Assembly (NCBI GenBank): GCA_025937835.1
Contig: JAICQO010000044.1
Coordinates: 1-50,210 of the forward strand
Reading direction: 5' to 3'
Length of the DNA: 50,210 bases
Source: Polyangiaceae bacterium
GTDB lineage: Bacteria; Myxococcota_A; Polyangia; Polyangiales; Polyangiaceae
In this document: piece by piece, positions 1 to 50,210 of the stretch
Numbering within the stretch: the stretch's first letter is position 1
Layout: the number at the start of each line of letters is the position of its first letter
Made by a program: the position numbers and the translations under genes
Notes under the pieces: generated by a model
Told to the model about the DNA's origin: nothing
Databases searched by the model: none
What the model saw: only the letters and a program-made list of their open reading frames with translations

Positions 1-72
1 GAACTGGCAGACGCACTAGCTTGAGGTGCTAGCGGGGTTATTCCCATGGGGGTTCAAGTCCCCCCCTTCGCA
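1..72 (+). tRNA. tRNA-Leu (GAG), 5' end cut off
   Basis: The first 72 bases read as the 3' part of a leucine tRNA. The anticodon stem CTAGC/GCTAG encloses the loop TTGAGGT, giving anticodon GAG. A long variable arm follows, as expected for a class II tRNA, then the T arm GGGGG-TTCAAGT-CCCCC (48-64) and the acceptor strand CCTTCGC with discriminator A72. About 12 bases (acceptor 5' strand and start of the D arm) lie outside the window. The CCA end is not encoded. Confidence 0.93.
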
Positions 73-79
73 CTAAAAA

Positions 80-117
80 GCCCTCGAAGCGCGTAGCTTC
101 GAGGGCTTTTGGTTTTT
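80..117 (+). terminator. Intrinsic terminator after the tRNA
   Basis: A perfect 11-bp stem (80-90 with 96-106) with a five-base loop is followed by TTTT, GG and TTTTT. It begins eight bases after the tRNA and fits a Rho-independent terminator for the tRNA transcript. Confidence 0.9.
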
Positions 118-120
118 GGG

Positions 121-377
121 ATCGCTTGCGCTTGTGCTTGCGCTCGGGCTCGGGGCTGATCGCTGATCGCTGGGGGCTAGAGGCAGATCGCTTGGGGCTG
201 ATCGCTAGAGGCAGATCGCTAGAGGCAGATCGCTTGGGGCTGATCGCTAGAGGCTGATCGCTGAAGGCAGATCGCTTGGGGCTGATCGCTAGAGGCAGAT
301 CGCTGAAGGCAGATCGCTGAAGGCAGATCGCTTGGGGCTGATCGCTAGAGGCAGATCGCTGAAGGCTGATCGTGGGA
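121..377. repeat. 14-bp tandem satellite, 13 full units plus partial
   Basis: From 182 the sequence is an uninterrupted array of 14-base units of the form GGC(A/T)GATCGCT followed by one of three tails: AGA, TGG or GAA. Units start at 182, 196, 210 and so on to 350, and a partial unit starts at 364. Decayed relatives extend left to about 154, and a GCTT/GCGCT-rich stretch to 121. Every TGG unit is followed by a T-AGA unit, and TGG units recur every three or four units, so there is a 42-base higher order. Since 14 is not a multiple of 3, all frames stay open and translate to 14-residue repeats, but I see no reason to call a gene. With the sequence after it, this fills the gene-free stretch 118-575. 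Confidence 0.9.
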
Positions 378-386
378 AGCGCTGCC

Positions 387-420
387 GCTCGCGGGGACGG
401 CAGGTTGGCTTGCCGGGATC
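387..420. repeat. 34-bp dispersed hairpin repeat, copy 1
   Basis: This 34-base sequence is identical to 1099-1132. It contains a hairpin at 398-415: CGGCAGG, loop TTGG, CTTGCCG (one G-T pair). It lies directly after the 14-bp satellite and upstream of the four-helix-bundle gene. It resembles a REP-like or small mobile palindrome, but no transposase is nearby, so the class is inference. Confidence 0.8.
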
Positions 421-575
421 CTGATCGTGCCAGCGTGCTCGCCGGTGTCGAGGCCGCTGCGCGCCGGCTGCGCCGGTGCCCCTGCGGGGCAGCCCCGACA
501 CCGGCTGCGCGCGCTGACCTGGGGGCGGGTGCTGGCGTTCGCATCGGGCGGGCGCGCGGAACGAGGCAGGGAATC

Positions 576-902
576 ATGGCTCTTCAAGTTGCAGCTCTGA
601 GTTTCGAAGTGATCGAGAATCTTCGGCCGTTGGTGGCGCGGATCCGGCGGCATGACCGGTCGCTCGCGGATCAGCTGATGCGCGCGGCGACGAGCGTCGC
701 GTTGAACATCGCGGAGGGGGACGTGTCGGAAGCGGGGAATCAGCGGTCGCGGTTCTTCACGGCGGCGGGGAGCGCGAATGAGTCGCTCGCAGCACTGCGG
801 GTCGCGATCGCGTGGGGCTACCTCGGCGCTGACGAAGCGGGGGACGCAGCGCAGTTGCTCGGGAGGGTGCTCGCGATGCTCAGGAAGCTCGCTCGGCGCT
901 GA
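576..902 (+). CDS. Four-helix-bundle protein (23S rRNA IVS-type family)
   Basis: A 108-residue protein starting at ATG 576 behind a GAGGCAGGG ribosome site. It has the pattern of the small family of helical bundle proteins often found inside 23S rRNA intervening sequences or next to mobile and variable loci. Visible marks are an N-terminal IENLRPLVARIRRHDRSLADQL helix region, then RAATSVALNIAEG, then RSRFFTAAGSANESLAALRVA with a basic C-terminus LARKLARR-like. The length is near the family norm of 110-125. Its biochemical role is not settled in the family. The last 77 bases (837-913) are duplicated at 1239-1315, a sign of local rearrangement after the gene was in place. Confidence 0.85.
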   Translation: MALQVAALSFEVIENLRPLVARIRRHDRSLADQLMRAATSVALNIAEGDVSEAGNQRSRFFTAAGSANESLAALRVAIAWGYLGADEAGDAAQLLGRVLAMLRKLARR

Positions 903-913
903 CGCGCGCAGCG
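837..913. repeat. 77-bp direct repeat A, copy 1 (gene tail)
   Basis: This stretch covers the 3' end of the four-helix-bundle gene and its stop codon. It recurs at 1239-1315 with a single mismatch (A882 against C1284). Confidence 0.88.
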
Positions 914-947
914 AGAACGGCACGCGGTCGCGGTGCGGCGGCCGCGT

Positions 948-983
948 GCCGGTCAGCAGCGAGAACGTGCGGCCGGGTCTCGC
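948..983. repeat. 36-bp direct repeat B, copy 1
   Basis: Begins GCCGGTCAGC and ends CCGGGTCTCGC. It matches 1315-1350 with one mismatch. Copy 2 starts on the base where repeat A copy 2 ends, whereas copy 1 lies 35 bases after repeat A copy 1. The A-B order is therefore kept but the spacing differs. Confidence 0.85.
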
Positions 984-1098
984 GGCGGAGCGCACGCTCG
1001 GCGCGACGCGTGATCTCCGCTGCCCAAGCTTTTTCGATGTCCGGATCGGCTTGGTGAGTTGTCCAACAGGCTGTTGGACGAACGGCGTTCGCGTTTCG

Positions 1099-1132
1099 GC
1101 TCGCGGGGACGGCAGGTTGGCTTGCCGGGATC
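1099..1132. repeat. 34-bp dispersed hairpin repeat, copy 2
   Basis: Identical to 387-420. On the minus strand it abuts the toxin fragment just after the residues GLDDEILI, where a RelE/ParE toxin would continue with its last strand. The repeat therefore replaces or interrupts the toxin's C-terminal end. The reading frame runs on through the repeat as PASQPAVPAS. Confidence 0.85.
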
Positions 1133-1133
1133 A

Positions 1134-1236
1134 AGATTTCGTCGTCGAGCCCCAAGTATACGATCGAGTAGGGAAACTTCGCGACGAGACGCCGGCGCAC
1201 CGGGATCCGCTTCGGGACGCCGCGAAAGCTCGACGA
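1134..1236 (-). pseudogene. RelE/ParE-type toxin, 3' fragment
   Basis: The minus strand reads RGVPKRIPVRRRLVAKFPYS and then IVYLGLDDEILI. This is the core of a RelE/ParE-family toxin: a basic RR strand, FPYSI, then the D-D-E strand. Both ends are missing. The 5' part is replaced by unrelated sequence and the 3' part by the 34-bp hairpin repeat. Most of it (1159-1234) is duplicated at 1365-1440. Confidence 0.7.
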
Positions 1237-1238
1237 AC

Positions 1239-1315
1239 GCGGGGGACGCAGCGCAGTTGCTCGGGAGGGTGCTCGCGATGCTCCGGAAGCTCGCTCGGCG
1301 CTGACGCGCGCAGCG
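1239..1315. repeat. 77-bp direct repeat A, copy 2
   Basis: Second copy of the four-helix-bundle gene tail, with its stop codon at the same relative place. No upstream part of the gene accompanies it, so it is a fragment and not a gene. Confidence 0.88.
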
Positions 1316-1350
1316 CCGGTCAGCGGCGAGAACGTGCGGCCGGGTCTCGC
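1315..1350. repeat. 36-bp direct repeat B, copy 2
   Basis: Matches 948-983 with one mismatch. It lies between the duplicated gene tail and the broken toxin. Confidence 0.85.
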
Positions 1351-1364
1351 CGTGCAGCGCACGA

Positions 1365-1583
1365 TACGATCGAGTAGGGAAACTTCGCGACGAGACGCCG
1401 GCGCACCGGGATCCGCTTCGGGACGCCGCGAACGCTCGACGGACGCGCGGGCGCCTCGCAAATGGAAGCGATCGTTGCGAGAACGTGCGCGAAATCGCTC
1501 GGCAAGGGCGATGTCATGCTTCCGGTACCAGAGCACGGCCGCGGCGTACTCGGCGGCGGCATCAGGATCGAAACGGTCCGCCT
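1365..1583 (-). pseudogene. RelE/ParE-type toxin, frameshifted and truncated
   Basis: Read leftward from the antitoxin stop, one frame gives FDPDAAAEYAAAVLWYRKHD and IALAERF, the N-terminal helix hairpin of a RelE/ParE toxin. A one-base shift near 1497-1502 is then needed to continue as AHVLATIASI and RGVPKRIPVRRRLVAKFPYS-IV. The sequence breaks at 1365, exactly where repeat C ends, so the C-terminal strands are missing. No clear start codon is seen; in an intact module it would overlap the antitoxin end. RelE/ParE toxins inhibit translation by mRNA cleavage or poison gyrase. This copy should be inactive. Confidence 0.78.
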
Positions 1584-1853
1584 TCAGTTGTCTTCGATGA
1601 TGCGACGTATCTGGGCGTCCACCTCGGGACCAGGGATCCCCTGCGTCTCGCCACGCAGCGCGCGGTCGGCGCGACGGGTGATCTCGGTTGCCCAGGCCTT
1701 CTCGATGTCCGGATCGGGCTGGTGCTCGCCGAGCATGTCCACATCGGTGACGGGGTCCTCGACGCTCGCGAGAAGCTGCTCTGCAAGGTCGGCGCGCTCC
1801 TCCTTAGGAAGAGCGAGCGCTGCTTCGAGTAGCTGGCGAGCTTGGTTGCCCAT
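1584..1853 (-). CDS. Addiction-module antitoxin (RelB/ParD-like small protein)
   Basis: An 89-residue acidic, helical protein starting at ATG 1853. It opens MGNQARQLLEAALALPKEER and continues with ADLAEQLLASVEDP, the typical start of the small antitoxins paired with RelE/ParE-type toxins ("putative addiction module component" family). The middle holds PDIEKAWATEITRRADRAL and the C-terminal part would wrap the toxin. The toxin gene follows directly on the same strand but is frameshifted and truncated, so this is an orphan antitoxin. It could still neutralise a related toxin elsewhere (inference). No good ribosome site is visible upstream. A second partial copy of this gene lies at about 979-1060. 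Confidence 0.85.
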   Translation of the reverse strand: MGNQARQLLEAALALPKEERADLAEQLLASVEDPVTDVDMLGEHQPDPDIEKAWATEITRRADRALRGETQGIPGPEVDAQIRRIIEDN

Positions 1854-1895
1854 GGCGGGTCGAATACCGCAAAGCAGTCGGGCTGGCAGGTGACC

Positions 1896-2441
1896 TCAAC
1901 GTCGCGGGAGCGCGGCCCAGGTCGCTTCGTCAACGATTTGCTGCTTGAAGCGGGCGTGGCACGTGGTGCACGTGCTGAGGGTTTCGGCGAGGGCGGCGGA
2001 GACGGCGCTCGGGTCGCGGGACTGGGCGGCGGTGGCGATGGTGTCGGCGCGGTGGTGGAACTCGAGGGCGAGCTCGGTGAAGCCAGGAGTGGCGCTGCCC
2101 ATGTGTTCGCACATGCGGCCCATCTGCTCGGAGTAGCCGATGCGTTTGACGGCGGTGGCGACGGCTTCGAAGTCGCTGCGGGCGACGGCGGCGGTGATTT
2201 GCTGAACGGCTTCGAGGTGGTCGCGCATGTTTTGTTTTTGGTGGTGCGCCATCATCGGTAGCAGCGGGAGCGGCGTGCGCTGATCGAGCGAGTCGTGCGC
2301 GGCGTGTGGGGCGTGTGGGGCGTGTGGGGCGTGCGCGGAGGTCGCTGCGGCCGCTGAGGGAGCGGGTGCTGGCTCGGTCTTCGCGCGGCAAGCAACGGCC
2401 GCGAAGAGCAGGGAAGCGACGGCAATGGAGCATCGGGTCAC
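1896..2441 (-). CDS. Exported c-type cytochrome, cytochrome c'-like, His-rich
   Basis: A 181-residue protein with a GTG start that overlaps the MarR stop codon (GTGA). The N-terminus is a signal peptide, probably a lipoprotein signal (SLLFAAVAC). Then comes a segment with AHAPHAPHAPHAAHD, encoded by a 9-bp tandem repeat at 2301-2327. The rest is helical and ends with a haem-attachment motif CTTCH near the C-terminus (STCTTCHARFKQQ), the position seen in cytochromes c', four-helix haem proteins of the periplasm that bind NO or O2. The His-rich stretch may bind metal or be a flexible linker (inference). The tight coupling to the MarR gene suggests the regulator controls it. Confidence 0.8.
   Translation of the reverse strand: MTRCSIAVASLLFAAVACRAKTEPAPAPSAAAATSAHAPHAPHAPHAAHDSLDQRTPLPLLPMMAHHQKQNMRDHLEAVQQITAAVARSDFEAVATAVKRIGYSEQMGRMCEHMGSATPGFTELALEFHHRADTIATAAQSRDPSAVSAALAETLSTCTTCHARFKQQIVDEATWAALPRR
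2301..2335. repeat. 9-bp tandem repeat inside the cytochrome gene
   Basis: Three full units of GGCGTGTGG (2301, 2310, 2319) and a partial fourth. On the minus strand they encode the His-Ala-Pro repeat. The array is in frame, so copy-number change would lengthen or shorten the His-rich segment without disrupting the gene. Confidence 0.8.
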
Positions 2442-2914
2442 GGGTTGCTGTCCTCTCTCAGGGTTTCGACGGCGTCGTTGAGCAGCGCCAGGGCTTCGAG
2501 CACGGTGGCGCGCTGAGCGCGCGGCAGGGCGGCGTGGATGCGGGCGAAGCGGTCGCGGCTGGCTTCGGTGATGCGTTGGGCCATGCGCCTCCCGGGTGCG
2601 GTCAAGCGGACGAGGCGGCTCCGCGCGTCGTCGGGGGCGGGGCTCTGTTCGGCGTGGCCGGCCTCTTCGAGGCGGCTGCACAGGCGCGCGACGTTGCTCT
2701 TGTCGATGCCGAGCGCGGCGCCGAGCTCGGTCTGTGTGGTCGGTGCTCCGGCAGAGTCGCGCTCGAGCAACACCATCAACGCGTGGGCGTACGACGGCGA
2801 CACGGGTTGGCCACACGGTGTCTGGCGCGTGACGAGCAAGCCGAAGCTGCGGACGAAGCGCTGGATCTGCTCCCGGAGCACGCCGGCGTCGGCTCTTGAA
2901 GGGGTCGGGGACAC
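2438..2914 (-). CDS. MarR-family transcriptional regulator
   Basis: A 158-residue winged-helix regulator. The domain runs from VRSFGLLVTRQ through TQTELGAALGIDKSNVARLC (recognition helix region) and the wing DDARSRLVRLTAPGRR to a C-terminal dimer helix. I place the start at GTG 2914 (VSPTPSRADAG) because the length then fits the family; the frame is open upstream to 3199 but that part looks like non-coding sequence in translation. A perfect palindrome 26 bases upstream (2940-2953) is a likely operator for this protein. The downstream cytochrome gene overlaps its stop by four bases, so both are probably one autoregulated transcript. Confidence 0.85.
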   Translation of the reverse strand: MSPTPSRADAGVLREQIQRFVRSFGLLVTRQTPCGQPVSPSYAHALMVLLERDSAGAPTTQTELGAALGIDKSNVARLCSRLEEAGHAEQSPAPDDARSRLVRLTAPGRRMAQRITEASRDRFARIHAALPRAQRATVLEALALLNDAVETLREDSNP

Positions 2915-2939
2915 GGGTTCGCCGAAGGTAGCTCCATTG

Positions 2940-2953
2940 GTTGCGAACGCAAC
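2940..2953. promoter_or_regulatory. Perfect palindrome, putative MarR operator
   Basis: GTTGCGAACGCAAC: two 6-base arms around AA, with partial symmetry continuing outward (ATAGTTGCG on one side, CAACCAAT on the other, minus strand). It sits 26 bases before the proposed marR start. MarR proteins usually bind such short palindromes over their own promoters. The assignment is by position and form only. Confidence 0.55.
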
Positions 2954-3007
2954 TATCGCGTTCGCGGGTGCGGTTGTCGGGGGAGGGGAGGCGCTCCGAG
3001 CGGAAGT

Positions 3008-3029
3008 CACAGTCAGGAACGTGACTGTG
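3008..3029. promoter_or_regulatory. Inverted repeat, possible operator
   Basis: CACAGTCA (3008-3015), six bases, then TGACTGTG (3022-3029): perfect 8-base arms. It lies between the marR palindrome and the rightward Cys-rich gene. It could be a second regulator's site. There is no T-tract, so a terminator is unlikely. Confidence 0.4.
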
Positions 3030-3311
3030 GCTTCGCGTTCGAGAGGCACCCTCTCAGCGCGGCGCGCGGAAGTAGCGCGGGCACCCGGAGAGCTGGTTCG
3101 GCGAACCGCGGGCCTCGAACCGACGGCGCGCACCGACCCGCGCGTCATGCCAGGCGCTTGATTTGGCACAGACGGGGGCCACCTGTGCCACGGCAGCATC
3201 GGGCTGCGACGCCAGCAAGTCGGCGAATTGATTCGGCTCTCTGCCGGGGCTGGCGCGCGCTCGGGGTTGGCGCCGAACCTGCATTAGTCTGGCGGCGGAG
3301 GAGAACGAGTC

Positions 3312-4358
3312 TTGGTTACTCTCGTCTTGTGCGGCGCTTGTCACCGGCATTTCCGCGCCCGCGACGCGGTCTGTCCGTTCTGTGGGGCGAGCGCGGCTTC
3401 GGCGGTCGCGCCGCGCGCGGTGACCGGGCTCGTGCCGGGAGCCTCGCGGTCGCGGCGGTATGCGGCGAGCGCCGCGTTCCTCGCGGGCAGCGCGCTGTTT
3501 GCCTGCGGCGAGACGTCGGACGGCGGCGACGCCAACACCAGCGCGGGAACCGGCGGCGAACAGTCGCAAGTCACGACCGGCGGCGCGAGCTCAGGGCAGG
3601 GCGGGTCGAAGTCGAGTCAGGGCGGCTCGGCAGCGGGTTCCGGCGGAGCGAGCGCAGGGGCCGGTGGCGACGACACCGGTGGAGCGGTCTCGAGCGGCGG
3701 AAAGCTGCAATCGACGGGCGGCGCGCTCGGCAGCGGCGGCGGAGCTGAGGGCGGCGCCGCCACCAAAGCGACCGGCCGCGCCTGCGAGGGCTTCACCGAT
3801 CGCAGCGGCTGCCACAGTGTGGACGAGTGTTCATCGCAACCGGCGGGGATCGGCTCGGTGAGCTGCGTGCTCGTCGAACCGCCGCGCTCTTGCGGCAATC
3901 CGCAGTTTCAGCCGCGGTGCCCAGAAGAGGGCTGCGGTGACGGACAGGTTTGCATCCAACAGACGTGCGGCTCTCTGTGCATGCCCGCCTGTACGGAGAC
4001 GTCGTGCGCGGCGGGGAACGAGTGTGTCGATGGGCAGTGTCAGCCGCTGCCCTGTTCGGAGACGCAGGTTGCTTGCCCGGATGGCTTCGAGTGCGATTTC
4101 GACGCGACAGGGCCCGGCAACCACTGCGCGCCCGTGCATTGCGAGACCGGCGACTACGAGTGTCAGCCCTGGCAAGACTGCGCACAACGGCCCGGTGTCG
4201 ACGCCCACGGCTGCGTCGCGCACGAATGCGCCGCGGATGCGGACTGCGGTACGTGCGGCTACTGCGTGAACCGTCAGTGCGCGCCACAGCTCGGCATTTG
4301 TTTCCAGATGATCGCCATGCCCTACGGCTGCGTGTGGCCCGACGAGGAGCTGATGTGA
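3312..4358 (+). CDS. Membrane-anchored Cys-rich protein with zinc ribbon
   Basis: A 348-residue protein. The start is TTG 3312, supported by GGAGGAGA seven bases before it. Residues 7-24 form a CxxC...CxxC zinc-ribbon-like knuckle (C7, C10, C21, C24). Residues 48-64 are a hydrophobic segment ending in FACG. Residues 70-150 are a Gly/Ser/Ala/Thr-rich linker. The last ~190 residues contain 29 cysteines in repeated CxxG.xCvdGqC-like patterns, ending in a Tyr/Trp/acidic tail (PYGCVWPDEELM). A cytoplasmic ribbon, one membrane pass and an exported disulfide-rich head is the simplest reading. Its stop overlaps the GTG start of the radical SAM gene (GTGA), so the two are translated together. It may be that enzyme's substrate or partner. 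No known family was recognised for the whole protein. Confidence 0.8.
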   Translation: MVTLVLCGACHRHFRARDAVCPFCGASAASAVAPRAVTGLVPGASRSRRYAASAAFLAGSALFACGETSDGGDANTSAGTGGEQSQVTTGGASSGQGGSKSSQGGSAAGSGGASAGAGGDDTGGAVSSGGKLQSTGGALGSGGGAEGGAATKATGRACEGFTDRSGCHSVDECSSQPAGIGSVSCVLVEPPRSCGNPQFQPRCPEEGCGDGQVCIQQTCGSLCMPACTETSCAAGNECVDGQCQPLPCSETQVACPDGFECDFDATGPGNHCAPVHCETGDYECQPWQDCAQRPGVDAHGCVAHECAADADCGTCGYCVNRQCAPQLGICFQMIAMPYGCVWPDEELM

Positions 4359-5656
4359 CGGCGCCAGACGCGCTGAGTGCGTCCGAGCGCGAGCTCTTGA
4401 TGCGCGCGCCGCGCCCGCGCGTGGCGCTGCCGGTGTTCCGCGAGAGCGCGTCGCGCCGGCTGCCGCTCGCGGGCAACGTGCGCGCGGTCGATCGCAGTGA
4501 TCGACCCGTCTACGTGGTCTGGGAGCTCACCCTGAAATGCGATCTGGCGTGCCGGCATTGTGGCTCTCGCGCCGGCGCGCCGCGTTCCGACGAGCTCAGC
4601 CTGGACGAGGCGCTCGGCGTGGTGCGCCAGCTCGCCGAGCTCGGCGTGAAGGAAGTCACGCTGATCGGCGGCGAAGCCTACCTTTACGAAGGCTGGACCC
4701 AGGTGATCGCGGCGATCCGCGCGCACGGCATGCAGTCGAGCCTGGTCACGGCGGGCCGCGGCTTCGACGAAACGCGCGCGCGGGCGGCGAAGGCCGCGGG
4801 GCTACAGACGGTGTCGTTCTCGCTCGACGGGAACCGGGCCACGCACGATCGGCTGCGCGCGTTGGACGGCGCCTACGAGGCGGCGCGCTCGGGCATGCGG
4901 GTGTGTCGAGCGATCGGCTTGCCGTTTTCGGTCAACACCCAGGTCAACCGCCTGAGCCTGCCGCACCTCGAGCACGTCTTCGAGAGCCTCGCCGAAGCGG
5001 GCGCCCACGGCTGGCAAATCCAACTCACGGTTCCCGCGGGGCGCGCTGCGGACGAGCCCGAGGTGCTGCTGCAGCCCTACGATCTGCTGCGGCTGTTTCC
5101 GGTGCTCGCCGAGCTCAAGCAGCGTGCGGAGCGCGCGCGGATCAAGTGTTTGATCGGCAACAACCTCGGCTACTTCGGGCCTTACGATCACGTGCTGCGC
5201 GATCTGTCGCCGTGCGGGCACAGTCAGAGCTGTCAGGCCGGACGCCTGGGGCTCGGTATCGAGGCCAACGGCGACATCAAGGGCTGCCCCTCGCTGCCCA
5301 CGGATCGCTGGGTCGGCGGTAACGCACGCGAGCGCACTCTCGAGGAGATCTGGGAGCGCTCGGAGCCGCTGCGTTACAACCGCGATCGCACGGTCGATGA
5401 TCTGTGGGGTTTCTGCCGGAGTTGTTACTACGCGGACGAGTGCCGCGCCGGGTGCACCTGGATGGCGACGTCGTTGTTCGGCCGCCCCGGTAACAACCCG
5501 TATTGCCACCACCGCGCGCTCGAGCTCGAGAAGCTCGGCCAGCGTGAGCGCGTCGTGCAACGCACGCCGGCGCCGGGCTCGCCCTTCGATCACGGGCTGT
5601 TCGAAATCGTGCTCGAGCCTACAGCCGCGCCCGTAGCCAATCGACAATCGCGGTAG
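4355..5656 (+). CDS. Radical SAM/SPASM domain enzyme
   Basis: A 433-residue enzyme starting at GTG 4355, four bases into the end of the preceding gene. The radical SAM motif CDLACRHC (CxxxCxxC) binds the catalytic 4Fe-4S cluster and SAM. The (beta/alpha) barrel follows with the glycine-rich VTLIGGEAYLY strand. The C-terminal part has a SPASM-type set: CPSLP, then CRSCYYADECRAGC (CxxCx5Cx3C) and a final NPYC, which would hold one or two further clusters. SPASM enzymes mostly modify ribosomally made peptides or enzyme partners, for example by thioether or C-C crosslinks. No short precursor peptide is visible beside it; the coupled Cys-rich protein is the natural candidate partner. The 3' end overlaps the convergent hydrolase gene by 38 bases. 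Confidence 0.93.
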   Translation: MTAPDALSASERELLMRAPRPRVALPVFRESASRRLPLAGNVRAVDRSDRPVYVVWELTLKCDLACRHCGSRAGAPRSDELSLDEALGVVRQLAELGVKEVTLIGGEAYLYEGWTQVIAAIRAHGMQSSLVTAGRGFDETRARAAKAAGLQTVSFSLDGNRATHDRLRALDGAYEAARSGMRVCRAIGLPFSVNTQVNRLSLPHLEHVFESLAEAGAHGWQIQLTVPAGRAADEPEVLLQPYDLLRLFPVLAELKQRAERARIKCLIGNNLGYFGPYDHVLRDLSPCGHSQSCQAGRLGLGIEANGDIKGCPSLPTDRWVGGNARERTLEEIWERSEPLRYNRDRTVDDLWGFCRSCYYADECRAGCTWMATSLFGRPGNNPYCHHRALELEKLGQRERVVQRTPAPGSPFDHGLFEIVLEPTAAPVANRQSR

Positions 5657-6833
5657 CCAGCGCAGGCGCAAGCTTCGGGCGCGCCGAGCCCGGCGGCGAG
5701 AGCTGGTGATCGATCGCCTCGAGCTCCAACGCCGCGCCGCGTCCGCCTGCGGCTTCGGCGATCGCCCGCGAATCGTCGAGCGTCGTGATCCAGTCGTCGC
5801 TGCCGTGTATCGCGAGCACGTCGCAGCCGACGCGCGACCACGCGCCGCGCAAGCCGGCGCGCTCGAGCTGATGATAAAACCGCACCACCCGCTGGTAGGC
5901 CTGATCGGCGGCGAAGTGCGCCGGGGCCGCGCTCGCGATGTCGGGGCGCTCGGCGAACACCTCGGCCGGCGTTTTGCCGGCGCAGACCAGCCGCACCAAC
6001 TCGCTCACGAGCCCGGCACGGCGTCGGGCGGTCTCGCGGTCCGGCTGCCGCTCGGCGTGCCGGACCAGCGCTCCCACGAGCCCTTCGGAGATCGGCATCG
6101 CGCTCGCGCCGAAGGTCACGATGCCAGCGACTCCGGCTGACTCCGCCAGTAACGGAGCCACCATCGCGCCCAGGCTGTGCCCGAACAAGAACACGCGCTG
6201 CGGGCTGGCCCAGTCGCTCGCGAGCAGCTGCCCGAGCCCTGCCCGGTATCCGGCGAGCTCGGTCTCGAAGTCGGTGCGCGAGCACGGTGGGCCCTGACTG
6301 TCACCGACGCCGCCGCGCTCGATCCGCAGCGTCGCGACGCCCGCGGCGCTCAGCGCGCTCGCCAGAGCCGGCACCGGGTTCTCGAGATCGAGCGGGTACT
6401 CTTCGGAGGCCCAATGCGCTCCCGGCAAATAAACGACCACCGGGTGCGGGCCCTGCGTGTCGGGGACCACGGCGAGTGTTCGCAGCCAGACTCCTCCGCT
6501 CTGGACCTGCCCGAGCAGGATGCGGGCCGCCGCGTAGCGCTCCAGCGGAAACTCGCTGAGCTCGAGCTCGACCTCGAACGCTCCCCCCGCCCTCGACAGC
6601 TCGAGCAGGAGCGGATCGCCCGCACGCAGCGCGCGCAGGAGCGTGCGCACTTCGACGAGGTCGGTCGCGGGGTTCCGGTCGAGGGCGAGCAGCAGATCGC
6701 CGGCCTGGACCCCCGCGCGCTCGGCGTCCGAGCCGGACGCGACGCTGCGGATCGCGAGCCCCTGACCTTTGGCCGCGCTCGAAGCCAGCGTCAACCCCAG
6801 GAACGCGCGCCGAGGCAGCTGAAAATCGGACAC
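5619..6833 (-). CDS. PDZ domain - alpha/beta hydrolase fusion
   Basis: A 404-residue protein, GTG start at 6833. Residues 8-85 look like a PDZ domain: RRAFLGLTL carboxylate-binding loop, then SGSDAERAGVQAGDLLLALD. The remainder is an alpha/beta hydrolase with oxyanion region VVYLPGAHW, nucleophile elbow FGHSLGAM, acid GSDDW and catalytic His in DHQLSPP. The hydrolase resembles serine esterases or S9-type peptidases, and the substrate is unknown. The PDZ part would bring C-terminal peptides or itself into a complex. There is no clear signal peptide, so it is probably cytoplasmic, although an RRAFLG stretch near the N-terminus superficially resembles a Tat motif. It is divergent from the dehydrogenase gene with only 40 bases between starts. 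Confidence 0.85.
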   Translation of the reverse strand: MSDFQLPRRAFLGLTLASSAAKGQGLAIRSVASGSDAERAGVQAGDLLLALDRNPATDLVEVRTLLRALRAGDPLLLELSRAGGAFEVELELSEFPLERYAAARILLGQVQSGGVWLRTLAVVPDTQGPHPVVVYLPGAHWASEEYPLDLENPVPALASALSAAGVATLRIERGGVGDSQGPPCSRTDFETELAGYRAGLGQLLASDWASPQRVFLFGHSLGAMVAPLLAESAGVAGIVTFGASAMPISEGLVGALVRHAERQPDRETARRRAGLVSELVRLVCAGKTPAEVFAERPDIASAAPAHFAADQAYQRVVRFYHQLERAGLRGAWSRVGCDVLAIHGSDDWITTLDDSRAIAEAAGGRGAALELEAIDHQLSPPGSARPKLAPALATAIVDWLRARL

Positions 6834-6873
6834 GAGCGGAGGATACCCGACGAAACCGAGTTACACCTCGGGA

Positions 6874-7830
6874 ATGTCGGACGTCGCGCGCGCTCACGTC
6901 GCCCTCGAGCTCGGGGACGCGGAGCGGCGGGCGTGCAGCGAGGCGCTCGCCCGGCACGGCTTCGAACCGAGCTTCGTCGGCAGCACCGAGCAGCTCGCGC
7001 GAGCCTTGCCCGACTGCGAATACTTGCTGCTCGGCCGCCCTCCGCGCTTCGACTGGAGCCCGGCTACGCGCCTCGAGCTGCTTCAGATCGCCGGAGCGGG
7101 GGTCGATCCGCTGTTCCCGAGCCAAGGCCTCCGCGGCGCGACGATCATCGCCAATTGCCGCGGCCTGCACGCCAATGCCGTCCGCGATCACGTGATGGCG
7201 TTGCTGCTCGCCTTCGCGCGCGATCTGCCTCGCGCCCTCGCACAGCAGGCGCGGCGGGAGTGGCGGAGCTTCGCGTGCGCGCCGCTCGCCGGGAAGACGC
7301 TGGTGCTGCTCGGCCACGGCGCGATCGGTGCGCGCGTTGCCCTCGCCGCGCGCGGGTTCGGGCTGCGAGTTCTTGCGGTGACCCGCTCCGGAAGAGCCGC
7401 GCCGGGGCTCGAAGGCGTCTTCGAAAGCGCCGAGCTCGAGCACGCCGTGCGAGATGCCGACTATTTCGTGCTCTGCGCCCCGCTCACCTCCAAGACCCGC
7501 GGCTTGGTCGATGCCCGAGTGCTCGCCGCGCTGCCCGCTCACGCGGTCGTCATCAACGTTTCGCGCGGCGCGCTGCTCGACCACACCGCGCTGGAAGCCG
7601 CGCTTCGCGCACAACGCCTGGCCGGGGCCGCCCTGGACGTCATCGACCCCGAACCCCTGCCGCCCGCGAGCTCGCTCTGGCACTGCCCGGGGCTCTGGAT
7701 CACGCCCCACGTCGCCGGCCACGAGCCGTTCTACCTGGCGAAGGTGTTCGAAGCGTTTGCTACGAACGTTGCGCGGCTGCGACGTGGTGAGGCGGCGTTG
7801 GAAATGGTTTCACGGGAGCTCGAATACTGA
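6874..7830 (+). CDS. D-isomer-specific 2-hydroxyacid dehydrogenase
   Basis: A 318-residue NAD(P)-dependent dehydrogenase. The dinucleotide-binding glycine motif is GHGAIGARVA. The catalytic Arg is in VINVSRGALLD, the Glu in DPEPLP, and the His in ITPHVAGH, all in the usual order. It belongs to the GyaR/SerA/GhrA-like superfamily and reduces 2-keto acids such as glyoxylate or hydroxypyruvate. The exact substrate cannot be told. It lacks an ACT domain, so it is not a typical biosynthetic SerA. The barrel protein gene follows after 48 bases on the same strand. Confidence 0.93.
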   Translation: MSDVARAHVALELGDAERRACSEALARHGFEPSFVGSTEQLARALPDCEYLLLGRPPRFDWSPATRLELLQIAGAGVDPLFPSQGLRGATIIANCRGLHANAVRDHVMALLLAFARDLPRALAQQARREWRSFACAPLAGKTLVLLGHGAIGARVALAARGFGLRVLAVTRSGRAAPGLEGVFESAELEHAVRDADYFVLCAPLTSKTRGLVDARVLAALPAHAVVINVSRGALLDHTALEAALRAQRLAGAALDVIDPEPLPPASSLWHCPGLWITPHVAGHEPFYLAKVFEAFATNVARLRRGEAALEMVSRELEY

Positions 7831-7878
7831 GGAAAAGCCCGGTTCGCGCGCGGGACAATCGAGTACGAAGCGTGTACC

Positions 7879-8982
7879 GTGGCCGCCGTGAATCCCGGCT
7901 TTCGCCGAGCAGTGCTCGGCGCGTTCTTGCTGCTGCTGCCCCGGACGATCGCCGCCGCTCCCCCCGGTCCCGGCCCTCAGCCTTTGCCGCCCGAAGCGGC
8001 CCCCGCACCCGAGCCGAAGCACGAGCCCGACGACTGGACCCGGCGCGTGCGCATCGCCGGCGGCATCGCGCTCTACTACTACCAACCGACGAACGGCTGG
8101 GACAATCAGTTCCTGGTCTATTCGAACCTGCGCTTCGACGCGGCGTACGAGGGGTTCGGTCTGCACTTCGAGCCACGGCTCAGCAACGAGAAGATGCGCC
8201 CCTTCTACGACGGCCTCGCCTGGATCCAGGAGGCGTATCTGTACGCGGGGGACGATGCGCTCAGACTCAAGGTGGGCAAGATCTACAAGCAAGTGGGGCT
8301 ATTCTGGGACAACTCGTTCTACGGCAACATTCAGGTCTACGAGGGCTTGAAGTTCGATCCAGGCGCCGGGTTTTCGCTCGAGGCGAAGCTCGGTGAAAAG
8401 CTGGGAGTCAACGCCTTCGCGCAGTTCTTCGTGGTCGACGGCCACACCAACGCCTCGCTGGTCGGGCGCGACACGATCTCGATCCCGGGGGCGCGGCGCC
8501 GCAACACCGTTTCGGCGCGGCTTCAGCCGTTCGCCCAGCTGACGCGCGCCGCGCGGCTCGAGCTCGGTTTTTCGGGCGAGCGCTTCGACGCCGAGCTCCC
8601 CGAGGCGACGCACTCGGTGCAACGTCTCGCGGTGGACGCGAAGCTCAGCTGGGGCGCGCTGGGCTTCTGGGGTGAGGCGCTGCACCAATCGGGCGCCAAC
8701 GTGAACGCTTATCCGCTGCCCGGCGTCGCTTCGTCCGACAACACGTTCTTGCTTGCAGGAGGGGAATACGCGGTCGCGCCGCTGGTGTTTCGCTACAACC
8801 TGAGCCTCGCACGCTACTCCGATCTATCCGTGGACGAGGTGTTGCATCTGCCCGCGATCGGCGTTCGCTTCGAAGAGCACGTGTCGTTTTTGGCAGAATA
8901 TGCCTTCTGGCATCAGTACACCCCGAATGGACGGAGCGACGTCGACGAGAGTCTGAATCTCACGTGGCTCGGCCATTTTTGA
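7879..8982 (+). CDS. Outer-membrane beta-barrel protein (porin-like)
   Basis: A 367-residue protein with an N-terminal signal (AVLGAFLLLLPRTIAAAPPG), a Pro/Ala-rich spacer and about sixteen amphipathic strands with aromatic girdles such as IALYYYQPTNGWDNQFLVYS and FAQFFVVDGHTNASL. It ends in phenylalanine (TWLGHF), the usual C-terminal signal for BAM-assisted insertion. Phosphate-selective porin O/P-like proteins have this look, but I cannot fix the solute. Two GTG starts are possible, 7879 and 7888. Neither has a strong ribosome site. Confidence 0.82.
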   Translation: MAAVNPGFRRAVLGAFLLLLPRTIAAAPPGPGPQPLPPEAAPAPEPKHEPDDWTRRVRIAGGIALYYYQPTNGWDNQFLVYSNLRFDAAYEGFGLHFEPRLSNEKMRPFYDGLAWIQEAYLYAGDDALRLKVGKIYKQVGLFWDNSFYGNIQVYEGLKFDPGAGFSLEAKLGEKLGVNAFAQFFVVDGHTNASLVGRDTISIPGARRRNTVSARLQPFAQLTRAARLELGFSGERFDAELPEATHSVQRLAVDAKLSWGALGFWGEALHQSGANVNAYPLPGVASSDNTFLLAGGEYAVAPLVFRYNLSLARYSDLSVDEVLHLPAIGVRFEEHVSFLAEYAFWHQYTPNGRSDVDESLNLTWLGHF

Positions 8983-9111
8983 GGTCGAGCTACATCGGCT
9001 CGAATGCTGAGCGGGGCTGAGCTGGAGTAGGTTCGTGTAGCGCGCTTGCGCGGAGTGTCGCGTTGCGAACGAGGTAGCGCCTGCTAGCGTCTTAGTCCGT
9101 AAGCCACGCCG

Positions 9112-12078
9112 ATGAGCGAGCGCCCATCGACACCTCCAGCTCTGCACCTCGTCTCGGGCGAACCCGCACCGCCCAGGCGCAAGACCGTCGCGGTCTTGCT
9201 GGACTACATGAACTTCTTCGGCGGAGGGTACGAGGCAGATCTCCGCCACGCGCTCGACGAACGCGCGCGTCAGCTGGACCTCGACATGCTTTTCGTGTTC
9301 GGGCGTGCGCTCGACGAGCCGCGGCAGGGCGCGGTCGCTCACAACGTCGTCTTCGATCTGCTCGACGGCGGAGCCGTGGACGGCGTGATCGTTGCCTCCA
9401 CGTTGCTGTCGGGGCACACCGGTCCGGCCGGCGTGATCGAGTTTTTGGAGGCGCGCTACCGGGGCATCCCGCGGGTCAGTTTGGGAATGCCCGTGCCGGG
9501 CGTGCCGAGCGTGGTCGTGGACAACCGCTTCGGCATGAGGGCGCTGATCGATCACCTGATCGAAGCCCACGGCTGCCGGCGTGTCGCCTTCATCGAGGGC
9601 ACTCCGAAGAACCCCGAGGCCGAGGAGCGCTTCTCCGTGTACCGCGAGGCGCTCGAAGCCCACGGCTTGCCGTACGACCCCGGCCTGGTCGAGCCGGGTC
9701 TGTTCAAGAAGCGCTCGGCCGTGGGAGCGATGCGCGCGATCCTCGCTCGGGCCCGCCCGGACGCCGTCGTCGCGGCCAACGACGAGATGGCGCTCGGCGC
9801 GATCGAGGCCTTGCGCAGAAACGGCTGCCGCGTGCCGCACGAGATCCCGGTCACGGGCTTCGACGACCTCTCGGTGGCGTGGCTCGCCAATCCGCCGCTC
9901 ACCACGGTGGCGCAGCCGTTCCAGCGCATGGCGGAGCTCGCCATCGAGCTCATCCTCGCCCAGCTCGCGGGCGAGCCGGTGGAGCCGGTCACGCACCTGT
10001 CGACCCTGCTCACGATCCGACAGTCCTGTGGCTGCGGCCTGCGGCTCTCGATGCGCCCCTCGGGGGACTCGCGCGCGCCGACCAAGGGCGCGCTGCTCCA
10101 GGATCTGGAGCGCCGACGTCCCGAGCTCGAAGCCCTGCTGATTTCCTGCCTGGGGCGGGAACGGCCGGCCTCGGAGACTTCGGCGCTCGAGCTGCTCGAC
10201 GCGCTGGCAGCCGAGCTCGGCGGTGAGGTCGAGGCGTTCTCGCGCACGATCGAGGCGCAGCTCGAGCGCTGCGGAGACGACAACGAGAGTTACCGCGGCC
10301 TACAAAACGCGATCGGCGCGTTGCGCGGTGAATTTCGGCGCAAGGAGACGCGAGAGCTCGCCGACGTCTGGTACAACGCGCTGTCGCTCGTGGCGCTCGC
10401 CAATACCACGGCGCAGATGCAGCACCGCCTGGCGGTGGACGAGAGCTATCTGCGGCTGTTGAACGCGAGCCAGGCGTTTTCGGTGGCGTTCGATGCGGCC
10501 TCGCTGCGGCGGATGTTGGTCAAGGGGCTGCCGGCTGCCGGGGTGCGTAGCGCGGTCGTGGCGCGGGCCTGCGACGGTTCGTTGACCGAGCTCGAGCCGC
10601 TCGTGTGCCTGCACGAAGGGCTGCCGGTGCCGTTCGAGGCAACGCGCTATCCAGGCCGGGCGATCTTTCCTCCGGGCGGTCACTGGGCGGATCAACGCCG
10701 CTCGTTCCTGGTCTTTCCGTTGGCGTTCGAGACCCAGCAGCTCGGGCTCGCGATCTTCGACCTGAGCGAGGGCAGCAGCGGTCAGCACGTGCTCCGGGAT
10801 CAGCTGAGCGCCGCCCTGAAGAGCATCGAGCTGCACGAAGCCGTGCTGCTCACCACGACCCAGCACGAGCGCACCTTGCAGGAACGGCTCGCCGCGTCCA
10901 AGCGCATGCAATCGCTCAGCGTGCTGGCGGGCGGGGTCGCCCATGATCTGAACAACGCGCTCGGGCCGCTGGTGGGTCTGCCCGACATCATCCAGCGCGA
11001 GCTCGCGACCTCGGCCAGCCCGCTGGCTCGCGACGTGAGCGCCGACCTCGAGAGCATCAAGGCGGCGGCGCTGCGCGCCTCGCAGACCATCAAGGATCTG
11101 CTCACGCTCGGGCGCCAGGGCCACATCCGCAAGGATCCGCTCAGCTTGAACCAAATCGTCTCGAGCTGCGTCAACGGCGAGCTCCAGCGCAAGCGCGGCG
11201 CGGACGGCCCGCGCGTCCAGGTCGAGCTCGAGCTGTGCCCGGACCAGGTCGTGATCCGCGCTTCGGAAGCCCAGATCGCGCGCGCCATCAGCAACCTGGT
11301 CCACAACGCGATCGAGGCCATCCGCCGTGATGGGCGGGTGCGGATCAAGACCTCGGTCGTGAAGCTCCCACACGCCGTCTCGGGCTACGAGCTGATCGAG
11401 GCCGGCGACTACGCCGCGGTGACGATCTCCGACGACGGCTCGGGGATCGCGTCCCAGGAGCTCGGGCGGATCTTCGAGCCGTTCTTCAGCACCAAGCGCG
11501 CCGGCGATCGCAGCGGCACCGGGCTCGGTCTGGCGATCGTGCACGGCGTGGTCAAGGAGCACGAAGGCTTCGTCGACGTCACGAGCGCACCGGGCGAGGG
11601 CACCACCTTCACCCTGTATTTCCCGCGCACCCCCGAGCAGCCCATGACCTCGGAGCGACCCGAAGCCCCGCGCCGCGGCCGCGCTCGCGTGCTGATCGTC
11701 GACGATGATCCCGTGCAGCTCCGGACCGGCAAGCGCATTCTGAGCCACATGGGTTATGAGGTGCAGACCCAGAGCCGCGGCGCCACGGCCTACCGCTTGT
11801 TCGAAGAGGCTCAGGCGAGCGGCGCGAGCCCCTTCGATCTCGTGATCCTCGACATGTCGTTGAACGAAGAACACGACGGGCTCGAGATCTTCGAGCGCAT
11901 CCAGGCGCTGTTCCCCGACCAGCGCGCGATCGTCGCCAGCGGGCACGCCCTGAACGAGCGCGTGGAGCGCGCGATGGCGCAGGGCCTGGCCTGGCTCGCG
12001 AAGCCGTACACGGCCGATGCGCTGTCGCGCACGGTTCAGAGCGCGCTCGCCGACCGCGCCCAGGCCGCGGGCTTCTGA
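9112..12078 (+). CDS. Hybrid histidine kinase with LacI-like sensor and receiver
   Basis: A 988-residue protein. Residues about 22-303 are a periplasmic-binding-protein-like domain of LacI/GalR type (VVDNRFGMRALIDHLIEAHG, AANDEMALGAIEALR, VTGFDDLSVAWL), ending in SCGCG at 305-309. A helical linker and a GAF-like region follow. Then come the dimerisation/phosphoacceptor helix VLAGGVAHDLNNALGP (His 611), an ATPase domain with N box near 726, DDGSGIA near 773 and GTGLGLA, and a receiver with acidic triad 864-866 and phosphoacceptor Asp 914 (VILDMSL). There is no signal peptide, no transmembrane segment and no helix-turn-helix. It would thus sense a cytoplasmic sugar-like ligand and phosphorylate its own receiver or an unknown partner. 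No dedicated response regulator is adjacent. Confidence 0.92.
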   Translation: MSERPSTPPALHLVSGEPAPPRRKTVAVLLDYMNFFGGGYEADLRHALDERARQLDLDMLFVFGRALDEPRQGAVAHNVVFDLLDGGAVDGVIVASTLLSGHTGPAGVIEFLEARYRGIPRVSLGMPVPGVPSVVVDNRFGMRALIDHLIEAHGCRRVAFIEGTPKNPEAEERFSVYREALEAHGLPYDPGLVEPGLFKKRSAVGAMRAILARARPDAVVAANDEMALGAIEALRRNGCRVPHEIPVTGFDDLSVAWLANPPLTTVAQPFQRMAELAIELILAQLAGEPVEPVTHLSTLLTIRQSCGCGLRLSMRPSGDSRAPTKGALLQDLERRRPELEALLISCLGRERPASETSALELLDALAAELGGEVEAFSRTIEAQLERCGDDNESYRGLQNAIGALRGEFRRKETRELADVWYNALSLVALANTTAQMQHRLAVDESYLRLLNASQAFSVAFDAASLRRMLVKGLPAAGVRSAVVARACDGSLTELEPLVCLHEGLPVPFEATRYPGRAIFPPGGHWADQRRSFLVFPLAFETQQLGLAIFDLSEGSSGQHVLRDQLSAALKSIELHEAVLLTTTQHERTLQERLAASKRMQSLSVLAGGVAHDLNNALGPLVGLPDIIQRELATSASPLARDVSADLESIKAAALRASQTIKDLLTLGRQGHIRKDPLSLNQIVSSCVNGELQRKRGADGPRVQVELELCPDQVVIRASEAQIARAISNLVHNAIEAIRRDGRVRIKTSVVKLPHAVSGYELIEAGDYAAVTISDDGSGIASQELGRIFEPFFSTKRAGDRSGTGLGLAIVHGVVKEHEGFVDVTSAPGEGTTFTLYFPRTPEQPMTSERPEAPRRGRARVLIVDDDPVQLRTGKRILSHMGYEVQTQSRGATAYRLFEEAQASGASPFDLVILDMSLNEEHDGLEIFERIQALFPDQRAIVASGHALNERVERAMAQGLAWLAKPYTADALSRTVQSALADRAQAAGF

Positions 12079-12085
12079 GCGCCGC

Positions 12086-12697
12086 TCAGTCGGTGTTCTG
12101 GCACGTGCATCGAGCGCTGGAGATGCGGGCGCTGGCATCCGCGACGCGCTCGCGCGCGCGGCGGCAGCGTGCGTCGCCTTCGCCCGCGATGGCGCAGATC
12201 CGATCTGCCGAGCGCTGCATGGAGCCGAAGGCGCGGCAGGCCAGATCGCAGGCGTTCTCGACGGGCTCGGACTCGGACTCGGGCGCGCTCGCGGGAGCTT
12301 CGGCCGCTGCGGAGTCGGCGGGGCGCTCCTCCTCGGCGCGTTTCCGCGCGGGGCGCGGCGCGGCCGCCGGCGGGGGTTGTGCATAGCCGGCCCCTCCCGA
12401 TGTCGCCGAGCCCTTCGGCTTCTCGGCTTTCTTGCCCTCGTGGTCGTCGCGCAGCGTGATCGCCGTCTGCCTCGGTTCTTCTCGTCGCGCGAGGTACTGA
12501 TTCAAGCGCTCCTCGCTCACGGACAGATCGCGCTCGAGCGCGTCGAGATCCGTGCTCGCCGACTCTGACGCAGCTACCGGCGCTGGGGGCGGCGCAGCAT
12601 CGAGCATCGGCGGGCTCGCTGGCTCGGCTGCCCGACCGCAACCCGCCGCGAACAGCAGCAGCGTGACCAGGACTCGAGCGCGAAGATCTCGGAGCAT
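12086..12697 (-). CDS. Lipoprotein of unknown function
   Basis: A 203-residue protein. I choose ATG 12697 because it puts a lipoprotein signal at the N-terminus (RVLVTLLLFAAGC). The frame is open to 12796 but that extension lacks a signal. The mature part has a Pro/Ala-rich region, a predicted helical segment (LDALERDLSVSEERLNQYLA), a charged low-complexity centre, and a C-terminal Cys-bearing helical region (ENACDLACRAFGSMQRSADR...CRRARERV...CTCQ) with five cysteines. I do not recognise the family. It is convergent with the hybrid kinase, seven bases apart. Confidence 0.75.
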   Translation of the reverse strand: MLRDLRARVLVTLLLFAAGCGRAAEPASPPMLDAAPPPAPVAASESASTDLDALERDLSVSEERLNQYLARREEPRQTAITLRDDHEGKKAEKPKGSATSGGAGYAQPPPAAAPRPARKRAEEERPADSAAAEAPASAPESESEPVENACDLACRAFGSMQRSADRICAIAGEGDARCRRARERVADASARISSARCTCQNTD

Positions 12698-12999
12698 CCG
12701 TCGCAGGATACTCGGAACCCGCAGCGCTTTCGGAGCTTGGGTCTTCGGCTCCGCGACAGGTCTGGATTTGAATTCGCTCACGCGCTCGCCGATCACGACT
12801 CGAGAGCCAGCAGACCGCTCTGCTCCGCACGGCCGACTCCTCGACTACGGAACGAGACGGCAGGGCCTTCCTTACAGCCGTCGGTCACCGGGCCGATTCG
12901 AGCGCCCGGGAATGTGGTTCGACGTCCGACATTCTCGCACTACTGGATCTCCTCTTGATGCGGCTGACGACTCGACGCAGTCTTGGGGCTCGGGTTTCG
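12698..12999. other. Intergenic region between divergent genes
   Basis: About 300 bases between the leftward lipoprotein and the rightward PEGA-like gene, so it must hold both promoters. I see a weak inverted repeat GAATGT (12910-12915) / ACATTC (12929-12934). No clear sigma-70 boxes, hairpin terminator or small gene stand out. Confidence 0.45.
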
Positions 13000-14112
13000 A
13001 TGTCGTCACGAGAACCACTCACGGCAGCGTCCGAAAACTCAGAGCCGCGGCCGCCGCAGGACTCCGACGACGCACCGCGTTCAACGCTGATTTTCTCGGG
13101 CGACGAACCACCGCTGAGCCTGCCACCGAACTCGCGCCGTCCGATGGTGGTGGTTCGGTCGGGTGACGGCGCCAACGTTCCCGACTGGTCGTCGGAGTCG
13201 GCGACTCCTCCGGCCGCTTCCGAAATCACGGCGATCCCTCCGGTTTCGACGGCGGAAGCCGCGCCGCCGAGCGTTCGCGAGCCGCTGCCCAGCGAGCCCG
13301 CGCCGAGCGAGCCGTTCCCGCTGGCTCGCGATCTCGAGCCGCCGCCGAGCGCACCCGAGGCGATCGATCGAGCCAGCGTCGGGGGATGGGAAGATCCACA
13401 GCTCGACTCCCCGGAGTTGGAGTCGGGGTCGTTGCCACTCGCACGCCCAGCCGAGTCCGCATCGGCGCGCGTTGCGAGGGTGACTCCAATCCCGAGCGCC
13501 GCCTCAGTCCCTGCCCCGGCCGCGCCCAGCGTGGCGCCTGCTTTGCTGCAGACACCGGCTCACACACCGGAACGCGCGTCCAGTCGCGGCTGGCTGTGGA
13601 AGGTCGGAGCGCCTCTAGCCATCGCGGCCGCCGCGCTCCTGTTCCTCCGCTCCGGGGGCGCACCGGAGCCCGCCGCGCCCGAGCCGCAGGCTGCCGTCGA
13701 AACGACGCGGAGCGAAGCTGCACCGGTCGTCGCGCCGCCGGCCCAAACAACCCCGAGCCAGGCGGTCGCCGCGAAAAAGCCGGACGAACCCCCGCCGGCT
13801 GCGAGCGAAGCGGCCCAGAAACGAGCCGAGCCCGCGCAGCCCGCGGCACGCAAATCACCCTCGGGAGTGACGACCAAGCCGGTCCCGCCGGGAGCGACCC
13901 GCGTGCGCCTGGAGGTCCACCCGCCCGGTTCCAAGGTCGGGCGCCGCGGCGTGACCCAGAAGCCGCCGTACGAGTTCGACGTGCCGAAGGGCAAGAAGAT
14001 CGTGCTCGAGGTGCTTCACAAGGGCTACACCACTCGCAAGGTCACGCTGGACGGCTCGAGCAAGCGCGTGGTCGTCGGCCTCACGCGCCCTCGGTCTCGC
14101 AACTCGCGCTGA
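13000..14112 (+). CDS. Single-pass membrane protein with PEGA-like C-terminal domain
   Basis: A 370-residue protein from ATG 13000; ATG 12958 in the same frame is an alternative. The first 200 residues are Pro/Ser/Glu/Ala-rich and low in structure. A transmembrane helix WLWKVGAPLAIAAAALLFLR lies at about 205-225, followed by another Pro/Ala-rich linker. The last ~65 residues (VRLEVHPPGSKVGRRGVTQK, PPYEFDVPKGKKIVLEVLHKGYTTRK) look like a PEGA-type beta domain, common in myxobacterial surface and kinase proteins. A cytoplasmic N-terminus and an exported PEGA head is the likely topology. The stop codon lies inside the first unit of a 27-bp tandem repeat (14093-14187). Confidence 0.7.
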   Translation: MSSREPLTAASENSEPRPPQDSDDAPRSTLIFSGDEPPLSLPPNSRRPMVVVRSGDGANVPDWSSESATPPAASEITAIPPVSTAEAAPPSVREPLPSEPAPSEPFPLARDLEPPPSAPEAIDRASVGGWEDPQLDSPELESGSLPLARPAESASARVARVTPIPSAASVPAPAAPSVAPALLQTPAHTPERASSRGWLWKVGAPLAIAAAALLFLRSGGAPEPAAPEPQAAVETTRSEAAPVVAPPAQTTPSQAVAAKKPDEPPPAASEAAQKRAEPAQPAARKSPSGVTTKPVPPGATRVRLEVHPPGSKVGRRGVTQKPPYEFDVPKGKKIVLEVLHKGYTTRKVTLDGSSKRVVVGLTRPRSRNSR

Positions 14113-14187
14113 CGGGTTCGGTCTCGTAACTCGCGCTGACGCGCTCGGTCGAGCGGCTCGCGCTGGCGTGCTCGGTGCGAGCCGCTC
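14093..14187. repeat. 27-bp decayed tandem repeat at a gene end
   Basis: Units start at 14093, 14120 and 14147, with a partial unit at 14174. Units 1 and 2 differ at only a few positions (GGTCTCG.AACTCGCGCTGA...), while unit 3 is more diverged. Unit 1 contains the stop codon of the PEGA-like gene, so the gene's end has been duplicated downstream. Confidence 0.8.
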
Positions 14188-14244
14188 CTACAGGCTTCGG
14201 GAAATCAGGGCGCCGCGACGCGCAAAGGGTTGTAAGGTTCTAGA

Positions 14245-14601
14245 GTGCGCGAGCAACGCAAGGCCCCGCGCGCGCGCCCGCTCGACGCGGAGCCCGTGCG
14301 GATCGACATCATGGGGGACGGCTTTCTGGAGGTCCTGGTGGCGCGGGACATCAGCGTCGGTGGCGTGGGCGTCTTCGTTCGGCACGACTTCCAGGGCTGC
14401 GACATCGACAGCGAGGTCGAGCTGATCGTCAAGCTGGGAGCGGAGCGCCCATTCAAGGCCCGGGGAGTGATTCGCCACGGCGTGCGCCAGGGCGCAAAGC
14501 ACTTCTTCGGCGTGGAGTTCGTCGAGCTCGGCGAGCAGCACCGCGAGCTGGTCCAAGGCTATGTCGAGCGTTGCCTGAAGGAGGGGCGCAGGCTGCCTTG
14601 A
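14245..14601 (+). CDS. PilZ domain protein
   Basis: A 118-residue single-domain protein from GTG 14245. It has both parts of the c-di-GMP-binding signature: an arginine motif at the start (RKAPR) and DISVGGVGV (D-x-S-x-x-G) after the first strands. The rest fits the PilZ barrel (VELIVKLG, ARGVIRHGV, HFFGVEFVEL) with a C-terminal helix. Such proteins act as cytoplasmic c-di-GMP receptors in motility, exopolysaccharide or development. No partner gene is identifiable next to it. Confidence 0.9.
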   Translation: MREQRKAPRARPLDAEPVRIDIMGDGFLEVLVARDISVGGVGVFVRHDFQGCDIDSEVELIVKLGAERPFKARGVIRHGVRQGAKHFFGVEFVELGEQHRELVQGYVERCLKEGRRLP

Positions 14602-14645
14602 GGAGGTAGTGCCGGGGTACCGTGCTGCGCTAGGCTGCGCCGAAA

Positions 14646-15344
14646 ATGCCCGAGCTTCACGACACACCCCAGCCGCTGAAAGCGAGCGGCCCCGAAGTGC
14701 TGCTCGAGGGATGGACCAGCTTCGCCCAGGGCTGGCTGTTGCTCGACATGGTGGTGGTGCTCACGCTGGCGCTGGTGCTGGGCGCGGTGATCGCCTATCA
14801 CCCCGCGACTCGGCGAAGGCTGTCTACCCTCGAGCATTTCGAGCAGCCGAAGACGCTGCTGATGTACGCCGTCGTGGCGGCGGTGGTGGCGCTGATCGTC
14901 GAGGTGCAACCGGCGATGGCGTTCGTGATCTTCGGCATCGGCGGGCTGCTGCGGTTCCGCACGATGGTCGGCGAGGCCAAGGACACCGGGCGCGTGATCT
15001 TGGTCACGGTGGTCGGCCTGTGTTGCGGTCTGAAGATCTTCATCGTGGCCGTGCCGGCGACGGTGATCGGCTGGCTCCTGATTTTCGCGCTCGAGCAGCA
15101 GATCGCGGGCATCATCCGCGTCTCGGGCGTGGGCGAGCAGCAGATGCACGACGCCACGCGCGCCTACCGCGCCATGATTGCCGCGGCCGGCTGCAAGATC
15201 ATCGGCGAGCAGACCAAGTTCATCAAGCGCGAGTTCACGTTCGTGGTGAAGGCCCCACCGAGCCTCGACCGCGAGGGCTTGCAGGCCCAGTTCGACTCGC
15301 TGCCGCCCGAGGTCCGTGGCGTGGTCGATTGGGAACGTCTGTAG
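14646..15344 (+). CDS. Polytopic membrane protein with cytoplasmic C-terminal domain
   Basis: A 232-residue protein. Four hydrophobic segments lie at about 28-50, 73-90, 92-105 and 117-150 (LLLDMVVVLTLALVLGAVIA, LLMYAVVAAVVALIVEV, MAFVIFGIGGLLRFRT, VILVTVVGLCCGLKIFIVAV). The GIGGLLRFRT loop is like that of DUF4956/MgtC-like membrane proteins. The last 75 residues form a soluble alpha/beta domain (ACT- or ferredoxin-like in pattern). The function is unknown. The esterase gene begins eight bases after its stop, so they are probably cotranscribed. Confidence 0.78.
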   Translation: MPELHDTPQPLKASGPEVLLEGWTSFAQGWLLLDMVVVLTLALVLGAVIAYHPATRRRLSTLEHFEQPKTLLMYAVVAAVVALIVEVQPAMAFVIFGIGGLLRFRTMVGEAKDTGRVILVTVVGLCCGLKIFIVAVPATVIGWLLIFALEQQIAGIIRVSGVGEQQMHDATRAYRAMIAAAGCKIIGEQTKFIKREFTFVVKAPPSLDREGLQAQFDSLPPEVRGVVDWERL

Positions 15345-15352
15345 GTCCGGCC

Positions 15353-16138
15353 GTGAGCTCCAAGAAGCCCCTGGCGTGCTTGATCTTGCACGGCTTCACG
15401 TCGAGCCTCGACGCCGTGCGCCCGCTGGTTCCGCTCGTGGAGCGCCTCGGCTTGCCCTACCGCATGCCGGTGTTGCGCGGCCACGGCACGCGCCCGGAGG
15501 ACCTGCGCGGGGTTCGCCACGAGCACTGGTACGCAGACGCCGAAGCGGCGCTGCTCGAGCTGCGGCAGGAAGCCGAGCAGGTCGCGATCTGCGGCTTGTC
15601 GATGGGCGGCCTGGTGGCGCTCGAGCTCGCCGCGCGTCACCCCGACGACGTCGCCGCCTTGATCACGCTCGGAGCAGCGCTGTACATCAAGAGCCCGCTC
15701 GTCCACGCCAGCAAGCTGATCGCCAGCCTGGTGGACATGTGGACCCCCACGCCGGGCCGGGGTTACGCCGATCGCGCGCTGGCCCGGGGCAGCACCAACT
15801 ACAAGAGCTTCGCCACCGACGCCCTGGTCTCGCTCCACGCCTACGGCGGCGTCGTGCGCGGCTTGCTGGGCCAGGTGCGCGCCCCGATCCTGGTGCTGCA
15901 CCCGCGAAACGATCGCGTGATCAAGCCCGCCTCCGCCGACTACATCTACGAGCACGTCGCATCTCGTGAAAAGCAGCGCGTCTTCCTCGAGCGCTGCAAC
16001 CACGAGATGCTCTTGGACTGCGAGTCGGAGCGAGTCTTGGGCCTGGTCGAACGGATGCTCCGACAGACCTTGGAAGCGCAGCTCGCGCCTAGTACGCCGA
16101 ATAGTCCACGAAATTCCCGGTCATCATCAAGCCCGTGA
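15353..16138 (+). CDS. Carboxylesterase / monoacylglycerol lipase-like hydrolase
   Basis: A 261-residue alpha/beta hydrolase from GTG 15353. It has the oxyanion motif ILHGFTSS, nucleophile elbow CGLSMGGL, acid HPRNDRVI and catalytic His in RCNHEMLLD. The small size and GLSMGG elbow match the Est30/thermostable esterase and bacterial monoglyceride lipase group. It has no signal peptide, so it should be cytoplasmic. The last ~14 Ser/Pro-rich residues run over the end of the convergent GH8 gene (50-base overlap) and are probably not structured. Confidence 0.9.
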   Translation: MSSKKPLACLILHGFTSSLDAVRPLVPLVERLGLPYRMPVLRGHGTRPEDLRGVRHEHWYADAEAALLELRQEAEQVAICGLSMGGLVALELAARHPDDVAALITLGAALYIKSPLVHASKLIASLVDMWTPTPGRGYADRALARGSTNYKSFATDALVSLHAYGGVVRGLLGQVRAPILVLHPRNDRVIKPASADYIYEHVASREKQRVFLERCNHEMLLDCESERVLGLVERMLRQTLEAQLAPSTPNSPRNSRSSSSP

Positions 16139-17507
16139 ACATCGCCCACGACAGGTTGTAGTAGCTCTCGGTACCCGCCTGGAGGTCCATCGCGACCTGC
16201 GCGTACGCGTCGTTGACGAGCAGCGTCTGATTGGCGGCCATGCCGGCGACGCCCGCGGGCCCGATGAACGTCGAGTTCTTGTTGTCGCTGAGCTTGGTGC
16301 CGTCGAGCGCGTAGCCGTCGCGGATGTTCTCGACGCCGACCATCGCGAAGAACGCGCTCACCTTCTCGGCGTAGGCCTTGGCGCGCGGTTCCTCGTTCCA
16401 GCAGGCGTCGAGGCCGATCCGGTACGGCGTACGAGCCGCGTCGTACTTGTAATCGTTGCCTCGCCCGTTCGTCCAATCGGGAACGAGGCCCGTCATGTCG
16501 TGGGCGGAGCCTTCGAGGATCTCGTACGACTTGTCGATGATCTGGTTCCAGCGGTTCTCGCCGGTGTACTTGGCGAAGGCGCGGTAGAACGCCGGCGCGA
16601 GGTAGGACGGGTTCACGTCGTCGTAGTAGTCCCCGCCCTTGATCGTGCCGTCGCTCTGGAAGTCGTTGGCGAGCACCTTGCCGAGGTAGCTCTTGGTGAC
16701 GTCGCCGTAGCCGCCCCACTGCTTGTCCGCCATCATCAACGCGAAGCCGATGTCCTCGTCGCTGTCGGTCGCCGAGTTCCGGCCCTGGATGCTGCCGTCG
16801 GCGCGGATTTGCCAGTGCATGAGGCCTTTGTCGTCGAACTTCGACTGGGTATAGGCCCAGAGTTTGTCGAACGTGTCCTTGTCGTTCATGAACACGGCGA
16901 ACAGCATTCCGTACGACATGCCCTCGGACACCGTATCGTCGGAGTTCTCCGGGCGCCGTACGCGCAAGCTGCCGTCGCCGCCGTCGACGACCAAGAGCTC
17001 CTTGTACTTTTGCCAGCCGACGCTGGCGTCCATCGCGTCGCAAGCGGTCGGGTAGATGCATGCGTCGCTGAAGCGGTGCTGAGGGAAGGGGAACTTGGCC
17101 GTGTCCGTCGCGGGCGCCGTGACTCCGCCCTTGCAGGGACCGATCGCGCCGCCGGAACCGCCCACGCCCGTCGACCCGCTCGCACCGCCGGCGCCACCAG
17201 CCGGCGCTCCGCCGGCAGCGCTGCCGCCCGTTGCGCCGCCCGTCGCGGCTCCTCCCGTTGCCGTCCCGCCCGTCGCCATCGAACCCGAGGTGCCGCCCTG
17301 GGCAGCCGTCGTTGCGCCACCGGTGGCCGTGCCGCCCGTGCTGGCGCCGCCAGCGCCGGGCATTCCGCCCGTCGATTGCGGGGGTTCCCCGTCACTGGAA
17401 CCGGTTCCTGAGTCACACGCAAAAGACGCCGTCGTCGCGGCGGCGCAGCAGAGCAGCAGGGCTCGGACGCCAAAGCTACGGTCGATGTGGAGGTGATGCT
17501 TCTTCAT
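16089..17507 (-). CDS. Secreted/lipid-anchored glycoside hydrolase family 8
   Basis: A 472-residue protein. I choose ATG 17507 (MKKHHLHIDRSFG) because it yields a signal with a lipobox-like TTASFAC. A Gly/Thr/Ala-rich linker follows (about 40-145, built of TGG repeats). The rest is a GH8 (alpha/alpha)6 barrel: SEGMSYGMLF carries the general-acid Glu (E195), followed by DKLWAYTQ, ATDSDEDIGFALMMADKQWG and TPYRIGLDACWN. GH8 enzymes cut beta-1,4-glucan, chitosan, xylan or lichenan, and the exact substrate cannot be told. The linker type recurs in three other exported proteins of this window. Confidence 0.9.
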   Translation of the reverse strand: MKKHHLHIDRSFGVRALLLCCAAATTASFACDSGTGSSDGEPPQSTGGMPGAGGASTGGTATGGATTAAQGGTSGSMATGGTATGGAATGGATGGSAAGGAPAGGAGGASGSTGVGGSGGAIGPCKGGVTAPATDTAKFPFPQHRFSDACIYPTACDAMDASVGWQKYKELLVVDGGDGSLRVRRPENSDDTVSEGMSYGMLFAVFMNDKDTFDKLWAYTQSKFDDKGLMHWQIRADGSIQGRNSATDSDEDIGFALMMADKQWGGYGDVTKSYLGKVLANDFQSDGTIKGGDYYDDVNPSYLAPAFYRAFAKYTGENRWNQIIDKSYEILEGSAHDMTGLVPDWTNGRGNDYKYDAARTPYRIGLDACWNEEPRAKAYAEKVSAFFAMVGVENIRDGYALDGTKLSDNKNSTFIGPAGVAGMAANQTLLVNDAYAQVAMDLQAGTESYYNLSWAMFTGLMMTGNFVDYSAY

Positions 17508-17663
17508 GCACGTTTCTCGCGGAGGCGAGAGACTATCCCAGGATTTCGCGCGCGCCCGCGCCGCGAGCATCGAGCTGCGCGCCGGGCTCCGATGCATTAC
17601 TGTGCCAGGGTGGTTTTCCGTCGTGCCGGTGAAACGGCCGCCTCGAGCGGTCCCTCGCTGCGG

Positions 17664-18014
17664 ATGATCGTCCAGGCGGCGAGTTGGTCAACGATCTTTC
17701 TCGTGAGCCTCGCGTCGTGTCGCGGCTCCTCGGACCCCTCGTCGGATGGAGCGGGCGGTGCTCCACCGAGCGCGAGCGGCGGTGCTGCGGGCGGGCCGAG
17801 CTCGGGTTCGTGGTCGTGCGCAACGACGCTGGGGATCTGCAGCTGCGTCGAGGTCGGGGCCGAGACTCAGAAGCGCGACGAGTGCCCGCGCTCTTCTTGT
17901 TGCTTCGAGAGCGGGCCGGGGCGCTGCAATTGCCTGGTAGACGACGAAAAGCTCGGCTGTGAGGAGCTCGGCAAGGCGCTCGACAAGACCAAGGCCGTCG
18001 AACGCTGCCCATGA
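17664..18014 (+). CDS. Small Cys-rich lipoprotein
   Basis: A 116-residue protein from ATG 17664. The signal SWSTIFLVSLASC ends in a good lipobox. A Gly/Ser/Ala-rich linker precedes a compact C-terminal domain with cysteines in the pattern CATTLGICSCVEVG ... CPRSSCCFESGPGRCNCL. I do not recognise the family. It points toward the convergent Lhr gene, with six bases between the ends. Confidence 0.7.
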   Translation: MIVQAASWSTIFLVSLASCRGSSDPSSDGAGGAPPSASGGAAGGPSSGSWSCATTLGICSCVEVGAETQKRDECPRSSCCFESGPGRCNCLVDDEKLGCEELGKALDKTKAVERCP

Positions 18015-18020
18015 ACGGCG

Positions 18021-21000
18021 TCACGGAGCGCCGGGAACGCGGACCTTACGCAACACGAACCCGTCACCCACGGCGCTGAATCCAGCGGCGAGCAGCGCCG
18101 CTCCGAACCCGGACTGCCGCGCGGGTCTGCCGTCGATCCCGCCCAACACCAGCGCGCGGCGGCGCAGGCCGTCGACCGAGCGAACCAGCGCCTCCGCCAG
18201 GGCACGCTCGGCTTCCGCGCGCTTTGTCCCCGCCTGCTCGAGGAAGGTCAAGAGCACCTTCTCGCCGCGCGGCACGTAACCGAGCAACAACCCGTCCCAG
18301 ATGATCACGAGCGCCCCGGCAGCGCGTTGCGGGCGGAGCTCCGTTTCCGGCCACGGCAAGACCGAGCCGAACGGGTTCGCGGCGTCGGTCGCGGCCAGGA
18401 TCGCTGCCCGCGCGGAGGGCTCGGCCTGGCGTGACGCGCGCAGTCGGTCGTCGGCGCTGGGCCGCGCGAACTGCACGGCATCGAGGTCCGCCACGAAGTA
18501 ACCGCGGCGCAAACGCCCGGCCTCTTCGAGGGCGCGCAACACCGGATACAGCTCCGAGAACGAGCCCAGACAGTCGCTGTTCGTGGCTTCGCGCGTGAGC
18601 ACGCCATGGCGCTCCAGCAGCGCCTCGACGCGCTGGCGAGCGCGCTCGGTGTCGCTGGGCGGCGTTTCCGGATGCCAGCGCTCGAGCAGCGACCAGCGCC
18701 CTTCGCTGCCCGGAAGCACGACGCGGCTCGGCACCGCGCGCCCGGGCCGTCCGCGGCGCTTCTCTGCGGCGAAGCGCGAGCGCAGTGGGGCGAGCGTGTC
18801 GTTGGTGAGCTCGCCGGCCCAGACCATGCTCCAGAGCGTTTCCAGCAGCTCGCGCGGAAAGGCCCGGGTGCGCGCCACGAGCTCGGCGAAAAACGAGGCG
18901 CCACTCCTTCGCAGCTGCTCCCGGAGCTTGCCGGCGAGCGCGCCCTCGACGGGCGTCACGTTCGGCGCGAGCAGCGCGTAGCGGTGGCCGCGATAGAAGG
19001 CGATCCGCCCGTCGTTCTGGCCGAGCGAATCCAGACCGCGCCAGACGAACTCGCCCGAGCTCGTGAGCGCGTCGAGCTCGGCCGGCGCGTAGCTCTCGAG
19101 CCGCGCCGGCAACAGCTCGCGCTCGAGCGAGGAGGCGACGAGCGGCGCCCCCTCGAGCTGTTCGAGCGCAAAGCCGAGCGCTCCCGGACCGCGCCTCGGC
19201 CGGCCCACGCCCTGCCAGCCCAGCGCGAAGCGCGCGAAGGTGCGCGGCGGCACGGGCTCGATGTCCTGACGCAGGCGCCGCAAGCTGTGCTGGCGGATCC
19301 GCGACAGCACGCCGGTGTCGCAGTATTCGGTGCCCGAGCCGCCGGCGAGGAAGGCGCCGCGTGACACGCGACCGGCCGCGACGAGCTCGTCGAGCGCTCG
19401 GACGAAGACCGCCTCGGGCGCGCCATAACGCTCGACGAGCTCGAGCGTGCGGAACGGCCCGTGGCTGCGCGCGTACCGAGAAACCAGCTCCGTCAGAGCA
19501 TTCGGCGCGGGCGCGAGCAAGGCCTCGGGGAGACTCGCCGGCAAGACACAGCCGAAGGCGTCTCGGTAGCGCGCCGCGTCCTCTACCGCGACGGAGTAGA
19601 GCGCGCCGCCGAGCTCGAGCGCCAGCACTCGGCCTTCGACCTCGAGCTCGTCGAGGAAAGCGCGGACCGCGCTCGGATCTCCATGCTCGCAAAGCTCGGC
19701 GGGCGTGCGTTCGCCGAGCGACAGCAACAGATCGTGCACGCGATCGCGGTGGTCGAGGACGCGCTTTCGGAGCCCGACGTCGCGCTCGACCTGGGCGATC
19801 GCTTCGGGATCGAGCAGGCGGCGCAGCTCGGCCTCTCCGAGCAGGGTTCGAAGCTTGTGCGCGTCGACCTGGAGCGCCTGGGCGCGGCGCTCGGCGGCGG
19901 GCGCGTCCGCCTCGTACATGAAGTTGCCGACGTACGAGAACAACAACGCCGAGGCGTACGGCGAGGGCGTCCGGCGTTGGCTCTCGTGGATGCGCACGTC
20001 GCGCCGCGCGATCGCCTCGAGCAGATCCCGCAGCGAGGGCACGTCGAACACGTCCCTCAGGCACTCGCGATAGGTCTCGAGCACGATCGGAAAATCGGCG
20101 TGCGCGGCGGCGGCGCGCAGCAAATCCGCCGAGCGGCGGCGCTGAGCCCAGAGCGGCGTGCGCTGGCCCGGCCTTCGTCGCGGCAAGAGCAAGGCGCGCG
20201 CCGCGTTCTCCCGGAAACGTGCCGCGAACAGCGCGCTCTTGGCGAGCCCGTCGAGCAGCAAGTCTTCGAGCGCATCGGCCGCCGGCAGCAACAGCTCGAG
20301 CTCGAGCCGCGCCGCCTCGGGAAAGCGGAAGACGATGCCGTCGTCCGACCAGACCGGAGCGGTCTCGATCCCGAGCGCCCGTCGCTGGAGCTCCTGGGCG
20401 GCGAGCGCCCACGGCGCGTGCACGCGCGACCCGAAGGGCGACAGCAGACACACGCGCTGGTCGCCGAGCTCGTCCACGAACACCTCGAGCACGAGCTCCT
20501 GGTCGCTCGGCAACGCCACGGTCGCCTCGCGCTGCTCGATCAGGTACGTCCGCAGGTTCCGCGCAGCTCGCGCATCGAAGCCGACCCGCCCGAGCCGCTC
20601 TTCGACGGCGAGCTCGTCGAGCTCCACGAGCTCGCGGCCGAGCCGGCCGATCGCCGCGCCGAGCTCATAGCGGCGCCCGCTCTGATCGCCGCGCCAGAAC
20701 GGCATCTTTCCCGGCTCTCCGGGCGCGGGGGAGACCAGCACGCGGTCGGTGGTGATATCGTCGATGCGCCAGGAGCTCGCGCCGAGCAAGAAGACCTCGC
20801 CGACGCGCGACTCGAACACCATCTCTTCGTCGAGCTCTCCGACGCGTACCGGCTTGCCCTCGGGCGTGCCGCTCAGGAACACGCCGTAGAGCCCGCGATC
20901 CGGGATCGTTCCTCCGTTGACGATCGCGACCTGGCGCGCCCCCTGACGCGGCGAGAGCCGGTGGTTCTGCCGATCCCAGACCACCCGCGGCCGGAGCTCG

Positions 21001-22415
21001 GCGAAATCGGCCGAAGGGTAGCGCCCGGAGAGCAGGTCGAGCACGGACTCGAACGACGACCGCGACAGCCCTGCGAACGGCGCCGCCGAGCGCACGAGCT
21101 CGAACAAGCCCTGCTCCTCGATCGGGCCTGCCGACACGATCGCCACGATCTGCTGCGCCAGGACGTCCAGCGGGTTGTGGAGCTCGGAGGTGACCTCTAC
21201 ATCGCCGGCCAGCATCCGCTCCGCGATCGCCGCCGTGGGCAACAGCTCGCCGCGGAACTTCGGGTAGACGACGCCGCTCGAACGTTCACCCACCGCGTGC
21301 CCGGAGCGCCCGATGCGTTGCAGCGCCGACGACACCGACGGAGGGGCGCCGATCTGCACGACCAGATCGATCGCTCCCATGTCGATGCCGAGCTCGAGCG
21401 ACGAGGTCGCGACCAGTGCCCGGAGCGCGCCTTGCTTCAGCGCTTCTTCGAGCTCGCGCCGCCGCTCCTTGGCCACCGAGCCGTGGTGGGCGAAGGTCAG
21501 AGACTCGCCCGCGGATTCGTTGAGCGCGGCGCTGAGCCTCTCGGCGAGCCGCCGGCTGTTGACGAACAGCAGCGTCGAGCGGTGAGCGCGGATCAGCTCG
21601 AGCAGCGGGCCGTGGAGCGAGGGCCAGATCGAGCGCTCCTCGTTTTTGGCTACGGCCTCGGCCATGTCCTCGATCGGCACCTGGATCGAAAGCTCGAGCC
21701 GCGGCTTCGAGCCGGTGTCGACCACCCGTACCGCCCGCGGTTCGACCGTGTCGCCGCGCAGCTCGCCCCCGCCCAAAAACTCTGCAGCGCGCTCGATCGG
21801 CCGGACCGTGGCCGAGAGCCCGATCCGCTGCAGCGGCGACTTTTCCGCGCGCAGGCGCTCGAGTCGTTCGAGGCTGAGCGCGAGGTGTGCCCCGCGCTTG
21901 CTGCCCACCAGGGTGTGGATCTCGTCGACGATCAGCGTGCGCGCGGAAGAGAGGTGCTCCGCGGCGCCCGAGGTCAAGATCAGGTACAGCGACTCCGGCG
22001 TGGTGATCAGGATCTCGCTCGGATGCTTGCGGAACCGCGCGCGCTCGGCCGCGGGCGTGTCGCCCGAGCGTACGGCGATGCTGGGCGCGCGGGCGGCGAC
22101 ACCGAGGGCCGCCGCGGTCTCCACGATGCCCGCGATCGGCCCGCGCAGGTTGCGCTCGACGTCGGCGCCGAGTGCCTTCAGCGGCGACACGTAGACGAGC
22201 TCTACACCGGCCGACGGCGCCGCGAACATCAGGCGATCGAGCGCCGTGAGGAACGCCGCGAGCGTCTTGCCCGAGCCCGTGGGAGCCAGAAGCAGCGCCG
22301 ACTCGCCCCCGGCCAGCGCTTGCCAGCCGCGCTCCTGGACCGGCGTCGGCGTGCCGAGCCGCTTCTTGAACCACTCGGAGACGGGTGAATGAAAGCGCGC
22401 GAGGGCGGACGACAC
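18021..22415 (-). CDS. lhr: Large Lhr-type ATP-dependent helicase
   Basis: A 1464-residue superfamily 2 helicase, near the usual length of bacterial Lhr. I place the start at GTG 22415 (VSSALARFHSPV), five bases after the upstream gene's stop; the frame is open further but runs into that gene. Walker A is APTGSGKT (44-51), motif II is DEIH (164-167), then SATVRPIE (motif III), and in RecA2 ATSSLELGIDMG and QRIGRSGH (motif VI). The Lhr winged-helix/beta-sheet core and a long C-terminal extension of the Lhr-CTD type follow. Lhr is a 3'-5' helicase acting on DNA and RNA:DNA hybrids in DNA repair. No DEAD-box nuclease or phosphoesterase partner is next to it; the upstream gene is a lipoprotein. 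Confidence 0.95.
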   Translation of the reverse strand: MSSALARFHSPVSEWFKKRLGTPTPVQERGWQALAGGESALLLAPTGSGKTLAAFLTALDRLMFAAPSAGVELVYVSPLKALGADVERNLRGPIAGIVETAAALGVAARAPSIAVRSGDTPAAERARFRKHPSEILITTPESLYLILTSGAAEHLSSARTLIVDEIHTLVGSKRGAHLALSLERLERLRAEKSPLQRIGLSATVRPIERAAEFLGGGELRGDTVEPRAVRVVDTGSKPRLELSIQVPIEDMAEAVAKNEERSIWPSLHGPLLELIRAHRSTLLFVNSRRLAERLSAALNESAGESLTFAHHGSVAKERRRELEEALKQGALRALVATSSLELGIDMGAIDLVVQIGAPPSVSSALQRIGRSGHAVGERSSGVVYPKFRGELLPTAAIAERMLAGDVEVTSELHNPLDVLAQQIVAIVSAGPIEEQGLFELVRSAAPFAGLSRSSFESVLDLLSGRYPSADFAELRPRVVWDRQNHRLSPRQGARQVAIVNGGTIPDRGLYGVFLSGTPEGKPVRVGELDEEMVFESRVGEVFLLGASSWRIDDITTDRVLVSPAPGEPGKMPFWRGDQSGRRYELGAAIGRLGRELVELDELAVEERLGRVGFDARAARNLRTYLIEQREATVALPSDQELVLEVFVDELGDQRVCLLSPFGSRVHAPWALAAQELQRRALGIETAPVWSDDGIVFRFPEAARLELELLLPAADALEDLLLDGLAKSALFAARFRENAARALLLPRRRPGQRTPLWAQRRRSADLLRAAAAHADFPIVLETYRECLRDVFDVPSLRDLLEAIARRDVRIHESQRRTPSPYASALLFSYVGNFMYEADAPAAERRAQALQVDAHKLRTLLGEAELRRLLDPEAIAQVERDVGLRKRVLDHRDRVHDLLLSLGERTPAELCEHGDPSAVRAFLDELEVEGRVLALELGGALYSVAVEDAARYRDAFGCVLPASLPEALLAPAPNALTELVSRYARSHGPFRTLELVERYGAPEAVFVRALDELVAAGRVSRGAFLAGGSGTEYCDTGVLSRIRQHSLRRLRQDIEPVPPRTFARFALGWQGVGRPRRGPGALGFALEQLEGAPLVASSLERELLPARLESYAPAELDALTSSGEFVWRGLDSLGQNDGRIAFYRGHRYALLAPNVTPVEGALAGKLREQLRRSGASFFAELVARTRAFPRELLETLWSMVWAGELTNDTLAPLRSRFAAEKRRGRPGRAVPSRVVLPGSEGRWSLLERWHPETPPSDTERARQRVEALLERHGVLTREATNSDCLGSFSELYPVLRALEEAGRLRRGYFVADLDAVQFARPSADDRLRASRQAEPSARAAILAATDAANPFGSVLPWPETELRPQRAAGALVIIWDGLLLGYVPRGEKVLLTFLEQAGTKRAEAERALAEALVRSVDGLRRRALVLGGIDGRPARQSGFGAALLAAGFSAVGDGFVLRKVRVPGAP

Positions 22416-22420
22416 TCGCT

Positions 22421-23326
22421 CTACTCGCGCGATACGGCGGCTTCGTAGATGTCGTGATTGCCGTCGCGATTGGAGGTGAAAAACAGCCGCCTGCCGTCCG
22501 GGCTCAACCACGGGTCTCGCTCGTCGTGCTCCGTGTTGACGGTGCCTTCGTCGAGGGGCACGGGAGCGCCGAACGGCGAGTCGAGGCTCGCCCGCGTCGT
22601 CAAGTACAGGTTGCCCTCGTCTTCGCCGCTTCCGGAGCTGAAGAACAGCGTCAGGAGATCCTGGGTCAAGAAGCCATCGATGACCCGCGCTCCGATCTCG
22701 AGCTCCGGGATCGCTACCGGCGTCCCGTACTCACCACCACGTTCGCTGACCGCGAAGAAGGTCTGGTACTCGCCTCCGTTGCGCTGTGAACCGAGGGGCA
22801 TGATCGTGAGCTCGAACGTCCCGGCCGGCTGTCGCGGGATGTCCTTGGCGCTCGAGTTCAGGCTCGTCGCGTTCTGCAGCGCGGACCAACTCTGGTCCGG
22901 CAGCCGCGTCGAGAACCAGATATCCGTGTCGTCGTCGTCGCCGGCGTTCTGGCCCACCCACAGGATCTGTCCGTCGAGCGAGATCGCCGGGCTCGCATCG
23001 TCCTTGTCGCTGCTCGCCGCGTCGAGCCGCACGGGGCTTCCGAAGGGTTCGTCCACGGAAGCGCGGGTGGCGACGAACACATCCGCGTCCCCGTCGCGCG
23101 TCGAAAGCAGGTAGAGCTCGCGCAAATCCGCGGTCAGCGTCGGGTTGTCGTCCTTCCCGTCGGAGCTGACCGCGCTCAGCCGAACCGGCTCGGCGAAGCG
23201 ATAGCGCGGCATTCCCGCGGGCGGGTCGCCCGGGACGTCGCGCGGCAGACGCCCGAGCGTGACCAGCTCGCTGTCGCACCCGGCGACGAGCAGGGCGAAT
23301 GCCAGAAGGCCAGGTGCACGGCCCAT
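22421..23326 (-). CDS. PD40 beta-propeller-like lipoprotein
   Basis: A 301-residue lipoprotein (LLAFALLVAGC lipobox). The mature part shows repeated motifs of TolB/WD40-like PD40 type: DDNPTLTADLRELYLLSTRD, ASPAISLDGQILWVGQN and DPWLSPDGRRLFFTSNRDGN, each with the S-P-D-G-x-x-L-x-F-x-S core. About four to five blades are present, so the propeller may be completed by less obvious repeats. It probably binds protein or envelope ligands at a membrane. Its stop is five bases before the lhr start, so the two are likely cotranscribed, though a functional link is not obvious. Confidence 0.82.
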   Translation of the reverse strand: MGRAPGLLAFALLVAGCDSELVTLGRLPRDVPGDPPAGMPRYRFAEPVRLSAVSSDGKDDNPTLTADLRELYLLSTRDGDADVFVATRASVDEPFGSPVRLDAASSDKDDASPAISLDGQILWVGQNAGDDDDTDIWFSTRLPDQSWSALQNATSLNSSAKDIPRQPAGTFELTIMPLGSQRNGGEYQTFFAVSERGGEYGTPVAIPELEIGARVIDGFLTQDLLTLFFSSGSGEDEGNLYLTTRASLDSPFGAPVPLDEGTVNTEHDERDPWLSPDGRRLFFTSNRDGNHDIYEAAVSRE

Positions 23327-23472
23327 CGAGGCCGCAGCCTAGCCCTTTTCTCCAGGGCGGCACGCGCCGCCCCTCCCCGCCGAAGTGAATTCGGCGGGGC
23401 CCCTCCCCACGCGCTCACGCTCTTCGTCCGAGCCTTCCGCGTACTTCGGCAGATTCCTAACCGTCTGTCGCT

Positions 23473-25083
<1,611 letters not shown>

Positions 25084-25170
25084 GCAATAAAGTCGGCTCC
25101 GTCTCGCCGCTGAGCGACGCTCATCGGGTAACGACTATCATGCCGCAGTTCTTTAGAGCTGTCTTCACAC

Positions 25171-25199
25171 CCCCGCGTGTGAGACGCGAGAACGCGGGG
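25171..25199 (-). terminator. Weak hairpin after the ABC binding-protein gene
   Basis: CCCCGCG (25171-25177) pairs with CGCGGGG (25193-25199) around a 15-base loop, directly after the stop codon of the gene to the right (minus strand). There is no run of T, so termination would be Rho-dependent or the hairpin may only stabilise the mRNA. Confidence 0.4.
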
Positions 25200-25200
25200 A

Positions 25201-26778
25201 TTACGGAGCACACTGTACGTACGAGCCGGACTCGGTGTTCGTCGCCAGATCGAACAAGAGCGTCGAGCTCCTGTAGGCGGGCGTGCCACTTCCGGGTGCG
25301 GAGATACACCACATCTCCAGCGTGCCCCCGACCACGGTCCCGTTCTCGTTCCACTCGAGGGGGCCGAACGTGCCGATGGCGCGGATGCGCTCGCCCTCGC
25401 TCAGCTGCTGGAAGGCGCGGGTCACGTCCTGCCGCCCCACTTCGATGGTGGTGGCACCGCCCGCGAGCTTCCGCAGTTCCCGCGACACGGTCGCTCCGGT
25501 GATCGCGTCGTCGCCCGCGGCAGCGATCGCGTAGGCGATCGAGTACGCGGCGTCGTACGAGGGACCCATGCCGGAGATCGAGGCAGAGCTCCCCGGATAG
25601 ACGGAGAGGTAGGCCTGCTTGAAGGTTTCGTAGACGCTCGCGGACTCCGACCCGGGGACGATGCCGGTGCCGCGGACGCGCTTTCGGAGGTCGTCGTTGC
25701 CGGTGACGAGCGTGAGCAGCTCCGGCACCTTGGTCGAGTCGATCAGCACGTACTGCGGGCGCGTGCCGGCGGTCCAGGCTTCTTCGAGCGGCTTCATCAC
25801 GTAGGTGATCGCTTCCGCCGTGCCCGCCAGCACCACGATGTCCGGGATGAACGTGACGTGCTTCGAGATCAACTCCTGGTTGGGCTCCTTGATGCTCGGC
25901 TCGTAGGTGTCGAGCAGCACGGTCTTGTCGGTGCCAATCTGCTCCGACAGCGGGCGATCGTTGAGCCGCAGCGAATTCAGCGACGTGCGCGTGCCGATGC
26001 CGAGCGCGTCGCCACGGGTGATCACGCTCAGCTTGACGGGGTTCATGCCCCGCTGCTCCTTGATCTGGCGCTCGATGTCGTTGATCTGGCGGATCATCAG
26101 CGGCGCGCGCTGCACGTCGCTCGGAACCATCAACCACGTCAGATCGTCGTCGGCCAGATCGCCGATCTCGGAAGCCACGGCGCTCGGCGTCATCATCACC
26201 GTGCCGCCGGGGACCGAGATTTGCGTCGAGACGTCGATCGTGTCCTGGCTGGTGTTCGGACCGACGATGGCCGGCACGTGCAGCTCGTTCACGAGGTGAT
26301 CGCCGGCGCGCTTCCAGGCGCCTTCCGTCTCGTTGCAAGAGACCATCACGAGCTCGCGCGTGCCGCCCGAGGGGCTCGGAATTCCGCCCAGCGAGTTGAT
26401 TTCGGTGACTGCGAGCATCGCGGACTGCTGGCGCTGCTTGTTGGTCTCTGCCTGGGCGCCCTTGGTGGAGAACAGCGAGCCCAGAACGATCACGTTTTCC
26501 TGGCGCGGATCTCCGGTGATGGTGTCGCAGTCCTCGCTGAGCAAGGCGACGCACTTGCCCTCGGGCTTCACGCACACGCCGAGGGTTTCCATGCCCGCTC
26601 CGGCGCTCAGCTTCTCGATGCACTCGGCGTTGGTTTCGCACTCCTCGGCGGGTGCGACGGGGGAGTCGTCGACCTGGAGATCGTTGAGGCCGATCACCGA
26701 GTTGCAGGCAGAGGTGCAGACAGCCAGCAAGAGGAGGGCGGTCGAGCCGGACAGCGTACCGAGGCGTTGCGTAATCAT
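25201..26778 (-). CDS. ABC-type branched-chain amino acid binding lipoprotein
   Basis: A 525-residue lipoprotein (LLLLAVCTSAC lipobox). A short Cys-bearing stretch (EECETNAECIEKL ... GVCVKPEGKC) precedes a two-lobe binding fold of the Peripla_BP_6 type: VIVLGSLFSTKG, QSAMLAVTEINSLGG, VPAIVGPNTSQDTI, VMMTPSAVASEIGD and SGMGPSYDAAYSIAYAIAA. The family takes up branched-chain amino acids, amides or urea, or serves as a receptor domain. No permease or ATPase genes are beside it, so it may work as a sensor or with a remote transporter (inference). Confidence 0.88.
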   Translation of the reverse strand: MITQRLGTLSGSTALLLLAVCTSACNSVIGLNDLQVDDSPVAPAEECETNAECIEKLSAGAGMETLGVCVKPEGKCVALLSEDCDTITGDPRQENVIVLGSLFSTKGAQAETNKQRQQSAMLAVTEINSLGGIPSPSGGTRELVMVSCNETEGAWKRAGDHLVNELHVPAIVGPNTSQDTIDVSTQISVPGGTVMMTPSAVASEIGDLADDDLTWLMVPSDVQRAPLMIRQINDIERQIKEQRGMNPVKLSVITRGDALGIGTRTSLNSLRLNDRPLSEQIGTDKTVLLDTYEPSIKEPNQELISKHVTFIPDIVVLAGTAEAITYVMKPLEEAWTAGTRPQYVLIDSTKVPELLTLVTGNDDLRKRVRGTGIVPGSESASVYETFKQAYLSVYPGSSASISGMGPSYDAAYSIAYAIAAAGDDAITGATVSRELRKLAGGATTIEVGRQDVTRAFQQLSEGERIRAIGTFGPLEWNENGTVVGGTLEMWCISAPGSGTPAYRSSTLLFDLATNTESGSYVQCAP

Positions 26779-27100
26779 CTTTTCATCCGCGAAAACGCGC
26801 GAGAAGGCGCGTTAAGGCCAGCATTTCTAGCGTATCGCCTGCGGGGCGTCTACCAACGCGCGTGTGCGAAGTCGATGACGCGCGCTCGTGCTCTCGTCAC
26901 GTGGCGCACGCGCTGACGTTTATTGAAGCGACGCGCGCGTTCACTCGCTGATGTGCGCAAACGGGCTCCGGCCTGGGTCGGTTCACCACATCGAAGCACG
27001 GCGAGGTCACGATGCCGCGCACGGTTGCAGCGCGCGCAGCGATTGAAGTGGAGATTTCGGGGTGATAGGTTGGCGCCTCGTCCGAAGGGTTGGATTCGAG
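26779..27100. other. Intergenic region between divergent genes
   Basis: About 320 bases holding the promoters of the leftward binding protein and the rightward TPR/PEGA gene. A loose sigma-70-like pair, TTGAAG at 27043 and TAGGTT about 17 bases on, precedes the rightward gene. For the leftward gene only a weak GGATGAAAAG ribosome site is visible. I see no small gene or RNA. Confidence 0.35.
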
Positions 27101-28204
27101 ATGACTTTTCCCCGACGTTTCTTGACCGGCACCGCGCTCGCCTCGGTGTTTTCGGTTTGCTTGGCTTCCGTTCCAGGGTTCGCGCTCGCTCAAGACGACA
27201 CATCGGCGGCCGAGACCGCGGCCGCGCGCTCACTCGCCATCGACGGCTTGAAGCTCGCTCAGGCGGGCAACTGCAGCGAGGCCATCGACAAGCTCGAGCG
27301 CTCCGAGAAGCTCCGCCACTCGCCGATCGTGCTCGGCAAGCTCGGGGAGTGCCTCGTCAACCTCGGCAGGCTGGTCGAGGGCACGGAGGCGCTGCGCAGG
27401 ATGCTGCGTGAGCCGCTGCCGCCGGAGCCCACGCCGGCCCTGCAGCAGGCCTACGAGCGCGCCCAGGCCGCGCTCGACGCGTCGAAACCGCGGCTGGCCG
27501 GCCTCACCATCAAGGTGAAGGCACCCTCCGATGCGAAGGTCGCGGTGACCGTCGACGGCGAGCCCGTGCCGCCGGCCGTGGTCGGCGTCGAGCTCCCGGC
27601 GGACCCGGGGGAGCACGTGATCGAGGCGACCGCGCCCGGCTATCTCAAGGCTTCGACCCGTGCGCGCATGGCCCCGGGCGAGAAGTCACAGGTCTCACTC
27701 GAGCTCGAGCGCGATCCGAACGCGCCGCCGCCCGGCGCAGAAGCCGACGCCGAGAAGGCCTCGCCCGCGACGGACCAACCGCCCGCGTCCCGCGCCGATT
27801 CGCACGCACGCGAAGGCATGAGCTTCGATTCCGACGCCGTGCCGCCCGAGCAGCCGAGCAACGCCCCGGCATACATCGCCTACGGCGTCGGCGCCGTCGG
27901 TCTCGGCATGGGCATCGGCTTCGGCCTCGCCGCCATGTCCGCAAAGAACGACCTCGACTGCAAGAACGACCTCTGCCCGCCGGAAGAGGAAGATCGGCTC
28001 GACTCGGCGAAGCTGAAGGGCACGCTATCGACCATCGGCTTTGCGGTGGGTGGCGCGGGCATCGCGCTCGGCACCATCCTCGTGATCTCGAACTCCAGTT
28101 CGAGCGAAGCCTCGCAGGGGCGTCACCGCGGCGCCAAGGCTCCCGCGATCCGCTACCGCGCCGCGATCGGCCCGAGCCAGATCAAGGCCGCGATCGATTT
28201 CTGA
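27101..28204 (+). CDS. TPR/PEGA-domain exported membrane protein
   Basis: A 367-residue protein; start at ATG 27101 places a signal peptide first (FLTGTALASVFSVCLASVPGFALAQ). Residues about 30-120 hold TPR-like helices (LAIDGLKLAQAGNCSEAIDK, HSPIVLGKLGECLVNLGRL). A PEGA-like beta domain follows (VAVTVDGEPVPPAVVGVELP, PGEHVIEATAPGYL), then a Pro/Ala linker and two hydrophobic helices (AYIAYGVGAVGLGMGIGFGL and TIGFAVGGAGIALGTILVIS). The layout is frequent in myxobacteria, where such proteins are thought to act at the envelope, but no function is assigned. Confidence 0.82.
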   Translation: MTFPRRFLTGTALASVFSVCLASVPGFALAQDDTSAAETAAARSLAIDGLKLAQAGNCSEAIDKLERSEKLRHSPIVLGKLGECLVNLGRLVEGTEALRRMLREPLPPEPTPALQQAYERAQAALDASKPRLAGLTIKVKAPSDAKVAVTVDGEPVPPAVVGVELPADPGEHVIEATAPGYLKASTRARMAPGEKSQVSLELERDPNAPPPGAEADAEKASPATDQPPASRADSHAREGMSFDSDAVPPEQPSNAPAYIAYGVGAVGLGMGIGFGLAAMSAKNDLDCKNDLCPPEEEDRLDSAKLKGTLSTIGFAVGGAGIALGTILVISNSSSSEASQGRHRGAKAPAIRYRAAIGPSQIKAAIDF

Positions 28205-28236
28205 ACTGCGCGGCGAGAGCGTCGCGCCGGCTCGCG

Positions 28237-29289
28237 TCAGCGCACGATCACGTCGAACGTGGACCAGGCCGCTCCGCCGCGCTGGTCGTTGACCGTGACC
28301 CAAATCCGCGCCGTTCCCGGCCGCTTCGGCGGCTTCCACTTGGAGGCGAACTCGGAGACCCAGCCGCTCGCGCGATCGTTGACGAGCTGCGCCTCTTTTC
28401 CGAACTCCCCGGCGTTGGCGAAGAAGTTCGCCCACACCACCTCCGTATGGTCCTCGTTCGGCAGGCGCTCCGCGCTTTCGGGCGCAATCAGCGGCAGCAC
28501 CTGGTGCCCGGGGCAACCCTCCGCGCAAGCTGGCACGACGGGCGCGCAACGCGAGGACGGCGCGCAGGCCATTTCGAGCTCCGGCGCGCCGTCGAGCGGC
28601 TCGCAATCGGCGTCCAGCTCGCAGCTTGCCTCGGTCACGAGCCCGCCGTCGAAGCGGAGGCCCATGAGCTCCGGGTTTTCGTTGGTCGCGCCCTCGAGCG
28701 TGTACAGCGTCGAAAACCCGATCACGAAATCGTCCTTCGAAACCGGCTCGCCGGTGCTCTTCGACACGCAGCCCAGCGGAACGCGATCGGTGAGCTCCGG
28801 GCGCGGCACGAGCTCGCCCGCGCAGACCGCGAAGAACGTGAACGAGGGCGCGAAATGGACGGAATCCGTCTCGAGCCGTGGCGAGCGCTCCAGCACGTCT
28901 TCGGGGATCTCGATCTGGAATCGATCGCCGCTCCCGAAAATGCCGCTCGGAAAGCGCGCCTCGGGCGTGTCGAGCACACGCGGCTCGAGCCGCTTCGCGA
29001 TCTCGACCAGCAGCGGGTAACAGTCGAAGAACTGCCGGCTCGGAGGGGCGTGGCAGCCGCCGAGCCAGGCCACCTCGACCTCGCGCTCGGCTGCGCCGTC
29101 CGGTTCCTGGCGATCGCCGCGCAAGAGCTCGAGCGTCGCGCTCTGTCCCGGAACACCCGAGGCCGGCTCGGCGCGCACGGCGAACGCGCGCAGGCCCTGG
29201 ACTTTCGACGGCGAATCGAAGCCCTCGCCGCAACCCGCGAGCGAGCCGCACAAGAGCGCGAGGGCGCCGAGCTCGGAGGCCCTTTGCAT
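28237..29289 (-). CDS. Lipoprotein coupled to the TonB-dependent receptor
   Basis: A 350-residue lipoprotein (LALLCGSLAGC lipobox) starting at ATG 29289, which shares one base with the stop codon of the receptor gene (TGATG). The mature part has an Ig-like opening (LRAFAVRAEPASGVPGQSATLELL), nine or more scattered cysteines including a CELDADCEPLDG stretch, and a C-terminal beta domain (RPGTARIWVTVNDQRGGAAW). I recognise no family. The coupling suggests that it is the surface or periplasmic partner of the receptor, as SusD-like or other accessory lipoproteins are, though it is not SusD-like in sequence. Confidence 0.8.
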   Translation of the reverse strand: MQRASELGALALLCGSLAGCGEGFDSPSKVQGLRAFAVRAEPASGVPGQSATLELLRGDRQEPDGAAEREVEVAWLGGCHAPPSRQFFDCYPLLVEIAKRLEPRVLDTPEARFPSGIFGSGDRFQIEIPEDVLERSPRLETDSVHFAPSFTFFAVCAGELVPRPELTDRVPLGCVSKSTGEPVSKDDFVIGFSTLYTLEGATNENPELMGLRFDGGLVTEASCELDADCEPLDGAPELEMACAPSSRCAPVVPACAEGCPGHQVLPLIAPESAERLPNEDHTEVVWANFFANAGEFGKEAQLVNDRASGWVSEFASKWKPPKRPGTARIWVTVNDQRGGAAWSTFDVIVR

Positions 29290-31883
29290 CAGAATTCTCC
29301 CCGCAGACCGAGGCTCGGGACTATCGGCAAGCTGCCGGTGACGGACTGGCTCTGCGTGTAGTCGTAGTTGTAGTCGATGAAGTCCGGGTTCGACTGATTG
29401 TAGGCGTTGATCAGGTCGAGGTACGCGCCGAGCGTGAAGGCGTCGAACACCCAGCGCTTGTCGATGCGCACGTCGAGCTGGTGGAACGGCGCGAGCCGCT
29501 CGCTGTTGATGGAGCCGTTCAGGCACTGGTAAGAGGCTGCGAGCGCGCTGTAGAGGCCGCCGGTGCAAGGCGTGTACAGGTTCCCGCTCACGTAGCGGAA
29601 GCGGGCGCCGAACTCCCAGCCGCGCCCCAGATCGAGGCTGCCGAGCACCGTCAAGATCTGCGGCTGATCGAGGTAGAACAGACGCGACGGCTCGCCCGGG
29701 ATCCAGGTCCGCTCGGAGCGCGACAGCGTGTACGAGACCCAGCCGAAGAAGCGCTCGTCGGCCTTGTAGCGCAGCATCAGCTCTGCGCCGAAGATGCGGC
29801 CGGTCGCGCTGTTGTCGTAAACCAGAACGCCACGCTCGTCCGGGCGGCGCGTGACCAGGTTGTCGAGCAGGTTGTAGAAGCCCTCGACCGACAGCTCGAG
29901 CTGCTCGGTCAGCTCTTGCTCGACGCCGAGCGAGTTCTGCCAGTTGCGCAGCGAGCGCAGCGACTGGTCGGCGCTCAAGACCACCTCGGCGAGGCCCGGG
30001 GGTTGGAAGAATAGGCCCGAGCCGCCCTTCAGCGTGGTTCCGGGGAAGCCCTGGACCAGCTCGTAGCGCGCGGTGAGGCGCGGGCTCACGTCGAAGCGCC
30101 CGGTGTCGTGCGTGTAGTCGAGGCGTACGCCGGAGACGACCTGGGTGCGCGAGCTCGGCGAGAGCTCGAACTCGCCGTAGATCGCCGGCTGGAAGAAGAC
30201 GTTCGATTCGTCGAAGCGGCGCGGCGGGCTGGTCACGAACGGGCCGACCGCAGGCGCGCTGGGGCCCGGATCGTCCGGCACCTGACCCTCCACCGAGTAG
30301 GGCGCGATCAAGAGGTCGTAGCCGAAGCGCAGCTTGGCTCGGTCCCAGAAGCGCCATTCGAGCTCGCTCCGCGAGATCGTGCCGTAGGCCACGGTGTCGA
30401 CCAGGATCGTGCTCACCTCGAAGCGCTGGTGCAGCCGGGCGAGAGAGGTCGTGAGCTCGAGCGACAGCTGATCGCTCAGGCTGTTCTCGTAGATCGTGCC
30501 GACGCCCCAGGACGAGTCGATGCTCGAGATCTGACCGCCGGTCGCCGAGCTGGCGTCGATGATCCGGAAGCGGTCGTCCGAGCCCACTACGCCGATGCGG
30601 AAGTAGCTCCGCTCCGTGGGCCGCGTGTCGGCGAGCAGCTGATAATCGTAATAGACCGGCGCGGCCTTGATCTGCGTGTCCTCGCCCTCCAGCAGCGGCG
30701 TGAGCCAGGCGTCGACGTGACTGCGCCGGAAACCGCCGATGAAGTTCCAGCCCGGCAGGCCAGGGATCGGGCCTTCGGCCACCGCACGCACGTCGATCAG
30801 GTCGAGCTGCAACAGGCCGTGGTAACGGCCGTCTTCGCGGGTCTCGCGCAGGTGTGCGTCGACCACGCCGGCCAGCGCGCGCCCGTACTTCACGCTGAAG
30901 TTGCCGGGGTAAAAGTTGACCTCGTCGAGCATCTCCGTCGGGATCACGCTCGACAAGCCGCCGAAGTGATAAATGCTCGGCAGCCACAGGCCGTCGGCAA
31001 ACACGGGCGTCGTCATTTCAGCGTTGCCACGCACGATCAGCAGGCCCGACAGCGACGGGGGGCGCGCCACGCCGGGCAGGTTTTGCAGCGCGCGCAGCGC
31101 GTCGCCCGACGTCCCGGGCACGCGCGAGAGCTCGCGGCGGCTCAGCGGGCGGCGCGTCACCTCGCGCTGCGGTCGCGTACCGTGCACGACGATGTTCACC
31201 ATGTCTTCGGGAGCCGGCCGCTCCAGCCGATAAGTGGCCTCGAGCTGCTCCTCCGCTGCCAGGCTCTCTGCCGTGTCGAAGGCCGTGAAGCCGTCGCTCT
31301 CGATCTGCACGCGGTAAGCGCCGGGCGCGAGATCTGCGAAGGAGAAACGCCCGTCCGCGGCGGTCCTGCGCTCGGCCACGGCGCGGCCCTCGGAGCTGAG
31401 CCGTACCCGCGCAGCGACCAGGGGCTCTCCTGCGTCGTCGAGCACGCGCCCGTCGATGCGCGACGGTGCCGGCGGCGCTTCGGCCGCGGGCGTCGGCTCG
31501 AAGCGGAAGGCGTACCGATACAGGATCCGCGACTTGACCGGGTTGCCGTTGCGGCGCGCCGGTTCGAACTCGAACTGTAGCGCGGCGGCCTGGGCGGCTT
31601 CGTCGAAGCCGTTGCCGGCCGGCTCGACCACGTCCGCCACCGTCACGTGGCCGAGGGCGTCGATCTCGAGCGCGAGCACGACCTCGGCTTCGAGCTGCTT
31701 CTGCTCGGCCGCCGGCGGGTACACGGCTTTCGCGAACTTGACGAGCCTCGGCGGGGTGACCGCCCGCGTGTCTGCCGCAGCGTCCCGCGCGTCCGTCCCG
31801 ACCTGCGCTCTGGCCTCGCCCGCAGCCAGCAACGCGAGCACGACGGTCCCGACCAGCCGCCGCTTCGATCTGCCCGACACCAT
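29289..31883 (-). CDS. TonB-dependent receptor with N-terminal TonB C-domain
   Basis: An 864-residue outer-membrane protein. After a signal (VGTVVLALLAAGEARAQ), residues about 45-130 look like a TonB C-terminal domain (VKFAKAVYPPAAEQKQLEAE, LEIDALGHVTVADVVEP, FEFEPARRNGNPV). Residues 143-225 form a carboxypeptidase regulatory-like domain (GRVLDDAGEPLVAARVRL, GRFSFADLAPGAYRVQIE). Then come the plug (GDALRALQNLPGVARPPS, GLLIVRGNAEMTTPVFADG) and a 22-strand-type barrel ending in F. A TonB domain in the receptor's own N-terminus is unusual and could signal to or recruit the ExbBD system. The gene starts 16 bases after the cystathionine beta-synthase stop, in the same direction. The substrate is unknown. 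Confidence 0.9.
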   Translation of the reverse strand: MVSGRSKRRLVGTVVLALLAAGEARAQVGTDARDAAADTRAVTPPRLVKFAKAVYPPAAEQKQLEAEVVLALEIDALGHVTVADVVEPAGNGFDEAAQAAALQFEFEPARRNGNPVKSRILYRYAFRFEPTPAAEAPPAPSRIDGRVLDDAGEPLVAARVRLSSEGRAVAERRTAADGRFSFADLAPGAYRVQIESDGFTAFDTAESLAAEEQLEATYRLERPAPEDMVNIVVHGTRPQREVTRRPLSRRELSRVPGTSGDALRALQNLPGVARPPSLSGLLIVRGNAEMTTPVFADGLWLPSIYHFGGLSSVIPTEMLDEVNFYPGNFSVKYGRALAGVVDAHLRETREDGRYHGLLQLDLIDVRAVAEGPIPGLPGWNFIGGFRRSHVDAWLTPLLEGEDTQIKAAPVYYDYQLLADTRPTERSYFRIGVVGSDDRFRIIDASSATGGQISSIDSSWGVGTIYENSLSDQLSLELTTSLARLHQRFEVSTILVDTVAYGTISRSELEWRFWDRAKLRFGYDLLIAPYSVEGQVPDDPGPSAPAVGPFVTSPPRRFDESNVFFQPAIYGEFELSPSSRTQVVSGVRLDYTHDTGRFDVSPRLTARYELVQGFPGTTLKGGSGLFFQPPGLAEVVLSADQSLRSLRNWQNSLGVEQELTEQLELSVEGFYNLLDNLVTRRPDERGVLVYDNSATGRIFGAELMLRYKADERFFGWVSYTLSRSERTWIPGEPSRLFYLDQPQILTVLGSLDLGRGWEFGARFRYVSGNLYTPCTGGLYSALAASYQCLNGSINSERLAPFHQLDVRIDKRWVFDAFTLGAYLDLINAYNQSNPDFIDYNYDYTQSQSVTGSLPIVPSLGLRGEF

Positions 31884-31899
31884 CGCGGGCAGCGATATC

Positions 31900-33270
31900 T
31901 CAGCGCATGCGGCGGCGCAAGTAGTTCAAGACGTCGATTCTGGTGATGAGACCGAGGAAGGTCGAGCCGTCGCAGACGATGGCAACGAGGCCGCGGTCCA
32001 GGAGCGTGAACAGCGACGACAGCGGAGCGCTGCGTGGCACGGTCACGAGCTTCTCGGTCATGCTGTCCCGAACCGGACGACGGAAGGCCGACTCGTCGTC
32101 GTGGATCGTGAGCAGCACGTCCGACTCGTCGAGGATACCGACGATCTTGTCGCCTTCCAACACGGGCAGCTGCGACACGTCGTAGAGCTTCATCCGCGAG
32201 TAGGCGACGAGCAGCGTGTCGTCCGGGGCCACTGACACGACCGCGCCTTCCTTGCGCGCGATCACGTCACGCAGATCCCCGTAGGTCTCGCCGCGCAGGA
32301 AGCCCTGATCGCGCATCCAATAATCGTTGTACATCTTCGACAGGTACTTGTTGCCGCTGTCGCAGACGAAGGTCACGACCCGCTTCGGAGTCTTTTGCTC
32401 GCGGCAGTAGCGGAGCGCTGCGGCGACCAACATCCCGGTCGAAGAGCCCGCCAGGATGCCTTCGTGGCGCAGCAGGTCGCGCGCCGTGATCAGGCTCTCT
32501 TCGTCGGGGATCGTGTAGCTCTTACCGACCCGCGACAAGTCGCAGATAGCCGGCACGAAGTCCTCGCCCACGCCCTCGACCAGCCACGAGCCGGCCTGTC
32601 CGACCTTGCCAGTCTTCACGTAGTCCGCGAGCACCGAACCCTGCGGGTCGGCGAGCACGATCTCGACCTCGGGCGCGGTCTTGGCGAAGAAGCGGCTGAG
32701 CCCGGTGATGGTCCCGCCCGAGCCCACTCCGCACACGACGGCGTCGAGCCGTTCCTCGGTCTGACGCCAGAGCTCCGGACCGGTCGTGGCTTCGTGCGCG
32801 CGCGGGTTGTCGGGGTTTTCGAACTGGTTTACGTAGAACCCGCCGAGCTCCTCCGCGAGGCGCTTGGCGAGATCTTGATAGTACTCGGGGTGTCCCTTGC
32901 CCACGTCGGAGCGGGTCACGCGCACCTCGGCGCCCATCGCGCGCAGGTGCGACATCTTCTCCTGGCTCATCTTGTCGGGCATCACGAGCAACAGCCGGTA
33001 GCCCTTGCGCGCAGCCACCAGAGCCAGGGCGAGCCCGGTGTTGCCGGCCGTCGCCTCCACGAGCGTCATGCCCGGCGTGAGCCGCCCGTCGCGCTCGGCG
33101 GCCTCGATCATCGACAGGCCGATCCGATCTTTGATTGAGCCTCCCGGGTTCTGTTGCTCGAGCTTCAAGAACAGCGCCGAGCCGGCGGTGTCGAGGCCGC
33201 TGACCTCGAGCAGCGGCGTGTTGCCGATCAGCTTCAAGACGTCGTCGGTGGCGGCTTCGAGGTTGGCCAT
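31900..33270 (-). CDS. cbs: Cystathionine beta-synthase with CBS domain pair
   Basis: A 456-residue PLP enzyme. I choose ATG 33270 (MANLEAATDDVLKLIGNTPL) behind AAGGA. The catalytic domain has NPGGSIKDRIG with the PLP lysine, the TAGNTGLALA loop and GSGGTITGL phosphate-binding glycines. The last 120 residues are two CBS motifs (VSVAPDDTLLVAYSRM... and KLVTVPRSAPLSSLFTLL...), which in the eukaryotic enzyme are regulatory. It condenses serine and homocysteine to cystathionine, the first step of reverse transsulfuration. The stop codon of the upstream PLP gene (TAA) lies in its ribosome site, seven bases away, so they form one unit. Confidence 0.94.
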   Translation of the reverse strand: MANLEAATDDVLKLIGNTPLLEVSGLDTAGSALFLKLEQQNPGGSIKDRIGLSMIEAAERDGRLTPGMTLVEATAGNTGLALALVAARKGYRLLLVMPDKMSQEKMSHLRAMGAEVRVTRSDVGKGHPEYYQDLAKRLAEELGGFYVNQFENPDNPRAHEATTGPELWRQTEERLDAVVCGVGSGGTITGLSRFFAKTAPEVEIVLADPQGSVLADYVKTGKVGQAGSWLVEGVGEDFVPAICDLSRVGKSYTIPDEESLITARDLLRHEGILAGSSTGMLVAAALRYCREQKTPKRVVTFVCDSGNKYLSKMYNDYWMRDQGFLRGETYGDLRDVIARKEGAVVSVAPDDTLLVAYSRMKLYDVSQLPVLEGDKIVGILDESDVLLTIHDDESAFRRPVRDSMTEKLVTVPRSAPLSSLFTLLDRGLVAIVCDGSTFLGLITRIDVLNYLRRRMR

Positions 33271-33277
33271 GTTTTCC

Positions 33278-34435
33278 TTATGCGAGCGCCTGCTCGAGAT
33301 CCTTCCACAGGTCACGCTCGTGCTCGAGCCCGACCGAGAGCCGCACCAGCCCGTCGCCGATGCCGATCGCCTGGCGCTGCGCGGCCGGGATCGACGCGTG
33401 GGTCATCGACGCCGGGTGCTCGGCGAGGGACTCCACCCCCCCCAGGCTCTCCGCCAGCGTGAAGATGCGGAGCCGGGTCAGAAACTGCCGCGCGCGCTCG
33501 GTGCCGCCCGTGAGCTCGACGCTGATGATCCCGCCGCCGCCGCGCATCTGCTTCCGGGCCAGCGCGTGTTGCGGGTGCTGTGCCAGCCCCGGATAGTGCA
33601 CGCGCAGCACGCCGGGGTGCGCCGAGAGCCGTTCCGACAACGCTCCGGCCGTCTCCACGTGGCGCTGCATGCGCACGGCGAGCGTCTTGATCCCGCGCAG
33701 CACGAGGTAACAATCGAACGGGCTCGGCACGGCGCCGAGCGCGTTCTGAAGGAACTTCAGCTTTTCGGCGAGCTCGGCGTCCGAGGTCAAGAGGGCACCG
33801 CCCACGACGTCCGAATGACCGTTGATGTACTTGGTGGTCGAGTGCAGCACCACGTCGGCGCCGAGCTCGAGCGGCGTCTGAAGCGCAGGAGAGGCGAAGG
33901 TGTTGTCCACGACGACGCGCGCCCCGGCCTCGCGGACGCGCTCGGCGATGCGCGCGATGTCGGCGAGCTTCAAGAGCGGGTTGGTCGGGGATTCGAGCCA
34001 GACCAGGCGCGTCTTTGGCGTGAGCGCCGCCAGGAACTGCTGGGTGTCGGAGGTGTCGGCGAACGTCGTCTTGATCCCGAGCCCCGGTGCCACCCGCGTC
34101 AAGAGCCGGTACGTTCCGCCGTAGACGTCGTCGCCGCACAACACCTCGTCGCCGGGCGACAGGCAGTGCAGCAACGTGGTCGCCGCAGCAGAGCCGCTCG
34201 CGAACGCGAAGCCCGACGAGGCCTTCTCGAGCGCCGCAAGGCATGCTTCGAGCGCCGCACGCGTGGGATTGCCGCTGCGCGAGTATTCGTAGAGCTTGGG
34301 CTTGGCCGGCTCCGGTTGAGCAAACGTGCTCGCAAGCACGATAGGCTCCATCACCGCACCGTGGCTTTCGTCGGGGGCTTGCCCGGCGTGGATCGCGAGT
34401 GTCTCGAACGCAGCTTCGTGGTCGGATTTCGTCAC
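33278..34435 (-). CDS. Cystathionine gamma-synthase/lyase family PLP enzyme
   Basis: A 385-residue Cys/Met metabolism PLP enzyme from GTG 34435 (VTKSDHEAAFETLAIHAGQ). It has SGSAAATTLLHCL, YGGTYRLL, VWLESPTNPLLKLADI, VVVDNTFASPALQTPLELG and the PLP lysine in HSTTKYINGHSDVVGG. These fit cystathionine gamma-lyase and gamma-synthase about equally. Cotranscription with a cystathionine beta-synthase favours gamma-lyase, which would complete the homocysteine-to-cysteine route (inference). The 160-base gap to the upstream trehalose gene should hold its promoter. Confidence 0.9.
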   Translation of the reverse strand: MTKSDHEAAFETLAIHAGQAPDESHGAVMEPIVLASTFAQPEPAKPKLYEYSRSGNPTRAALEACLAALEKASSGFAFASGSAAATTLLHCLSPGDEVLCGDDVYGGTYRLLTRVAPGLGIKTTFADTSDTQQFLAALTPKTRLVWLESPTNPLLKLADIARIAERVREAGARVVVDNTFASPALQTPLELGADVVLHSTTKYINGHSDVVGGALLTSDAELAEKLKFLQNALGAVPSPFDCYLVLRGIKTLAVRMQRHVETAGALSERLSAHPGVLRVHYPGLAQHPQHALARKQMRGGGGIISVELTGGTERARQFLTRLRIFTLAESLGGVESLAEHPASMTHASIPAAQRQAIGIGDGLVRLSVGLEHERDLWKDLEQALA

Positions 34436-34597
34436 GTTCCGAAAGTTTGCTGGAAGGTTCGCCGCGGCGCAATTTTGCCGAGCACGGCGGGCCACTCTCA
34501 CCTTTCGCGACCGCTGGCCGTTGCTTGAAATCGCCCTGGTCAGGGCTCTGCCTCGGTGCGCCGTCGGGCGAGCTTCGTCCCGGCGCTTCCGCGCCGC

Positions 34598-36811
34598 TCA
34601 GCGGTGACCGGCGGATTCGAGCCGTCGTAAGAAGCGCCGCACCTCGCGGAAGTCGCTGAGGCTGAATTTGGCGAACGAGAACGGGCTGCCGACGCGCACC
34701 GTGAAGGCGTCCGCCGGGCACGCGCGAAACAGCTCCTCGTCGGTCTGATCGTCGCCGATCGCCAGCACGAAATCGGGCTCGACCTCGCGGATGATGCGCA
34801 GCGCCGCCGCCCCCTTGTTCACGCCGGCGTTGCGGATCTCGACCACCATCTTGCCCTCGAGCACCTGGACGTCGAAGTTCGCCGTAAACTGCGTGACCTC
34901 GTCGATCAGCTCCTTGGCGCGCTGCGCGCCGAGCTCCGGCTCGCAGCGCCGGTAGTGCCAGGCCAGCGCGAAGTCCTTCTCTTCGAGCAGCGAGCCCGCG
35001 ACGCGATCGACGTACATCTGCAAAATCGGACGGATCCGCGACTTCCAGTGCGAAGCAACCGGCTGGAGCAGGCGCCAGGAGCCGTTCAGGTCGCGGAGCG
35101 ATGCGCCGTGCTCGGCGGCCATGCGCAGCTTTGGATTCGGGAACCAGGCGTCGAGCACGGACCGATCGCGGCCGCTGATCAAGAACGTCGCGTTCTGCGG
35201 TTTTTGGAGCAAGTCCATCAGTAACGACGACAGCTCGTTGTCGGGTGCCGCCAGGTTCGGCTGCATCGCGAACGGCACCAGCGTCCCGTCGTAGTCGAGC
35301 AAGATCAGAGCTCGGCGCGCGGAGCGGTAGTGTTCGATGACGTCGTCTTGCAGCGCCGGGGTCAGGTGCTTGGTCGCGAGCTGGCCTTGCTTGGCCTTGA
35401 CCTTGGCGAGCGAGGCCAAAAAGTGGGTGGCCCAGCGCTGGGCGTCGTACGCCTTGAGCCGCTCCTGCATCGGCCGGTTGCGACGGATCTGCTCCTCCGG
35501 TTCCATGGTCAGGGCCTGATGCAGCGCGTCCGCGATCTCGGCGTAGTGGTTCGGGTTGATCAGGATCGCCTCGCTGAGCTCGCGGGCGGCGCCGGCCATC
35601 TCGCTCAAGATCAGCACGCCCGTACCGTCGGGCTTCGAGGCCAGGTACTCCTTGGCGACCAGGTTCATCCCGTCGCGCAGCGGCGTGATCAGCGCCACCG
35701 GTGATAGCTCGTACAGCGCGCTCAGCGTTTCGAACTCGAGCGAGCGGTACTGGTACACGATCGGCACCCACTCCATCGTCCCGAACAGGCCGTTGATCTG
35801 ACCGACGCGCTCGTCGATCTCGTGCTTCATCGTCTGGTACTGCGCGATCTCGGCGCGCGACGGCAGCACGGTGAGCAGGAACACGACCTTCTCGCGCCAC
35901 TCGGGGTAGCGCATCAAGAACTCTTCGAAGCCGCGCAGGCGGTTCAAGATGCCCTTGGTGTAGTCGAGACGATCCACCGAAAAAACCGCGGTTCTGCCGC
36001 GGATCCCGGAGAGGATCTCGTTCTTCCGCGCCTTCACCGCGTCGGACGAGGCGGCGCTCATGAAGCGTTCGAAGTCGATGCCGATCGGGAACGTGTCGGC
36101 GCGGCGCACCTGGTCCTGCATCGCAATCTGGCCGAGGTGGTGGTCGTGGCCGAGCACACGGAAAACGCAGTTCAAGAAATACTGCGTGTACTCGTGGGTG
36201 TGAAAGCCGACGAGGTCGGCGCCCAACATGCCGCTCAGCAGGTCGCGCTTCCATGCGTTCGGCATCAGCCGGAAGATCTCGTGTGCTGGAAACGGCACGT
36301 GCAAGAAGAAGCCGATCGTCGCGTCGGGCACCGCCTCACGCAACATGCCCGGCAACAGCAAGAGCTGGTAGTCGTGGATCCAGATCTCGTCGCCCGGCTC
36401 GATCAGCTCGAGCAGCGCGCGCCGGAAGCGCTGGTTCACCCGCACGTAGTTCTGGAACGCGCGCGGGTCGTAATCGACGTGCGAGGGGAAATAGTGAAAC
36501 AGCGGCCAGAGCGTGCGATTCGGGAAGCCGTGATAAAAATCTTCGGTGTCGTCCGCCGTCAGGAACACCGGGTACGCGCCGTGTTTCTCGAGCGCCGTCT
36601 GCTGAATCGTGGCTTGCTGGGACTCGGGCACCGCGCTGCCGGGCCATCCGACCCACACGTATTGGAAGTCCGGTTCGGCTTGTTTTCTCCGCTCCAGGTA
36701 GGCCCCGAGCGCGGTCACCAAACCGCCCGAGCTCGCCACGAACTCGAAGCGCGCGCCGTCCTGACGCAAGGTGAACGGCAGCCGATTCGACACCACGATC
36801 AAACGACCCAT
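34598..36811 (-). CDS. otsA: Trehalose-6-phosphate synthase/phosphatase fusion
   Basis: A 737-residue bifunctional enzyme from ATG 36811 (MGRLIVVSNRLPF). A GAGGAG ribosome site lies twelve bases upstream. The N-terminal ~475 residues are a GT20 trehalose-phosphate synthase: SSGGLVTAL, WVGWPG, FFLHVPFPAHEIFR, GFHTHEYTQYF, FPIGIDFERF and RDGMNLVAKEY. The C-terminal ~240 are an HAD trehalose-phosphatase: LLDYDGTLVPF (both Asp), LISGRDRS, AEHGASLRD and IGDDQTDEELF. It makes trehalose from UDP-glucose and glucose-6-phosphate for osmotic or desiccation protection. A fused OtsA-OtsB is known in some bacteria and is the rule in plants and fungi. The gene is divergent from trpS. Confidence 0.95.
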   Translation of the reverse strand: MGRLIVVSNRLPFTLRQDGARFEFVASSGGLVTALGAYLERRKQAEPDFQYVWVGWPGSAVPESQQATIQQTALEKHGAYPVFLTADDTEDFYHGFPNRTLWPLFHYFPSHVDYDPRAFQNYVRVNQRFRRALLELIEPGDEIWIHDYQLLLLPGMLREAVPDATIGFFLHVPFPAHEIFRLMPNAWKRDLLSGMLGADLVGFHTHEYTQYFLNCVFRVLGHDHHLGQIAMQDQVRRADTFPIGIDFERFMSAASSDAVKARKNEILSGIRGRTAVFSVDRLDYTKGILNRLRGFEEFLMRYPEWREKVVFLLTVLPSRAEIAQYQTMKHEIDERVGQINGLFGTMEWVPIVYQYRSLEFETLSALYELSPVALITPLRDGMNLVAKEYLASKPDGTGVLILSEMAGAARELSEAILINPNHYAEIADALHQALTMEPEEQIRRNRPMQERLKAYDAQRWATHFLASLAKVKAKQGQLATKHLTPALQDDVIEHYRSARRALILLDYDGTLVPFAMQPNLAAPDNELSSLLMDLLQKPQNATFLISGRDRSVLDAWFPNPKLRMAAEHGASLRDLNGSWRLLQPVASHWKSRIRPILQMYVDRVAGSLLEEKDFALAWHYRRCEPELGAQRAKELIDEVTQFTANFDVQVLEGKMVVEIRNAGVNKGAAALRIIREVEPDFVLAIGDDQTDEELFRACPADAFTVRVGSPFSFAKFSLSDFREVRRFLRRLESAGHR

Positions 36812-36966
36812 TTCGCGACGCAACTCCTCTCGAAGCGGACAGCCTAGCTCGAACGAGTGGCGGCTCTCCGGTGCTTTACGCTACGGGTCAGTGTGACACG
36901 CTACGGCTTTACGGGGCTCATTTTCGGAACTAGCGTCGCCGGCCTCGGACGAATCGGCAGAACTCA

Positions 36967-38061
36967 ATGGAAAACAGCAGCGGAACCTTCGAAGAAAGCG
37001 TGCGACGTTCGGCCGCGATCTGGCGCGACCTCCCCGAGCACCCGCAGCGCTATCGCGTGCTCACTGGAGACCGGCCGACGGGGGCCCTGCACATCGGTCA
37101 CTACTTCGGCTCGCTACGAAACCGGGTCAAGCTCCAGAACCTGGGCGTCGAGCTGTTCGTGGTGATCGCGGACTACCAGGTGCTCACCGATCACGACTCG
37201 GTCGACAAGGTCCCCGAGCACGTGCGTGAGATCGTGCTCGACTACCTCTCGGTCGGCATCGATCCGGACCAGCGCTCCACCTACGTTTTTCCGCACAGCC
37301 ACGTTCCGGCGCTCAATCAGCTGCTGGTGCCGTTTCTCACGCTGGTCGGCATGGGCGAGCTCGATCGCAACCCGACCGTCAAAGAGGAGATCGACGCGGC
37401 CGGGCTCACCAACGTGAACGCCGCGATGTACGCCTACCCCGTGCATCAAGCGGCCGACATCCTGTTCTGCAAGGGCAACGTCGTGCCCGTCGGGCGCGAC
37501 CAGCTGCCGCACCTCGAGTTGTCGCGGAAGATCGCCCGCCGCTTCAACAACCGCTTTTGCAAAGGTGGTACCGACGTGTTTCCGGAGCCTGCCGCGCTGT
37601 TGTCCGAGGCACCGAAGATCCTCGGGCTCGACGGCACGCAGAAGATGAGCAAGAGCCGAAACAACGCCGTCTATCTGAAGGCCACCGCGGACGAGACGGC
37701 CGCGCTGATCAAGTCGGCCAAGACGGACGCCGAGCGTCGCATCACCTTCGAGCCGGAGCGCAGGCCAGAGGTCGCGAATTTGCTGACCCTGATCGGCCTG
37801 TGTACGGGCGAGGAACCGGCCGCCATCGCCGAGCGCATCGGAGACTCGGGAGGGTTCGCGCTCAAGCAAGCGCTGACCGCCGCGCTGAACGACACCCTCG
37901 CGCCGATCCGTGCGCGCCGCGCCGAGCTCGCGCGCGACGCGATCGCGGTCGTTCGCAGCGTCCTCGGTCGCGGCATCGCCGAGGCCAACGCCCGCGCCGA
38001 GCGCACCCTCGGCGAAATGCGCGCCGCCATGAACATGGACTACGCGCTCGGCCCGTCCTGA
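36967..38061 (+). CDS. trpS: Tryptophanyl-tRNA synthetase
   Basis: A 364-residue class I synthetase. The HIGH motif is in TGALHIGHYFGS and the KMSKS motif in DGTQKMSKSRNN. The AYPVHQAADILFCKGNVVPVG region binds Trp. The length is slightly above the usual 330-350 because of an N-terminal extension of ~25 residues before YRVLTGDRPTG. It charges tRNA-Trp in the cytoplasm. ATG 36967 is the first start in frame with a plausible distance from the divergent promoter. Confidence 0.97.
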   Translation: MENSSGTFEESVRRSAAIWRDLPEHPQRYRVLTGDRPTGALHIGHYFGSLRNRVKLQNLGVELFVVIADYQVLTDHDSVDKVPEHVREIVLDYLSVGIDPDQRSTYVFPHSHVPALNQLLVPFLTLVGMGELDRNPTVKEEIDAAGLTNVNAAMYAYPVHQAADILFCKGNVVPVGRDQLPHLELSRKIARRFNNRFCKGGTDVFPEPAALLSEAPKILGLDGTQKMSKSRNNAVYLKATADETAALIKSAKTDAERRITFEPERRPEVANLLTLIGLCTGEEPAAIAERIGDSGGFALKQALTAALNDTLAPIRARRAELARDAIAVVRSVLGRGIAEANARAERTLGEMRAAMNMDYALGPS

Positions 38062-38161
38062 CAGCTGGTCAGCGGACGGTTTGGCCGCCCTGGGGGCTTC
38101 CCCACCCTGGCCCGATCGTGCCGTCTTCCGCTCTCTGTCCTGTAATGCTACGCCAGCCAAT

Positions 38162-38177
38162 CCCCGCCCGGGCGGGG
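38162..38177. promoter_or_regulatory. Perfect 16-bp GC palindrome before yebC
   Basis: CCCCGCCCGGGCGGGG is fully self-complementary and lies 20 bases before the yebC start. It could form a strong mRNA hairpin close to the ribosome site or serve as a protein site. There is no T-tract, so it is not a standard terminator. Confidence 0.5.
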
Positions 38178-38197
38178 CCCAGCAAAGCCATGTCAAT

Positions 38198-38953
38198 ATG
38201 AGCGGCCATTCCAAGTGGGCGACAATCAAAAGGAAAAAGGGCGCGACCGATGCGGCCCGCGGTAAGGTGTTCACGCGCCTGGCGCGCGAGCTCACGACGG
38301 CGGCGCGGATCGGCGGTGGGGACCTCGACGGCAACGCGCGCCTGCGCAAGGCCGTCGCCGACGCCAAGGCGCAGCAGATGCCCGGTGAAAACATCAAGCG
38401 GGCGATCCAGCGGGGCACGGGCGAAATCGAGGGCGTCTCCTACGACGAGGTCCTCTACGAGGGCACCGGCCCCGCGGGGACTCTGTTTCTGGTCGAGGGC
38501 ATGACCGACAACAGGAACCGCACCGCCGCCGAGATCCGCAAGGTGTTCGAGAAGCACAGCGGGACGATGGGCGGCTCCGGGACCGCTGGCTGGGCCTTCG
38601 ATCGCATGGGCGTGATCACCCTGGAGCGCGCGTCCGTCACCGAGGATCAGTTGATGGAAGCCGCCGTCGGCGCTGGCGCGGACGACTACCGCGACGAGGG
38701 GGAAGTGTGGACCGTCTACACACCTCCGAACGACGTCGATCGCGTGACAGCTGCGCTCGAAGCGGCCAAACTGCACGTGCAATCGAGCAAAGTCGCGTTC
38801 ATCGCCAAGACCAAGAAGAACGTCTCCGGACGCGAAGCGGAGGTGTGCTTGAACCTGGTCGACGCGCTCGACGAGCACGACGACGTGCAGAGCGTGCACA
38901 CCGACTTCGATATCTCCGAGGAGGAGCTGCAGCGGATTGCGCAGCTCGGTTGA
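38198..38953 (+). CDS. yebC: YebC/PmpR family protein
   Basis: A 251-residue member of the YebC/TACO1 family (about 245 residues). The signature N-terminus is SGHSKWATIKRKKGATDAARGKVFTRLAREL, given here as two segments in 38201-38300. Then follow GGGDLDGNARLRKAV, KRAIQRGTGE and YEGTGPAGTLFLVEGMTDNRNRT at about 38450-38520. Members have been described as DNA-binding regulators and, more recently, as ribosome-associated factors that help translation through proline stretches. ATG 38198 is overlapped by a mini-frame ATG-TCA-ATA-TGA (38190-38201) whose stop overlaps the start. In many bacteria it sits with ruvC, but not here. Confidence 0.95.
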   Translation: MSGHSKWATIKRKKGATDAARGKVFTRLARELTTAARIGGGDLDGNARLRKAVADAKAQQMPGENIKRAIQRGTGEIEGVSYDEVLYEGTGPAGTLFLVEGMTDNRNRTAAEIRKVFEKHSGTMGGSGTAGWAFDRMGVITLERASVTEDQLMEAAVGAGADDYRDEGEVWTVYTPPNDVDRVTAALEAAKLHVQSSKVAFIAKTKKNVSGREAEVCLNLVDALDEHDDVQSVHTDFDISEEELQRIAQLG

Positions 38954-38990
38954 GCTCTGCCGCGAGGTAGCTCGAAATCAGGCACCAACC

Positions 38991-39605
38991 ATGCGTGTCG
39001 CTTCGGGTTCTCTCGGTAAACAGAAGCTCTTGCTGGCGGCTCTGCTGCTGCTTCTGCCGCAGCTCGGCGGCTGCCAGTACCTGTTCGGAGATTTCAGCGA
39101 AGAGCCGCTGAGCGAACCGGACGGCGGGAGCGGCGGCGACCAGGGGACGCCCGCTTTCTGCGACGAAGGCACGTCTGAGTGCGAGGGCTCGCAGCTCCTG
39201 GCTTGCGTAGACGGCTTCCTCAACTTTCAGGAGGACTGCGTGACGGCGGAGCGCTGCGACGATAGCGGTGCCGGCCGCTGCCTTCTCTGCGTCGAAGGCG
39301 AGTTCGAATGCATCGACGAGAAGAGCTCCCATCGCTGCGCGGGCGGCGGGTGGGTCGCAGAGCCCGATTGCGAGGACGGCTTGCGCTGCGACGAGGAGCT
39401 CGAACAATGCGCCGCGTGCCGGGTGGGCGACGGCGTCTGCGCCGCGGGCGGCCTCGCCGTGTGCCGCTGCCTTCCGGATCAGAGCGGCTGGGAGGTGCAC
39501 ACCTGCGCGCTCGGCTGCAAAGACGAGGGGTTGAACGACCACTGCATCGACGGCATCAGCACTCTGGGCGGTCCGCTCGATGCCTGCAGCGGCATCGGCG
39601 ACTGA
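38991..39605 (+). CDS. Cys-rich lipoprotein
   Basis: A 204-residue lipoprotein from ATG 38991. The signal LLLAALLLLLPQLGGC ends in a strong lipobox. The mature part has regularly spaced cysteines in short repeats (FCDEGTSECEGSQLLACVDG, DCVTAERCDDSGAGRCLLCV, HRCAGGGWVAEPDCEDGLRC, LEQCAACRVGDGVCAAGG), like the Cys-rich heads of other myxobacterial surface proteins. Each block contains a C-x-G/D-x...W/F-x...C-x-C pattern that would be held by disulfides. The function is unknown. It follows yebC by 37 bases on the same strand. Confidence 0.8.
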   Translation: MRVASGSLGKQKLLLAALLLLLPQLGGCQYLFGDFSEEPLSEPDGGSGGDQGTPAFCDEGTSECEGSQLLACVDGFLNFQEDCVTAERCDDSGAGRCLLCVEGEFECIDEKSSHRCAGGGWVAEPDCEDGLRCDEELEQCAACRVGDGVCAAGGLAVCRCLPDQSGWEVHTCALGCKDEGLNDHCIDGISTLGGPLDACSGIGD

Positions 39606-39610
39606 CCGAG

Positions 39611-40279
39611 TCACATGCCGGGCCAGCGAAACTGCACGGCCGAAAAATAGGTGAAGGCCATGTGCGAAAAGATCGCGGGCGACAGCCGCCCGAAGCGCGC
39701 CGCCATGAAGCTCCAGACGATGCCGCAGCCGAGCGCGGCGATCATCAGCAGCGGGTTCAGCCCCGCCACTGGATCGCGCAGCGCGAACAACGTCGGCGCG
39801 AGCGAGAGCGAGTAGCAGAGCGCCGACAAGATCCAGCCGCGCCGCGAGCCGAAGCGCTCCGAGAGCAGATCCAGCACGAGGCCGCGCCACACGAGCTCCT
39901 CCAGGGCCGCGGCGAGCAGCAGCGCGGCGGTGAGCAGCACGCTGTGCTGGAGGGTCTCCGGATCGCCGAGCTGCAGGTAGACGCGGTAGAGCCAGGCTTG
40001 CCGCTCCGTGCCGCTCGGCGTCAGCGCTCCCCGCGCCACGAACGACGCGAGCAGCAACGCCGCGGCGCTCAGGGCGCCGATCGAGAGGTCGCCCCAGCGC
40101 GGCGTGAAGCGATCGACCAGCGTGCCGCTCTCCCAGAACCGGTGCAGGGCCACGGCCGACAGCAACAGCGAGGGCAGCAAGATCCACAGCCAGAACAGCG
40201 AGCTACCCTGGAGGCTCTCGCGAAACGCGAGCGCGTTGCCGGCGGCGCTGACCAGGATCGCGAGCGCGACGCGCTTCAT
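39611..40279 (-). CDS. CPBP-family intramembrane metalloprotease
   Basis: A 222-residue polytopic protein with about six membrane helices. The catalytic EExxxR motif is in LEELVWRGLVLDLL and a second metal-ligand motif in LSPAIFSHMAFTYFS, as in the CAAX protease/bacteriocin-processing (Abi) family. The start ATG 40279 shares four bases (ATGA) with the coaBC stop. The family cleaves prenylated or other membrane substrates; in bacteria the substrate is usually unknown. Confidence 0.88.
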   Translation of the reverse strand: MKRVALAILVSAAGNALAFRESLQGSSLFWLWILLPSLLLSAVALHRFWESGTLVDRFTPRWGDLSIGALSAAALLLASFVARGALTPSGTERQAWLYRVYLQLGDPETLQHSVLLTAALLLAAALEELVWRGLVLDLLSERFGSRRGWILSALCYSLSLAPTLFALRDPVAGLNPLLMIAALGCGIVWSFMAARFGRLSPAIFSHMAFTYFSAVQFRWPGM

Positions 40280-41496
40280 TCCGCGAGCCTCTCGCTCAGC
40301 CAATCCAAGAGCCGCTCGGCAGCCTGGGCCTTGGGCGCGGGCCCGAACGGAGCGGCCGTGTCCGGGCCGACCAGCGTGAGCCGGATGTCGTCCCGCCCGA
40401 TCGACTCCGCGGCGTGATTGGCGACCACCAGATCGACGCGCTTCTTCGTCAGCTTCTCGCGCGCGCTCGCGATCAGCCGCTCGTCGCTGTCGGTCTCGAG
40501 CGCAAAGCCCACCAGCACGGGGCGTGCACCGGTTCGGCGCGCGCCGACCTCGGCCAGCAAATCCGGGTTCGGCTCGAGCTCGAGCGTGAGTGGGCCCGAG
40601 CGCTTGAGCTTGCTCTCGCTCGCGGCCCTGGGGCGGTAATCGGCCACTGCGGCAGCCATGATCAGCGCGTCGGCCCGCGACAGGTCCGCGCCGAGCGCCT
40701 CCCACAGCGCTTGCTTCAGCGACAGCGCGCTCTCCACGTCGACGCGGCGAACGCCCGGCGGGGTCGGCAGCGCCACGGGGCCCGCGATCAGCGTCACCTC
40801 GGCGCCACGGCTTCGTGCCCGCTCGGCGAGGGCGAACCCGAGCTTGCCGCTCGAGCGGTTCGTCAGTGAGCGCACCGGATCCAGCGCCTCGAGCGTGGGG
40901 CCCGCCGTGATCACGAGCCTCTGCCCCGACAGCGCGCCGCCCGAAAACAGCCCAGAAATCGCGAGCGCGATCTGCTCCGGCTCCGCCATGCGCCCGAGGC
41001 CGCGCTCGCCGGAGGCGACCTCGCCGTCCACCGGTCCGGCGAAGCGCACGCCGTCGGCGGTGAGCGTGCTCACGTTGCGCTGAGTCGCCGGGTGGCTCCA
41101 CATGTTCGGGTGCATGGCGGGCGCCACCAAGACCGGGCAGTGCGCCGACAGCGCGATCGCCGCGATCAGATCGTCGGCGCGGCCGGCGGCCAGGCGCGAC
41201 AGACAATCCGCGCTCGCTGGCGCGATCACGAGCGCGTCGCTGTTCCTGGCGAGCTCCACGTGGAGCTCGCCGCCGTGAGCGCGGTCGAACAGGTCGCTGA
41301 GCGGCGGCTTGCCGTTCAAGCCCTGAAACGTGGCGGGCCCCACGAACTCGAGCGCTGCGCGGCTCAATACCACCTCCACGCTCGCGCCCGCCTTGCGCAG
41401 GAGCCGCAGCAACGCCGCCGCCTTGTAGGCCGCGATGCTCCCGGTCACGCACAGCGTGATGCGGCGGCCGGAAACGGGAGGCGGCGGTTCACTCAT
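40276..41496 (-). CDS. coaBC: Bifunctional CoaBC (4'-phosphopantothenoylcysteine synthesis/decarboxylation)
   Basis: A 406-residue enzyme of coenzyme A synthesis. The N-terminal CoaC flavoprotein half has LCVTGSIAAYKAAALL, LHVELARNSDALVIAPASAD and PAMHPNMW. The C-terminal CoaB half has VITAGPTLEALDPVRSLTNR, SSGKLGFALAERA, MAAAVADYRP and VGFALETD. It ligates cysteine to 4'-phosphopantothenate and decarboxylates the product. The length is typical. The glycosylase stop is 16 bases upstream, so it sits inside the feo transcription run. Confidence 0.95.
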   Translation of the reverse strand: MSEPPPPVSGRRITLCVTGSIAAYKAAALLRLLRKAGASVEVVLSRAALEFVGPATFQGLNGKPPLSDLFDRAHGGELHVELARNSDALVIAPASADCLSRLAAGRADDLIAAIALSAHCPVLVAPAMHPNMWSHPATQRNVSTLTADGVRFAGPVDGEVASGERGLGRMAEPEQIALAISGLFSGGALSGQRLVITAGPTLEALDPVRSLTNRSSGKLGFALAERARSRGAEVTLIAGPVALPTPPGVRRVDVESALSLKQALWEALGADLSRADALIMAAAVADYRPRAASESKLKRSGPLTLELEPNPDLLAEVGARRTGARPVLVGFALETDSDERLIASAREKLTKKRVDLVVANHAAESIGRDDIRLTLVGPDTAAPFGPAPKAQAAERLLDWLSERLAE

Positions 41497-41512
41497 CGAG
41501 ACGGGTGTAACC

Positions 41513-42126
41513 TTACTTCACCCGGGCCACTCCGGCGCGGCGGAACGGCGAGACGTAGCGGCTGTCGGGGTCGTAGAAGCGGTACAGCCGCGCGGCCCAC
41601 GGACCCGCATAATCCACGCCGATCCGCGGCGAGCGCGCCACCTTCGAGGCCGGGCCGTCGAGCAGGTAGAGGGGGCTCTCGGGGCTCGTCAAGTCCCTGC
41701 CGTAAGCGGCCCGGTCGATCGCGAACGCGCGGCAGAGCTTGCCGGGCCCGTTGGTGAGCTCGCGCCGCGCCGCGGCGATGCCCCGGCGCTCGGCCATCAA
41801 TTCGATGCCTTCGAGCGGCTCGACGGCGCGGATCAGCACGGCGTGCGGTAACCCAGCCGCGGTCGTGACCAGGTTGAAATTCCAATGCATGCCGTAGACG
41901 AAGAAGACGTAGGCGTGGCCCGGCGGGCCGAACATCACCTCGGTCCGCGCGGTGCGCCGCCCCCCGTAGGAGTGAGCGGCTCGGTCTTCCGGCCCGCTGT
42001 AGGCCTCGGCCTCGACGATGCGCCCGCTGACGCGGCCCTCCGGGGTCTCGTGCACCAGCAGCTTGCCGATCGCGTCGCGCGCCACCTCGAGCACCGGCCG
42101 CGCGTAGAACGAACGCGGCAGGCGTT

Positions 42127-42130
<4 letters not shown>
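41513..42130 (-). CDS. mpg: DNA-3-methyladenine glycosylase (AAG/MPG family)
   Basis: A 205-residue base-excision repair glycosylase of the eukaryotic-type AAG fold. The motifs are SFYARPVLEVARDAIGKLLV, RIVEAEAYSGPEDRAAHSYG with the catalytic Glu, GHAYVFFVYGMHWNFNLV and NGPGKLCRAFAID. It removes alkylated purines such as 3-methyladenine. The GTG start at 42130 overlaps the feoB stop (GTGA), so it is translated behind feoB. An iron-import operon carrying an alkylation-repair enzyme is noted in the findings. Confidence 0.94.
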
Positions 42131-44312
<2,182 letters not shown>

Positions 44313-44316
<4 letters not shown>

Positions 44317-44600
44317 GGCTCGCCCCCGAGCCGCGCCTCGTCGAACAGCGGCGCGGTTTCGGCGGCGCTCGCGGCCTCGATGGGCGTCACCTCCACCGAG
44401 GCCGCCTCGGCGCGCCGGATCGACAGGCTCGAGCCGCGCACCAAGAGCTCGAGCGGATCGCCGAGCGGTGCCACGCCGATCACCTCGACGCGGGTGCCGG
44501 GCAGGATCCCGAGCTCGAGCAGGCGGCGGCGGAACGAGCCCGTTCCGGACACGGCGGTGACGCTGGCTTCGGTTCCCACGGCAAGCTCGGCAAGGCGCAT
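44313..44600 (-). CDS. feoA: Ferrous iron transport protein A
   Basis: A 95-residue SH3-like protein: MRLAELAVGTEASVTAV, then RRRLLELGILPGTRVEVIGV and DPLELLVRGSSLSIRRAEAA, the FeoA pattern. It is slightly longer than the usual 75-85 residues because of an Ala/Glu-rich tail. It supports FeoB in ferrous iron uptake. A Fur-like site lies about 38 bases upstream. Confidence 0.93.
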
Positions 44601-44637
44601 CGGACTATCGGGGTGGCTCTAGCACGCCTGGCGAGTA

Positions 44638-44652
44638 TGAAAACGACATTCA
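44638..44652. promoter_or_regulatory. Possible Fur box before feoA
   Basis: TGAAAACGACATTCA is a 15-base imperfect palindrome with TGAA/TTCA ends. It agrees with the 7-1-7 Fur consensus at about nine positions. It lies in the 55-base gap between the upstream kinase stop and feoA. The match is modest, and position supports it more than sequence. Confidence 0.45.
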
Positions 44653-44655
44653 AAT

Positions 44656-45639
44656 TCACGCGGGCTTCTGGGCCTCGGCGGCCCGCTCCCGCTTCAGCGC
44701 CGCGGCGCGCTGCACGCTTCTGCCGAGCGCGGCGGCGTCCACCGAGTGCGGCAGCACCCGCAAGATCTCGGTCAGCGCCTCGAGCATGGCCCGGGCGCTC
44801 GCGAAGCGCTGCTCCGGCTCGCGCGAGAGCGCTCGATGCACGAGCTCGGAAATCGCGAGCGGCAGCCCCGCTCGCTCGCGCGACAGCAGCGGCACGTGCG
44901 TCGTCTGCACCTTCTTCACGACGTCGAGATCCGTCGGCGCGTCGAACAGCCGCTTGCCCGTCAGCGCCTCCCAGAGCACGACGCCGAGGCTGAACAGATC
45001 GGTCTGCACGCTCGGCGGTTTGCCCGTGAGCAGCTCCGGCGCGAGGTAGGCGAGCTTGCCCTTGACCACGTTCGGCCGCGTCATGCGCGCGCGATCGCCG
45101 GCGCGGGCCAGCCCGAAGTCGGCGAGCTTCACCACGCCCGAGACGTCGAGCAGGATGTTCGTCGGCGTCACGTCGCGGTGCAGGATCGGCGCGCTCGAGC
45201 CGTTCCCGTCGAGGTGCGCGTGCGCCGCGTCGAGCCCGCGCAGCACCTCCACGCCCACCGCGGCCACGAGCTCCCAGTCCGGCAGCTCTCCGTCGTCGCG
45301 CAACAGGTTCACCCACTCGCGCAGGTGGATGCCGCGCACGAGCTCCGTCACCAGGTAGCGCTCGCCGGTCTCGTCGACCCCGAAGTCGTAGACCTGCACG
45401 ATGTTCGGGTGTTGCAGGCGCCCGCCGACGCGCGCCTCTTCCACGAACATCTCGAGCACCTCGTCGAAGCCGCGGCACGAAGGGTCGATGCGCTTGATCG
45501 CGACCGGACGCGTGAAGCCGTCGGCTCCTCGCACGATGCCGCGCCAGACGACGGCCATGCCGCCTTGCCCGAGCGGCTCGATCAGCTCGTAGCGCCCCGA
45601 CAGCACGCGACCGGCCCGATCTTCCACGGTTTCGCTCAT
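44656..45639 (-). CDS. Soluble Ser/Thr protein kinase
   Basis: A 327-residue Hanks-type kinase. Motifs: PLGQGGMAVVW, RPVAIKRID, catalytic loop LHRDVTPTNILL (D156), VKLADFGLARA and KLAYLAPELLTG. The C-terminal ~60 residues are helical and charged, without a membrane helix, so it is cytoplasmic. The HRDVTP loop (V and T in place of I and K-P-E) is a variant frequent in myxobacterial kinases. It lies upstream of feoA on the same strand (55 bases), but the Fur-like site suggests that feoA has its own promoter. Confidence 0.92.
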   Translation of the reverse strand: MSETVEDRAGRVLSGRYELIEPLGQGGMAVVWRGIVRGADGFTRPVAIKRIDPSCRGFDEVLEMFVEEARVGGRLQHPNIVQVYDFGVDETGERYLVTELVRGIHLREWVNLLRDDGELPDWELVAAVGVEVLRGLDAAHAHLDGNGSSAPILHRDVTPTNILLDVSGVVKLADFGLARAGDRARMTRPNVVKGKLAYLAPELLTGKPPSVQTDLFSLGVVLWEALTGKRLFDAPTDLDVVKKVQTTHVPLLSRERAGLPLAISELVHRALSREPEQRFASARAMLEALTEILRVLPHSVDAAALGRSVQRAAALKRERAAEAQKPA

Positions 45640-45783
45640 CGGCAGAGCTCCGCTCGTGCCGGGTAAGACCTAGTACCCAGGGGTGAGTGGCGTCCAATCG
45701 AGCGTTGGAAAAATACGTCCCGAAACGATCTGCACCGCAACGCGAATGTCGGTTGAAGCGGGAACGACCGGGAATCAAGATCG

Positions 45784-46848
45784 GTGGGCATGTTTTGCGA
45801 GAGTCGTGCGCTGCGGCGCGCCGTCGCGCTGTTCGTCGTGCCGATTGCGTTCGGAGCTGCCTGCGCGTCGAAATCCGACGCCGATCTGTTTGATAGCACC
45901 CCCAAGCCGTTCCCCGGCAGGCCGAGTGCCGGCGGCGCAGATTCCAGCGGCGGCGGTGGAGGTTCCCTCTCGACCGGAGGCACTCCCGCAACCGGGGGAT
46001 CGGTTCCGGTCCCTGTCCCGGTTCCGGCCAAGGGCGGCGCTGCGGGCGCGGACCCGGGAGAAGCCGGCGCGGGAGAGCCGGGCGAGCCGAGCGGCATGGG
46101 CGGCGCGGCCGCAGCCACGGGCGGCATGACCGGCAGCGCGGGCAAACCTGCGCCGGCCACAGGCGGAAAAACGGCCACCGGCGGCGCGGGCGGCCACGGC
46201 GGCGAGAGCGCCGGCGGTAAGAGCGCTTCGGGGGGCAGCGCGGATTCGACTGGCGGCAAGGCCACCGGCGGCAAGTCCGCCTGCGAGCCCGAGCCCGAGC
46301 TCTGCGACGGCGTCGACAACGACTGCGACGGCGAGCTCGACGAAGACGCCTGCTCGAAGGGCTGCCGCGGATTCACCCTCGAGGGTGGTCGGTACATGTT
46401 CTGCGGTGGCCAACGCAGCGAGACCCGGGCTCACGAGAGCTGCCGCGACGAGGGCATGCGTCTTTCCTGGATCGAGTCCGCGGAGGAGAACGCGGCGCTG
46501 GTCGAAACCATCGCCGAATTCATGGGCGTCGATCCCAGCTCCGACGGCGACGATGACCAAGCGCAGGTGCGGATCGGCGGCAGTGACGCGGAGGACGAGG
46601 GCGTCTGGCGCTGGGAAGAGCCCGGCGAGGGTTTCCCCTTCTGGGAGCACGTTTCCGGCGGCAAGGTCTGGGAGGGCGTGGCGATCGACGGCTTTTTCGT
46701 GAACTGGGCCGACGAGCGTCCGAACGGCAGGGGCGACGCGGACGAAGACTGCGTGGTCTTGAACGTCCAGGGCGGCGACGACGGCGACGCCGGACAGTGG
46801 AACGACATCTTCTGCGACGATGAGTACCCGTTCGTTTGTGAGCAGTGA
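45784..46848 (+). CDS. C-type lectin-like lipoprotein with CDGVDNDCDG motif
   Basis: A 354-residue lipoprotein. The start GTG 45784 or ATG 45790 gives the signal AVALFVVPIAFGAAC. A long Gly/Thr/Ser/Ala-rich linker follows (about 35-165, with a VPVPVPVPAKGG stretch). CDGVDNDCDGELDED, the MopE/putative metal-binding motif seen in myxobacterial surface proteins, comes next. The last 150 residues resemble a C-type lectin fold: CRDEGMRLSWIESAEENAAL, VRIGGSDAEDEGVWRWEEPG and EDCVVLNVQGG...WNDIFCDDEYPFVCEQ, with the WND and C-terminal Cys pattern. It probably binds carbohydrate or protein outside the cell. Confidence 0.85.
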   Translation: MGMFCESRALRRAVALFVVPIAFGAACASKSDADLFDSTPKPFPGRPSAGGADSSGGGGGSLSTGGTPATGGSVPVPVPVPAKGGAAGADPGEAGAGEPGEPSGMGGAAAATGGMTGSAGKPAPATGGKTATGGAGGHGGESAGGKSASGGSADSTGGKATGGKSACEPEPELCDGVDNDCDGELDEDACSKGCRGFTLEGGRYMFCGGQRSETRAHESCRDEGMRLSWIESAEENAALVETIAEFMGVDPSSDGDDDQAQVRIGGSDAEDEGVWRWEEPGEGFPFWEHVSGGKVWEGVAIDGFFVNWADERPNGRGDADEDCVVLNVQGGDDGDAGQWNDIFCDDEYPFVCEQ

Positions 46849-46984
46849 CGGCTGCGATCGGTCTTACCCAATCAGCGACGGCGAGGCGCGGCAGCTGCCC
46901 TCGAAGGGACGCGCTCGGTTGCCCACGGCGCGCCGCGGCCGGTTGCGCGCACTTTTCCTCGGGCGCACCCAAACCCGATTCGCC

Positions 46985-48220
46985 TCAAGTGACGGCTCGG
47001 CGAACGGCGGTGACGGTGTCCTTTCGCATTCCGAGGACCAGCACGAGCAGCCCCAGCGTTCCGAGCGCGAGCGGGAACGCGAACACCCAGGGCCAGCGGT
47101 AGCCCCCGCCGGGCAGGGCGTTGGCCTCCAGCAGTAGGCCGCACGAGATTTGACCGAGTAGGCTGCCGGCTCCGGCGGCCGTGGCCGAAAGCAGTGCTTG
47201 GGAGCTGGCGCGTGCGTCGGCGGGGGCGAGGCGATCGACCGCGACCTGGCTGGCGATCTGGCCGAAGACGACCGTGACGCCGTGGAGGGTCTGCATGCCG
47301 ATCACGAACGACGCGGGGCCGCCGAGCGCGTAGGCGGCGTAGCGGAGCGGCCACGCGAGCATGCCGAGGGCGAGGACGCGGCGCATGCCGAGGCGCGCGA
47401 CGGCCGCGCCGAGCAACGGGAACAGGCCGACTTCGAGGAACTGCGCGACGGAAGAGGCGCGGCTGGTGGCGGCGAGGTCGAGGCCGAGCCCGGTGACGCG
47501 GTCGCTGTAGAACAGCGGGTTCAACACGAAATGAAACTGCGTGCAGACCGCGCCGATCGCCGCGGCGATCAGCACGGCGCGAAACTCGCGGTTTTTGAGC
47601 AGGCGCGCGGCGTCGAGGAAGGCGAAGACGCGGGTCGGGGAGCGCGCGGGCGGGGTGTGCGGCAGCGTCAGCGCGTAAACCGCGCTCACGAGCGCGAGGC
47701 CGGCGCCGAACTGGAGCAGACCGCGCGTGCGCTCGATTTGCTGGGTGACACCGGCGAAGCGCTCGAAGTACGCGGACCCGAGCCACAACACGGCGATCCA
47801 GCCGAGCGTGCCGAACACGCGCGTGCGGCCGATGCCGTGTGGGTCGTCGCGCAGGTGGTGGAACGCGATCGTGAAGTCGAGCACGCTGTTCGGCGCCGTG
47901 GCGAGGCCCACGAGCAGCACCGAGACCAGCACCTCGGGGAAGGTCTGGGCTTGCGACAGCAGCAGCAGCGCTGCGGCGCGAGCCACGTTCACCATCGCCA
48001 CGGCGCGCTCCGCTGCCAGGAAGCGGTCCGCGACGCCCGCCACGATCAGCGGCGCTACCAGCGTGGCGAGCGGAAGCATCGCGAACACGAGCCCGACTTC
48101 GCGCGGCGCAAAGCCGAGCGTCTTGGTCAGGTGCACCGAAAGCAGCGGGAAGTAGGCAGCCGTGACCCCGATGTCCAGGAAGAACATCAGCGACAGTCGG
48201 GGTCGGAGCCAGCGCGGCAT
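46985..48220 (-). CDS. MFS transporter (nucleoside/sugar symporter-like)
   Basis: A 411-residue protein with twelve predicted membrane helices. It opens LRPRLSLMFFLDIGVTAAYF with a PLLSVHL loop like the NupG/XapB and LacY-like symporters. The cytoplasmic RHHL..DPHGIGRTRVFGTLG and RSPTRVFAF regions are the usual MFS loops. The ligand cannot be told. It starts 23 bases after the GH5 stop on the same strand, so it probably takes up products of that enzyme (inference). Confidence 0.85.
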   Translation of the reverse strand: MPRWLRPRLSLMFFLDIGVTAAYFPLLSVHLTKTLGFAPREVGLVFAMLPLATLVAPLIVAGVADRFLAAERAVAMVNVARAAALLLLSQAQTFPEVLVSVLLVGLATAPNSVLDFTIAFHHLRDDPHGIGRTRVFGTLGWIAVLWLGSAYFERFAGVTQQIERTRGLLQFGAGLALVSAVYALTLPHTPPARSPTRVFAFLDAARLLKNREFRAVLIAAAIGAVCTQFHFVLNPLFYSDRVTGLGLDLAATSRASSVAQFLEVGLFPLLGAAVARLGMRRVLALGMLAWPLRYAAYALGGPASFVIGMQTLHGVTVVFGQIASQVAVDRLAPADARASSQALLSATAAGAGSLLGQISCGLLLEANALPGGGYRWPWVFAFPLALGTLGLLVLVLGMRKDTVTAVRRAVT

Positions 48221-48243
48221 GCGCGCGCAGCGATAGCACGCGC

Positions 48244-49920
48244 TCAGTGCGCCAACTTGCTCTTCAACACGTCGTAAAGTTTCTGGTTCACCTTCGCTGG
48301 ATCCGGCAGCGCGCCCTCGCCCACGAACAGACCGAACGAGAGCTCGTGGTAGTCGTGGTAGGTGAAGTGCAGATTGCGCTCGCGCAGCAGGTCGAGCATG
48401 TCCCCGACCCAGCGCTCGCCGCCGCGATCGTCCTCGAAGGAGCTCAGGATGGTGCCGAATTCACCGAGGAACAGCGGCACGCCCTGGCGCTTGCCCCAGC
48501 TCACGTAGGCGTCGAGCTCTTGCGCGAGGAAGGCCTTGTCCCGATTCTGAACCGGGACCTGCGCGCGGCTGAAGTCGAGGCGGATCTGGCAGCTGGCGTT
48601 GGCCGGTACTTGGTCGCCGCGCATCCAGCCGCTCAGCCGGTAGGTCTGCCCCTGAACGGGACGGAAACGCAGGAAATCAGCGCCGAGGTTGGCGTCGTCA
48701 CTCGTCTGGGTGACGCTGATCGCGCTGTCGTCCGTGTGGCCCGTGCGCTCGAGCGCGTGCTTCCCGCCGCCCGACTTTTTCCAGAAGTACCAGCCGCGCG
48801 CCGTGTCGAGGTCTACGCGGTAGAGCTCTTCCAGGGGTTTGCCGGCGGCGTCGACGCGCTCGAGCAACAAGTCGTCGAAGTGGCACTTGCCGGCGCCGGT
48901 GAGCGACGCGACGAGCGCCGGCTTTCCGATCACGAGCGACGGATCGCTGACCGTGAACGGCTTGCCCTCGTAGTAGGTCCAATCGCTGTTGCCGGCGGCA
49001 AGCTTCGGGCTGCCGTAGCTGCCGACCGCGAACGAGCTCAAAAACCACTCGACCTCGGCCACCTTCGGGTCCGGGTAGCGCTGGTTTTGGGCCGCGAACT
49101 CGACCCACGGCGCGCCCTGGTGGGTGAAGTGAAACGGCTTGTAGAAGTGGAACTCGTAGACGACGTTCGGATCGCTCACGCGGAAGAAGTTGCGCTCGGC
49201 GTTTTCGGCCCACTCACCGCCCACCGAGTTCACTCGCTCCACGAAGATCGCGTGGTTCGGGTCGACCTCGCGGATCGCGGCGATCGCCCGTTCGGCGAGG
49301 CCCTTCCACTCGTCGATGCTGTTCTCGACCACGGGCTCGTTGAGCAGGTCGTAGCCGGCGATGGTCGGCTCTTTCGAGTAGCGCTCGGCGAGCGCGCGCC
49401 ACAAGCCGATGAAGCGCTGCTGATTTTGGGGATCGGTCCACAGCGCCTTGCCTTTGCCGAGCGACTGAAAGCCGCCCGGCGGGACGTGCAGGTTGAGGAT
49501 CAGGTAGATGCCATGCGCCTTGGCCCACGCGATGTTCTGGTCGAGCCAGGCGAAGCCGTCGGGCAACCACTGGCCCGGAGCCGCGTCGCTCTCGAACGTC
49601 TGGTAGTGCATGTAGAAGCGGACGGCGTTCATCCCGAGCTCGGCGAGCCGCGCGTAGTCGCGCTCGTCGTGGTGCGTGCGCGGCAGCCGATCGTCCTGCC
49701 AAACGCGGTTCCCGAACGCCATCCCGCGTAGCAGCAGCGGCTGCCCGTCGGGCCCGACCAGCTTGTCTCCGACCACGTGCGCGACCGCAGCCGTCGGAGC
49801 CGCCGCTTTCGGCGCTTCCGGCGCTTCCGGCGCTTCCGGCGCGACGGCCGCACCCGGCCCCGCAGCGCAACCGAGCACCGAAGCCGCCAAGACCCACGCA
49901 GAAGACATTCGCAAAATCAT
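48244..49920 (-). CDS. Lipoprotein glycoside hydrolase family 5 with nested module
   Basis: A 558-residue lipoprotein (SSAWVLAASVLGC lipobox); start ATG 49920. A PEAPEAPEAPK linker is encoded by a 9-bp tandem repeat (49811-49837). The GH5 barrel has the acid/base Glu in GYDLLNEPVVEN (E195) and the nucleophile in VPLFLGEFGT (E487). In single-domain GH5 enzymes these glutamates lie ~100-130 residues apart, but here they are 292 apart. Residues about 295-465 form a beta-rich, possibly carbohydrate-binding module placed between barrel strands (GKCHFDDLLLERVDAAG ... YRLSGWMRGDQVPANASCQI). The product would be an endo-acting mannanase or cellulase-like enzyme on the cell surface. Confidence 0.88.
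   Translation of the reverse strand: MILRMSSAWVLAASVLGCAAGPGAAVAPEAPEAPEAPKAAAPTAAVAHVVGDKLVGPDGQPLLLRGMAFGNRVWQDDRLPRTHHDERDYARLAELGMNAVRFYMHYQTFESDAAPGQWLPDGFAWLDQNIAWAKAHGIYLILNLHVPPGGFQSLGKGKALWTDPQNQQRFIGLWRALAERYSKEPTIAGYDLLNEPVVENSIDEWKGLAERAIAAIREVDPNHAIFVERVNSVGGEWAENAERNFFRVSDPNVVYEFHFYKPFHFTHQGAPWVEFAAQNQRYPDPKVAEVEWFLSSFAVGSYGSPKLAAGNSDWTYYEGKPFTVSDPSLVIGKPALVASLTGAGKCHFDDLLLERVDAAGKPLEELYRVDLDTARGWYFWKKSGGGKHALERTGHTDDSAISVTQTSDDANLGADFLRFRPVQGQTYRLSGWMRGDQVPANASCQIRLDFSRAQVPVQNRDKAFLAQELDAYVSWGKRQGVPLFLGEFGTILSSFEDDRGGERWVGDMLDLLRERNLHFTYHDYHELSFGLFVGEGALPDPAKVNQKLYDVLKSKLAH
49811..49837. repeat. 9-bp tandem repeat in the GH5 linker
   Basis: Three perfect units of GGCGCTTCC, encoding the Pro-Glu-Ala repeats just after the lipobox. 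It is in frame, so length changes would be tolerated. Confidence 0.8.
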
Positions 49921-49942
49921 CGGCCCCTCAATGGCACGACGG

Positions 49943-49968
49943 CGTCGCTTCGATCCCATTTTCGCCGC
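49943..49968. repeat. 26-bp direct repeat, left copy
   Basis: CGTCGCTTCGATCCCATTTT followed by CGCCGC. It is identical to 50185-50210, 242 bases downstream. It lies 22 bases upstream of the GH5 start. Confidence 0.85.
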
Positions 49969-49981
49969 CCTGATTTTTTTG

Positions 49982-50150
49982 ACAGGAAGACGGGAAGACA
50001 GGACGTCCGGAACAAGAGTTTTTTGGGGTTCCTGCGGGAGGCGTTCACTCGAGACCAGAGACCTCAGGTCCCGCGTGACGCGTTAGCCAAGACCAGCGGC
50101 CCCCCAAGAAAATCTTTGTCCGGCCCTTCCTGTCTTCCCGGTCTTCCTGT
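49982..50150. repeat. Long-spaced inverted repeat
   Basis: The left arm ACAGGAAGACGGGAAGACAG (to 50003) and the right arm at 50128-50150 (TCCTGTCTTCCCGGTCTTCC...) are reverse complements over about 22 bases, with one extra base in the right arm. The spacer is 124 bases and has no open frame of note. The arms lie inside the 26-bp direct repeat pair, so the whole resembles a small non-autonomous element or a folding RNA. Confidence 0.7.
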
Positions 50151-50184
50151 TGCCCCCGCCCGAGCGTGCCTCGACGAGCATCGT

Positions 50185-50210
50185 CGTCGCTTCGATCCCA
50201 TTTTCGCCGC
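50185..50210. repeat. 26-bp direct repeat, right copy (to window edge)
   Basis: Identical to 49943-49968 up to the last base of the window. The repeat may be longer than seen. Confidence 0.85.

Follow-up and report, generated by a model that had tools for sequence, protein, structure and literature searches.

A predicted splicease-type radical SAM/SPASM enzyme paired with a putative zinc-ribbon lipoprotein precursor in a Polyangiaceae bacterium

The window analyzed here, a whole stretch of 50,210 nucleotides from a Polyangiaceae bacterium, contains two adjoining genes on its forward strand. The first, P0001 (3312..4358), begins with a TTG codon preceded by GGAGGAG and encodes 348 residues; by comparison with its relatives, it is predicted to be a splicease-substrate lipoprotein precursor. 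The second, P0002 (4355..5656, GTG start), encodes a radical SAM/SPASM enzyme of 433 residues, a predicted splicease. The end of P0001 and the start of P0002 have GTGA at 4355-4358 in common, and both the frames and this overlap are as a sequence-only reading of the DNA had given them. The coupling is present at this locus and is not a general feature: among 90 enzyme loci compared, partners lie up- or downstream with variable spacing. This locus belongs to a large family. Four flanking genes were annotated: a MarR-type gene, a PDZ-hydrolase, a 2-hydroxyacid dehydrogenase and a cytochrome c'-like gene.

P0001 has a composite structure, with all of its parts on the forward strand. An N-terminal zinc ribbon, CGACHRHFRARDAVCPFC (3330..3383), was described by a profile, and its residues C7, C10, H13, C21, P22, F23 and C24 are invariant in 29 aligned rows. 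A predicted signal-peptide h-region follows (3456..3506), a short hydrophobic stretch closed by the lipobox-like LFAC at residues 62-65, whose C65 is also invariant in 29 rows. Beyond it lie a low-complexity linker rich in Gly and Ser (3507..3776), recognized from its sequence, and a Cys-rich head (3777..4301) with 28 Cys, which differs between relatives and is missing from most of them. The C-terminal tail, PYGCVWPDEELM (4320..4355), reads FQMIAMPYGCVWPDEELM in the protein and contains PYG, i.e., the X-Tyr-Gly expected of a splicease-associated substrate, with Tyr338-Gly339 (4323-4328) as the predicted splice site. P0001 has 34 Cys in total: C7, C10, C21 and C24 of the zinc ribbon, C65, and 29 beyond C65, 28 of them in the head and one in the tail. 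These counts agree with the zinc ribbon and the exported part with 29 Cys described earlier. As in lipoproteins, the h-region is short and ends in a lipobox Cys; the signal peptide does not stand at the very N-terminus, being preceded by the zinc ribbon in the first 24 residues and then by a spacer. Searches of P0001 against Pfam and NCBIfam at E 1 matched no model, including those for a Nif11 or nitrile-hydratase-type leader, and no RiPP leader was recognized on it. P0001 likewise has no Pfam match that would make it a DUF1843 partner peptide of the TIGR03913 trio.

P0002 scores above the cut-offs of the Pfam models PF04055 and PF13186, which identifies it as a radical SAM/SPASM protein. The three Cys of its radical SAM motif CDLACRHC (CX3CX2C; 4538..4561, forward strand) are invariant in our alignments A1 and A3, and the SPASM domain cysteines (5231..5515, forward strand) were located by Pfam model and alignment. 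The best NCBIfam models are TIGR04103 (nif11-class maturase 3; 468 bits, residues 50-429) and TIGR03913 (GDL motif; 429 bits, residues 51-422), and P0002 falls below the cut-off of each (725 and 591.75 bits, respectively). We take TIGR04103 to be the same family as IPR026482, the entry of PlpX. The top match of P0002 in a plasmid collection, with 50.3% identity over 88% of P0002, is an enzyme of Nostoc sp. C057 that is annotated as nif11-class maturase 3 and passes TIGR04103 at 853 bits; it adjoins a Nif11-leader precursor (GGRGSIALYGLPPELF; SIALYGLPPELF) ending in LYGLPPELF. When an AlphaFold model of P0002 (mean pLDDT 87) was compared by Foldseek, the first matches were PqqE, SkfB and SuiB, all of which are crosslink-forming enzymes. 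The genome of origin has two close copies of the enzyme, with one zinc-ribbon match beside each.

To see what zinc-ribbon proteins conserve, 192 of them were reduced to 151 distinct sequences, 146 of which have a Cys after the hydrophobic stretch and 5 do not. The set of 146 was chosen by a zinc ribbon near an enzyme and not by Tyr-Gly. In these proteins the uncharged stretch before the lipobox Cys has a median length of 15; Ala, Gly or Ser precedes this Cys in 142 of them, and 129 of the 146 fit a stricter lipobox pattern. The hydrophobic segment of P0001 had been interpreted as a membrane segment, an assignment that we revise: judged from the relatives, this short stretch, which ends here in LFAC, is better read as the signal peptide of a lipoprotein than as a permanent anchor. 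Tyr-Gly is present in 139 of 144 mature parts longer than 20 residues. Gly follows 300 of the 355 Tyr residues located after the lipobox Cys, compared with 64 in shuffled sequences (sd 6, maximum 81, 300 runs), and Gly follows only 24 of 153 Phe. In an earlier set of 86 proteins, which had been picked for Tyr-Gly, the commonest residues before Tyr were A, L, V, M, P and I, and Pro was the commonest residue three positions after it.

The Cys-rich head follows a different pattern. No Cys beyond the lipobox one occurs in 117 of the 146 distinct relatives, and the evidence does not support the head as the modified part that it had been proposed to be. An enzyme found mostly without a Cys-rich partner had been named as an outcome that would count against the original proposal, and taken literally this is what we observed. 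The proposal that the enzyme acts on the large 348-residue protein has nevertheless gained strong comparative support, with its anatomy revised: the head is not the conserved part. Judged from the aligned sequences, the system is the zinc ribbon, the signal peptide and the tail, and the head appears to be a cargo particular to the window and a few others. P0001 and its nearest relative have 29 and 45 Cys after the lipobox, and one genome (G097) encodes two Cys-rich proteins, one of them on a different contig from the enzyme, that both end in PYGCVWPDDEFV. The expectation that the C-terminal tail would be the most conserved part holds weakly, in one close pair: P0001 and the G097 partner are identical at 33 of 66 positions across the zinc ribbon and signal peptide, at 25 of 84 in the linker, at 79 of 180 in the head and at 11 of 18 in the tail.

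Matches to the enzyme at E 1e-20 or better were found in 88 of 108 family genomes, some of them probably other SPASM enzymes, and 90 enzyme loci, that of the window included, drawn from the matches listed, were compared (flanks reached 1.5 kb or less at nine of 90). Conserved co-occurrence, the check suggested by the first reading, was borne out: a zinc-ribbon partner lies on the same strand at 63 of the 90 loci and carries Tyr-Gly at 61. Two further loci have such a partner on the opposite strand only. At five more the zinc ribbon is diverged and its protein has CYG at the lipobox; it is encoded on the same strand at L076 and L090 and on the opposite one at L079, L084 and L089. At L036 and L065 the contig start cuts the partner, leaving its Tyr-Gly tail visible. 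The remaining 18 of 90 have no partner within the stretch examined; these include three contigs that end within 30 bases of the enzyme match and two loci (L085 and L087) where a weak match to the zinc ribbon falls just beyond that stretch, at a distance of about 3.6 kb. The number of partners was 55 of 90 under a strict hydrophobic-pattern filter and 63 of 90 under a motif-position filter. In a tally of 80 loci from named organisms, some of them shared with the 90 and with two loci of the genome of origin removed, 58 have a same-strand zinc-ribbon partner, with Tyr-Gly in 52. Up to five Tyr-Gly occur in a single partner. Short Tyr-Gly frames, as candidates for a short precursor peptide, were sought beside the partnerless enzymes and nothing convincing was found besides L036, L065 and L071. 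The L071 enzyme carries a C-terminal KYGAPPMRK of its own.

We then asked how the two components are distributed among genomes. Zinc-ribbon matches were obtained in 21 of 21 chosen enzyme genomes, many of which had supplied the profile, and in two of 20 family genomes without the enzyme (G063, 1.4e-7; G047, 2.8e-5). From the phylum as a whole, 235 genomes were drawn evenly. The enzyme occurs in 94 of them (E 1e-60), and every one of the 40 genomes with a zinc-ribbon match (E 1e-7) belongs to those 94, a count uncorrected for kinship. Outside the family, the enzyme occurs in 81 of 217 genomes and in 29 of the 29 that have a zinc ribbon. The other 54 of the 94 enzyme genomes have no zinc-ribbon match at E 1e-7 among the best candidates scored per genome; as the best 7 or best 25 candidates were scored in each genome, absence is less sure than presence. 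Many of the zinc-ribbon proteins are encoded far from an enzyme. Forty stretches from seven match-rich genomes were sampled, of which three gave no protein under the filter used and the rest gave 46. Tyr-Gly is carried by 41 of these 46; counted by position, 41 are encoded on a different contig from an enzyme or more than 40 kb away from one, and 36 of the latter 41 have Tyr-Gly. The five lipoprotein-like zinc-ribbon proteins lacking Tyr-Gly all come from one genome (G312), and four of them have 31 Cys. In another genome (G324), three enzymes are accompanied by at least 25 matches to the zinc ribbon, 25 being the most candidates scored per genome.

The type of tail follows the phylogeny of the enzyme. 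A quick tree was built from 102 enzymes. The eight whose partners have PYGCV(F/W)PD tails require one change on it, whereas shuffled labels gave a mean of 7.8 changes and 0 of 500 shuffles were as low as one. The branch joining the eight has a support of 75, and they group with four YGGxFPD enzymes into a clade of 12 rows (SH-aLRT 97). In a fifth row labelled YGGxFPD (L019), the string is internal in the protein and not terminal. This match between clade and tail is consistent with recognition of the tail by the enzyme; because the genes are neighbors, their joint phylogeny partly reflects linked inheritance.

The zinc ribbon itself is not confined to lipoprotein precursors. Profile searches showed that GDL-type enzymes carry the same ribbon C-terminally (28 bits in Azospirillum, 18 bits in Aureibacter) and that it also occurs as a small protein of its own (L168, 36 bits; L199, 17 bits). 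When the Azospirillum stretch was shuffled 200 times with its Cys preserved, no shuffle scored above 12 bits. Four DUF1843 peptides, the partners of GDL enzymes, were translated: P0006 and P0010 have PYG near their start, and P0007 and P0009 have no Tyr-Gly there. Similar short peptides at L187, L193 and L199 have PYG or LYG. Because the ribbon moves between enzyme and substrate, it can be viewed as a docking module, and its distribution suggests that it acts in docking.

A candidate third component of the sub-clade, judged by its domains and genome distribution, is encoded next to P0002 on the reverse strand (5619..6833) and combines a PDZ domain with an alpha/beta hydrolase. The PDZ domain is found in all eight hydrolase homologues examined, in one of them below the cut-off, and Ser220, Asp347 and His376, which are invariant in eight rows, plausibly form the catalytic triad. 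The nearest folds to a model of the hydrolase (pLDDT 89) are esterases, lipases and aminopeptidases. Near-full-length hydrolases occur in 12 of 108 family genomes: in nine of nine genomes with PYGCVxPD or YGGxFPD tails vs. three of 99 others (Fisher 6e-11, from a hand-filled table in which genomes with unfetched loci were counted as others). In seven of the nine the hydrolase gene is beside the enzyme, and in two (G097 and G098) it is elsewhere. Val is the last residue in 13 of 14 tails of this class, that of P0001 ending in Met, compared with 13 of 126 other tails. Among 93 distinct loci with tails, a tail that is 8-24 residues long and has V, I, L, M or F as its last residue was found at 12 of the 13 where the hydrolase adjoins the enzyme and at 17 of the 80 without the hydrolase. 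The simplest reading is that the PDZ domain would read the free C-terminus of the tail. Two genomes (G084 and G085) count against a PDZ ligand, as the hydrolase is beside the enzyme and yet the partner ends in Asp; in the third hydrolase genome outside the tail class (G019, locus L078), the tail ends in Ala. The neighboring 2-hydroxyacid dehydrogenase (6874-7830) adjoins the hydrolase in G000, G097 and G044 and stands beside a contig-cut piece in G048. It was considered as a ketone reductase and set aside as a loose lead, since G037, G077 and G082 have the dehydrogenase with no hydrolase match.

On this evidence we consider it probable that P0002 is a splicease-type radical SAM/SPASM enzyme and that P0001 is its substrate, exported as a lipoprotein. 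Partners share the tail motif, and the closest enzyme family modifies backbones at X-Tyr-Gly. The pairing, the motif enrichment, the lipobox pattern, the phyletic association and the homology of the enzyme are documented by sequence comparison; what we infer is the chemistry on P0001, the sequence of events, the parts played by the zinc ribbon and the hydrolase, and the function of the product. P0002 would bind the P0001 precursor in the cytosol, the zinc ribbon probably helping, and would excise the tyramine part of Tyr338 in PYG. The signal peptide would then export the precursor, Cys65 would be lipidated, and cleavage by signal peptidase II would discard the zinc ribbon. The resulting lipoprotein of the cell envelope would carry an electrophilic ketoamide close to its C-terminus and might act as a tethered inhibitor of proteases. 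In the sub-clade, the PDZ-hydrolase would probably recognize the free hydrophobic C-terminus.

Several other explanations were weighed. The enzyme might modify the Tyr-Gly tail by a different radical reaction, e.g., a thioether or C-C crosslink from Tyr338 or Cys340, as its Foldseek neighbors are crosslink-forming, PYGC sets a Cys beside Tyr-Gly, and both splicease-related cut-offs were missed. We find this unlikely: most partners (the 117 noted above) offer no Cys in their mature part except that of the lipobox, and the nearest named relative, from Nostoc, belongs to the splicease family and has a precursor with the core LYGLPP. Action on the Cys-rich head, for example to form sactionine-type links, with the tail as a recognition tag only, would fit the abundant Cys of P0001 and its nearest relative. 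The four 31-Cys zinc-ribbon proteins that lack Tyr-Gly speak against it, as do enzymes of the same 12-row clade whose partners have only about 0 to 10 Cys beyond the lipobox. The head was dropped as the main substrate, most partners having none, and we regard this explanation as highly improbable.

The lipoprotein could also remain unmodified, its Tyr-Gly and zinc ribbon serving to dock the SPASM enzyme at the membrane for another substrate. The ribbon is also known here as a C-terminal extension of GDL-type enzymes and as a separate small protein, which would agree with such a role; up to five Tyr-Gly per partner, and a genome in which at least 25 zinc-ribbon proteins accompany three enzymes, point instead to many substrates and leave pure docking very unlikely. 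A true transmembrane anchor before Cys65, with the zinc ribbon staying in the cytosol, is suggested by the position of the ribbon ahead of the signal peptide, which is unusual for a lipoprotein. The short uncharged stretch and the small residue that almost invariably precedes the Cys argue against it, and we think it quite doubtful.

The predicted splicease-lipoprotein pair can be compared with known systems. PlpX, a member of IPR026482, excises tyramine from Xaa-Tyr-Gly (PMC11002830). PlpXY natural sites include MYG and LYG, and the leader is dispensable (PMC10533398, in its available parts); Pro before Tyr-Gly, as in P0001, is absent from the natural PlpXY sites quoted there. The same source quotes 939 predicted splicease systems, and the PlpXY splicease and its spliceotides go back to Morinaka 2018, as cited in PMC10533398 and PMC11002830. 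The beta-residues confer protease inhibition (PMC10373908). P0002 and PlpX are both radical SAM/SPASM enzymes and belong to one extended family, and the substrates share X-Tyr-Gly, often followed by xP (LYGLPP in Nostoc; YGxP in zinc-ribbon partners). They differ in that P0001 is a large zinc-ribbon lipoprotein precursor and not a peptide with a Nif11 or nitrile-hydratase leader, in the NCBIfam cut-off missed by P0002, and in that no PlpY-like gene was recognized among the four annotated flanking genes, a set that does not include small genes. A 2022 study by Scott in Chem (doi 10.1016/j.chempr.2022.09.017) on widespread ribosomal beta-amino acid peptides reportedly covers proteins too, to go by its title. 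TIGR03913 GDL systems have a homologous enzyme, the same type of zinc ribbon and some peptides with PYG or LYG near the N-terminus; in contrast to P0001, their ribbon is on the enzyme C-terminus or separate, and their peptides are short. In DAG-RiPPs (PMC12636315), an enzyme likewise acts on a C-terminal motif in the cytosol before the lipoprotein pathway acts at the N-terminus, and some substrates of that enzyme subfamily exceed 30 kDa. The enzymes there are MNIOs, whereas P0001/P0002 have a radical SAM enzyme, a zinc ribbon before the signal peptide and another motif. By its sequence, P0001 may likewise be a RiPP-enzyme substrate bearing a lipoprotein signal. The DAG-RiPP authors suggest that other RiPP-lipoprotein hybrids may exist (PMC12636315).

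Published work already covers tyramine splicing, how widely it occurs and its action on proteins, as well as RiPP-lipoprotein hybrids made by MNIO enzymes (PMC12636315). Within the set of papers searched, to which Scott 2022 does not belong, no publication was found that joins tyramine splicing with lipoproteins or describes the zinc-ribbon proteins; the new parts are likely to be the zinc-ribbon leader and the link to the PDZ-hydrolase.

Since similar pairs recur in many genomes, there may be a whole class of surface lipoproteins whose tails are chemically spliced. More tentatively, we can imagine a Myxococcota splicease-lipoprotein class with tens of members in some genomes, in which the zinc ribbon would be a detachable leader that docks the enzyme, delays export until splicing is complete and is removed by signal peptidase II; one enzyme would serve many substrates in trans, and the spliced tail of the present clade would be a PDZ ligand for a dedicated PDZ-hydrolase carrying out a second, tail-specific step. 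If the proposal is correct, tyramine splicing would extend to a large class of exported lipoproteins and an electrophilic ketoamide would be placed in the cell envelope. The zinc ribbon may then serve as a removable leader, and the hydrolase may read the spliced tail.

At the start of the window lies an array of direct repeats with a spacing of 14 bases (112-400). Several duplications of 49-88 bases each lie within 358-1724; among them is the 3' end of a gene for a 23S rRNA intervening-sequence-type protein (372-902), which recurs at 1239-1315. A putative addiction-module component is located at 1584-1853.

The PDZ-hydrolase gene, the candidate third component (5619-6833, minus strand), is adjoined by a D-2-hydroxyacid dehydrogenase gene (6874-7830), whose product could have a role in ketone reduction. 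The two genes are also neighbors in genomes G097 and G044, and in G048 the dehydrogenase gene adjoins a cut piece of the PDZ-hydrolase gene.

The zinc ribbon also occurs with GDL-type (TIGR03913) SPASM enzymes, either C-terminally or as a small separate protein (L115:3893-5443, L116:3938-5362, L199 and L168). Some of the short DUF1843-type partners of these enzymes have PYG or LYG close to the start. In genome G312 (L224, L225), four lipoprotein-like proteins bearing the zinc ribbon have 31 Cys and lack Tyr-Gly, the predicted splice motif. At locus L071, the enzyme frame itself ends in AEKYGAPPMRK, as if the enzyme brought along its own substrate tail.

In one enzyme clade, Tyr-Gly immediately follows the lipobox-like Cys of the zinc-ribbon partners, e.g., LMACYGMPP (L076, L079, L084, L089 and L090; also L183, L192, L194 and L197). 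In that clade, the lipidated cysteine would therefore directly precede Tyr.
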